42,331 bases of DNA from positions 1 to 42,331 of IMG/VR virus record IMGVR_UViG_3300025138_008739, one strand, 5' to 3'. The DNA comes from a virus. Below the pieces are notes generated by a model. That model did not search any database. It saw only the letters and a list, made by a program, of their open reading frames with translations, and had not been told where the DNA came from. The translations under genes were made by a program, and so were the position numbers. Positions 1 to 42,331 of the stretch are shown one piece after another. Positions within the stretch are counted from its first letter, which is position 1, and every line of letters starts with the position of its first letter.

Positions 1-2290
1 TGGCGATTCATCTAATTACTTTACTGTAACGCCTAGTTCTGACAATAGTAATGGTGGAACCTTTACTTTAACAATAGCTGCAACAGATGGCGTCAATGGC
101 GCTGTAAATTGGCCTATTGGTTTTACATTGCAGTTTCCAAGTTGGGCTACCGCAACAACATTAAATACACAACTTGATCCTAATACAGGAGTATTTGGCT
201 GGGCTGGATATAATCTTTCCTTAGCTGGTAATATGCTTGCTGTAGCAGCCCCTCGTAGTACAACAACAGGATCTTCTGGTAGAGACGGCGGGGCGGCAGG
301 ACGAGTTCATATGTTTAAACGTAGTGGTGGTAGTGCTCCTAACTGGAGTAATGTTGCTAATATAATATCTACTAACAGCGGTCAATATCAATATTTTGGT
401 ACTAGTGTTTCAATAACACCAGACATATCTTCATCTGCTTTTTCAACATCAACTTCAAATTGGTTAGTAGTTGGAGAACCACAATTAGGATCTGAAGGGA
501 CAAATAAAGGAGCTAATGATCCAGATACTCAAATGGGTAGAATTTCTATTCACAGATATGTTGGTTCATCATGGTCTCATCATACGAATATTCCTAATAA
601 TACTACAGGAATTACAGGCCAGTTTGGCTTCACAGTTGATTATGACGCATCAGGAGAGCGCATCTTTATAGGAGCTCCTTGGGACAATAGCAAAAGAGGT
701 AAGGTTTATGTATATAAAGGATCCGGAAGTGATGCTTCAAGAACTTTCACTTTAGAAGCAACATTAACAAATTCTAGCGGTGGTTCAGATGATCAGTTTG
801 GATATAATGTAAAGTCCAATCAAGATGGAAGTATCTTAGCTGTTACTTCTTGGGGTTATGATTACAATGTTGCAAGAAAAGGGGCTGTAATAATATATAC
901 AAGATCCGGAACAACATGGACACAACAAGTGATAATTCAAGGTGGCGATACAGCTAATTATGATAATTTTGGAACTGGGTTAGATATAAACGATGCAGGA
1001 AATATGTTAGTTGTTGGCGCACCAGCGAATGACACTTCTTATGGAGATGCAGGTAAGGTATATGTTTTTACAGGTAGTGGGAGTTCCTGGACTCAAGTGT
1101 TCGCGGGACAACCTAGTGATATTGGAATTGATGATCAGTTTGGGCAAGATGTTGCAATATCAGGAAACGACATTATAGTAGGAGCAATAGCTAATCGTTC
1201 AACTTCATCAGGAAATCCAGTTGGAGCAGCTTATGTTTTTACTAATGATGGTTCAAATTATGGAATATTAAATATGTCATCTGACAATACATCCCACTTC
1301 TTTGATCACATTTCTACATTTGTATTACCGGGTCAATCATTTAGAAATCAAAAACCTACTAATATCATATTTAATAATAATGGTACTAAAATGTATATTA
1401 TCTCTAGTTCAAAAACAATTGTTGAATATACTTTAGCAACAGCATATGATATATCAAGTGTAACGATAACACATGAAATAGACTCAAGAACAAGAATCCC
1501 TGTTCCAAAAGGTTTCAGATTCAATTCAGATGGAACTAAACTTCATATATTATCAGGTGTTAGTAGTGGCAGTGCTTATGGCAGAATGTTTGTTCAATAT
1601 GATCTAAGTACAGCTTATGATTTATCAACTGCATCATGGGCAAATAATGATTATACAATACCTACTTCAATTGCAGGTGATTCAGGATCACCAGGTGTTG
1701 ATAATAGTTTTGATAACTTTGAATTTTTTAATAGTGGTAATGGCGTGATAATGCCAGGACAACAAAATAGAAAAGTATTTCAATTCAGTTTATCCACTCC
1801 ATACGATTTATCAACATTATCATATGATTCCAAATCAATACTTGTTTCATCAAGTGAGGAACCGAAATATGCATTATTTAATAATGATGGTACCAAATTA
1901 TTTGCCGGTGGAGTTCAAACAGATAGAATTCGTACGTTTACTTTAAGTACAGCTTATGATTTATCTACAGCTAGTTATGATGGAGATTCAGGATCATTTC
2001 TTACAAATGATAGTATAGTACCAGGATCAAATATTAACGTGACAGATATTGTATTTAATTCCGCCGGTACTAAAATATATCTTACTACTGGCAATGGGGA
2101 TTCTATTCATCAGTATACAACTGGAATATATAAACAACAAAAAAAATTAGACATCAGTACACTAGAAGATGGAGCATACCTTGGTATAGGTGTTGCTATA
2201 GAAGGAAATATAGCAGTTGTTGGCTCAAGAAATGCTAGTGTTGGTGGGCAAGCAGGTGCAGGCAATGCATATGTATTTGAATATTCATAA
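1..2290 (+). CDS. Beta-propeller tail-fibre/adhesin-like structural protein, 5' truncated by window edge
   Basis: The reading frame is open from base 2, so the gene begins left of the window. A TTG at 128 lies in the middle of a conserved domain and is not a start. The first codons encode the end of the cadherin/Ig-like module (GDSSNYFTVTPS, then GFTLQFPS) shared with the paralogues downstream. FG-GAP-type blades follow (about 170-1260; FG..., DGS, GAPW, VYVYKGSG). A different set of DGTK/YDLST repeats occupies about 1290-2120, and a last FG-GAP blade closes the protein (GAGNAYVFEYS). It probably forms part of a receptor-binding or decorative virion fibre, because it sits in the short-fibre/whisker position upstream of gp13. 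The exact virion location is inferred. Confidence 0.75.
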   Translation, partial: GDSSNYFTVTPSSDNSNGGTFTLTIAATDGVNGAVNWPIGFTLQFPSWATATTLNTQLDPNTGVFGWAGYNLSLAGNMLAVAAPRSTTTGSSGRDGGAAGRVHMFKRSGGSAPNWSNVANIISTNSGQYQYFGTSVSITPDISSSAFSTSTSNWLVVGEPQLGSEGTNKGANDPDTQMGRISIHRYVGSSWSHHTNIPNNTTGITGQFGFTVDYDASGERIFIGAPWDNSKRGKVYVYKGSGSDASRTFTLEATLTNSSGGSDDQFGYNVKSNQDGSILAVTSWGYDYNVARKGAVIIYTRSGTTWTQQVIIQGGDTANYDNFGTGLDINDAGNMLVVGAPANDTSYGDAGKVYVFTGSGSSWTQVFAGQPSDIGIDDQFGQDVAISGNDIIVGAIANRSTSSGNPVGAAYVFTNDGSNYGILNMSSDNTSHFFDHISTFVLPGQSFRNQKPTNIIFNNNGTKMYIISSSKTIVEYTLATAYDISSVTITHEIDSRTRIPVPKGFRFNSDGTKLHILSGVSSGSAYGRMFVQYDLSTAYDLSTASWANNDYTIPTSIAGDSGSPGVDNSFDNFEFFNSGNGVIMPGQQNRKVFQFSLSTPYDLSTLSYDSKSILVSSSEEPKYALFNNDGTKLFAGGVQTDRIRTFTLSTAYDLSTASYDGDSGSFLTNDSIVPGSNINVTDIVFNSAGTKIYLTTGNGDSIHQYTTGIYKQQKKLDISTLEDGAYLGIGVAIEGNIAVVGSRNASVGGQAGAGNAYVFEYS
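5..127 (+). repeat. Exact 123-bp repeat, copy 1 (copy 2 at 4891-5013)
   Basis: Bases 5-127 are identical to 4891-5013 by direct reading. Both copies encode the end of the Ig/cadherin-like module just before the propeller starts, and the match ends at the domain boundary. This points to recent duplication or gene conversion between the first and third paralogues. Confidence 0.95.
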
Positions 2291-2337
2291 TAGAACTAAA
2301 CACAAAAAAATATTAAAAAAATTAGAAGGATAGATAG

Positions 2338-4293
2338 ATGTCAATAAATTTTCCAAATAGTCCGTCAAATGGACAAACGCATACTAGTGGTGGAAAAACA
2401 TATGTTTATAATTCTTCAAAAACTAGCTGGCTTGCAAATGCTATTCCTCCTTTTGATTCTGCTGTAATTGCAAATATAAAAACTCAAAATACTTTAGATT
2501 CTGCAGGTATTAATACAGTTATATCATCCTCTTCTGATGTTTTTGATTCTTCTCAAGTAATAAGTTTAGTTAGTACAAATTCAAATAAAGTATTTACTGT
2601 CGCAAATTTAGCAGCTTTAGGCGCGTTATCAGGAATGTCTACTGGCGATCAAGCAATAGTTACTGCTACTAATAAATTATATATGTATAACGGTACTGGC
2701 TGGTTTCTTATTGCTACAATAACTAATGGATCACCATCTGCTATAACTGGTGTTGATAGTAACTACGCATTAGCTACTGATGGAACTGCTATTGTTATAA
2801 ATGCAATTGCAACTGATCCAGAAGGAGAAACATTGACATGGAGCTCATCAACCAGCGGTTTAACAAATGAAGCAACAGTTACTCAAGGAACTGGCGATTC
2901 ATCTAATTACTTTACTGTAACACCTAGCACAACTCCTGCTCATGCTGGAACTTTTACATTAACACTAGGTGTAACAGATGGTGTTAATGGCGCTGTAAAT
3001 TTTCCTATTGGTTTTACATTATCGTTTCCATCGCCATGGGCTGGCGCAACGCAACATTTTCGTGAAGAAGGTGGCTCCGGTGATCGGCTAGGGTATAGTA
3101 TGGATCTTGATCGTAGTACCCATGAACTGGTTGTAGGTGTACCATACGCTGGTGCAGATGGTAGAGCTTATAGATACACATTCAATACTAGTACCAGCGT
3201 ATGGTCTGGACCAATGAACTCATATGCGCCCAGTGACACAGCCGCTACGCATGCTATGGGATTTAGTGTGGCTATTCGCGATGGAGCAGTCGTTGCTGGA
3301 TCATCCGGTTTAAATGTAGGTTCAACAGCTGCTGCAGGTGCAGTATATGCATTCTCAGGATCTCAAAAACAAAAAATTGTAAGAAGTACTCCTGCAGCTT
3401 ATGACCAGTTTGGAAGAAATATTATGATGCAAAAGGTCGGATCAACAGGTAGATTAATATTTGTTGCATGTCAAGGTAAAAACGAAGGCAATCAAGGATC
3501 TGTAGAAATATATTACACAAGCAATCATGCGACTGCTAATTCATACTCTCGCACAACAAGTATGCAATCTCCTGATAGTAGTTGGCAGGGTGGGAACGGT
3601 TATTCATCTGAGTTTGGGAACACACTTGCTGGTGCTGGTTTTGGTACATCTAATCAATACTTTTTAATAGGTGATGGTGGTTATAATTCAGGAAGCGGAA
3701 AAGTTTATCTCTATAAAGGAACAGGGACAACTGGTTTTGCCCCAACTACATCTGGTGGAGCTGCTTTAGTTGAATTTGAAGCTCCAACAGGAGCTGAAGG
3801 TCTAGGAGTTTGGTCATACTTTGGTAATGGTATATCAATGAGTGGAGATACGACGACTATAGCAATTGGTCAGCCAGGAGGTCACATTACTGCATTAGGT
3901 AGTCCGTACGATTCTGGTCACGTATACATATATACAGGATCTGGTAGTTCATGGTCTTTACAAGCAAAACTTACCCCATCAGATTCTATTTTAAATCAGA
4001 GATTTGGACATTCGGTAAATTTAAGTGACGATGGTAACACAATTGCAATTGGTTCAAATCAAGCAGCTGCAGGATCTGCAACTGATAGTGGTGCAATATA
4101 TATATTCGAAAGAAGTGGATCTACATGGTCTCAGTCAGCTAGGTTTAATCACACTCCATCTGATAATACTCCAGCATCTGATGGTTATGGAAAAAGTGTG
4201 GCTTTAACAGCTGATGCTTATAAAGCGGTTGTTTCTTCAGCACCAGGTGCAGTTGGTCTTAGCGGTGGAATAGTAGGATTCAAATACACATAA
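2338..4293 (+). CDS. FG-GAP beta-propeller structural protein (paralogue 2)
   Basis: This 651-residue protein starts with NFPNSPSNGQT followed by a GGKTY.YNSSKT.W motif. That N-terminal module is shared with the genes at 4333 and 14311. Residues about 75-130 form a second shared module (NSNKVFTVANL, MYNGTGWFLIATI). Residues about 133-230 are a cadherin/Ig-like domain (DPEGETLTWSSS, FTLTLGVTDGVNGAVN). From about 235 to the end are propeller blades with FG, GDG/DDGN, IAIG and YIYTGSGSSW strands. No enzymatic motif is seen. The ATG follows a purine-rich leader, TTAGAAGGATAGATAG. Its position upstream of gp13 and its architecture suggest a virion surface fibre or adhesin. The family function is not established. 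Confidence 0.8.
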   Translation: MSINFPNSPSNGQTHTSGGKTYVYNSSKTSWLANAIPPFDSAVIANIKTQNTLDSAGINTVISSSSDVFDSSQVISLVSTNSNKVFTVANLAALGALSGMSTGDQAIVTATNKLYMYNGTGWFLIATITNGSPSAITGVDSNYALATDGTAIVINAIATDPEGETLTWSSSTSGLTNEATVTQGTGDSSNYFTVTPSTTPAHAGTFTLTLGVTDGVNGAVNFPIGFTLSFPSPWAGATQHFREEGGSGDRLGYSMDLDRSTHELVVGVPYAGADGRAYRYTFNTSTSVWSGPMNSYAPSDTAATHAMGFSVAIRDGAVVAGSSGLNVGSTAAAGAVYAFSGSQKQKIVRSTPAAYDQFGRNIMMQKVGSTGRLIFVACQGKNEGNQGSVEIYYTSNHATANSYSRTTSMQSPDSSWQGGNGYSSEFGNTLAGAGFGTSNQYFLIGDGGYNSGSGKVYLYKGTGTTGFAPTTSGGAALVEFEAPTGAEGLGVWSYFGNGISMSGDTTTIAIGQPGGHITALGSPYDSGHVYIYTGSGSSWSLQAKLTPSDSILNQRFGHSVNLSDDGNTIAIGSNQAAAGSATDSGAIYIFERSGSTWSQSARFNHTPSDNTPASDGYGKSVALTADAYKAVVSSAPGAVGLSGGIVGFKYT

Positions 4294-4296
4294 AAA

Positions 4297-4304
4297 TATA
4301 AATA
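4297..4304 (+). promoter_or_regulatory. T4-type late promoter (TATAAATA)
   Basis: TATAAATA lies in the short gap before the gene at 4333. In T4 this element is read by RNA polymerase carrying gp55, and a gp55 gene is in this window. The predicted start is near 4310, giving a leader of about 23 nt. Confidence 0.7.
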
Positions 4305-4332
4305 AGATTAAAGTAATTAGAAGGATAGCTAA

Positions 4333-6258
4333 ATGTCAATAAATTTTCCAAACAGCCCATCAAATGGACAAACGCTTACTAGTGGTGGAAAAACATATAC
4401 TTATAATTCTGCAAAAACAGTTTGGAAAAGTAGTAAACTATCAGGCCTAGATTCTGGTGAAGTGGTAAGTATACTTAATGCAAATGCGGTTGACTCTGCA
4501 GTTGTAAATTCAGTTTTATCATCTTCTTCTGATATATTGGATTCTTCTCAAGTAGTAAGTTTAGTTAGTACAAATTCAAATAAAGTATTTACTGTCGCAA
4601 ATTTACCTGCTTTACTTGCAGTGTCAGGAATGTCTACAGGTGACCAAGCATTGGTTACTGGCACTAGTAAATTATATATGTATAATGGTACTGGTTGGTT
4701 TCTTATTGCAACAATTCTTAATAATGCGCCATCTGCAATATCTGGAGTTGATAGCTCTTATACATTAGCTACTGATGGAACTGCTACTGTTATAAATGCA
4801 ATTTCAACTGATCCAGAAGGATTACCTCTTACATGGAGTTCGTCAACTAGTGGTTTAACAAATGAAGCAACAATTGCTCAAGGATCTGGAGATTCATCTA
4901 ATTACTTTACTGTAACGCCTAGTTCTGACAATAGTAATGGTGGAACCTTTACTTTAACAATAGCTGCAACAGATGGCGTCAATGGCGCTGTAAATTGGCC
5001 TATTGGTTTTACACTATCATTTCCATATAATCTATCGACAGCTTCTCAAACTGCTGGTCCTTTAAAGGTTTCTAATGCTGGCCAAGACGACCGTCTTGGT
5101 ATGATGGGTAATTTAGATATGGCCCGTGGTGGTTTATATTTTATAGTTGGTGCTGATCTTGAGGACACTGGTAATGGCAATGCCGGTTCAGCTTACATAT
5201 ATTTTTATAATGGTTCTAGTTGGTCAGAGCAAGCTCGAATACAACACAGTGACGATGCAAGTCAAGATAGATTTGGAATGGCAGTCGCGATTAATAGCGA
5301 TGGTACTACTGCAGTTGTTGGAGCCTGGAATAAAAGCGGAGGGGGAGCTGCATATATTTTTACTAGATCAGGTACATCTTGGACACAACAAGCAAAATTA
5401 ACTGCTAGTGATACATCTTCTTATTTTGGAACTTCTGTCGCTATAATAGACGACGGTAGTAGGGTAGCTATAGGAGACTATAATAATACTACTCCTAGAG
5501 CAGTTGGTGCAGGAGCGGCTTATATTTTTACAAGAAGCGGAACATCGTGGTCACAACAGCAGAAAGTTTATGCAGATGACGGTAATGCCGGCGACCATTT
5601 CAGTGGTTATGAAGATGGTAGAGCTTTATCACTTTCTGGAGATGGATTGTATCTTGTTGTAGGAGCTTATAGCTATGATGCTGGTCATCAACATAACGGT
5701 GCTGCTTACCAATATGCATGGACCGGGAGTGCTTATGGTGGTCAGAGAGTAGTTAGATATACAGATTTCAGTAGCCTTCCCAATTATAGCAATGGTTTTG
5801 CTTATTTTGGTTGGTCTGTAGATGTAAGTGGTGATGGTTTAACAATGATCGTTGGAGCAAAATGGGCTCAAGGTAGTAGTTCAGGACTCGCAATGATTTA
5901 CGTTAGATCTGACATTTATTGGTCATACCAAGCAACATTATCGGGTAGTGATATATCAACTAGTACGCTAGCTGAATTTGGACATGTAGTAAGTTTAACT
6001 ACAGATGGTAATTCAGCTATGGTAGGTGCAAAGTCAAAAGACGGAACAACTCAAGGTGCTGTATATTTTTTCTCTAGATCTGGAACGAGCTGGACACAGG
6101 TTAAGAAAATTTCTGCTAGCAATGCTGCCAACAATGCTTTTTATGGATCTGGTGCAGATATAAGTGGTAATGGAAGTGTTGCTGTTGTAGCCGCTGGAAA
6201 CGAAGATACTACTGCAAATAATTCAGGTGCAGTTTATACAATAGGTTTTACACAATAA
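4333..6258 (+). CDS. FG-GAP beta-propeller structural protein (paralogue 3)
   Basis: This 641-residue protein has the same plan as the gene at 2338. It has a NFPNSPSNGQT N-terminus, a VFTVANL/MYNGTGWFL module and a cadherin/Ig-like domain to about residue 230. A propeller follows with blades of the form FG..VAI..DG..VAIG..GAAYIFTRSGTSW.QQ.K. The first 230 residues are much closer to the paralogues than the propeller part is, so the protein has a constant N-terminal arm and a divergent C-terminal head. It carries the second copy of the 123-bp exact repeat. A late promoter stands upstream at 4297. A virion adhesin role is inferred from position and fold. Confidence 0.8.
   Translation: MSINFPNSPSNGQTLTSGGKTYTYNSAKTVWKSSKLSGLDSGEVVSILNANAVDSAVVNSVLSSSSDILDSSQVVSLVSTNSNKVFTVANLPALLAVSGMSTGDQALVTGTSKLYMYNGTGWFLIATILNNAPSAISGVDSSYTLATDGTATVINAISTDPEGLPLTWSSSTSGLTNEATIAQGSGDSSNYFTVTPSSDNSNGGTFTLTIAATDGVNGAVNWPIGFTLSFPYNLSTASQTAGPLKVSNAGQDDRLGMMGNLDMARGGLYFIVGADLEDTGNGNAGSAYIYFYNGSSWSEQARIQHSDDASQDRFGMAVAINSDGTTAVVGAWNKSGGGAAYIFTRSGTSWTQQAKLTASDTSSYFGTSVAIIDDGSRVAIGDYNNTTPRAVGAGAAYIFTRSGTSWSQQQKVYADDGNAGDHFSGYEDGRALSLSGDGLYLVVGAYSYDAGHQHNGAAYQYAWTGSAYGGQRVVRYTDFSSLPNYSNGFAYFGWSVDVSGDGLTMIVGAKWAQGSSSGLAMIYVRSDIYWSYQATLSGSDISTSTLAEFGHVVSLTTDGNSAMVGAKSKDGTTQGAVYFFSRSGTSWTQVKKISASNAANNAFYGSGADISGNGSVAVVAAGNEDTTANNSGAVYTIGFTQ
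4891..5013 (+). repeat. Exact 123-bp repeat, copy 2 (copy 1 at 5-127)
   Basis: This copy is identical to bases 5-127 and lies at the same place in the encoded domain, at the end of the Ig/cadherin-like module. It could serve as a homologous recombination point for swapping propeller heads. Confidence 0.95.
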
Positions 6259-6309
6259 TAGATTAAATAAATAAAGTAAAATATTAATAAAATTAAAGTA
6301 ATCAGTCTG

Positions 6310-6317
6310 TATAAATA
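6310..6317 (+). promoter_or_regulatory. T4-type late promoter (TATAAATA)
   Basis: TATAAATA lies upstream of the giant fibre gene, with a predicted start near 6323 and a leader of about 22 nt containing TTGGGGAAAG before the ATG. The paralogue-leader motif ATTAAAGTAATCAG sits just upstream of this promoter instead of downstream of it. Confidence 0.7.
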
Positions 6318-6344
6318 GTATAAACTCTTGGGGAAAGTGAACCA

Positions 6345-9300
6345 ATGACAAATTTTAAAAATTTCGTAGTTCGAAAAGGACTTGAAGTTACTGAATCTAT
6401 AAAACTTAATGGTAAAACAGTTACAAGTTTAATTGATTCCGCCGGAACAACATCTCTTATTGATTCATCTTATGTACAAGCTAGATCTAGTGGTAATGAT
6501 TCAGCAACCACAATTGCTTTAATCGATTCATCTTATGTACAAGCTCGATCTAGTGGTAATGATTCAGCAACCACAATTGCTTTAATCGATTCATCTTATG
6601 TTCAGACAAGACAAGTTGATCCAGTTTCAGCATTCACTACTATATCAGTTACTGGTCAAACAGATATTGTTGCAGACGGAGATGGAGCAAGTCCAATTTG
6701 GTCTCAATCAAATCAACAAACAAAACTAGTTGCTTCAGATGGAGCTACGCAACATTACTTTGGCCAAGAAATTGCAGTATCTCAAGATGGAAATACAGCT
6801 ATTATAAGTGCAGAGCAAGAAAATACTACTGCTACTAAATCAGGTGCTATATATGTATTTGTAAGATCTGGTTCAACATGGACACAACAAGCTAAATTGA
6901 AAGCTAGTGATCCAGGAACTGAAAATAACTTAGGAAGATCTCTAGATATTTCAGATGATGGAAATACAGTTGTTGCTGGAGCTCCATTTAATGGTAACAC
7001 AAGCGCCCAGAGCAATATTGGTGCTATATATGTTTGGACAAGAAGTGGATCTACATGGTCAAGCGCAACAAAAATAAGAGGATCAGATACTACAACTTCG
7101 AATTTGTTTGGATTTGGATCTTCAATATCAGGCGATGGTTTGACAATTGCTGTAGGAGCTACGAGTGTTAAAAAAGGTTATATATTTGTATATTCAGGAG
7201 GAAGTTGGTCACAACAAGCTGCGATAGCCAATCCAACCGGTACTACACTCAACTCTGATTTTGGTAACAAATGTGCTTTATCACAAGATGGTAATACTAT
7301 GGTTATGACAGCACGTCATGATCATGGTGCGTTAGTTGATTATGATGGAGCAGCTTATGTTTTTGTAAGATCGGGAACTAGTTGGTCATTGCAACAAAAA
7401 ATACAAGCATCAGTGGCTGAAGAAAGTTTTGCAAAATTTGGGGAGTCGTGTGATATTTCATGGGACGGCAACACTATAGCTATCGGATGTTACAAGTGTG
7501 ATACTAATTCAGGTGCTGTATTTGTATTCACACGATCTGGATCAACGTGGACTCAAGAACAAAAAATCCAACCAACTGATATTGCTCAACAAGATTTATT
7601 TGCAATTACAGTAGGAATAAGCGGTGATGGTAATTCAATTGTAGCAGGATCATACAATGAAGATACCGCATACGGTAATGCAGGAGCTCTATATGCTTTC
7701 TCAAGATCTGGAACCACGTGGTCACAAGAAATTAAATTGTACGCAAGCGATGCTGCCTCTAATGATGAGTTTGGTTATGGCGTAGCTATAGCAAAAGACA
7801 ATGGAACAGTGATTGGTGGTGCTAGATTTGAAGCCGCTAGCGGAGTTAGATCCGGATCAGCATATGTATTCACAGCGCCATTATCAAGTGCTTTACGTGA
7901 TACACTTTCAATTGAAGCTGGTACTGGAATAACTATTACAACTAATGCTACTACTGATACAGTTACAATTGCTGCAGCAGGTTTAGATTCTGCCGGAGCA
8001 ACATCTCTTGTTGATTCATCTTATGTACAAGCTAGACAAACTAAATATACAAATGCGGATTTTACTGATTCAGCTTATGTTACTACACAAATCAATAGTG
8101 TAATAGATGCTGCACCTGGAGCTTTAGATACTTTAAACGAATTAGCAGCTGCACTTGGAGACGATGCAAACTTTAGTACAACGATTACAAATCAAATTGC
8201 AGGTAAATTAGATTCAGCAAGTACGACTGCTCTAGTCGATTCATCTTATGTACAAGCAAGAGTAACAGCTGCTGCTAGTGGTAATGATTCAGCAACCACA
8301 ATCGCTCTTATTGATTCATCTTACGTTCAAACAAGGCAAGTTACTCCTGTTTCATCATTTAATACTATATCGGTTACTGGTCAAACAGATGTTGTGGCAG
8401 ACACAACAGCGGTGAGTTGGCCACTTGCAACAGAACAACAAAGACTTAGGAATACAGATTGGTATGCATCCGATGCTTTTGGTTCACATATGGATATGGC
8501 AGGTAATTATGTAATAGTAGGGGCTCACTATTATGACGAAAGTCCTTATGAAAATAATGGTGCAGCTTTTATATTCTTTAGATCTGGAACTACATGGACT
8601 CAGCAAGCAAAGTTAACAGTTAGCACTAGCGCTCATCAATATCGTATGGGTACTAGTGTTGCACTTAATGCAGATGCAACAGAAGCTATAGTAACTATAA
8701 ACTCTTCAAACGTTTCAGGAGCTTCAGTAACAGTATTTACCAGATCAGGAACAACTTGGACAGAAGGCCAAACAATAGTGTCATCAGGTTTGGCTGGTAG
8801 TGATCCTAAGTGGGGCACTACGGGTAATATAAGTATTAACGGAAACCATTTTATAGTAGGAGCTAAAGACGATATAGGTTCTAGTACCACCACTGATCGT
8901 TGGGGTTCTGCATGGGTGTATTACAAATCTGGATCAACATGGGGATTACAGCAGGAATTAATTGCATCAGATGTTGCGACTGTTGCCGATGCTAATTTTG
9001 GAGCCTATATTAGTATGCCTACTGATTCAATAGTAGCAATTGGAGCACCGGGTTATGACAATTCTAATGGTAGAGTATATATTTTTGAAAGATCTGGATC
9101 AACATGGACAGAAACACATAAGATTTCAGCTCCTGTTGATGCTAGCACTCCAAAAGACTTTGGAGCTGGTGTCGCACTAGACGGCGACTATCTAGCAATA
9201 GGCGCATCAAGAATTAATTCAAACACTGGTAAAGTTTATATTTATAAGAAAGTAAGCGGATCGTGGACTTCTCAAACAAGTGTCACAGCATCTGATGCTG

Positions 9301-12300
9301 CAACTGGAAAATATTTCGGTCAAGGAATACAATTAAAAGGTGATACATTATTAGTAGGAGCTTATGCTGCTAACACTGCTTATGTTTTTACTAGATCCGG
9401 ATCTACGTGGACCGAAGTTAGAAAAATAGTTGGAACCACGTTAAATGGATCAGGATCTACGCCTACTGCAATTGGCGGACAGTTCAGCGATGGTCTCTCA
9501 TTAAATAGTAATACTGCTTTTGATGATTTTATTGTAGGCACCTCGAATCAAGGTGTGTATGTAGTCACAGCAGGACAAAGCGCTTTATATTCAGATACTC
9601 TTACATTTGAAGCTGGTACTGGAATAACTCTTACAACTAATGCTACCACTGATACAGTTACAATTGGTGGAACATTAGCTGGTTTAGATTCTGCTCAAAC
9701 CACTGCTTTAGTCGATTCATCTTATGTACAAGCAAGAGTAACAGCTGCTGCTAGTGGTAATGATTCAGCAACCACAATTAATCTTATTGATTCAGATTAT
9801 GTTCAATCAAGACAAGTTACTCCTGTTCCAGCGTTTACTAAAGTATCAATTGCTGGTCAAGGCGATGTCGTGGCAGATGCAGATGCTGCAACTGGAAACT
9901 GGGCAAGTAGTACACAACAAGTTAAGTTATTAGCATCAGACGCTGCTGCTGGCGATGCTTTAGGTCATTCAGCATCTATAAGTAAAGATGGAACATACGC
10001 AGTAGCTGGAGCATATAACGAAGATATTAATGGAAGCAATTCTGGATCAGCGTATATCTATATAAGATCAGGTACAACATGGACACAACAAGCTAAAATA
10101 GATCCAAGTGATGGACAATCAGATGATTATTTTGGTACTTCAGTTGACATAGATGCTGATGGTGATACTGTAGTAGTTGGAGCAAGGAAAAGTAGTAGTA
10201 ATGCTGGTAACGTATACATCTTTACTAGATCAGGAACTAGTTGGTCTCAACAAGCAAAATTAAGTAGACAAGGGTCGTCACCTAATTCTTTTGGTACTTC
10301 TGTTGGTATCACTGATGATGGTAATACTGTAGTTGTAGGTAGTAGTGGAGGTAGTCCTACTAACTCTGGTTATATGGCAATATATAATAGAGCAGGAACA
10401 AGTTGGGCACATGCACAAACAATAACAGCCTCAGATGCTGCAGCACAAGATTATTTAGGATTAGATGTATCTATATCTGGAGATGGAAATTATGTTGCTG
10501 CAGGCTCAACTGAGGATAACTCAGGTGCTGGTGCCAGTTCAGGCTCTGCATATGTTTTTGTTAAATCAGGTTTCAATATAACTAGTCCAACACATGATGT
10601 TGAAGCTAGGATGACCGGAGGAGGATCTGCTTCTGTAAATGAGTTAGAAGACCCTCATGGTATTGCATTTAACGCTGACGGAACAAAAGCATTTGTAGTT
10701 GGTACTGGTGGTGACACCGGTGATCTAGTTATTCAATATTCATTATCTACTGCTTATGATTTAAATTCTATAACTTTCGATGATGTTCGTTTTAGTGTAG
10801 CTTCTCAAACAACCTATCCATCTGGTATATTTTTTAAACCTGATGGTACTAAAATGTATATATCTTCTTCAACAGATCAAGCATCTGGTACACATGCTGT
10901 TTTTCAATACTCTTTATCAACAGCATTTGATTTATCTACAGCATCATATGATAGTGTATCTATAGATATAAGAGGAGCTAGTGAAGGTGGTGTTAATAGA
11001 GCTTTTTCAATAGCTTTTAAACCTGATGGTACAAAAATGTTTATTGTAAACAAACCTTATCCAGTAGCAGGAGCGGTTTTTGAATATCATTTATCAACAC
11101 CATGGGATATTAGTTCGTTTTCTTATGATTCAAATAAAAGTATTAGTACACAAACAAATGCTCCAGCTGGTATTGCTTTCAATACAGATGGAACACAAAT
11201 GTTTATTAATGCTACGAATAGTTTTATCTTTTTATATAATTTAACTACAGGTTATGATGTTTCAACAGCGTCTTATAGTAATACTAGTATTGAATTATCC
11301 ACAACAGATAATAATACTAGAGGAATTACATTTAACCCTACAGGAACAAAATTATATAGATGTGGTGCTAGTGACGATAGAGTTGATCAATTTTCAACTA
11401 CTTCATTTGCTCAACAAGCTAAGTTAGTGTCATCGGATTCACAAGCTTATGACAAATTTGGATTCTCTATGTCATTAGATATAGATGGAAATACTTTAAT
11501 AGTAGGTGCGCCGGAAGAACGTCCAAACAGTGTAATTAGTGCTGGAAGTTGTTATATCTTTACTAGATCTGGAACTACGTGGTCTCAACAAGCGAAGCTA
11601 GTTAGTTCTATAAATTTCTTAAGAGGCGAATTTGGTCATGGTGTATCAATTTCAGATGATGGTAATATTGCAGTAGGTGTTGCAATAAGATATCAGGTTA
11701 ATAGTGTTGAAGTAGGAAGTGGTTTTGTATTTGAAAGAGTTGGATCAACTTGGACAGAAACTAAACAATTATTAACAAGTGACACGCATGGCGGTAAATT
11801 GGCATACGAACGTAAAGCATTAGAAATATCAGGTAATGGCCTATACTTTATTGCTGGAGTTGAAGGTGCAGATGCTGGAGGTTCTAATGCAGGAGCTGCA
11901 TATGTATGGAATGCGCCGTTAGGATTAATGATACAAGATACTCTTACACTTGAAGCTGGTTCAAATATAACTCTTACAACTACTGCAGGTACTGATACAG
12001 TTACAATTGCTGGATCAGCAGCAGGTTTAGATTCAGCAAGTACGACTGCTTTAACAACTGCTTTAATTGACTCATCTTATGTTCAAGCTAGACAAACTAA
12101 ATATACAAATGCAGATTTTACTGATTCGGCTTATGTTACTACACAAATCAATAGTCTGATTGGTGGTGCACCAGGAACTCTAGACACTTTAAATGAAATA
12201 GCAGCTGCATTAAATGATGATGACTCTGCTTATTCAACTCTTGTAGGTTTAATTAGTGCAAAATCTGATCTCGATTCTTCAGCAGCAATATCTCTTATTG

Positions 12301-13871
12301 ATTCTGATTACGTTCAAGCTAGACAAGAAGCAGCAATTACTCAATCTGCAACAGCACCAGCTAGTCCTTCATCTGGAGACATGTGGTTTGATACAAATGA
12401 TGCTTCTTTACTCGTGTATTATACAGATAGCGACGGCGCGCAATGGGTTGATATATCCGGTTCCACTGGTCCTACAGGCGCTACAGGCGCTGCTGGTCCT
12501 ACAGGTGCGACCGGCACTGTAGCAAATGCTACTCAATCTGATACTGCCCCTTCCAGTCCTGCAGCTGGCGATTTATGGTTTGATACAACCGATGCAACAT
12601 TATTTGTATACTATACGGATAGTGACGGTTCACAATGGGTAACTGTTTCAGGTCCTGCAGGTGCTACAGGTGCTACAGGTGCTGTCGGGCCAGCAGGCGT
12701 CAATTGGCAATCATCTATAATTACTGATTCAGCTGTAAACGTATCTGCAGGTAATGGATATTTTATAGATACAACTAGTAATATAGTAACAGCAAGTTTA
12801 CCTGCTACAGCAAGTGTAGGAAATGCTATAACATTTGTTGATTATGCTAGAAACTGGAATACTAATAATTTTCAAATACATTCTGCTAATGGAACTAAAC
12901 TTCAAGCAGAAACTGATTCCGATACAGCATATACCTTAGATGGGCAGTCATTACAATTAATTTACTCTGGAGACTCGCAAGGGTGGATTCCAATAAGTGA
13001 TGATGCTGTTGCTAAATTAGCAAATACTCCAGCGCCACCCGGTACTTTTGATTTCTTAGTTGTCGGTGGCGGCGGCGGTGGAGGAGGCTGGACTGGTGCC
13101 GGTGCCGGTGCTGGAGGTTATAGAACATCAACACAAACTGTTTCGGCAGTAAATGTTACAATTACAGTTACAGTAGGTGCTGGTGGTACTGCCGGAATTC
13201 ATGGTGGCAGTCAATCAAGAGGCGTTAATGGAGGAGCTTCACAAATATCTGGATCTGGTTTTACTACTATTGCTTCTGCCGGCGGTGGAGGTGGTGGTGG
13301 ATATACTTCAAATAGTAAGGAGACTGGCGCTGATGGGGGATCTGGTGGCGGAGCTGGTCATAGATCTACGTCTCCTGGCTCAGGTAACGTACCAAGCACA
13401 TCTCCAAGTCAAGGTAATGATGGTGGAGATGGCAGTTCACAATCATACAATATGGGAGGAGGCGGTGGCGCTGGAGCAGTAGGTAATGATGGTTATAATA
13501 ATGCATCTGGTGGCGAAGGTGGTATAGGCGTAGCAAACAATATAACAGGCGCATCAGTGTACTATGCTGGCGGAGGATCAGGAGCTTTACAATCTAATAG
13601 AAGTCCTCAAGGATTTAATCCTGCGCCTGCTGGTGGAGGCGGCCGCGGTGGAGCCTATGGAGGTGCAGCAGGTACAGCAGGCACACCAAATACAGGTGGT
13701 GGAGGTGGCGGACACAGAGATGTTAATGGGTATGCAGGTGGATCAGGTATTGTAATTATTAGAGTTCCAACGAGTCAGTATTCCGGAACAACTTCTGGAA
13801 GTCCTACAGTCACCACAAACGGCAATAATACTATTATTAAATTTACAGCTTCAGGGAGTTATACAACATAA
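6345..13871 (+). CDS. Giant mosaic tail fibre/adhesin (2508 aa): propellers, collagen-like and glycine-rich segments
   Basis: This is the largest gene in the window. The N-terminus (about residues 1-90) has LIDSSYVQ.R repeats. Three FG-GAP propeller blocks follow at about residues 119-515, 691-1082 and 1184-1862. They are separated by linkers containing DTL..EAGTGIT and DTVTI, and by a TLNELAAALGDD motif found in many phage tail fibres. The third propeller contains an inserted set of DGTK/YDLST repeats (about 1420-1685). Residues about 2005-2120 have two copies of a SGDMWFDT/YYTDSDG..W unit, each followed by a short collagen-like G-X-Y run. Residues about 2231-2480 are glycine-rich, starting FDFLVVGGGGGGG, a C-terminal type seen in phage adhesins. 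It is probably the main fibre/receptor-binding protein. A chaperone need and the exact site on the virion are unknown. Confidence 0.8.
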   Translation: MTNFKNFVVRKGLEVTESIKLNGKTVTSLIDSAGTTSLIDSSYVQARSSGNDSATTIALIDSSYVQARSSGNDSATTIALIDSSYVQTRQVDPVSAFTTISVTGQTDIVADGDGASPIWSQSNQQTKLVASDGATQHYFGQEIAVSQDGNTAIISAEQENTTATKSGAIYVFVRSGSTWTQQAKLKASDPGTENNLGRSLDISDDGNTVVAGAPFNGNTSAQSNIGAIYVWTRSGSTWSSATKIRGSDTTTSNLFGFGSSISGDGLTIAVGATSVKKGYIFVYSGGSWSQQAAIANPTGTTLNSDFGNKCALSQDGNTMVMTARHDHGALVDYDGAAYVFVRSGTSWSLQQKIQASVAEESFAKFGESCDISWDGNTIAIGCYKCDTNSGAVFVFTRSGSTWTQEQKIQPTDIAQQDLFAITVGISGDGNSIVAGSYNEDTAYGNAGALYAFSRSGTTWSQEIKLYASDAASNDEFGYGVAIAKDNGTVIGGARFEAASGVRSGSAYVFTAPLSSALRDTLSIEAGTGITITTNATTDTVTIAAAGLDSAGATSLVDSSYVQARQTKYTNADFTDSAYVTTQINSVIDAAPGALDTLNELAAALGDDANFSTTITNQIAGKLDSASTTALVDSSYVQARVTAAASGNDSATTIALIDSSYVQTRQVTPVSSFNTISVTGQTDVVADTTAVSWPLATEQQRLRNTDWYASDAFGSHMDMAGNYVIVGAHYYDESPYENNGAAFIFFRSGTTWTQQAKLTVSTSAHQYRMGTSVALNADATEAIVTINSSNVSGASVTVFTRSGTTWTEGQTIVSSGLAGSDPKWGTTGNISINGNHFIVGAKDDIGSSTTTDRWGSAWVYYKSGSTWGLQQELIASDVATVADANFGAYISMPTDSIVAIGAPGYDNSNGRVYIFERSGSTWTETHKISAPVDASTPKDFGAGVALDGDYLAIGASRINSNTGKVYIYKKVSGSWTSQTSVTASDAATGKYFGQGIQLKGDTLLVGAYAANTAYVFTRSGSTWTEVRKIVGTTLNGSGSTPTAIGGQFSDGLSLNSNTAFDDFIVGTSNQGVYVVTAGQSALYSDTLTFEAGTGITLTTNATTDTVTIGGTLAGLDSAQTTALVDSSYVQARVTAAASGNDSATTINLIDSDYVQSRQVTPVPAFTKVSIAGQGDVVADADAATGNWASSTQQVKLLASDAAAGDALGHSASISKDGTYAVAGAYNEDINGSNSGSAYIYIRSGTTWTQQAKIDPSDGQSDDYFGTSVDIDADGDTVVVGARKSSSNAGNVYIFTRSGTSWSQQAKLSRQGSSPNSFGTSVGITDDGNTVVVGSSGGSPTNSGYMAIYNRAGTSWAHAQTITASDAAAQDYLGLDVSISGDGNYVAAGSTEDNSGAGASSGSAYVFVKSGFNITSPTHDVEARMTGGGSASVNELEDPHGIAFNADGTKAFVVGTGGDTGDLVIQYSLSTAYDLNSITFDDVRFSVASQTTYPSGIFFKPDGTKMYISSSTDQASGTHAVFQYSLSTAFDLSTASYDSVSIDIRGASEGGVNRAFSIAFKPDGTKMFIVNKPYPVAGAVFEYHLSTPWDISSFSYDSNKSISTQTNAPAGIAFNTDGTQMFINATNSFIFLYNLTTGYDVSTASYSNTSIELSTTDNNTRGITFNPTGTKLYRCGASDDRVDQFSTTSFAQQAKLVSSDSQAYDKFGFSMSLDIDGNTLIVGAPEERPNSVISAGSCYIFTRSGTTWSQQAKLVSSINFLRGEFGHGVSISDDGNIAVGVAIRYQVNSVEVGSGFVFERVGSTWTETKQLLTSDTHGGKLAYERKALEISGNGLYFIAGVEGADAGGSNAGAAYVWNAPLGLMIQDTLTLEAGSNITLTTTAGTDTVTIAGSAAGLDSASTTALTTALIDSSYVQARQTKYTNADFTDSAYVTTQINSLIGGAPGTLDTLNEIAAALNDDDSAYSTLVGLISAKSDLDSSAAISLIDSDYVQARQEAAITQSATAPASPSSGDMWFDTNDASLLVYYTDSDGAQWVDISGSTGPTGATGAAGPTGATGTVANATQSDTAPSSPAAGDLWFDTTDATLFVYYTDSDGSQWVTVSGPAGATGATGAVGPAGVNWQSSIITDSAVNVSAGNGYFIDTTSNIVTASLPATASVGNAITFVDYARNWNTNNFQIHSANGTKLQAETDSDTAYTLDGQSLQLIYSGDSQGWIPISDDAVAKLANTPAPPGTFDFLVVGGGGGGGGWTGAGAGAGGYRTSTQTVSAVNVTITVTVGAGGTAGIHGGSQSRGVNGGASQISGSGFTTIASAGGGGGGGYTSNSKETGADGGSGGGAGHRSTSPGSGNVPSTSPSQGNDGGDGSSQSYNMGGGGGAGAVGNDGYNNASGGEGGIGVANNITGASVYYAGGGSGALQSNRSPQGFNPAPAGGGGRGGAYGGAAGTAGTPNTGGGGGGHRDVNGYAGGSGIVIIRVPTSQYSGTTSGSPTVTTNGNNTIIKFTASGSYTT
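6484..6609 (+). repeat. 63-bp in-frame tandem duplication (two units)
   Basis: Units start at 6484 and 6547 with a 63-bp period and are nearly identical. Each encodes 21 residues containing SSGNDSATTIALIDSSYVQ. The same peptide recurs later in the gene near 8275 and 9755 as a linker between propellers. Slippage or recombination here would change stalk length without breaking the frame. Confidence 0.9.
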
Positions 13872-14266
13872 TGGCGCATTTTGCAAAAATAGGATTAAAT
13901 TCAAAAGTTATGGAAGTGATTGTTGTTCATAACAACGAATTACTAGATAGTAATGACGTTGAACAAGAAATAAATGGAATTAATTTTTTATCTAACTTAA
14001 CTGGTTGGGCTATTTGGAAACAAACATCCTTTAATACACATGGTAATGTACACAGTGGTGGTGGTACGCCTTTCCGTAAAAATTATGCAGGTATTGGCTA
14101 TATTTACGATGAAGACCGAGATGCTTTTTATCATCCTCAACCTTATACGTCTTGGACACTAAATGAAACTACATGTTTATGGGAACCGCCAGTCGCTTAT
14201 CCAGATGCTGATAGCGATGAAATTTATTCATGGAATGAAGAAACGACTTCTTGGGATCTAAGTTAA
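13871..14266 (+). CDS. Small conserved fibre-associated protein of marine T4-like phages
   Basis: This is a 131-residue protein whose ATG overlaps the stop of the giant fibre gene (TAATG), so the two are translationally linked. It contains AHFAKIGLN near the start, then WKQTSFNTHG, FRKNYAGIGYIYDEDRDAF and LNETTCLWEPPVAYP. It is rich in aromatic residues and has no signal peptide or membrane segment. From memory, proteins with these motifs recur beside fibre genes in marine myoviruses and have no assigned enzyme activity. A structural or fibre-assembly role is inferred from coupling to the giant fibre. Confidence 0.65.
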   Translation: MAHFAKIGLNSKVMEVIVVHNNELLDSNDVEQEINGINFLSNLTGWAIWKQTSFNTHGNVHSGGGTPFRKNYAGIGYIYDEDRDAFYHPQPYTSWTLNETTCLWEPPVAYPDADSDEIYSWNEETTSWDLS

Positions 14267-14310
14267 TGTCAGCTCTCATAATAAAACTAAAGTAATCAAA
14301 GGATAGATAG

Positions 14311-16122
14311 ATGGCAATAAATTTTCCAAATAGCCCGTCAAACAATCAGTCGTATACCAGTGGCGGAAAAACATATACTTATAATTCCACAAAAACAGTT
14401 TGGACAGTAAACCAAACGCTTGGTTATGATTCTGATACGGTTATTAATTTAATTAGTACAAATGCGAATAAAGTATTCACTGTCGCAAATTTAACTGCTT
14501 TAGGCGTATTAACAGGAATGTCTACAGGTGATCAAGTAATAGTTACTAGTAATAATAAATTATTCATGTATAATGGCACTGGTTGGTATCTTATTGCTAC
14601 AATCGCTAATGGATCACCATCTGCCATAACTGGTGCTGACAGTGATTACACATTAGCTACTGATGGAACACCTATTACTATAAATGCGATCTCAACTGAT
14701 CCAGAAGGAGGAACACTGACATGGAGCTCATCAACTAGTGGTTTAACAAATGAAGCAACAATTACTCAAGGAACTGGTGATTCATCTAATTATTTTACTG
14801 TAACGCCTAGCACAACTACTACACATGGTGGTACTTTTACTTTAACAATAGCTGTAACTGACAACGTTAACGGCGCTGTAAATTTTCCTATTGGTTTTAC
14901 ATTAGAATTTGCTCCTGATTGGTCTAGTACACCTGCCAGCATTGCAGCGATCGTACCTTCTAATTTAGCTGCCAATGATGCTTTTGGTATAGAAGTTGAC
15001 ATCGATCGTAATTATGCAGTTATTGGTGCACAAGGTAGATCCGATAATGTAAATTCAGGAGGTGGAGCATACGTATATTATAAATCAGGAGGTACGTGGA
15101 GTCAACAAGCGCTATTGCTTCCTCCATCATTGTCTGCTAGCTCACTTGCTGGTAATGGTGTCGCAATAGGTGGAACGTCTGAAGGTGCAGTAGTTGCGAT
15201 TGGGGCATATGCCCATTATGATGGTACCTACAGAGGAAAAGCTTCGTGGTTTACTAGATCAGGTACAACTTGGTCACACGCAGCTAGCGTGAATGGACCA
15301 GGCTCGAACCATACAACTTTTGGAAAATTTATAAAGATGAGTGGAAATACAACTATAGTATGTGCACAGGCTGATGATACTGGCAGTACTAATGCTGGAA
15401 GAGTTTATGTATATACAGGATCTGGTGTAGCACAAGCAAACTTCGCTGGTAGTGATACTGCATCAGCTGATGCATTTGGAAAGAATGCCGATATTGATGG
15501 TGATTTAATAGTTGTTGGAGCAGATGGTCATGATACTGGTGGTAGTAATAGAGGTGCTGCATATGTATTTGAAAGATCTGGAACTACGTGGACACAAAAA
15601 GCAAAATTAACTAGTCCTTCAGATCTTGTTGATGGTGATAATTTTGGAGTAAGAGTTGCATGTCATGAAGGTGCTAATGGAACAAATACAATTGCTATTG
15701 GTTGTAAAACACCTACTAGTGCCGGAAAAGTATATATTTTTACTGGATCAGGAACTAGCTATACTCAACAAGCTAAAATAGTACCTGCTGATATAGCAGC
15801 TGGAGATAAATTTGGTGGTAGTGATGGAGGCACAGGTGTTGAATTTGATAAAGGCCAGGCCCAAGGAGATGTTCTTTTTATAGCTGCACCTTTTGATGAT
15901 GATTCAGTATCAAATTCTGGCTCAGTTTATATCTTTAGTAGGTCTGGAACAACGTGGAGTCAAACTCATAAATTAAATGCATTTACTGTTGGACCTACAG
16001 CCACTGGATTATTTGGTTATGGTATGGGAGTAGACAAATTTGGTAATCTAATAGTTGGCGCTTCAAACGACAGCACTAGTTTTTCTGGAGGTGGTGCTGC
16101 TTATATCTTTGACGCTCAGTAA
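14311..16122 (+). CDS. FG-GAP beta-propeller structural protein (paralogue 4)
   Basis: This 603-residue protein starts with NFPNSPSNNQS, then GGKTYTYNSTKTVW. It lacks part of the spacer present in paralogues 2 and 3, going directly to the NANKVFTVANL module at about residue 50. The cadherin/Ig-like domain (DPEGGTLTWSSS; FTLTIAVTDNVNGAVN) ends near residue 202. FG-GAP-like blades fill the remainder (DAFGIEVDID, VIGAQG, AYVYYKSGGTWSQQ, repeated). It is the last of the adhesin-like array and lies directly before gp13. The leader AAAGTAATC..AGGATAGATAG resembles that of paralogues 2 and 3. I see no good TATAAATA here, so it may depend on transcription from upstream. Confidence 0.8.
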   Translation: MAINFPNSPSNNQSYTSGGKTYTYNSTKTVWTVNQTLGYDSDTVINLISTNANKVFTVANLTALGVLTGMSTGDQVIVTSNNKLFMYNGTGWYLIATIANGSPSAITGADSDYTLATDGTPITINAISTDPEGGTLTWSSSTSGLTNEATITQGTGDSSNYFTVTPSTTTTHGGTFTLTIAVTDNVNGAVNFPIGFTLEFAPDWSSTPASIAAIVPSNLAANDAFGIEVDIDRNYAVIGAQGRSDNVNSGGGAYVYYKSGGTWSQQALLLPPSLSASSLAGNGVAIGGTSEGAVVAIGAYAHYDGTYRGKASWFTRSGTTWSHAASVNGPGSNHTTFGKFIKMSGNTTIVCAQADDTGSTNAGRVYVYTGSGVAQANFAGSDTASADAFGKNADIDGDLIVVGADGHDTGGSNRGAAYVFERSGTTWTQKAKLTSPSDLVDGDNFGVRVACHEGANGTNTIAIGCKTPTSAGKVYIFTGSGTSYTQQAKIVPADIAAGDKFGGSDGGTGVEFDKGQAQGDVLFIAAPFDDDSVSNSGSVYIFSRSGTTWSQTHKLNAFTVGPTATGLFGYGMGVDKFGNLIVGASNDSTSFSGGGAAYIFDAQ

Positions 16123-16132
16123 TAAAAAAAGA

Positions 16133-16140
16133 TATAAATA
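16133..16140 (+). promoter_or_regulatory. T4-type late promoter (TATAAATA)
   Basis: TATAAATA is located 29 bases before the gp13 start codon, with the predicted transcript start near 16146. It would start the neck-terminase late transcript. Confidence 0.7.
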
Positions 16141-16168
16141 TAATTAAAGTAATTAGAAAGATAAATAG

Positions 16169-16924
16169 ATGGCAGCTCCTAATTCACGCGCAACTCTTAT
16201 AGATTATTGTAGAAGACGTTTAGGCGAACCAGTAATTGAAGTAAATGTTGATGAAGATCAGCTCGAAGACAGAGTTGACGAAGCTCTACAGTACTATCGT
16301 GAGTTTCATTCAGATGCTACTGTGAGAACATATCTTAAGCACTTAGTTACAGCAGATGATGTTACGAATCAATATATACCTTTAGCAAACAATATAATAT
16401 TTGTTTCTAAAATGTTTCCTGTTGCAGGCGGTATTGTTGGTGGTAGTGGAATGTTTGATATAAAATATCAAATGATGTTGAATAATATTCATGATTTAGT
16501 AAGCTTTGCTGGTGACTTAGCATACTATGAACAAATGCAACAATATCTGTCTACATTAGATATGAAATTAAATGGCACGCCTCAGGTTCAGTTTTCTAGA
16601 AGACAAAACAGACTTTATGTATTTGGTGATTTTGTTGATGGCGATATTAAAGTTGGTGATTATATTGTAGCTGAAGTTTATACTGAAGTGAGTGATGTTG
16701 ATCATACCTCAATATTTAATGATATGTTTATAAAAGAATATACCACTGCATTGATAAAACAACAGTGGGGCCAGAACTTAATTAAGTTTGAAGGAATGCA
16801 ATTACCTGGAGGCGTTATTTTAAATGGAAGACAATTGTATGATGATGCTACTGCTGAGATAGCTACTCTTAGAGAAAACATAAGATTAGAACACGAATTT
16901 CCACCAGACTTTTTTGTAGGATAA
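16169..16924 (+). CDS. 13: Neck protein gp13 (head completion)
   Basis: This 251-residue protein is recognised as the T4 gp13 neck family. It starts with S.ATLIDYCRRRLGEPVIEVNVD, then D.VDEALQYYREFH, a pattern typical of marine T4-like gp13. It contains DIKYQMMLNNIHDL, FVDGDIKVGDYIVAEVY, and an end rich in LENIRLEHE-type helix. With gp14 it seals the packaged head and joins it to the tail. It is shorter than T4 gp13 (about 309 residues), as is common for marine relatives. It is followed by gp14 with one base between, as in T4. It is probably expressed late from the promoter at 16133. Confidence 0.88.
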   Translation: MAAPNSRATLIDYCRRRLGEPVIEVNVDEDQLEDRVDEALQYYREFHSDATVRTYLKHLVTADDVTNQYIPLANNIIFVSKMFPVAGGIVGGSGMFDIKYQMMLNNIHDLVSFAGDLAYYEQMQQYLSTLDMKLNGTPQVQFSRRQNRLYVFGDFVDGDIKVGDYIVAEVYTEVSDVDHTSIFNDMFIKEYTTALIKQQWGQNLIKFEGMQLPGGVILNGRQLYDDATAEIATLRENIRLEHEFPPDFFVG

Positions 16925-16925
16925 T

Positions 16926-18041
16926 ATGGCAACAAATTTATACTTTAGTCAAAAAGTAAGATCCGAGCAGAATCTCTATGAAGACATAGTTATTGAAGCG
17001 CTTAAAACTTATGGTCAAGACCTTTATTACTTACCAAGAGATATTGTGAATGAAGATAAGATATTCGGAGATGATCCAGTATCAAGTTTTAATTCGTCGT
17101 ATATGCTTGAAATGTATATTGAGAATACAGAAGGGTTTGAAGGTGAAGGCGATCTCTTTACAAGATTTGGCGTAGAAATACGTGATGAAGCTACATTTAT
17201 AGTATCAAGAAGAAGATGGGCAGCAACTGTACAAAGGTATGATAATGAGATTACAACTCAAAGACCAGCCGAAGGCGACTTAATATATCTTCCTTTAAGT
17301 AAATCTTTTTTCCAAATAATGCATGTAGAACATGAACAACCATTTTATCAATTAAGTAACTTACCAGTATACAAAATGAGATGTCAACTATTTGAATATA
17401 CTGGAGAAGATATGGACACTGGTGTTGATGCCTTAGATAGTCTTGAAATTAAATACGCATACAAGTATATTTTATCGCTAGATAATACAAGAGATAGTGC
17501 TGAAGCTTCTGCAACATTAAGTAGTGGTGTGTTACAAAGTATAAATATTACTGATAGTGGCAGTAATTATTTTGTAGTACCAACAGTAACAATAAATGAT
17601 AGCACAGGATCTGGCGCTGTAATAACTGCTTCAATTGATAGTAATAATGGTAAAGTTAATGGACTTACAATTACGAATGGTGGTTCTAGTTATGTCAATC
17701 CTATAATAACATTTTCAAGTCCAGCAATTACTGCTTTTCAAGTAGGAGAAACAATCACGTCTCCAATTGGTGACACCATTATGAGAGGCGAAGTAGCAAA
17801 GTATTCAGATTCTGATGATAAATTACATATCATTCATGCAGGAGCTGACGACGGTAAATATCATACCTTTGCTACAAGTAAGCACGTATTAGGATTAAAA
17901 TCTGGTGCTGGCGGAGTTATTTCGCTAGTAGTAGAAGATAATCAATTATCAGAGAACGAGCAAAATACAGACTTTTCAACAGGAGCGGACTTCATTGACT
18001 TTAGTGAATCTAATCCATTCGGCGATGTGAGTAATAACTAA
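16926..18041 (+). CDS. 14: Neck protein gp14, with an inserted beta-repeat segment
   Basis: This 371-residue protein matches the T4 gp14 neck family in its N-terminal half (LYFSQKVRSEQNLYEDIVIEA, then DLYYLPR and RRRWAATVQRY). It is longer than T4 gp14 (about 256 residues). Much of the excess is a two-unit insert at about residues 197-271: GVLQSINITDSGSNYFVVP and GKVNGLTITNGGSSYVNP, each a G..Y...P.VTI-like beta repeat. The remainder (GETITSPIGDTIMRGEV, HHTF-like region) continues after it. With gp13 it builds the neck after DNA packaging. Its stop overlaps the start of the gp15 gene. The insert may be surface-exposed, which is inference. Confidence 0.85.
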   Translation: MATNLYFSQKVRSEQNLYEDIVIEALKTYGQDLYYLPRDIVNEDKIFGDDPVSSFNSSYMLEMYIENTEGFEGEGDLFTRFGVEIRDEATFIVSRRRWAATVQRYDNEITTQRPAEGDLIYLPLSKSFFQIMHVEHEQPFYQLSNLPVYKMRCQLFEYTGEDMDTGVDALDSLEIKYAYKYILSLDNTRDSAEASATLSSGVLQSINITDSGSNYFVVPTVTINDSTGSGAVITASIDSNNGKVNGLTITNGGSSYVNPIITFSSPAITAFQVGETITSPIGDTIMRGEVAKYSDSDDKLHIIHAGADDGKYHTFATSKHVLGLKSGAGGVISLVVEDNQLSENEQNTDFSTGADFIDFSESNPFGDVSNN

Positions 18042-18832
18042 TGTTTGGTGGACACTTTTATCATTCTAAAACTAAAAAAGCTGTGGCGCTGTTCGGCAGG
18101 CTTTTTAACAATATATATGTTATAAGAAAAAACTCATCTGGTGCAGTAATAAGTCAACTTAAAGTTCCGTTGTCATATGCACCAAAACAAAAGTATCTTG
18201 AAAGAATAAGAGAAAATCCAAGTTTAAGAGAAGATACACAAGTTGCAATTAAGTTACCAAGATTATCTTTTGAGATTACATCTATTTCATATGATGCGCA
18301 AAGGCAATTAGCTAAAGTTGGAAATTTTACTACAAATTCTTCCACTGGTGAAAATACTAAAAGACAACGTTTTTTTAATCCAGTACCATATTCAGTTAAT
18401 TTTCAATTAAACGCATACGCTAAATCACAAGATGACGCATTACAAATTGTAGAACAAATACTTCCTACGTTTAATCCACAGTATTCAATGACTATAAAAC
18501 CATTTTCATCTGAATATCCAGAGTTTAAAGAAGACATACAAGTTATTATACAAGGTGTATCTTTTTCAGATGATTTTGAAGGTGCAATAGAACAAAGAAG
18601 AACAATAATTTATACGTTGGACTTTGAAATGAAATTAAGTTTTCATGGTCCAATTTCAGACACTAGTATCATACGCGATGCTAGAGCAAAAGTATTTGAT
18701 ATTAAAGCAGGTCTCAATGATTCTGATGTAGGATTAGAAACAATAGTTGTTACGCCTAATCCTATAAATACTATAGGACTTGATGATAGTACTTTTGGAT
18801 TTTCAACCAATATTTTAGATAGTGCGAGTTAA
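18041..18832 (+). CDS. 15: Tail sheath stabiliser/tail terminator gp15
   Basis: This 263-residue protein begins MFGGHFYHSKTKKAVALFG and continues with LFNNIYVIRK and VPLSYAPKQKYLERI, which are signatures of T4 gp15. It is close in length to T4 gp15 (272). Gp15 forms a ring that ends the tail tube and sheath and serves as the joining surface for the neck. It overlaps gp14 by one base in TAATG and is followed two bases later by the nuclease gene. A late role is inferred from the operon. Confidence 0.88.
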   Translation: MFGGHFYHSKTKKAVALFGRLFNNIYVIRKNSSGAVISQLKVPLSYAPKQKYLERIRENPSLREDTQVAIKLPRLSFEITSISYDAQRQLAKVGNFTTNSSTGENTKRQRFFNPVPYSVNFQLNAYAKSQDDALQIVEQILPTFNPQYSMTIKPFSSEYPEFKEDIQVIIQGVSFSDDFEGAIEQRRTIIYTLDFEMKLSFHGPISDTSIIRDARAKVFDIKAGLNDSDVGLETIVVTPNPINTIGLDDSTFGFSTNILDSAS

Positions 18833-18834
18833 AT

Positions 18835-19251
18835 ATGTATACATACAGATGTAAAGTAGTAAAGATAATTGATGGAGACACAGTTGATGTTGATATTGAT
18901 TTAGGTTTTGGAGTGTGGTTACACAAAGAAAGAATAAGATTATATGGTATTGATACACCAGAATCAAGGACAAGAGATCTTGAAGAAAAAAAATACGGAT
19001 TGGCTGCTAAAAAGTTTTTAACAGGAATGCTAGACGACGAAGCTGGCATTCTACTTAAAACACAAAAAGATGCTGAAGGAAAATTTGGCAGAATTTTAGG
19101 TGAACTGTGGAGAACAACAAACTATGCAGATCAATCAATAAATGATTATTTAGTTGAAAAACACCATGCAGTAAGTTATTATGGTCAATCTAAAGATGAT
19201 ATTGAAGCTGCGCATCTTAAGAATCGTGAGTTAGTTATATTAAATGAGTAA
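18835..19251 (+). CDS. Staphylococcal-nuclease-like (thermonuclease) protein
   Basis: This 138-residue single-domain SNase (OB-fold) protein cleaves phosphodiester bonds in DNA or RNA with calcium in characterised relatives. The motifs are KIIDGDTVDVDIDLG (Asp13 and Asp15), then RIRLYGIDTPES with Arg35, Asp40, Thr41 and Glu43, and KFGRILGELW with Arg86. These correspond to the active-site Arg, Asp, Thr, Glu and Arg of staphylococcal nuclease. There is no signal peptide, so it probably acts in the host cytoplasm. It sits between gp15 and gp16, inside an otherwise canonical morphogenesis order. Possible jobs are host-DNA degradation or trimming of packaged or branched DNA. Neither is shown by the sequence. 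Confidence 0.85.
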   Translation: MYTYRCKVVKIIDGDTVDVDIDLGFGVWLHKERIRLYGIDTPESRTRDLEEKKYGLAAKKFLTGMLDDEAGILLKTQKDAEGKFGRILGELWRTTNYADQSINDYLVEKHHAVSYYGQSKDDIEAAHLKNRELVILNE

Positions 19252-19618
19252 AAAAGATATGGAAAAGTTCTTCCCTCCAGAAGAAAAAAACATTGATAAT
19301 GATTACAAATATTCTAGAGATACATATTATGAACTTGTGGAAAAAGGAAAACAAAGCTTAGAGCTTATGATGGAAGTTGCACGTGAAAGTGAGCATCCTC
19401 GAGCGTTCGAAGTGTTATCAGGAATGATTAAAAATATTTCTGATGTAAACGATAGGCTAATGGATCTTAATAAGAAAAAGAAAGACATTGACAAAAAAGA
19501 TGATGTTAAAAATGTTGCAAACACTACTAACAATCTCTTTGTAGGTTCCACCACTGAGCTTCAAAAGCTACTAAAGAATGAATCGGAAATAGTGAATGTC
19601 ACTCCAAAACCGGAATGA
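19244..19618 (+). CDS. 16: Terminase small subunit gp16
   Basis: This is a 124-residue, charged, helical protein. It contains YKYSRDTYYELVEKGKQSLELMM, then ARESEHPRAFEVLSGMIKN and VNDRLMDLNKKKKDI, which matches the T4-like gp16 family. It recognises phage DNA and regulates the gp17 motor. It overlaps the nuclease stop by 8 bases and the gp17 gene by 23 bases, which fits coupled translation. It is shorter than T4 gp16 (164). Length and position directly before gp17 support the call. Confidence 0.85.
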   Translation: MSKKDMEKFFPPEEKNIDNDYKYSRDTYYELVEKGKQSLELMMEVARESEHPRAFEVLSGMIKNISDVNDRLMDLNKKKKDIDKKDDVKNVANTTNNLFVGSTTELQKLLKNESEIVNVTPKPE

Positions 19619-21200
19619 AAACTATCTAGGTAATCCTAATATAAAAAAAGACGGTATTACCACAAACTTTACAAAAGAACAAGTACTTGAATACGCGAAG
19701 TGTATGCAAGATCCTGCATACTTTGTTGAAAAATATGCTAAGATTATTTCTTTAGATAAAGGTTTAGTTCCATTTGAATTATATCCTTATCAACAAAAAA
19801 TGTTTAAGCAGTTTCAGTCACATAGATTTAATATTGTATTAGCATGTAGACAATCTGGAAAATCAATATCAGCGTGCGGATACTTATTATGGTTTGCGTT
19901 ATTTCAATCAGAAAAATCTATAGCAGTATTAGCTAACAAAGGCGCAACTGCTCGAGAGATGTTAGCAAGAATAACTATTATGCTTGAAAACATTCCGTTC
20001 TTTCTACAACCAGGTTGTAAAGCTCTTAATAAATCAAATATAGATTTTAGTAATAATAGTAGAATAATTGCAGCAGCTACAACAGGATCATCTATTCGTG
20101 GTCTTTCTATAAACTTATTATATTTAGATGAGTTTGCTTTTGTTGAACGCGCAGCAGAATTTTATACATCAACTTATCCAGTGGTATCATCTGGTGGAGA
20201 AACAAAAATTATAGTAACATCTACTGCAAATGGAATAGGAAACACTTTTCATAAAATATGGGAAGGATCTATTCAAGGAGTAAATGAATATAAAAATTTT
20301 AGAGTTGATTGGCATGATGTTCCAGGCCGTGATGAAAAATGGAAAGAAGAAACAATAAACAATACGTCACAAATACAATTTGATCAAGAGTTTGGTAATA
20401 CATTCTTTGGAACTGGTAATACATTAGTAAATGCTCAAACATTATTAAATTTAAGAGCTAAGCCAGCAAAAAGATATTTAGAAGGTGGAGACTGTTTAGT
20501 TTATAAAGAACCTATTAAAGGTCATGAATATCTTCTAGTTGCTGATGTGTCAAAGGGAAGAGGCCAAGACTATTCATCTTTTAGTTTGATCGACATTAAC
20601 GTTCGCCCTTTCGAGCAAGTTGTTGTATATCGCAATAATACTATCTCGCCTTTACTCTTCCCTAATATTATATATAAGTACGCGAATGTCTACAATGAAG
20701 CTTATTGTATTATTGAATCAAATGATCAAGGTTCTGTTGTGTGTAATGGTTTATATTATGATTTAGAATATGAGAATGTACATGTAGAATCTGCAATTAA
20801 GGCAAATGCAGTAGGTATAGATATTAATAGAAAATCTAAAAGACTTGGATGTAGCGCATTAAAAGATTTATTAGAAAACAATAAGTTAACAGTAGTAGAC
20901 GAACAAACAATATTAGAGATCTCAACATTTGAAGCTAAAGGACAGTCTTATGAAGCTGCAGTTGGTAACCATGACGATTTAGTTATGAACTTAGTTATGT
21001 TTGGTTTTTTTGTATCATCAGCTTACTTTTCTAATTTGACAGATATTAATATTAAAGATATGATATTTAAGCAAAAATTAAAAGAAATTGAAGATGACAT
21101 AGTACCTTTTGGATTTATTGATAACGGTAATGAAAATGCTAAAAGAATCGAACCAAGCGTAGATCACCCATGGGCTATAGAATATGATAGAGACTTGTAA
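19596..21200 (+). CDS. 17: Terminase large subunit gp17 (packaging ATPase/nuclease)
   Basis: This 534-residue DNA-packaging motor carries a Walker A motif, CRQSGKS at residues 84-90, and a Walker B motif, LLYLDEF at 174-180, followed by a coupling motif TSTANG at 208-213. The C-terminal RNase-H-like nuclease domain shows LLVADVSKG with Asp317, IIESND with Glu374, and NHDDLVMN with Asp460/461. These are the expected acidic metal ligands. The N-terminal part has the YPYQQKMF adenine-binding Q-motif. It is slightly shorter than T4 gp17 (610). It is the last gene of the gp13-gp17 run and is followed by a new late promoter. Confidence 0.95.
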   Translation: MSLQNRNENYLGNPNIKKDGITTNFTKEQVLEYAKCMQDPAYFVEKYAKIISLDKGLVPFELYPYQQKMFKQFQSHRFNIVLACRQSGKSISACGYLLWFALFQSEKSIAVLANKGATAREMLARITIMLENIPFFLQPGCKALNKSNIDFSNNSRIIAAATTGSSIRGLSINLLYLDEFAFVERAAEFYTSTYPVVSSGGETKIIVTSTANGIGNTFHKIWEGSIQGVNEYKNFRVDWHDVPGRDEKWKEETINNTSQIQFDQEFGNTFFGTGNTLVNAQTLLNLRAKPAKRYLEGGDCLVYKEPIKGHEYLLVADVSKGRGQDYSSFSLIDINVRPFEQVVVYRNNTISPLLFPNIIYKYANVYNEAYCIIESNDQGSVVCNGLYYDLEYENVHVESAIKANAVGIDINRKSKRLGCSALKDLLENNKLTVVDEQTILEISTFEAKGQSYEAAVGNHDDLVMNLVMFGFFVSSAYFSNLTDINIKDMIFKQKLKEIEDDIVPFGFIDNGNENAKRIEPSVDHPWAIEYDRDL

Positions 21201-21203
21201 AAT

Positions 21204-21211
21204 TATAAATA
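21204..21211 (+). promoter_or_regulatory. T4-type late promoter (TATAAATA)
   Basis: TATAAATA is located in the 69-base gap before the sheath gene. The predicted start is near 21217, giving a leader of about 53 nt with a GGAAGA ribosome site. A second TATAAT at 21250-21255 has only a poorly spaced TTGAAT (19-base spacer), so I do not call a separate sigma70 promoter. Confidence 0.7.
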
Positions 21212-21269
21212 ATGGTAATAACAATTGAATATTCTTATTATGGTAATCGTATAATAAAAGGAAGATAAA

Positions 21270-23045
21270 ATGGCACTAGGTACACCGTCAGAAAGTCCTG
21301 CGGTTGTTGTCAAAGAGATAGACCTGACTGGTGGCGTTCCAAACGTACAGTCAACTACAGGCGCAATCGTAATAAATTCAAGGTGGGGACCTGTTGAGCA
21401 AAGAGTTAAACTCAGTTCAGAAGCAGAACTGGTTGAAAAATTCGGCTCTCCAGATTCAGCAACCACCTTTTCATTTCACCAAGCTAATTTCTTTTTGAAG
21501 TATTCAAACGCACTTCAAACAGTAAGAGTAATTGATGGCACTGCTAAAAATGCTGTGTCAACAACTGGTCAAACAGCTGCAGCTAATCCACCTGCAGAAG
21601 TAGTGAAAAATGAAAATAGTTTTTTAAGTCAACAATCTGCTTTGGATTCAGATCTACATACGTTTGTAGCAAAATATCCAGGAGCTCTTGGAAACAGTTT
21701 ACAAGTTTCTATGTGTCCGCAGTCTGCAGCAGATTCTGCGTTTACGTCATGGGCGTATAATAATGAATTTGATCAAGCTCCAGGAACATCCGATTTTGCT
21801 ACTAAAAATAATGCAACAAACGATGAAGTACACCTTGCAGTTATCGATAAAACTGGAAAATTTACTGGAGTACAAGGTACGCTTCTAGAAAGATATGCGT
21901 TCGTATCACTTGGCTCTAATGCTAAGAATACAGATGGTACTACTAATTATGTAAAAGACATTATCAATGATCGATCAAAATACGTTTGGATGACTGATTT
22001 TGATTCTGATATGAAAAATACTCTTGGTTCAAAGGCAGCTGCAGGATCTACAATTGACAGTGGGGATAATTTCACTAAAACAACTGGGGTTCTTAATACA
22101 GATATTGATTATAACTTTGGAGGTGGCGTAGATGTTTCAGCAATTTCAAATGCAAACACATTGGCTGGATACGATTTATTTGAAGATAAAGATCAAGTTG
22201 AAATCGATTTCTTAATTGCACCTAGATCAGGTAGTAGAACTGATGCTACAACAGTCGTTAACGATTTGGTTGCTACTGCTCAATCGCTAAGAAAAGATTG
22301 TGTAGTTGTAGCTTCACCAGCACAAAGTGATATTGTAAACGTAAATAGTACATCAGACATAGTAGCTAACATAGTTGCAACATCTGATACTTTTACTAAG
22401 TCATCTTACTTAGTAAATGATGGAAATTATTTAAAAGTTTACGATAAATATAATGATCAATATATTGAAATACCTGCTGCATCTTCAACTGCTGGAATTA
22501 TGGCTGCTACCGATTTAAACAGAGCACCATGGTTTTCTCCAGCTGGTTCACGAAGAGGCCAATATTTAGGAATCACGTCAATATCATTTACTCCTACTAA
22601 ACCACAAAGAGATACTTTGTATAAAGCTGGTGTAAATCCAATTGCAAATATTCCAGGAGCTGGTGTAATATTATTCGGCGATAAAACAAAACTGGCAAGA
22701 CCTTCTGCATTTGATAGAATCAATGTTCGAAGATTGTTCTTAGTATTAGAAAGAGCAATTGGAAGAGCCGCAGAACAAGTACTCTTTGAATTCAACGATG
22801 AATTTACAAGAGCTGAGTTTGTTAATATTGTTGAACCAGTATTACGTGAAGTCAAAGGTAGACGCGGTATTACAGATTTCAGAGTAGTTGCAGATGCTAC
22901 AAATAATACACCTGCAATTATAGATAGAAATGAGTTTATCGCAAGCATCTTCATCAAACCGGCTAGGTCCATCAACTACGTCACACTTAATTTTGTGGCT
23001 GTGAGAACCGGCGTCGACTTTGAAGAAGTCGTTGGTACAGTTTAG
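21270..23045 (+). CDS. 18: Contractile tail sheath protein gp18
   Basis: This 591-residue protein is recognised by its N-terminal ESPAVVVKEIDLTGGVPNVQ and by a strongly conserved C-terminal sheath domain. That domain includes DRINVRRLFLVLERAIGRA, FEFNDEFTRAEFVNIVEP and SIFIKPARSINYVTLNFVA. The middle (about residues 80-350) is variable and probably forms the surface-exposed domains. It polymerises around the gp19 tube and contracts during infection. It is shorter than T4 gp18 (659). An AGGAGG ribosome site lies between this gene and the tube gene, 10 bases away, so the two are co-transcribed. Confidence 0.95.
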   Translation: MALGTPSESPAVVVKEIDLTGGVPNVQSTTGAIVINSRWGPVEQRVKLSSEAELVEKFGSPDSATTFSFHQANFFLKYSNALQTVRVIDGTAKNAVSTTGQTAAANPPAEVVKNENSFLSQQSALDSDLHTFVAKYPGALGNSLQVSMCPQSAADSAFTSWAYNNEFDQAPGTSDFATKNNATNDEVHLAVIDKTGKFTGVQGTLLERYAFVSLGSNAKNTDGTTNYVKDIINDRSKYVWMTDFDSDMKNTLGSKAAAGSTIDSGDNFTKTTGVLNTDIDYNFGGGVDVSAISNANTLAGYDLFEDKDQVEIDFLIAPRSGSRTDATTVVNDLVATAQSLRKDCVVVASPAQSDIVNVNSTSDIVANIVATSDTFTKSSYLVNDGNYLKVYDKYNDQYIEIPAASSTAGIMAATDLNRAPWFSPAGSRRGQYLGITSISFTPTKPQRDTLYKAGVNPIANIPGAGVILFGDKTKLARPSAFDRINVRRLFLVLERAIGRAAEQVLFEFNDEFTRAEFVNIVEPVLREVKGRRGITDFRVVADATNNTPAIIDRNEFIASIFIKPARSINYVTLNFVAVRTGVDFEEVVGTV

Positions 23046-23055
23046 GAGGTAGAAA

Positions 23056-23583
23056 ATGGCAGTATTAGGCGTAGATGATTTTAAATCAAAGCTGAGAGGT
23101 GGCGGGGCACGTCCTAACCTTTTCAAGGCTACAATAAACTTTCCAGGATATGCAAACGGAGATGCTGAACTGACTTCTTTCTTATGCGAAACAGCTCAGT
23201 TACCAGGATCAACACTTGGCCAAATAGTCGTACCATTCCGTGGTAGACAATTAAAAATGGCTGGTGATAGAACGTTTGATGTTTGGACAGTCACAATAAT
23301 AAACGACACAGATTTTGCTATTAAAAATGCAATGGAAAGATGGATGAACGGTATGAATGCACATTCAACCAATACCGGTCTTACAACTCCTGTTGCGTAC
23401 GAAGCAGATCTCTTTGTTGAACAACTTGATAGATCAGGTGATACACTTAAGAAGTATACTTTTAGAGGTTCGTATCCTCAAGAAATGTCGCCTATTGAGT
23501 TAAGTTATGCAAGTAACGATGAAATCGAAAGATTCACTGTAACTTTTGCATACCAGTACTACGATACTGACACTACAAGTTAA
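23056..23583 (+). CDS. 19: Tail tube protein gp19
   Basis: This is a 175-residue protein (T4 gp19 is 163). It contains RPNLFKATINFP, FLCETAQLPGSTLG, VPFRGRQLKMAGDRTFDVW and a closing ERFTVTFAYQYY, which are typical of T4 tube proteins. It stacks as hexamers to make the inner tail tube through which DNA passes. The gene has a strong ribosome site (TTTAGGAGG). A perfect 8-bp hairpin lies 12 bases after the stop and may stabilise the 3' end of this highly expressed transcript. Confidence 0.95.
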   Translation: MAVLGVDDFKSKLRGGGARPNLFKATINFPGYANGDAELTSFLCETAQLPGSTLGQIVVPFRGRQLKMAGDRTFDVWTVTIINDTDFAIKNAMERWMNGMNAHSTNTGLTTPVAYEADLFVEQLDRSGDTLKKYTFRGSYPQEMSPIELSYASNDEIERFTVTFAYQYYDTDTTS

Positions 23584-23585
23584 GA

Positions 23586-23593
23586 TATAAATA
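23586..23593 (+). promoter_or_regulatory. T4-type late promoter (TATAAATA) for the portal-capsid run
   Basis: TATAAATA lies right after the gp19 stop, with the predicted start at about 23599. The transcript would then begin inside the hairpin at 23596-23618. Confidence 0.7.
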
Positions 23594-23595
23594 GT

Positions 23596-23618
23596 AGGAG
23601 AGCAGTATTTGCTCTCCT
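23596..23618 (+). other. Perfect 8-bp hairpin between gp19 and gp20
   Basis: AGGAGAGC at 23596-23603 and GCTCTCCT at 23611-23618 form a perfect stem around a 7-base loop. There is no T-run after it, so it is not a classical terminator. It could protect the 3' end of the tube mRNA, or form a 5'-terminal stem on the transcript from the promoter at 23586. Confidence 0.7.
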
Positions 23619-23637
23619 CACTATAAAGGAATTTTAA

Positions 23638-25137
23638 ATGGCAGAAAATACAATTAAATTATTTGGTTTTGAGATAACAAGAACTAAAGGTAAAAAAGTT
23701 CTTCAATCACCTGTTCCGCCACGAGACGATGACGGCGCTGGATACGTAACTGCAACTTCAGCCGGTTCACACTATGGCCACTATATTAATATGGACGGCG
23801 ACGATTCTAAAGATAATGCACAACTTATATTAAAATACAGAGGAAGTGCAATGCATCCAGAAACTGATGCAGCTATTGAAGATATTATAAGCGAATCAAT
23901 TACAGCAAATGAAATAACTCCTGCAGTATCTATTAACTTAGATAATATACCACTAAGCGCTGGTATTAAAAAACAGATTACAGAAGAATTCGAAAAAATA
24001 TATAACATGTTAAATTTTAAAGAGCTCGGTCACGATATCTTTAGAAGATGGTATATTGATGGAAGATTATATCATCACTTAGTTGTAGATGAAAGTAACT
24101 TAACAGCTGGTATTCAAGAGATACGGTATATGGACGCTGCTAAGATGAGAAAAGTAAAACAAGTGCAAAGTAAAAAAGACCCACTTACTGGTGCAAAACT
24201 TATAGAAAAAGTAGATGAGTTTTACATATTTCAAGAAAAACCTGGTGCACAGAATGCAGGTATAAAAATGACACTTGATTCAGTAAGTTACATTACTTCT
24301 GGATTATTAGATGAAAATCGTAAAAAAGTAGTTTCATATTTGCATAAAGCGCTTAAACCAATAACACAATTAAGAATGATGGAAGATTCTTTAGTAATCT
24401 ATAGATTAGCTAGAGCACCTGAAAGAAGAATGTTTTATATTGATGTAGGTAATTTACCTCGAGGTAAAGCCGAACAATATATGAAAGATATAATGGCTAA
24501 ATACCGTAACAAATTGGTATACGATGCAAAAACTGGTGAAATACGTGATGATCGTAAACACATGTCAATGCTTGAAGATTTTTGGCTACCAAGAAGAGAA
24601 GGTGGAAGAGGTACTGAGATATCAACTTTGCCTGGTGGAGAAAACTTAGGACAAATTGAAGACATTATATATTTTCAAAAGAGATTATATAGATCACTCA
24701 ATGTACCAATGAATAGACTAGAACAAGAACAACAGTTTTCATTAGGTAGAGCTACTGAAATAAGTAGAGACGAACTTAAGTTTCAGAAATTTATTGATAG
24801 GTTAAGAAATAGATTTGCTAATTTGTTCTATGACATTTTAAAAAAGCAATTAATAATAAAGAATATTATTACTGAAGATGATTGGAACGCTTGGAAAAAT
24901 AAATTAACTATTGACTATTCAAGAGATAATCATTTCACTGAATTAAAAGAAGCAGAATTATTAAGAGAAAAAATACAAAGTTTAGATCAGGTATCTCAGT
25001 ATGTTGGAGAATATTTTTCTAAACAATGGGTACAAAAAAATATATTATTAATGGACGATGATACTATTGCTAATATGGATAAAGAAATTGCGTCGGCGCA
25101 GGCGCAAGAACCAGACAATGACCAAGGAGAAATATAA
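23638..25137 (+). CDS. 20: Portal vertex protein gp20
   Basis: This 499-residue protein (T4 gp20 is 524) contains AMHPETDAAIEDIISESI, RRWYIDGRLYHHLVVD, YRLARAPERRMFYIDVGNLP, and LYRSLNVPMNRLEQE with FSLGRATEISRDELKFQKF. These are hallmarks of the T4-like portal. Its dodecamer forms the DNA entry vertex, starts prohead assembly and docks the terminase. It overlaps the next gene (TAATG). The start is supported by a leader TATAAAGGAATTTTAA before the ATG. Confidence 0.95.
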   Translation: MAENTIKLFGFEITRTKGKKVLQSPVPPRDDDGAGYVTATSAGSHYGHYINMDGDDSKDNAQLILKYRGSAMHPETDAAIEDIISESITANEITPAVSINLDNIPLSAGIKKQITEEFEKIYNMLNFKELGHDIFRRWYIDGRLYHHLVVDESNLTAGIQEIRYMDAAKMRKVKQVQSKKDPLTGAKLIEKVDEFYIFQEKPGAQNAGIKMTLDSVSYITSGLLDENRKKVVSYLHKALKPITQLRMMEDSLVIYRLARAPERRMFYIDVGNLPRGKAEQYMKDIMAKYRNKLVYDAKTGEIRDDRKHMSMLEDFWLPRREGGRGTEISTLPGGENLGQIEDIIYFQKRLYRSLNVPMNRLEQEQQFSLGRATEISRDELKFQKFIDRLRNRFANLFYDILKKQLIIKNIITEDDWNAWKNKLTIDYSRDNHFTELKEAELLREKIQSLDQVSQYVGEYFSKQWVQKNILLMDDDTIANMDKEIASAQAQEPDNDQGEI

Positions 25138-25424
25138 TGGATAATGTCGAAAACGTGGAAAATACAAATGATGAAGAAGGTGGAAATCATATACAAGATT
25201 TGATAAAAGCTGCTTTGGAAAAAGATTATAATAACGCTAATAAAACATTTGGCGAAGTTATGACTATTAAAATGTCTGACCTATTAGATCAAGAAAAAAT
25301 TAAAATGGCTGATCAAGTTTATAATGATGCTGAAGAAGAAGAAGAAGAATTAGAAGGTGAGGATATTGAAGAGGAAGAATTAGAAGATGATGATGAAGAG
25401 GCCGAAGATGAAAATTCAGTCTAA
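25137..25424 (+). CDS. 67: Acidic prohead core protein, gp67-like
   Basis: This is a 95-residue protein. Residues about 20-60 (IQDLIKAALEKDYNNANKTF, then SDLLDQEKIKMADQVY) resemble the T4 gp67 helix, where a LIEAI..ND..AARKLF pattern precedes a DLI..EK..IA segment. The last 35 residues are almost entirely Glu and Asp, as in T4 gp67. It sits between gp20 and gp21 as T4 gp67 does and overlaps gp20 by one base. Gp67 is a scaffold component degraded by the gp21 protease. Sequence similarity is short, so position and acidity carry much of the call. Confidence 0.7.
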   Translation: MDNVENVENTNDEEGGNHIQDLIKAALEKDYNNANKTFGEVMTIKMSDLLDQEKIKMADQVYNDAEEEEEELEGEDIEEEELEDDDEEAEDENSV

Positions 25425-25435
25425 AACTAAAAAAG

Positions 25436-25443
25436 TATAAATA
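25436..25443 (+). promoter_or_regulatory. T4-type late promoter (TATAAATACTATT) with almost no leader
   Basis: TATAAATA is followed by CTATT, matching the extended T4 late consensus. By T4 geometry the transcript starts near 25449, only about 3 bases before the ATG at 25452. The mRNA would be essentially leaderless. Confidence 0.75.
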
Positions 25444-25451
25444 CTATTAAC

Positions 25452-25670
25452 ATGAAAACTTTTTTACAATTAAGAGAATTAGCAGGAAGAAAGCCTATAG
25501 GTAAAGTAGTCTTTGATAAAAAGATTAATAGAGTTTCTGTTAGAGTTAATAACGAAAAGAATAAGTTTGTTGCTTATATTGATGGTGATAGGTTAGACGT
25601 TTACAATTCTCAGAAAGAAGCCGAAAAGGCCGCAACTGAATTTATGAAACAATATAAAGGAATGAAGTAA
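25452..25670 (+). CDS. Small basic prohead-region protein (gp68 position)
   Basis: This 72-residue protein is unrecognised by sequence. It begins MKTFLQLRELAG, which resembles the N-terminal targeting and cleavage segments of T4 prohead and internal proteins (M.T[FY]..[FL]..E, with LRE as a possible gp21 cleavage site after residue 9). The rest is basic and probably alpha/beta (KVVFDKKINRVSVRV, then FVAYIDGDRLDVYN). It lies where T4 has gp68, between gp67 and gp21. A head-interior or core role is inferred from this. It has its own late promoter, and its stop overlaps the next gene (TAATG). Confidence 0.55.
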   Translation: MKTFLQLRELAGRKPIGKVVFDKKINRVSVRVNNEKNKFVAYIDGDRLDVYNSQKEAEKAATEFMKQYKGMK

Positions 25671-25915
25671 TGGAAATTAGACCTTTAGCCGCCAAAGTTA
25701 CTGCAAACGGTAATGGTAATAAAACTACTATAGGCAATGCTCAAACAGTTTACATTTGTGCAACTGCAGATGATTTAATCACTAATGTAACGACAGGTTT
25801 TACATTTCAAATGCATGAAAATCAATCTATAGTAATACATAAATCTGCAGGCGACGAAATACATGCAGGCACTGTAACAACGCATTTCACTAAAATAGCA
25901 TACCCAAGAGGTTAA
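25670..25915 (+). CDS. Small hypothetical protein in the prohead operon
   Basis: This 81-residue protein is not recognised. The sequence looks like a small all-beta domain: VTANGNGNKTTIGNAQTVYI, FQMHENQSIVIHKSAGD and THFTKIAYPRG. There is no signal peptide, membrane segment or catalytic motif. It is coupled by overlap to the gene before it, and gp21 starts one base after its stop. Its place among head genes makes a capsid or virion-associated role plausible. Nothing in the sequence proves it. Confidence 0.6.
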   Translation: MEIRPLAAKVTANGNGNKTTIGNAQTVYICATADDLITNVTTGFTFQMHENQSIVIHKSAGDEIHAGTVTTHFTKIAYPRG

Positions 25916-25916
25916 T

Positions 25917-26576
25917 ATGAAATTAATATCAGAATTTGCAGAAAATAAATTAGAATTTTTAATTACTGAAGATAAAAAAACTGGTAAAAAAAATTATGCT
26001 ATTGAAGGTGTATTTGCACAAGCAGAAACAAAGAATCGTAACGGTCGTATATATCCAATGCCAGTGATGGAAAAAGCACTTGGTAAATATAATAACGATC
26101 AGGTTACTAAAGGCAGAGCAGTTGGAGAGTTAAATCATCCGGAAGGACCAACTGTTAACTTAGATAAAGTTTCCCACAAGATCACTGAATTAAAATTTCA
26201 GGGTAATGATATTGTGGGCAAAGCATCGATACTGAACACCCCTATGGGAGAAGTTGTTAAAGGCTTACTCGATGGCGAAGTTCAATTTGGTGTATCGACT
26301 CGTGGTATGGGAAGTTTGAGCCAGCGTAATGGCGTCGCAGTCGTCAATGACGACTATATTCTAAACGCGGTAGATATCGTGCAAGATCCATCCGCTCCTA
26401 GCGCTTTTGTTAATGGGATAATGGAAGGGGTTGAATGGGTTTGGAATAACGGCATTATAGAAGCACAAACAATTGAAAGAATGGAGACTGAAATTAAAAA
26501 GGCTCCGCGCGCTGATCTCTATGAGACACAAGTTCGTGAGTTTAAGAATTTCCTCTCGTTATTAAAATCAAAATAA
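25917..26576 (+). CDS. 21: Prohead core serine protease gp21
   Basis: This 219-residue T4-type prohead protease (T4 gp21 is 212; herpesvirus-assemblin-like serine protease group) cleaves scaffold, capsid and internal proteins after (L/I)XE motifs. The catalytic residues expected are His74 in GELNHPEGP and Ser127 in FGVSTRGMG. The NRNGRIYP motif is also typical. The N-terminus ISEF and LITED contain possible self-cleavage sites. The 3' half is much richer in GC than the 5' part (see findings). It is coupled closely with the gp22 scaffold gene, with 10 bases between. Confidence 0.93.
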   Translation: MKLISEFAENKLEFLITEDKKTGKKNYAIEGVFAQAETKNRNGRIYPMPVMEKALGKYNNDQVTKGRAVGELNHPEGPTVNLDKVSHKITELKFQGNDIVGKASILNTPMGEVVKGLLDGEVQFGVSTRGMGSLSQRNGVAVVNDDYILNAVDIVQDPSAPSAFVNGIMEGVEWVWNNGIIEAQTIERMETEIKKAPRADLYETQVREFKNFLSLLKSK

Positions 26577-26586
26577 GGAGTCAAAA

Positions 26587-27642
26587 ATGGCTGATAAAGA
26601 AATAGTAGATGATCATGACATTGAACTCCATGAAGACGAGAATGAAATCATGGAAGCTCAAGGAACTCACGATCCTAAAAATGCTGAAGCACAGTCAATA
26701 GTTGCTGTTGACAAGGCGGGTGAAGCTACTGGTAAGGCTGCAAAGCGTAAAGGTGACAACACTAAGCAAGATCCAATGCCTAAAACTAAAGCAGGAATTA
26801 TTTCTGCAATGGTTGGTAAAATGCAAGGAATGGACAAAGCAGGACTTTCTGCAATGTTTAAAGGCGAAAGTTACGTAAGTGATGAAGACGCACTTGTTGA
26901 AGACCAAGATCAAGTTCATGTTGAAGTTGATTTTAAGGATGATCTTAAAGCACTTGTTAACGAAGAAGCGACATTGTCTGATTCGTTTAAGGAAAAAGCA
27001 GAGACTATCTTCGAAGCTGCAATCAATACAAAAGTAAATGTTGAGATTAATAGACTAGAAGAGAAGTACAATGAAGAACTTTCAGAAGAAGTCGAAAGTA
27101 CTAAAAAGGAACTTGTGGAGAAAGTAGACAGCTACCTAAACTACGTAGTTGAAGGCTGGATGGAAGACAACAAGTTAGCAATCCAAAATGGTTTAAGAAC
27201 TGAAATTGCTGAAGATTTTATGAATAAATTAAAAGATCTATTCACTGAATCTCACATTCATGTGCCAGAGGAATCTGTTAATGTAGTTGACGAACTCGCA
27301 GACACAGTTGAAGAACTTGAGGCTAGCCTTAATGAATCAACTGAGAAGTCTATTCACATGGCTGAAGAGTTAGAGCTATATAAAAGGGAGTCTATCATTA
27401 GAGAGGCAACCAAAGATTTAGCTGAAACTCAAATCGAAAAGCTAAAAAGTTTAGCAGAAAACGTTGATTTTGATGACGAAGAAACTTTCGCACAGAAAGT
27501 AGCTCAGTTAAAAGAATCATATTTTGCTAAGACAACTAAAACTCAAGAAGATATTGTTGAAGATGATGATGGTCCACTAGTGGAATCAACAGGTTCAATG
27601 GATCAATATCTTAAAGCAATTAGAAAAAACGCTAATAAATAG
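26587..27642 (+). CDS. 22: Prohead core scaffold protein gp22
   Basis: This 351-residue, highly charged, mostly helical protein (T4 gp22 is 269) fits the scaffold family. The stretch from about residue 110 to 330 is rich in Glu and Lys heptad-like segments, such as EEVESTKKELVEKVDSYLN and EEWMED-like helices followed by LAETQIEKLKSLAE. It has no catalytic motif. It lies between the gp21 protease and the gp23 capsid gene exactly as in T4. It builds the core for head assembly and is then degraded. It has an AAGGAG ribosome site. The extra N-terminal length (about 80 residues) is Lys/Asp rich. Confidence 0.88.
   Translation: MADKEIVDDHDIELHEDENEIMEAQGTHDPKNAEAQSIVAVDKAGEATGKAAKRKGDNTKQDPMPKTKAGIISAMVGKMQGMDKAGLSAMFKGESYVSDEDALVEDQDQVHVEVDFKDDLKALVNEEATLSDSFKEKAETIFEAAINTKVNVEINRLEEKYNEELSEEVESTKKELVEKVDSYLNYVVEGWMEDNKLAIQNGLRTEIAEDFMNKLKDLFTESHIHVPEESVNVVDELADTVEELEASLNESTEKSIHMAEELELYKRESIIREATKDLAETQIEKLKSLAENVDFDDEETFAQKVAQLKESYFAKTTKTQEDIVEDDDGPLVESTGSMDQYLKAIRKNANK
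27634..27641 (+). promoter_or_regulatory. Near-consensus late promoter (AATAAATA) overlapping the gp22 stop
   Basis: AATAAATA matches 7 of 8 positions of TATAAATA, and the gp22 stop codon begins inside it. It would give the major capsid gene its own late transcript, as in T4. The mismatch makes this uncertain. Confidence 0.4.
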
Positions 27643-27652
27643 GGAGTCTTAA

Positions 27653-28969
27653 ATGGCACAATCATACGATAGATTGATCGAAAAATGGGCACCGGTTCTG
27701 AACGAAGAGTCAGGCGGTAATATTACAGATCATCATAAAAGAGCAGTAACTGCTGCAGTATTAGAAAATCAGGAAATCGCTCTTAGAGAAGAAGGAATGA
27801 TTACAGAAGCTGCACCAGGAAACGCTACAACTTCTGTAGCTAATTGGAATCCAGTGTTAATTGCGCTAGTAAGACGTGCAATGCCTAACTTAATGGCATA
27901 TGACATCTGTGGTGTACAGCCAATGGCTGGTCCAACTGGTTTAATCTTCGCCATGAAGTCAAGATACAATGGTGGTGATACAGCAAATAGAGAAGCATTA
28001 TTCAACGAAGCTGAAACTCAGTTTTCTGGTGATAGTGCAGGTACACATGATTCTGATAATGCATCAGGTCTTAATGTAGCTAACGCTAATGACGTAGCAA
28101 CAATAGACTCAGACAGACTAACAGCACTAGCTGCTGGTGGTATGTCAACAGCGAACGCTGAAAAGCATGGTTCAGCTGGAGAGACTTCATTTAGAGAGAT
28201 GGGTTTCACTATTGAGAAAGCTACCGTGACTGCTAAGTCAAGAGCATTAAAAGCTGAATACAGCTTAGAATTAGCTCAAGACCTTAAAGCTATTCATGGT
28301 CTAGACGCTGAGACAGAATTGGCAAACATCTTGTCAACTGAAATCTTAGCTGAAATCAATAGAGAAGTTATTAGAACTATTAACTCTCAAGCTAAAACTG
28401 GTGCACTACAATCTAACACAGCTGTCAACGGTATTTTTAATATCCAAACAGATGCAGATGGTAGATGGTCAGTTGAAAAGTTCAAAGGACTAGTATTACA
28501 AATCGAAAGAGAATGTAATAGAATTGCAATCGAGACACGTAGAGGTAAAGGAAACTTTATCATATGTTCATCTGACGTAGCATCTGCACTATCCGCAGCT
28601 AGCATGTTAGATTATACACCTGCACTATCAACAAACTTAAACGTTGATGATACAGGTAATACTTTTGCTGGTGTTATGAACGGTAGAACAAGAGTATACA
28701 TCGATCCGTACGCAAGTGCTAACTACGTAACTGTAGGATATAAGGGAACTAACCCTTACGATGCTGGTCTATTCTATTGCCCATACGTTCCATTAACAAT
28801 GGTACGTGCAGTTGGTGAAGATACATTCCAACCAAAAATTGGTTTTAAAACCAGATATGGAATGGCATCAAACCCATACGTAGGTGCTACACCTGCTGAT
28901 GGACTAGCAGCTGTTAAGACTAATCAATACTACAGAATATTCAGAGTTGACAATATTCTAGGTGCGTAA
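27653..28969 (+). CDS. 23: Major capsid protein gp23
   Basis: This 438-residue protein (T4 gp23 is 521) is recognised by NWNPVLIALVRRAMPNLMAYDICGVQPM, PTGLIFAMKSRY, EMGFTIEKATVTAKSRALKA and KIGFKTRYGMASNPY. It has the HK97-like fold by family. The N-terminus carries a propeptide. MITEAAPG gives a likely gp21 cleavage after Glu52, matching the (I/L)XE-Ala rule. The gene has a GGGAG ribosome site and is followed by a strong terminator, as expected for a very abundant product. Confidence 0.96.
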   Translation: MAQSYDRLIEKWAPVLNEESGGNITDHHKRAVTAAVLENQEIALREEGMITEAAPGNATTSVANWNPVLIALVRRAMPNLMAYDICGVQPMAGPTGLIFAMKSRYNGGDTANREALFNEAETQFSGDSAGTHDSDNASGLNVANANDVATIDSDRLTALAAGGMSTANAEKHGSAGETSFREMGFTIEKATVTAKSRALKAEYSLELAQDLKAIHGLDAETELANILSTEILAEINREVIRTINSQAKTGALQSNTAVNGIFNIQTDADGRWSVEKFKGLVLQIERECNRIAIETRRGKGNFIICSSDVASALSAASMLDYTPALSTNLNVDDTGNTFAGVMNGRTRVYIDPYASANYVTVGYKGTNPYDAGLFYCPYVPLTMVRAVGEDTFQPKIGFKTRYGMASNPYVGATPADGLAAVKTNQYYRIFRVDNILGA

Positions 28970-28995
28970 GTCTTAGTACTTTAAATTAATATTAG

Positions 28996-29023
28996 AAGAG
29001 GGGCGAAAGTCCCTCTTTTTTTT
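28996..29023 (+). terminator. Rho-independent terminator after gp23
   Basis: AAGAGGGG and TCCCTCTT form the stem, closed by C-G around a GAAA tetraloop, and eight T residues overlap the stem's right end. A late promoter (29025) starts immediately downstream, so this separates two late units. Confidence 0.92.
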
Positions 29024-29024
29024 G

Positions 29025-29032
29025 TATAAATA
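29025..29032 (+). promoter_or_regulatory. T4-type late promoter (TATAAATA) placing +1 on the start codon
   Basis: TATAAATA directly follows the gp23 terminator. By T4 geometry (element at -13 to -6) the first transcribed base is 29038, the A of the ATG. This implies a leaderless mRNA. Confidence 0.75.
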
Positions 29033-29037
29033 GAATT

Positions 29038-29604
29038 ATGGCACTAACAACAAACTTCAATTATCTACAACCGACTGGATTTAAGTTAGTTATAGATAGA
29101 AAAAATTATCCGAACTTAGAGTTCTTTTGTCAAGATTTCACACATGCTGGCGTTATCATGAATACAGCAGATCTTGGCTATAAAAAGATATCAGCAATAC
29201 CGTTTATAGGTGATAAACTTACTTATAATGAAATGCTTGCAAATATAATTCTCGATGAAGATATGAAATCTTATATAGAAATGCATAATTGGATGAGAAG
29301 GAATCTTGATACAGATAATGTAACTGCACTTGATAGAATTAGAAATGCAACTGCTGTACCAACAGTATCTGATATTACTTTATCAATACTTAATAGTTCC
29401 AATAACACTGTGGCGCAGATTATATATAGAGATAGTATACCAACAGCATTAACTGATATTCAGTTTCAAGCTACTAGTGGTGCAGAATCTTTTTTAACGT
29501 TTGGTGCTTCATTTAGATTTACTTATTTTGATATTAAAATATTTAATTCTACAACTGGTGCAATAACAGATTCATTTGATGTAACTGGTTCAGTAACCGG
29601 TTAA
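29038..29604 (+). CDS. Tail-tube-fold protein (gp19/gp54-like; gp3 position)
   Basis: This 188-residue protein is shaped like the T4 tube family. FFCQDFTHAGVIM resembles FLCETAQLPG of gp19, IPFIGDKLTYNEM resembles the mid-region, and the C-terminal FLTFGASFRFTYFDI matches the closing strand pair. DEDMKSYIEMHNWMR corresponds to the conserved helix. T4 uses tube-fold paralogues (gp54, gp48) to start the tube, and gp3 to end it. In marine T4-like phages a protein in this place next to gp23 is often labelled gp3. I cannot decide among these. It is a tail component in any case. It is preceded by its own late promoter and has no ribosome site. Confidence 0.6.
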   Translation: MALTTNFNYLQPTGFKLVIDRKNYPNLEFFCQDFTHAGVIMNTADLGYKKISAIPFIGDKLTYNEMLANIILDEDMKSYIEMHNWMRRNLDTDNVTALDRIRNATAVPTVSDITLSILNSSNNTVAQIIYRDSIPTALTDIQFQATSGAESFLTFGASFRFTYFDIKIFNSTTGAITDSFDVTGSVTG

Positions 29605-29622
29605 TATATTATTGGAGAGATA

Positions 29623-30069
29623 ATGATAGACTTGAAAAAAGTCCACGAAATGTGGCAGAACGATAGCATTATTAATAATGCAAAATTAGACGAAACTTCC
29701 AAAAATACCCCTCAGTTACATGCAAAATATCTGCAGTTATGGTCAACTGCAAAATTAGAATTAAGACGCGCTGAATTTGAACAAAAGAAATTACTTAAAG
29801 ATAAGTGGTTATATTATAATGGTAAGATGGATCATCAAGCAATAAAAGAAAAAGGTTGGGTACCAGATCCTTTTGACGGATTAAAAGTATTAAAAGGAGA
29901 AATGGATTATTATTATGATAGTGATCCTGAAATTCAAAAATCAGAAGAAAGAATACAGTATTGGAAAACTGTAGTCGATACTTTATCTGAAATTATAGAT
30001 AGTTTAAAGTGGAGACATCAGACAATAGGTAATATTATTAAATGGAAACAATTCGAATCCGGAAACTAA
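29623..30069 (+). CDS. uvsY: Recombination mediator UvsY
   Basis: This is a 148-residue protein (T4 UvsY is 137). LKKVHEMWQNDSIIN, LHAKYLQLW, KLELRRAEFEQKKLLKDKWLYYNGKM and WRHQTIGNIIKWKQFE match the UvsY family closely. UvsY loads the UvsX recombinase onto ssDNA coated with gp32 during recombination-dependent replication. UvsX and gp32 are not in this window. The gene overlaps uvsW by 28 bases, so the two are translated together. It has a GGAGAGATA ribosome site. Confidence 0.93.
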   Translation: MIDLKKVHEMWQNDSIINNAKLDETSKNTPQLHAKYLQLWSTAKLELRRAEFEQKKLLKDKWLYYNGKMDHQAIKEKGWVPDPFDGLKVLKGEMDYYYDSDPEIQKSEERIQYWKTVVDTLSEIIDSLKWRHQTIGNIIKWKQFESGN

Positions 30070-31514
30070 ATCATTCTGTCATACATGTTGAGTGCGATAG
30101 AGGCGTTGGCGCAGAACTTAGAGAGTTTTTTTCTTTCTTTGTTCCTGGTTATAAATTTATGCCAGCATTTCGTAATCGTTTATGGGATGGAAAAATAAGA
30201 TTATTTAATCAAATTAATGGTCAAATATCTGCAGGATTGTTTCCTCAAATATTGACGTTTGCAGAAAAACGTGAATACGAAATTGAAATATTAGAATCAG
30301 ATTATGGTAATCCTAGTGAAGGAAATAAAATTAATCCTGAATTTATGATGAAGTTTGTTGAAGCTTTAAATTTGCCGTTTGAAATAAGAGACTATCAGTT
30401 TGATGCAGTTTGTACTGGAATACAGAGAAAAAATGCTATACTATTATCACCAACCGGTTCTGGCAAGTCACTTATAATATACGTACTAATGCGTTATCTT
30501 ATAACATCGTTCGAACAAGATATTCTTGTAATAGTACCAACTACATCATTAGTCGAACAAATGTATAATGATTTTAAAACTTATGGTTATGACGTAGAAA
30601 AAAACTGTCATAGAATATATTCGGGTAAAGACAAGAATACAACAAAAAGAATTATAATAAGCACATGGCAATCAATATATAGATTTCAACCAGATTGGTT
30701 TAGCAGATTTGGAACTGTATTTGGAGATGAGTGCCATGGATTTAAATCTAAATCGCTTACTACTATAATGAATAAATGTATAGAAGCTGAATATAGATTT
30801 GGCACTACTGGAACATTAGATGGCGCGTTAACGCATGAGCTAGTATTACAAGGATTATTTGGGAAAGTTTATAGAGTTACAAGTACCCGAGAATTGCAAG
30901 ATAGCGACACACTTGCAAAACTTGCTATAAAAAGAATAATACTAGATCATGATGAACAGATTAAAAAGAATTTTGGTAAGAAAACGTATCAAGAAGAAAT
31001 TGAATTTATAGTAACAAGTGTTAAACGAAATACGTTTATAAAAAACTTAACTTTAGATTTAAAAGGTAATACATTAGTTTTATATAATTATGTTGAAAAA
31101 CATGGTAAGCCTCTTTATAATATGATTAAAGACGAAGCTAAAGAAAATCGCATGATTTTTTTTGTATCAGGCGGAACTGCAGCAACAGATAGAGAAGCTA
31201 TAAGAGGAATAGTAGAAAAACAAAAAGATTCTATTATAGTTGCATCGCTTGGTACGTTTAGTACAGGTATAAATATTAGGAATCTACATAATATAGTCTT
31301 TGCATCTCCATCTAAATCACAAATAAGAGTTTTGCAGAGTATAGGAAGAGGTTTAAGAAAGACCGATGATGGGAAGAGTACTACACTTTACGATATTATC
31401 GATGACATAATTTGGAAGTCACGAAAAAACTTTGGTATATTACATGCTGATGAAAGACTGAGAATTTATGGAAGAGAAAAATTTAACCATAAAACTTATA
31501 GAGTAAATCTATGA
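30042..31514 (+). CDS. uvsW: UvsW-type SF2 helicase
   Basis: This 490-residue superfamily-2 helicase (T4 UvsW is 503) processes branched DNA and removes R-loops, shutting down origin replication late in infection. It has an N-terminal domain with FFVPGYKFMPAFR and LWDGKIRLF, a Walker A motif SPTGSGKS at 136-143 and a Walker B DECH at 229-232. Other motifs are TGTLD at 256-260, a motif V region LGTFSTGINI at 403-412 and an arginine-finger motif QSIGRGLRK at 432-440. It overlaps uvsY and, by four bases (ATGA), the next gene. Confidence 0.94.
   Translation: METIRIRKLNHSVIHVECDRGVGAELREFFSFFVPGYKFMPAFRNRLWDGKIRLFNQINGQISAGLFPQILTFAEKREYEIEILESDYGNPSEGNKINPEFMMKFVEALNLPFEIRDYQFDAVCTGIQRKNAILLSPTGSGKSLIIYVLMRYLITSFEQDILVIVPTTSLVEQMYNDFKTYGYDVEKNCHRIYSGKDKNTTKRIIISTWQSIYRFQPDWFSRFGTVFGDECHGFKSKSLTTIMNKCIEAEYRFGTTGTLDGALTHELVLQGLFGKVYRVTSTRELQDSDTLAKLAIKRIILDHDEQIKKNFGKKTYQEEIEFIVTSVKRNTFIKNLTLDLKGNTLVLYNYVEKHGKPLYNMIKDEAKENRMIFFVSGGTAATDREAIRGIVEKQKDSIIVASLGTFSTGINIRNLHNIVFASPSKSQIRVLQSIGRGLRKTDDGKSTTLYDIIDDIIWKSRKNFGILHADERLRIYGREKFNHKTYRVNL
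31268..31275 (+). other. Intragenic TATAAATA in uvsW (probably chance)
   Basis: TATAAATA lies inside the conserved helicase motif V coding region, where the codons are constrained. No gene start lies within 200 bases downstream. It is listed so that a transcript map can test it. Confidence 0.2.
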
Positions 31515-32002
31515 CTATAAAACAATTTAAATTAACAAATAACGAAGAAATAATATGTGAAGTTGTGGAATGGAATACTGGTGATGACGCTGGTGACATT
31601 TTGGTAAAACAAGCTTTGAGAGTTATAACTGTTGAAGACTATCAAAAGGGATGGAGGTTTTTTGCTTTTAGACCTTGGATGTCTTTTCAAGATGATCCAG
31701 CTTCATTACAAACAATAAATTCATCACATATAATAGTGACAACTAGTCCGTCAAATAATATATTAAAACACTATAAAACATGTTTAACTAGTATAATTGA
31801 CGACTTAAAACATAATAAAACAAATACAAAAAAAGCATATGCTAATTTTGATGAAATACAGAATGAAATGAGAGATTTAACTGATGATGAAATGGATGAC
31901 TTTCTAGAAAGAAAATATGGTGCTATTGAAGAAGAAGATAAAATTCTAGATTCTAGCGATAGTAAAATTATTAAATTTAAACCACGTGGTACTTGGCATT
32001 AA
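31511..32002 (+). CDS. Possible Sm-like (LSm-type) nucleic-acid-binding protein
   Basis: This 163-residue protein has an N-terminal small beta-barrel pattern at about residues 1-85: IKQFKLTNNEEIICEVVEW, then DILVKQALRVITVE, FAFRPWMSF and the strand SSHIIVTTSP. It opens like the Sm1 segment (L.NGE.I...V). A helical region (about 85-120) and an acidic tail with EEEDKILDSSDSKI follow. A structural family of ocean phage proteins with an unexpected Sm fold has been described. I believe this is a relative, but the match is from shape and not from alignment. It lies between uvsW and gp55, coupled by ATGA. RNA or DNA binding is inferred. Confidence 0.45.
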   Translation: MTIKQFKLTNNEEIICEVVEWNTGDDAGDILVKQALRVITVEDYQKGWRFFAFRPWMSFQDDPASLQTINSSHIIVTTSPSNNILKHYKTCLTSIIDDLKHNKTNTKKAYANFDEIQNEMRDLTDDEMDDFLERKYGAIEEEDKILDSSDSKIIKFKPRGTWH

Positions 32003-32028
32003 AGTATATCCCCTTCTCCCCGTATACT
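32003..32028. other. Hairpin AGTATA/TATACT, readable from both strands
   Basis: AGTATA at 32003-32008 pairs with TATACT at 32023-32028 around a 14-base C/T-rich loop. On the + strand it is followed by CTTTTATT and could be a weak terminator. On the - strand it falls at the very 5' end of the transcript predicted from the promoter at 32034-32062. Confidence 0.5.
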
Positions 32029-32033
32029 CTTTT

Positions 32034-32062
32034 ATTATACCATAGATTCATACGAATGTACA
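32034..32062 (-). promoter_or_regulatory. Minus-strand promoter (TGTACA-N17-TATAAT) facing uvsW
   Basis: Read on the minus strand, TGTACA (32062-32057), a 17-base spacer and TATAAT (32039-32034) give perfect geometry. It matches the gp45 promoter at 35903 in 24 of 29 positions, including TGAAT and TATGGTATAAT. No gene faces left, so it would make RNA antisense to the Sm-like gene and uvsW. Confidence 0.6.
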
Positions 32063-32097
32063 CCATTATATTTTCAGTTAAGAGCTAAATTTAACTG

Positions 32098-32126
32098 TGT
32101 ACATTTAATGAAAATCAGTGTATAAT
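32098..32126 (+). promoter_or_regulatory. Sigma70-like phage promoter for gp55 (TGTACA-N17-TATAAT)
   Basis: The -35 TGTACA is at 32098-32103 and the -10 TATAAT at 32121-32126. The start is predicted near 32133, which leaves about 20 nt before gp55. The upstream block TTAACTGTGTACATTTA (32091-32107) is repeated exactly before gp45. Confidence 0.75.
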
Positions 32127-32152
32127 AATACTATAAAATAAAGGTTTAAACA

Positions 32153-32737
32153 ATGGCACGTAAAAAAAGCATACATTATGTCAACAACTCTGATTTTAGT
32201 ACAGCAGTAGTTGAATACGTTAAGACAGTAGTTAATGCTAGACAAACAGATATCAAAATTCCAACAGTACCAAATTATATAGCCGAGTGCTTTCTTAAAA
32301 TAGCAGAAGGATTGTCTCATAAAGGAAACTTTATAAGATACACATATAGAGAAGAAATGGTAATGGATGCAGTTGAAAATTGTTTAAAGGCAATTAGCAA
32401 TTATAATTTAGAAGCAGCTACAAGAACTGGTAAACCAAATGCATTTGCATATTTTACACAAATAACATGGTATGCTTTTTTAAGAAGAATAGCAAAAGAG
32501 AAAAAACAACAAGAAATTAAAATGAAATACATGACTAAATCTGGTTTAGATGCCTTTGTTGATGTTGGTACTGAAGCAGGAGCTGCTGCCACTGCATTAC
32601 ATTTTGTAGATACATTAAAAGATAGAATTGCAAGAGTACGTAATACGGATAATGTGGTAAAAGACATAGTTAAGAAAGAAAAGAAAAAACGTAAAGTAAA
32701 ATTAGCAGATTCTGACTTAAGCGAGTTTATGTTATGA
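32153..32737 (+). CDS. 55: Late-transcription sigma factor gp55
   Basis: This 194-residue protein (T4 gp55 is 185) contains DIKIPTVPNYIAECFLKIAEGLS, RYTYREEMVMDAVENCLKAISNY and NAFAYFTQITWYAFLRRIAKEKKQ. The last is the typical gp55 sigma-region-2-like helix that contacts the -10 element. Gp55 directs host core polymerase to TATAAATA, and eight such sites are placed before genes here. The C-terminus SDLSEFML is the expected clamp-binding-type hydrophobic end. T4 gp55 contacts the gp45 clamp by its C-terminus. It overlaps the next gene by ATGA. Confidence 0.93.
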   Translation: MARKKSIHYVNNSDFSTAVVEYVKTVVNARQTDIKIPTVPNYIAECFLKIAEGLSHKGNFIRYTYREEMVMDAVENCLKAISNYNLEAATRTGKPNAFAYFTQITWYAFLRRIAKEKKQQEIKMKYMTKSGLDAFVDVGTEAGAAATALHFVDTLKDRIARVRNTDNVVKDIVKKEKKKRKVKLADSDLSEFML

Positions 32738-33156
32738 AGGTAGGTATTACTGCTTCGACATTTGATCTCTTACACGCTGGACATATTGAGATGTTAAGAG
32801 AAGCAAAAGATCATTGTGAATATTTAATATGCGCATTACAAATTGATCCTTCTATTGATAGAATAGAAAAGAATAAACCAGTTCAAACCGTAGTTGAAAG
32901 GTACACCCAATTATCTGCAGTAAAATTTGTAGATGAAGTTATTCCATATATGTATGAAAGCGATCTTGTAGATATACTTTCTATGAGAAATATAGACGTA
33001 CGTATACTAGGTGAAGAATATAGAGAAAAAGACTTTACAGGCAGAGATATCTGTAAAGCACGTGATATAGAATTGTACTTTAATAAAAGAGAACATAGAT
33101 TTAGTACAAGTGATTTAAGAAAGAGAATAACGAATGAAACTAGCAATACTCAATGA
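32734..33156 (+). CDS. Cytidylyltransferase-like nucleotidyltransferase (TagD type)
   Basis: This 140-residue nucleotidyltransferase has the HXGH signature in TFDLLHAGHIEML (His14, His17) and a C-terminal RFSTSDLRKRI that matches the RTEGISTT-like motif. The size fits glycerol-3-phosphate cytidylyltransferase (TagD) and related ADP-heptose/ethanolamine-phosphate enzymes. These transfer a nucleotide from CTP or ATP to a phosphorylated alcohol or sugar. The substrate cannot be read from the sequence. It is embedded between gp55 and gp47 with overlaps on both sides (ATGA and 23 bases), so it is an integral part of the operon. A role in modifying the cell surface, the virion or a nucleotide pool is open. 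Confidence 0.8.
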   Translation: MKVGITASTFDLLHAGHIEMLREAKDHCEYLICALQIDPSIDRIEKNKPVQTVVERYTQLSAVKFVDEVIPYMYESDLVDILSMRNIDVRILGEEYREKDFTGRDICKARDIELYFNKREHRFSTSDLRKRITNETSNTQ

Positions 33157-34192
33157 CACGCATTGTGGCATTAGAAACTCTTCAGAAATATTTTTAGATA
33201 ATGCAGAAGACTTTTATACAAACATATTCTTTCCGGAATGTAAAAAACGTGGAGTAACTCAAATATTACACTTAGGTGATTATTATGATCATCGTAAATT
33301 TGTAAACTTTAAAGCACTTAATCAAAATAGAAGAGTGTTTTTAGAACCTTTACGAAAAAATAATATGGTCATGGATATTATACCAGGCAACCATGATACA
33401 TATTATAAAAACACTAATGAATTAAATTCATTAAAAGAATGCCTAGGTCATTACATGAATGAAATCCATATAATTATGGAACCAACTGTTATGGAATACG
33501 GTTCTTTAAGTATGGGATTACTTCCATGGATATGCTCAGATAATTATGATCAATCAATGAATTTTATAAGAGATTGTAAAGCCGATTGGTTAGGTGCACA
33601 TCTTGAATTGGCTAACTTTGAAATCGGTAGAGGCATTATGGCACATGGCGGTATGGATCCAAAGCTATTTCATAAGTTTGAACAAGTATTATCTGGTCAT
33701 TATCACACAGCTTCTAAAAGAGATAACATATGGTACTTAGGTAATCCTATGGAGTTCTTTTGGTCTGATGCGCATGATACAAAGTACTTTCATATTCTTG
33801 ATACTGAAACAAGACAAATTGAAAAAATACAAAATACTTACACTTTATTTGAAAAAATAGTGTACAATGACAAAGAAGTATGTTATAATAACTATAATAA
33901 AAACTTATCTAAAAAGTTTGTTAAAGTTGTTGTAGCAGAAAAATCTGATCCATTTACGTTTGATAGGTTCATTGATAATATACAGAATCAAGATATTTAC
34001 GAACTAAAAATAGCAGAAAATTTTAATGAGTTTATGGGTCAAAACGTTGAAGACGAAGATATGAATTTTCAAGATACAGTTGAAATAGTTGATTCATATG
34101 TTGAAGCAGTAGATACAGATTTAGATAAGAGTAAGATTAAGATCCAAATGAGAGAATTGATGACGGAAGCGCAGGCACTTGAAATAGCATGA
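33134..34192 (+). CDS. 47: Recombination nuclease subunit gp47 (Mre11-like)
   Basis: This 352-residue protein (T4 gp47 is 339) is a calcineurin-like phosphoesterase. The motifs are LNDTHCG (Asp8, His10), HLGDYYDHR (Asp49), GNHDTYY (85-91), AHGGMD (170-175) and SGHYHTA (187-193), which together form the two-metal centre of the SbcD/Mre11 family. With gp46 it resects DNA ends for recombination and host DNA breakdown. It overlaps the genes on both sides. A promoter-like element inside it (33861-33889) could feed gp46. Confidence 0.95.
   Translation: MKLAILNDTHCGIRNSSEIFLDNAEDFYTNIFFPECKKRGVTQILHLGDYYDHRKFVNFKALNQNRRVFLEPLRKNNMVMDIIPGNHDTYYKNTNELNSLKECLGHYMNEIHIIMEPTVMEYGSLSMGLLPWICSDNYDQSMNFIRDCKADWLGAHLELANFEIGRGIMAHGGMDPKLFHKFEQVLSGHYHTASKRDNIWYLGNPMEFFWSDAHDTKYFHILDTETRQIEKIQNTYTLFEKIVYNDKEVCYNNYNKNLSKKFVKVVVAEKSDPFTFDRFIDNIQNQDIYELKIAENFNEFMGQNVEDEDMNFQDTVEIVDSYVEAVDTDLDKSKIKIQMRELMTEAQALEIA
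33861..33889 (+). promoter_or_regulatory. Internal TGTACA-N17-TATAAT promoter in gp47
   Basis: TGTACA at 33861-33866, a 17-base spacer and TATAAT at 33884-33889 repeat the gp55/gp45 promoter layout. The following ACTATAATA also matches the start region of the 41322 promoter. It lies about 300 bases ahead of gp46. The coding constraint is unknown, so this is a good candidate and not a certainty. Confidence 0.5.
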
Positions 34193-35889
34193 TAAATTTT
34201 AAATCTATAAAATATAAGAACTTTTTATCTTCAGGAAACACTTTTACTGAAATACCTTTAAATAAAGATAAGTCTACACTTATTGTTGGCCAAAACGGTG
34301 CAGGCAAATCAACAATGCTAGATGCTATATCATTTGCGTTGTTCGGTAAACCTCATCGTAAAATTATGAAGAACCAATTAGTTAATTCTATTAATCAAAA
34401 ACAAGCAGTTGTTGAAGTAGAGTTCTCTGTAGGTGCTGCACACTTTAAAATTATAAGAGGTATAAAGCCAAACATATTTGAAATATGGAAAGATGGTACT
34501 ATGATTAACCAATCTTCTCATTCATTAGAATACCAGAAGATCCTTGAGCAAAATATACTGAAACTTAATCATAAAAGTTTTCATCAAGTTGTAGTTTTAG
34601 GTTCTTCCTCTTTTATACCTTTCATGCAACTGAATGCAGGCCATCGTAGGAATGTTATTGAAGACCTTCTGGATATTAATATTTTCTCTAAGATGAATCT
34701 TATTATAAGAGAAAGAAATTCTATATTAAAAGAAAGTATCACCAGAATAAGTAACGATACTAATATTGTCAAAAGTAAAATAGAACAACAGGCAAAGTAC
34801 ATTCGTGATATTGCTGCTCTTACACAAGAAAATAAAAACAAATACGAAAAACAAGTTTCAACTGGTAGAGAAAGAATAACTAAACTTCAAAAAGAAAATA
34901 GTGAATTAAGTTTAGCACTAGAATCTAGTACAGCAATTGATGAATTGAAAGAACTACAAACACAAAAGAATAAAGTCATTGGTGAAATTGCTACTATAAA
35001 ACAAGAAATGAAATCGGTTGCAAAACGCGGTATGTTTTTAGAAAAAAATGATGAGTGCCCTACATGCGATCAGCCTATAGCTAATAAAGATAAACTTATA
35101 TCAGAAACAAAAAGTGAAGCGCATAAAGTTCAATCTTCTTTAAATACAGTGCAAATAAATGGCAGCTCTATAGATAATGACATATCAGCATTAGAAGAAA
35201 TCATTAAAGATATAAAAGAAAAGACCGATACTATTAATGCAAATAATAGAGAAATCATTTCAGTAACACAAAACAATGATGAGTTACAAAAATATTTAGA
35301 AACTGAAGTGTCAGCCGATTTAACTGGTGCACGCAATGATTTAGAAACAATGAACAACGATAAAGAAAGTTTATTTGAAGAGAAGCTTAAGTTAAATGAA
35401 CAGTTTGGTTATAACAATGTCATTGCTGAAATGCTAAGAGATACTGGCATTAAGACAAAGATTATTAAGCAGTATTTACCTACTATTAATAAACTTGTTA
35501 ACCAGTTCCTGCAAACTCTGGACTTCTTTGTATCTTTCAACTTAGATGAAAGTTTTAATGAAACAATAAGATCAAGACACAGAGATGATTTTACTTATGA
35601 TTCATTTAGTGAAGGTGAAAAACAAAGAATAGATTTATCATTACTATTTACATGGAGGCAAATTGCTAAAATGAAAAACTCAGTAGCAACTAACTTATTA
35701 GTACTTGATGAAACATTTGATTCATCACTTGATCATGACGGTATCGAAAACTTATTAAAAATATTATCAATGATGGACGCTAATAGTAATACGTTTATTA
35801 TATCACATAAAGGAGATATTTTAGATGGTAAGTTTGAGTCCAAAATTGAATTTGTAAAAGATAGAAATTTTTCTAAGATAAAAAATTAA
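34189..35889 (+). CDS. 46: Recombination ATPase subunit gp46 (Rad50/SbcC-like)
   Basis: This 566-residue SMC-like ATPase (T4 gp46 is 560) has Walker A VGQNGAGKS (33-41), a Q-loop region around VVVLGSSSFIPFMQL, and long coiled coils (about 170-285 and 300-410). A CPTC zinc hook is at 290-293, followed by the ABC signature SEGEKQR (474-480) and Walker B LLVLDETFDSSLD (503-515). Partnered with gp47 it opens and resects DNA ends. The start overlaps gp47 by ATGA. The gene is followed by a 77-base gap with the gp45 promoter. Confidence 0.95.
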   Translation: MINFKSIKYKNFLSSGNTFTEIPLNKDKSTLIVGQNGAGKSTMLDAISFALFGKPHRKIMKNQLVNSINQKQAVVEVEFSVGAAHFKIIRGIKPNIFEIWKDGTMINQSSHSLEYQKILEQNILKLNHKSFHQVVVLGSSSFIPFMQLNAGHRRNVIEDLLDINIFSKMNLIIRERNSILKESITRISNDTNIVKSKIEQQAKYIRDIAALTQENKNKYEKQVSTGRERITKLQKENSELSLALESSTAIDELKELQTQKNKVIGEIATIKQEMKSVAKRGMFLEKNDECPTCDQPIANKDKLISETKSEAHKVQSSLNTVQINGSSIDNDISALEEIIKDIKEKTDTINANNREIISVTQNNDELQKYLETEVSADLTGARNDLETMNNDKESLFEEKLKLNEQFGYNNVIAEMLRDTGIKTKIIKQYLPTINKLVNQFLQTLDFFVSFNLDESFNETIRSRHRDDFTYDSFSEGEKQRIDLSLLFTWRQIAKMKNSVATNLLVLDETFDSSLDHDGIENLLKILSMMDANSNTFIISHKGDILDGKFESKIEFVKDRNFSKIKN

Positions 35890-35895
35890 ATGAAA

Positions 35896-35912
35896 TTAAC
35901 TGTGTACATTTA
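35896..35912 (+). repeat. Repeated promoter block TTAACTGTGTACATTTA (also at 32091-32107)
   Basis: A 17-base exact repeat covers -42 to -26 of both the gp55 and gp45 promoters and includes the -35 hexamer TGTACA. Identity reaching beyond the hexamer suggests either an activator site or a promoter duplication. Confidence 0.85.
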
Positions 35913-35931
35913 CGTGAATGTATGGTATAAT
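35903..35931 (+). promoter_or_regulatory. Sigma70-like phage promoter for gp45 (TGTACA-N17-TATAAT)
   Basis: TGTACA is at 35903-35908 and TATAAT at 35926-35931, with a TATGG extension upstream of the -10. The predicted start is near 35938, with an AAGGAAGG ribosome site before the ATG at 35967. It opens the clamp-clamp loader-regA operon. Confidence 0.8.
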
Positions 35932-35966
35932 ACTATTATAAAATGAAAAAAGGAAGGTTATAAATT

Positions 35967-36644
35967 ATGGAATTAAGTGAAAGCACTTTACAAGTTTTAA
36001 GAAACTTTTCAGGTATTAATCAAAATTTATTGATTAAATCTGGATCTAATATTAAAACTATTAGTGAAGCAAGAAACGTAGTAGCAACTGCCGATGTTAC
36101 TGAAAGTTTTGAAAAAGATTTCGGCATATACGATTTAAATGAATTTATTGGAGTAATGGGTTTAGTTGATACTCCAACATTGAAATTTGATGAAGACTTT
36201 GTTACTGTTTCAGATTCATCAGGTAGATCTAAAGTAAAATATTTCTATGCTGCTGAAGAAACATTAACAGCACCCACTAAAGACGTTACTATGCCAGAAG
36301 CTGATGTTAAGTTTGTATTAGACAATGATACTCTTAACAAGTTAAAAAAAGCTGCATCGACTTTAGGTCATAGTGAAGTATCAATAAAAGCAAATGGCGG
36401 CATATTAAGTTTGTCAATCATTGAAAGTAAAAATGCAACTTCAAACGCTTTTTCAATTGATATCGATGGTGAATTTAAACAGGACGCTGCATTTAATTTC
36501 ATTATAAGCATTTCTAATCTTAAGATCCTCCCTGGTGACTATGATGTAGAAATATCTTCTAAACTAATAACGCAATTTAAAAACAAAGAAATACCTTTAA
36601 AGTATTGGATTGCACTTGAAAAAACATCAACTTACGGAGTATGA
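35967..36644 (+). CDS. 45: Sliding clamp gp45
   Basis: This 225-residue protein (T4 gp45 is 228) contains LRNFSGINQNLLIKSGSNIKTIS, DLNEFIGVMGLVDTPTLKF and the C-terminal PLKYWIALEKTSTY typical of T4 clamps. It forms a trimeric ring that tethers the DNA polymerase to DNA and activates late transcription with gp55 and a coactivator (gp33 in T4, not seen here). It is the first gene of an operon with gp44, gp62 and regA. It has a good ribosome site, AAGGAAGG. Confidence 0.93.
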   Translation: MELSESTLQVLRNFSGINQNLLIKSGSNIKTISEARNVVATADVTESFEKDFGIYDLNEFIGVMGLVDTPTLKFDEDFVTVSDSSGRSKVKYFYAAEETLTAPTKDVTMPEADVKFVLDNDTLNKLKKAASTLGHSEVSIKANGGILSLSIIESKNATSNAFSIDIDGEFKQDAAFNFIISISNLKILPGDYDVEISSKLITQFKNKEIPLKYWIALEKTSTYGV

Positions 36645-36645
36645 C

Positions 36646-36894
36646 ATGTCAGATAATATAACTCAATTAAAAGATCTTGCTAATAAAGCAAGCAGAAGTA
36701 CAGTAGCAGTAATTGATGCTGTTACACAAAGAGGCGGATTCAAAGGCGAAGAGCTTTCAACTATAGGTAGCTTAAGGGATCAATGCATTCAGATCATTCA
36801 AATAAGTGAAGCACTTCAGCAAGAAGATGCTATGAAAGATAGCAGCGCAGCACCCGCAATTGCAGAGCCTGCAAACGACAAGCCAAAGAAGTAA
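36646..36894 (+). CDS. Small hypothetical protein between clamp and clamp loader
   Basis: This 82-residue protein is unrecognised. I choose the ATG at 36646 (MSDNITQLKDLANKA) because GGAG lies 7 bases upstream and it starts just after the gp45 stop. A longer reading from a TTG at 36610 would overlap the end of gp45. Residues about 1-60 look helical (NITQLKDLANKASRSTVAV, then LRDQCIQIIQISEALQQ), and the tail is Ala/Pro/Lys rich. Its stop overlaps gp44 in TAATG. It may be a replisome accessory factor, but there is no motif to support a function. Confidence 0.65.
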   Translation: MSDNITQLKDLANKASRSTVAVIDAVTQRGGFKGEELSTIGSLRDQCIQIIQISEALQQEDAMKDSSAAPAIAEPANDKPKK

Positions 36895-37832
36895 TGAGTA
36901 CTGACTTTTTATGGGTCGAAAAGTATAGGCCTAAGGTTGTAGCAGATACGATCTTACCTGAATCTTTAAAATTAACCTTCCAAAAGATAGTCGACGGTGG
37001 TGAACTTCCTAATATGTTGTTCACTGGCACCGCCGGCTTAGGTAAGACCACAGTCGCCCGAGCTCTATGCAATGAGCTCGGCTGCGATTTTATTCTTATC
37101 AACGGATCTGAAGAAGGTAATATTGATACGTTAAGAACTAAGATAAAACAATTTGCATCGTCTGTTTCATTACAAGGCGGTTATAAAGTTGTTATATTAG
37201 ATGAAGCTGACTATCTCAATCCACAATCTACACAACCAGCATTGCGCGGTTTTATAGAAGAGTTTTCCAATAACTGCAGATTTATTCTTACATGCAACTT
37301 TAAAAACAGAATTATCGAGCCACTACATTCACGATGTGGTGTATATGAATTTAACACATCTAAAAAATCTATGATTGAGTTGTGTGAATCCTTTATGGCT
37401 AGATGTAAAACTATTTTAGATAATGAAAAAATTGAATACGACGACAAACCACTAGCTGAACTTATAATGAAATTTGCACCTGATTGGCGTAGAGTATTAA
37501 ATGAATTACAAAGATATTCTATTAACGGCCGCATCGATTCAGGTGTTGTAGCTAATCTTCAAGATAAAAACTTTGATGATTTGTTTTCTCATTTAAAAAA
37601 TAAAAATTTTAAAAGCATGAGATCTTGGGTAGTAAACAATATAGATACAGATGCAAGCGCTATTTTTAGAGCTATTTACGACAGAATGATGGACAAAGTT
37701 GCACCACAATCGATACCACAACTTGTTCTTTTGCTTGCAGACTATCAATACAAAAATGCATTTGTTGCTGACCACGAACTTAATGTGGTGGCATGTTTAA
37801 CGGAGGTAATGTCAGATGTCCAATTCAGATAA
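36894..37832 (+). CDS. 44: Clamp loader ATPase gp44
   Basis: This 312-residue AAA+ ATPase (T4 gp44 is 319) is the large clamp-loader subunit. It has DFLWVEKYRPK at the N-terminus, Walker A GTAGLGKT at 45-52, Walker B VVILDEAD at 99-106, sensor-1 ILTCNFKN at 131-138 and the SRC motif at 146-148. Four gp44 subunits with one gp62 load gp45. The codons over the Walker A segment are unusually GC-rich (36 of 60 bases at 37021-37080 by hand count) and contain a strong inverted repeat. The gene overlaps the following glutaredoxin by 17 bases. Confidence 0.94.
   Translation: MSTDFLWVEKYRPKVVADTILPESLKLTFQKIVDGGELPNMLFTGTAGLGKTTVARALCNELGCDFILINGSEEGNIDTLRTKIKQFASSVSLQGGYKVVILDEADYLNPQSTQPALRGFIEEFSNNCRFILTCNFKNRIIEPLHSRCGVYEFNTSKKSMIELCESFMARCKTILDNEKIEYDDKPLAELIMKFAPDWRRVLNELQRYSINGRIDSGVVANLQDKNFDDLFSHLKNKNFKSMRSWVVNNIDTDASAIFRAIYDRMMDKVAPQSIPQLVLLLADYQYKNAFVADHELNVVACLTEVMSDVQFR
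37058..37081 (+). repeat. Strong inverted repeat inside gp44 (CCGAGCTC/GAGCTCGG)
   Basis: CCGAGCTC (37058-37065) and GAGCTCGG (37074-37081) form a perfect 8-bp stem with an 8-base loop within the coding sequence just after the Walker A motif. Such a GC-rich hairpin is unusual in this AT-rich genome. Its function is unknown. Confidence 0.8.
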
Positions 37833-38121
37833 TTTAACTTTATATACACAAGATGATTGTAATTATTGCCATATAATGAAAAAGAAACTTGCCGAGTGGG
37901 ATTTTAAATATAGAGAAATAAATATAAGTTATGATCTATTCGCTAAAGAGTTTTTAAAAGAACGTGGCCATAGAACAGTACCTCAACTTTATTTAAACGA
38001 ATTACATTTAAATAAATTTCCAACTACAGAACTTACTAAAAATCATGTTGTAAAAGAAATTGATTATGAAAATTATGTAGGTGGTGTAGAAAGCTGGGCT
38101 CCTCTTAAAAGTGCTGTGTAA
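37816..38121 (+). CDS. Glutaredoxin-like protein
   Basis: This 101-residue thioredoxin-fold protein has the dithiol active site CNYC (Cys15, Cys18) directly after LTLYTQDD, and TVPQLYLNE with the cis-proline. This is the NrdH/glutaredoxin pattern, which donates electrons to ribonucleotide reductase or reduces protein disulfides. No reductase gene is in this window, so the partner may be elsewhere in the genome or in the host. It overlaps gp44 by 17 bases and the next gene by TAATG, so it is part of the replication operon and sits between two clamp-loader subunit genes. Confidence 0.88.
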   Translation: MSNSDNLTLYTQDDCNYCHIMKKKLAEWDFKYREINISYDLFAKEFLKERGHRTVPQLYLNELHLNKFPTTELTKNHVVKEIDYENYVGGVESWAPLKSAV

Positions 38122-38729
38122 TGAGTGACAACGATATAATGTTAGAATATCTTAGATCTTCTATAGATCATAATGGAATATATAGATGTTCTCCTGGAAA
38201 ATGGCTTATGGGTAAAGCTCCAAATACATCTTACAGGTGGCAGTTTTATCTCAGAAGGTGTATGTTTACTCCACAATTCAGTATTACTTCTGCTGAATAT
38301 TTAATTAAGAAATTAAACAATCCTAATAATATTCAAATTGCAGCGGTTGAAAGTGCTGGAGTACCTCTTGGTATTGCTATGTCAAACATACTAGGCGTAC
38401 CCCTTCTTACAATTAAAACTGAACGTAAAAAATATGGATTATCGAATTGGACTGAAGGTACTATTACTGGAAAACCAATTCTGCTCGTTGACGATTTAGC
38501 TGGTTCTGCTAGTTCTCTTAAAAATGCAGAATATGTTTTAAAAAGTTATAATCTTCCAGTTGCAGATGAATATGCTGTACTTATTAATAAAACACAAGGT
38601 ACACACCAAATCAATTATCTTGAAGAAAAAACATTGCACTTTCTATTTACTTGTGAAGATTTTTCGATGAGTTGGAAAGCCTATGTTGACCGATACAATA
38701 AAGAGCCAAACTTTGGTAGTTGGGCTTAA
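38121..38729 (+). CDS. Phosphoribosyltransferase-like protein
   Basis: This 202-residue protein has the PRPP-binding signature LLVDDLAGSASSL at about residues 121-133, where two adjacent acidic residues precede the small-residue loop. Upstream lies VESAGVPLGIAMSNILGVPLLTI, typical of the type-I phosphoribosyltransferase core. RKKYGL may be part of the flexible loop. Its closest pattern is orotate phosphoribosyltransferase (PyrE type) or a purine salvage enzyme. I cannot settle the base it uses. The position between gp44 and gp62 suggests a role in supplying nucleotides during replication, by inference. Confidence 0.75.
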   Translation: MSDNDIMLEYLRSSIDHNGIYRCSPGKWLMGKAPNTSYRWQFYLRRCMFTPQFSITSAEYLIKKLNNPNNIQIAAVESAGVPLGIAMSNILGVPLLTIKTERKKYGLSNWTEGTITGKPILLVDDLAGSASSLKNAEYVLKSYNLPVADEYAVLINKTQGTHQINYLEEKTLHFLFTCEDFSMSWKAYVDRYNKEPNFGSWA

Positions 38730-38744
38730 ACTAGAAAGAATATC

Positions 38745-39122
38745 ATGAATCCATTTGAATACTCAAACGCAATAAATTATACTAAAAAGAATATTATGAT
38801 TGACGATATTACTGAAAAAGCGTATTCGTCATACATGATCAATAGACAGCTGTCATACTTTCCAGATACAGTATTAGCTGCAAATGAGATGAACCGTAAC
38901 CATCATCTTGATAACCGCCTTCAATTTGATTTTTTTATAAATATAATTAGAAAACGTAAAAGGTTTTCTAAATGGTTCAAACCTGAACAGATTAGTGACT
39001 TGGATGTGGTTAAAAAATATTATGGCTATAGCAATGAAAAAGCCCGACAGATTTTACCTTTACTTTCCACTGATCAAATAACTGAATTGAAAAGTAAGGC
39101 GGTAAAAGGTGGAAGAAAATAA
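38745..39122 (+). CDS. 62: Clamp loader small subunit gp62
   Basis: This is a 125-residue protein (T4 gp62 is 187). MNPFEYSNAINYTKKNIM, SYMINRQLSYFPDTVLAANEMN and LDNRLQFDFFINIIRKRKRFSKW match the gp62 family strongly. It joins four gp44 subunits in the clamp loader. The protein is short relative to T4, as is typical of marine T4-like phages. It overlaps regA by 14 bases. The two genes before it, glutaredoxin and phosphoribosyltransferase, separate it from gp44, unlike the T4 order. Confidence 0.9.
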   Translation: MNPFEYSNAINYTKKNIMIDDITEKAYSSYMINRQLSYFPDTVLAANEMNRNHHLDNRLQFDFFINIIRKRKRFSKWFKPEQISDLDVVKKYYGYSNEKARQILPLLSTDQITELKSKAVKGGRK

Positions 39123-39525
39123 CATTGTAGAATGGAATCCAGCAAATATGCTGGAAGTCACATTAAATGAGCCAGACGATTTTCTTAAAATTAAAGAAAC
39201 ACTTACTCGTATAGGCGTAGCATCGCGTAAAGACAATAAGCTTTATCAGTCTTGTCATATACTACACAAACAAGGCAGATACTTTATCGTGCACTTTAAA
39301 GAGTTGTTTCTATTAGATGGAAAAAAGTCTAATCTTGAAGAAAATGATGTCGGCCGTAGAAATACTATAGCAACATTAATGAGTGATTGGGGATTATTAA
39401 CTGTAGTAAATAAAGAACAGCTACAGCCAACAGCACCTTTAAGACAGATTAAAATAATTTCTTTTAAAGATAAAGATAAATGGGAATTGTGTCCAAAATA
39501 TAATATTGGTAACAGTACAAAATGA
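39109..39525 (+). CDS. regA: RegA translational repressor
   Basis: This protein matches T4 RegA (122 residues) through MLEVTLNEPDDFLKIKET, LTRIGVA, LYQSCHILHKQGRYFIVHFKE and WELCPKYNIGN. It binds ribosome-site RNA of early and replication mRNAs to repress translation. The GTG start at 39109 (138 residues) is supported by TAAGGC 8 bases upstream. An ATG at 39148 would give a protein starting exactly like T4 RegA (125 residues) but has a weaker ribosome site. Both starts are plausible, and I keep the GTG. It overlaps gp62, and its end overlaps the next gene. Confidence 0.93.
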   Translation: MEENNIVEWNPANMLEVTLNEPDDFLKIKETLTRIGVASRKDNKLYQSCHILHKQGRYFIVHFKELFLLDGKKSNLEENDVGRRNTIATLMSDWGLLTVVNKEQLQPTAPLRQIKIISFKDKDKWELCPKYNIGNSTK

Positions 39526-39725
39526 CCAGCAAAGACGAGAATGAAATCTTCTATGCAGTAAAAGGTCATTTGATACCAAGTCACTGGAGTCGAAAAGATA
39601 TAGACGCCATGACTGATAGTTATATCAAAAGACTTTGGGGTAATTGTGAACGTTTACCTCGTACTTCGGAAGCTTTTGAAAAAGCCTGGGAAAAAGCAAC
39701 GCGTATACCATTTGGTACTTGCTAA
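39522..39725 (+). CDS. Small hypothetical protein after regA
   Basis: This is a 67-residue protein with ATGA overlap to regA. It contains DENEIFYAVKGHLIPSHWS, then KDIDAMTDSYIKRLWGN and AFEKAWEKATRIPFG. It is mixed-charge and probably helical in the middle. No family, membrane segment or signal peptide was recognised. It ends the replication operon, before the 111-base region with the hsp20 leader. Confidence 0.55.
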   Translation: MTSKDENEIFYAVKGHLIPSHWSRKDIDAMTDSYIKRLWGNCERLPRTSEAFEKAWEKATRIPFGTC

Positions 39726-39783
39726 AAAGAAAAATTTGGACCTACTGGTTTAAATTAGAAATTAAGATACTATATATATTATA

Positions 39784-39836
39784 GAGGCGCCGATAACCGG
39801 GTCTCGTACAACCTTGCTAGTCAATAGGAGGCAATT
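39784..39836 (+). promoter_or_regulatory. Predicted ROSE-type RNA thermometer in the hsp20 leader
   Basis: Two hairpins precede the hsp20 ATG. The first pairs GAGGC (39784-39788) with GTCTC (39801-39805) and CCG (39790-39792) with CGG (39798-39800), with a bulged G. The second pairs CCTTGCT (39812-39818) with AGGAGG (39826-39831): C-G, C-G, U-A, U-G, bulged G816, C-G, U-A, with a 7-base loop. The Shine-Dalgarno AGGAGG is fully inside the stem, 5 bases from the ATG. This is the known ROSE architecture (anti-SD UUGCU with a bulged G) of alphaproteobacterial and gamma small-heat-shock genes. No biochemical evidence exists here. Confidence 0.8.
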
Positions 39837-40247
39837 ATGACTAAGAACTTTATTTACCCAAGAAACGCTTTCTTGGGATTCGATCACATTTTCGACCAGC
39901 TAGAAAATATTCATAGCCACGCGAAAGATACGTACCCACCATATAATGTAGTCAAACACGACAATATGAAATATGAAATAGAAATGGCTGTAGCCGGATT
40001 TAAAAAAGACCATATCGATATTGAAGTAAAAGACCACGTTATGAACATTATTGGTAATAGACCTAAGCGTAGAGAACAAGACGCATATGTCCATAAAGGT
40101 ATTAGTGCTCGAAAGTTTTCAAGATCATTTAGACTGTCCGAATATACGGAAGTAGACGGTGCAGACATTCAGGACGGCATACTATCTGTTCAATTAAAGG
40201 TAGTCCTACCAGAAGAGAAGCGACCTCGGAAAATTAAAATTAATTAA
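39837..40247 (+). CDS. Small heat shock protein Hsp20 (IbpA-like)
   Basis: This 136-residue small heat-shock protein has the alpha-crystallin domain at about residues 37-124 and a C-terminal I-X-I motif (KIKIN). YPPYNVVKHDNMKYEIEM, AVAGFKKDHIDIEVKD, ISARKFSRSFRL and GADIQDGILSVQL are the IbpA-type motifs of proteobacteria. It holds unfolding proteins and could protect capsid or replication proteins during infection. Phage-borne Hsp20 genes are known in marine myoviruses. Its leader appears to be a ROSE thermometer (see findings), so expression may rise with temperature. It has no signal peptide. Confidence 0.93.
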   Translation: MTKNFIYPRNAFLGFDHIFDQLENIHSHAKDTYPPYNVVKHDNMKYEIEMAVAGFKKDHIDIEVKDHVMNIIGNRPKRREQDAYVHKGISARKFSRSFRLSEYTEVDGADIQDGILSVQLKVVLPEEKRPRKIKIN

Positions 40248-40260
40248 CGAGGAAAATTAA

Positions 40261-40491
40261 ATGACAACTTTAACTACAACATATAATGTCACATGTCAAA
40301 TATGTGAATACGTTACTAACGCAATTAAAAATACTGTCCAATCTATGATAAAAAACAGACAATTGGCAGCAAATGCGGAAGTTGCTAGACAACTACAACA
40401 ACTTGGATTCTACGGAAGAGATGATGATTTAAAGCATATTATTATGCAATTAAATGATAGAACTTCTAAAGAATATGAAAAAAGATCTTAA
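40261..40491 (+). CDS. Small hypothetical protein downstream of hsp20
   Basis: This is a 76-residue protein 13 bases after hsp20, with an ACGAGGAAA ribosome site. CQICEYVTNAIKNTVQS has two closely spaced Cys residues, followed by a helical stretch (RQLAANAEVARQLQQLGFYG) and a charged C-terminus. No family was recognised. It is co-transcribed with hsp20 and ends at the terminator at 40514. A chaperone-linked role cannot be claimed from the sequence alone. Confidence 0.55.
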   Translation: MTTLTTTYNVTCQICEYVTNAIKNTVQSMIKNRQLAANAEVARQLQQLGFYGRDDDLKHIIMQLNDRTSKEYEKRS

Positions 40492-40513
40492 TGTAGTTTA
40501 ACTATATGGATTA

Positions 40514-40536
40514 GGCGGGCACTGCCCGCCTTTTTT
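40514..40536 (+). terminator. Rho-independent terminator
   Basis: GGCGGGC (40514-40520) pairs with GCCCGCC (40524-40530) around a three-base loop, followed by six T residues. It ends the hsp20 operon and is directly followed by the late promoter at 40539. Confidence 0.93.
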
Positions 40537-40538
40537 AT

Positions 40539-40546
40539 TATAAATA
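40539..40546 (+). promoter_or_regulatory. T4-type late promoter (TATAAATA) for lysozyme
   Basis: TATAAATA starts three bases after the T-run of the terminator. The predicted start is near 40552, with a good ribosome site AAGGAGA before the lysozyme ATG. Late lysozyme expression fits a lysis role. Confidence 0.75.
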
Positions 40547-40568
40547 GTATTTTATAAGGAGATATAGC

Positions 40569-41012
40569 ATGAATATAGATGTATTAAGAAAAGAACTTGA
40601 ATTGGATGAAGGAGTTAAATATGAAATTTACAACGATCACTTGGGTTATGCCACTTTTGGGATTGGGCATTTGGTTATTGATTCTGATCCAGAACACGGA
40701 CAAGAAATTGGAACAGCTATCTCAAAAGATAGAGTTATTGAAGCCTTCAATTCAGACGTCCAAATCGTGCTCGCAGATTGTGAGCAATTATATTACGGAT
40801 TTAATGTCTTGCCAGAAGAAGTCCAACTAATCATTGCTAACATGATGTTTAATATGGGAAGACCTAGACTTTCAAAGTTTAAAGGTATGAAAGCTGGTGT
40901 TGACGCACAAGATTGGAATAAGGCAGCAGATGAAATGATAGACTCTGCGTGGTATAGACAAGTTCCAAATAGAGCCGGAAGATTAGTTAAAAGAATGAAG
41001 GCACTGGCTTAA
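40569..41012 (+). CDS. T4-type lysozyme (endolysin, GH24)
   Basis: This 147-residue muramidase (T4 e lysozyme is 164) hydrolyses the MurNAc-GlcNAc bond of peptidoglycan. The catalytic triad aligns as Glu14 in LDEGVKYEIY, Asp23 in NDHLGYATFGIGH and Thr29. The C-terminal WYRQVPNRAGRLVKRM matches the WYNQTPNRA motif. There is no signal peptide, so a holin elsewhere is probably needed to release it. It is preceded by a terminator and late promoter and has a strong AAGGAG ribosome site. It overlaps the next gene (TAATG). Confidence 0.93.
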   Translation: MNIDVLRKELELDEGVKYEIYNDHLGYATFGIGHLVIDSDPEHGQEIGTAISKDRVIEAFNSDVQIVLADCEQLYYGFNVLPEEVQLIIANMMFNMGRPRLSKFKGMKAGVDAQDWNKAADEMIDSAWYRQVPNRAGRLVKRMKALA

Positions 41013-41284
41013 TGACTGACTTAGACTTTGATTTTGGTTTTACTGCAGTAACCGAAGATGAATTGGATGTAGTAAAGAAAACACAAGAAGAAGTTAGTGG
41101 CAAAGAACACTTATTAACATCTAAGCAAGATACACTTGACAACCTTTATAATGCAATAATGCCTTTGTTATCAAATTTAAAGAAAAATCCAGAAAAAGAA
41201 TATATTCTCTGGCCTAACAGACTACAAAAAGTTGAAGAATTCGAAGATCATATTAATAAGATATATACAAATAATAATAAATAA
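41012..41284 (+). CDS. Small acidic hypothetical protein after lysozyme
   Basis: This 90-residue protein overlaps the lysozyme stop. It begins with an acidic and aromatic run (DLDFDFGFTAVTEDELDVV), followed by Lys/Glu helical stretches and a section EYILWPNRLQKVEEFEDHI. From memory, similar small proteins of unassigned function occur in marine T4-like phages, but I cannot name the family. No signal peptide or membrane helix was seen, so it is not an obvious holin or spanin. Confidence 0.6.
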   Translation: MTDLDFDFGFTAVTEDELDVVKKTQEEVSGKEHLLTSKQDTLDNLYNAIMPLLSNLKKNPEKEYILWPNRLQKVEEFEDHINKIYTNNNK

Positions 41285-41298
41285 AAGTAAAATAATCC

Positions 41299-41327
41299 TT
41301 TACTTTTGCAAAAAACTATGGTATAAT
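41299..41327 (+). promoter_or_regulatory. Sigma70-like promoter just upstream of the HAD gene
   Basis: The -10 TATAAT is at 41322-41327. At a 17-base spacing lies TTTACT (41299-41304), a weak -35. The region TATGGTATAATAACTATAAT resembles the gp45 and gp47 promoters. The predicted start is near 41334, one base before the ATG, so the mRNA would be nearly leaderless. Confidence 0.6.
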
Positions 41328-41334
41328 AACTATA

Positions 41335-41940
41335 ATGATTAATTTTAAAACATATTTAGAAGAGGCTGCTGGAAAAGGTTTAACTATATTTGATATAGAT
41401 GAAACTATGTTTATAACTAAAGCTCAAGTACATGTAGTAAAAAACGGTAAAGTTGTTAAAAAACTAGATAACCAAGAATTTAATACGTATAAGAAAAAAC
41501 CTGGTGAGGATTACGACTTCGGGGAATTTAAAAACGCTGATGTTTTCCAAAAGACATCCACACCAATTGCAAGAATGATTAACAAAGTCAGAGCAATACT
41601 TAAGAATGCTACAAAGGCAGGATCTAAAGTTATTATTGTAACCGCAAGACCTAACTTTGACAATAAGAAAACATTTCTAGATACATTTAGAAATCAAAGA
41701 ATTGACATAGATAAAATTTATGTTGAAAGAGCTGGTAACTTAGGTTCAGGCCCAGCTGCAGATAATAAAAAGATTATTTTTAAAAAATACTTAGATCAAA
41801 AAATATATAAAAGAATAAGATTATTTGATGACGCTATGTCTAATTTAAAAATGTTTTTATCATTACAAAAAGACTACCCGGATGTTTCTTTTGAAGCATT
41901 CCTAGCAAAACCAAACGGCTCTGTTTCTAGAGTACGATAA
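41335..41940 (+). CDS. HAD-family phosphatase with T4-like capsid-targeting N-terminus
   Basis: This 201-residue HAD hydrolase has motif I FDIDETMF (Asp20 nucleophile, Asp22), motif II IIVTARP (Thr103), and an acidic motif IV LFDDAMSNL (Asp165, Asp166). It probably removes phosphate from a small molecule or nucleic acid end. The substrate is unknown. The first residues INFKTYLEEA match T4 internal-protein targeting sequences, with a possible gp21 cleavage after LEE. The gene has almost no leader after its promoter. It is followed by a BMP-type transporter protein 12 bases later. Confidence 0.8.
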   Translation: MINFKTYLEEAAGKGLTIFDIDETMFITKAQVHVVKNGKVVKKLDNQEFNTYKKKPGEDYDFGEFKNADVFQKTSTPIARMINKVRAILKNATKAGSKVIIVTARPNFDNKKTFLDTFRNQRIDIDKIYVERAGNLGSGPAADNKKIIFKKYLDQKIYKRIRLFDDAMSNLKMFLSLQKDYPDVSFEAFLAKPNGSVSRVR

Positions 41941-41952
41941 CAGGAGATTATA

Positions 41953-42331
41953 ATGAATACGAAGACAATCGCGGCAGTGGCGACACTGGCATTTTTGTTT
42001 TGTTTTTCGGCATTTGCTGATAAAACAAAAGTAGGTTTTATCTATATTGGCCCAACAGGCGATCATGGATGGACTTATAGACATGATATTGGAAGACAAG
42101 ATGTCGAAAAACATTTTGGTGATAAAGTTGAAACGACTTTTATAGAAAGTGTGAAATATGGACCTGATGCTGAAAGAGCAATCAGAGCTATGGCAAAAGA
42201 CGGCATGGATATTATATTTGCTACTTCATTTGGTTACATGGAACCAATGTTGAAAGTTGCTAAAGAATTTCCAAATATTAAGTTTGAGCATGCTACTGGT
42301 TATAAGACTAATGATAATATGTCAGTTTATT
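41953..42331 (+). CDS. BMP-family (nucleoside-type) ABC transporter substrate-binding protein, 3' truncated by window edge
   Basis: The ATG follows AGGAGATTATA, a strong ribosome site, 12 bases after the HAD gene stop. The first 21 residues form a type-I signal peptide (short basic start, IAAVATLAFLFCFSAFA core, likely cut after AFA). The mature part begins DKTKVGFIYIGPTGDHGWTY, with RHDIGRQDVEKHFG and MDIIFATSFGY. These are the typical motifs of the BMP/PnrA/Med family (PF02608 type), whose studied members bind purine nucleosides. It would be exported to the host periplasm. The frame is open for 126 codons to the window end. No transporter ATPase or permease is in view, so it would depend on the host permease. 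The first codons are GC-richer than the neighbours. Confidence 0.85.
   Translation, partial: MNTKTIAAVATLAFLFCFSAFADKTKVGFIYIGPTGDHGWTYRHDIGRQDVEKHFGDKVETTFIESVKYGPDAERAIRAMAKDGMDIIFATSFGYMEPMLKVAKEFPNIKFEHATGYKTNDNMSVY

Follow-up and report, generated by a model that had tools for sequence, protein, structure and literature searches.

A ROSE-like leader upstream of hsp20 in a T4-like phage, its relatives and other phages

Described thermometers and the phage hsp20 leader

The closest described counterparts of the leader analysed here are the ibpA thermometers of Pseudomonas, in which the Shine-Dalgarno sequence (SD) is sequestered in a weak hairpin and relieved by warming, as demonstrated with probing and reporters (PMC3669281). 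In the literature, a ROSE-like element is defined by two to four hairpins within the 5' UTR preceding a small heat-shock ORF, with the SD in the 3'-proximal hairpin and exposed when heated. In E. coli, IbpA represses its own translation via the ibpA 5' UTR, for which R93, R97/K98 and Y34 are needed (PMC10474464). RNA thermometers have also been reported in phages, namely lambda cIII, SP-beta blyA and a Caudoviricetes sigma70 gene, the 2024 paper counting two earlier cases and adding one (PMC11182007). Like these elements, the hsp20 leader would be an RNA thermometer carried by phages; as opposed to them, it is of the ROSE type and occurs in hundreds of phage contigs, whereas blyA and sigma70 are fourU elements and none of the three stands before a chaperone gene. 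A full-text search restricted to open-licence papers did not turn up any previously described phage ROSE element, and the two cyanophage sHSP papers searched mention neither a thermometer nor an untranslated region. The gene itself, hsp20, belongs to the core genes of T4-like cyanophages (PMC3037559).

The window, that is, the whole 42,331-nt stretch of IMG/VR record IMGVR_UViG_3300025138_008739, carries the genes of a marine T4-like myovirus (gp20 portal, tail sheath, gp45 clamp), and its hsp20 is preceded by gp44, glutaredoxin, phosphoribosyltransferase, gp62 and regA. As in the Pseudomonas ibpA thermometers (PMC3669281), the leader is about 60 nt long and consists of a stable hairpin I and a hairpin II, in which the SD faces a U(U/C)GCU strand with a bulged G, with an sHSP gene on its 3' side; the difference is that it belongs to a phage gene, lies behind a T4-type late promoter box and has a predicted temperature response. 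With E. coli ibpA/ibpB it shares the U(U/C)GCU leader on an IbpA-type sHSP, and R93 and Y34 are kept in the window clade, but the model similarity is weak (15.7 and 13.7 bits) and K98 is not kept.

No Rfam family matched within the window at gathering thresholds. The only Rfam match in the leader was ROSE_3 (RF02523), full length over 39781-39842 with 20.6 bits and an E-value of 0.04, below the gathering cut-off of 43, and the leader is for this reason filed as ROSE-like rather than as a member of RF02523. The best phage relative tested reached 39.9 bits. The likeness to ROSE_3 lies in the form of hairpin I (GAUGCCGA...UCGGGUC) and in the anti-SD hairpin. The comparison with the Rfam ROSE families, proposed in an earlier reading made from the letters only, bore out the end-to-end resemblance but not a score above the curated cut-off. 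Overall, this is a real ROSE-like leader, of a kind already known, in a phage setting that is unexpected and very wide.

Anatomy of the leader and its transcription unit

The features of the hsp20 unit are listed in Table 1. Folding 39784-39836 alone gave a minimum free energy structure of exactly hairpins I and II at -15.6 kcal/mol; together with direct reading, this confirmed to the base the hairpin coordinates, the SD/anti-SD pairing and both bulged Gs of the sequence-only reading. Hairpin I is closed by G39784-C39805. The SD helix of hairpin II has six pairs (C39812-G39831, C39813-G39830, U39814-A39829, U39815.G39828, C39817-G39827 and U39818-A39826), one of them a U.G wobble, with G39816 bulged. 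The folding energy by itself is weak evidence (z -1.59), since 12 of 200 dinucleotide shuffles folded equally well. The features expected of a ROSE-like element are found together: a U(U/C)GCU anti-SD on the SD with a predicted bulged G, two hairpins with the SD in the 3'-proximal one, and a position 5' of a small heat-shock ORF (39837) with the late promoter box farther upstream. Regarding structure alone, the leader is almost certainly a two-hairpin, SD-sequestering element of the ROSE-like kind. A fourU thermometer was also considered and rejected, the strand opposite the SD being CCUUGCU rather than UUUU facing AGGA.

Table 1. Features of the hsp20 leader and transcription unit in the window
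Feature	Position	Strand	Evidence
T4-type late promoter box, TATATATA variant of TATAAATA	39771..39778	+	like 8 intergenic TATAAATA boxes in the window
Whole ROSE-like leader as matched by covariance models	39777..39842	+	R1, R2; Rfam ROSE_3 over 39781-39842
Hairpin I, bulged G39789 (GAGGC(G)CCG / CGGGUCUC)	39784..39805	+	minimum free energy fold; two-sided changes in 8/10 pairs
Anti-SD strand CCUUGCU with U(U/C)GCU motif, bulged G39816	39812..39818	+	UUGCU in 45/45 aligned leaders
SD AGGAGG, 3' strand of hairpin II	39826..39831	+	paired with 39812-39818
hsp20, IbpA-like small heat-shock protein, 136 aa	39837..40247	+	Pfam HSP20 E 7.1e-20; phrog_432 Hsp20 E 7.4e-40
76-aa ORF between hsp20 and terminator	40261..40491	+	
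Intrinsic terminator ending the hsp20 unit (hsp20 + 76-aa ORF)	40513..40531	+	8-pair GC-rich stem, then T run

The intergenic TATAAATA boxes of the window lie 13-66 nt 5' of genes, and several relatives have TATAAATA at the place of the TATATATA box of the window leader. In 107 of 122 orthologous leaders, 8-10 nt separate the end of a TATA-type box from the Y of the hairpin I YGC; in comparison, about 10% of random 60-nt stretches contain such a box. The pelagiphages HTVC115P and HTVC103P have TTGACA-17 nt-TATAAT at the corresponding place instead. T4 promoter geometry places the transcription start for the window's box near 39784, and from this we infer that the hsp20 transcript would begin at about that position, the foot of hairpin I. 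A start downstream of 39812 had been named as an observation that would speak against the thermometer; judged by the promoter box, the probable start is upstream of the whole element.

In T4, the lysozyme gene is preceded by a hairpin that silences read-through early transcripts, and the late transcripts start inside this hairpin. A similar arrangement, in which hsp20 would be kept silent on early transcripts and late transcripts would escape, could be imagined for a gene that follows the early replication cluster gp44-gp62-regA with its own late-type promoter. However, the late box lies upstream of both hairpins instead of inside the SD hairpin, so that late transcripts carry the whole element, and the 8-10 nt spacing is fixed in most relatives, which makes this type of silencing very improbable here.

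The 76-aa ORF had no match in Pfam or PHROG and probably shares the transcript with hsp20; the next late promoter after the terminator is a TATAAATA at 40539. Two other ORFs of the window deserve mention. At 41953-42331, an ORF left incomplete by the record end seems to encode a signal peptide; its Pfam match is to the Bmp/PnrA-like ABC transporter substrate-binding family (PF02608, E 1.5e-15), an unusual find in a T4-like phage. The 2508-aa protein encoded at 6345-13871 combines a glycine-rich domain with 15 matches to FG-GAP repeats and is probably a tail fibre or adhesin.

Conservation, covariation and detection by RNA models

The hsp20 loci were gathered by protein similarity, blind to their leaders. 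Of 192 unique phage hsp20 leaders, 187 had the loose arrangement YYGC...GGA, against 97 of 592 leaders that bear an SD and precede other ORFs on the same contigs. The five apparent exceptions comprise one divergent anti-SD (L114) and four leaders of a single variant type (L270/L299-like). Two loci that pass this loose count, L273 and L282, have the element in front of a small ORF that precedes hsp20 in the operon, and not directly before hsp20. The control leaders illustrate how common short YYGC...GGA matches are, and complementarity without function might be proposed on that ground; the covariation, the independent model match and the linkage to hsp20 described below refute it, and its probability is negligible.

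When 45 diverse leaders were aligned with MAFFT, UUGCU was invariant. For the two-helix structure, 85.6% of cells in this alignment were paired (73.6% after shuffling), 114 cells had two-sided changes (44 after shuffling), and the covariation score was 0.333 (0.140 after shuffling), with slid controls not exceeding 0.161. The outer pair of hairpin II was UA, CG or AU in 43 of the 45 leaders, and in one leader (L059) the pair above the bulge is A-U, not U-A, with CUUGCAAUA opposite UAUUGGAG. RNAalifold on this alignment returned helix II only; helix I emerged once the structure was given explicitly, and also in the covariance models. For 37 leaders outside the window clade, 96.1% of cells were paired and two-sided changes amounted to 112 against 33, counts that lean towards the structure because this alignment was model-fitted. 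In the same alignment, the bulged G and the adjacent U.G were kept in both hairpins of 36 of the 37 leaders, while neighbouring pairs switched; such constancy amid varying flanking pairs is as expected if the weakness is selected. The cyanophage leaders have UCGCU instead of UUGCU, that is, a C-G pair for the U.G next to the bulge. The covariation that the sequence-only reading had proposed to look for in related leaders is strong and supports both helices.

Two covariance models were used. R1, built from phage leaders with the window in its seed, gave 58.8 bits on the window leader. R2 was built without the window clade, on an alignment fitted with R1, whose seed included the window; it matched 39777-39842 with 49.0 bits (E 1.8e-9) as the sole significant match in the 42 kb, the next having an E-value of 4.4. 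In eight of eight phage records of 55-490 kb each, including Pelagibacter phage HTVC115P, Methylophilales phage Melnitz-3, cyanophages and Agrobacterium phage Atu_ph07, the top match was the hsp20 leader. Moreover, two pattern scans of viral contigs based on the RNA only gave 160 readable matches, 141 of them directly 5' of hsp20; the rest lay before a small ORF or extended start followed by hsp20 (5), at contig ends (10) or elsewhere (4). Almost all of the phages examined have a ROSE-type leader on hsp20, across T4-like marine phages, pelagiphages, the Methylophilales phage, cyanophages and the Agrobacterium jumbo phage. As an RNA motif linked to function, it can serve as a marker for phage hsp20 in unannotated contigs, and the cultured phages that have it make the thermometer idea directly testable.

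A phasin-like small ORF with no Pfam family stands between the ROSE-like leader and hsp20 at several loci (L273 684-987, L282 681-840, L514, L538, L556 and L571), and the order of leader, phasin-like ORF and hsp20 in this subset of phages suggests a heat-controlled two-gene unit. On one viral contig (L509, near 2479-2496 on the minus strand), the anti-SD/SD pattern of the hsp20 leaders stands before an ORF assigned to the AhpC/TSA peroxiredoxins (Pfam E 6.1e-6, first 50 residues).

Temperature response, self-repression and origin

We consider it likely that the leader acts as a ROSE-like, SD-sequestering translational switch responding to temperature. In the proposed course of events, late transcription would start at the foot of hairpin I, which would serve as a stable cap and folding guide, and hairpin II would conceal the SD behind a helix weakened by the bulged G beside the U.G wobble. 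Upon warming or heat stress of the infected cell, hairpin II would open and ribosomes would begin Hsp20 synthesis; both this heat-driven opening and its benefit to the phage are what we infer from the element. If functional, such leaders would let marine phages adjust the amount of chaperone to temperature or protein damage, a matter of relevance to infection under warming.

For hairpin II in isolation, the predicted opening is gradual, with the SD 6% unpaired at 25 °C and 16% at 45 °C, and its stability at 25 °C is -6.6 kcal/mol against -6.3 kcal/mol for E. coli ibpA. For the window leader with its first codons, nearest-neighbour calculations (ViennaRNA) predicted that the SD does not clearly melt. 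At least part of this failure is due to the energy model, because the leader of E. coli ibpA, a known thermometer, was also mispredicted. The energy calculations are therefore indecisive as to temperature sensing. In the calculations with the first codons, a competing helix UAGUCA:UGACUA was favoured at all temperatures, concealing the start codon instead of the SD. The complementarity between the hairpin II loop (UAGUCA) and the start region (UGACUA) within 39815-39845 recurs as 5-7 such pairs in 9 of 14 window-clade representatives, and it could form a competing start-codon lock or a pseudoknot.

The lack of a sharp transition in the folding energies would also suit a static attenuator, hairpins that merely fix a low translation rate or protect the 5' end and sense nothing. 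Yet a static hairpin has no reason for a weak point, and the bulged G and U.G are kept while their neighbours covary; the motif is, in addition, tied to hsp20 and not to phage genes at large. A purely static role is hence unlikely.

Sea temperature hardly changes during one infection, which counts against a heat trigger. A different reading, suited to hosts at steady temperature, is that the leader is mainly a putative binding site for Hsp20 itself, whereby free Hsp20 would repress its own synthesis until titrated by misfolded or aggregating proteins late in infection, the trigger being aggregation. It has the E. coli IbpA precedent, acting through the ibpA 5' UTR (PMC10474464), and most of the required residues: the window clade keeps Y34 in 45 of 46 proteins, R93 in 45 of 46 and K/R at 97, and R93 is present in 28 of 28 cyanophage-type and 59 of 59 pelagiphage-type Hsp20s, with Y34 kept in both types. 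On the other hand, the window clade has Ser instead of a basic residue at position 98, and in two sister T4-like clades that share the leader residue 93 is Lys (49 of 51 and 6 of 6), an exchange that abolishes self-repression in E. coli IbpA. The retention of the RNA element where the R93 contact has probably been lost favours an RNA-intrinsic role in those sister clades. By analogy with E. coli, self-repression as the main function is a possibility of some weight, clearly less probable than temperature sensing, and the RNA-intrinsic thermometer may coexist with it. Somewhat more doubtful is its extension to a general role, in which phage hsp20 leaders would be sensors of late-infection proteostasis: free Hsp20 would clamp the weak ROSE hairpin, aggregation of capsid or host proteins would open it, and the chaperone would be made on demand for virion assembly at steady sea temperature.

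As regards origin, the Hsp20 tree placed the window protein in a clade of 39 (SH-aLRT 96), all from phage or phage-derived contigs, with weak deep branches. Two contigs of this clade were binned in MAGs, of Neomarinimicrobiota and Sphingobacteriales (L301, L302); with phage gp62 and regA beside hsp20, they represent phage contamination or prophage rather than bacterial neighbours. The phage Hsp20s appear to form deep clades of their own, and recent capture from a host is not supported by the protein sequences. The sequence-only reading had suggested that the whole hsp20 unit, leader included, came from a host; in view of the 39-protein phage clade this is not supported as a recent event, but gene and leader could plausibly have come together, long ago, from proteobacterial class A sHSPs. 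The protein phylogeny of cyanophage sHSPs agrees with such an ancient class A origin (PMC3827213). In the E. coli ibpAB locus, R2 gave two weak matches, the ibpB and ibpA leaders. The phage-trained R1 matched leaders at 70 of 80 bacterial hsp20 loci, with SAR11 among the best, and ROSE-like leaders are seen at the Pelagibacteraceae hsp20 genes (L317-L380, SAR11 and other marine bacteria), where R1 scores reach 45.8 bits.
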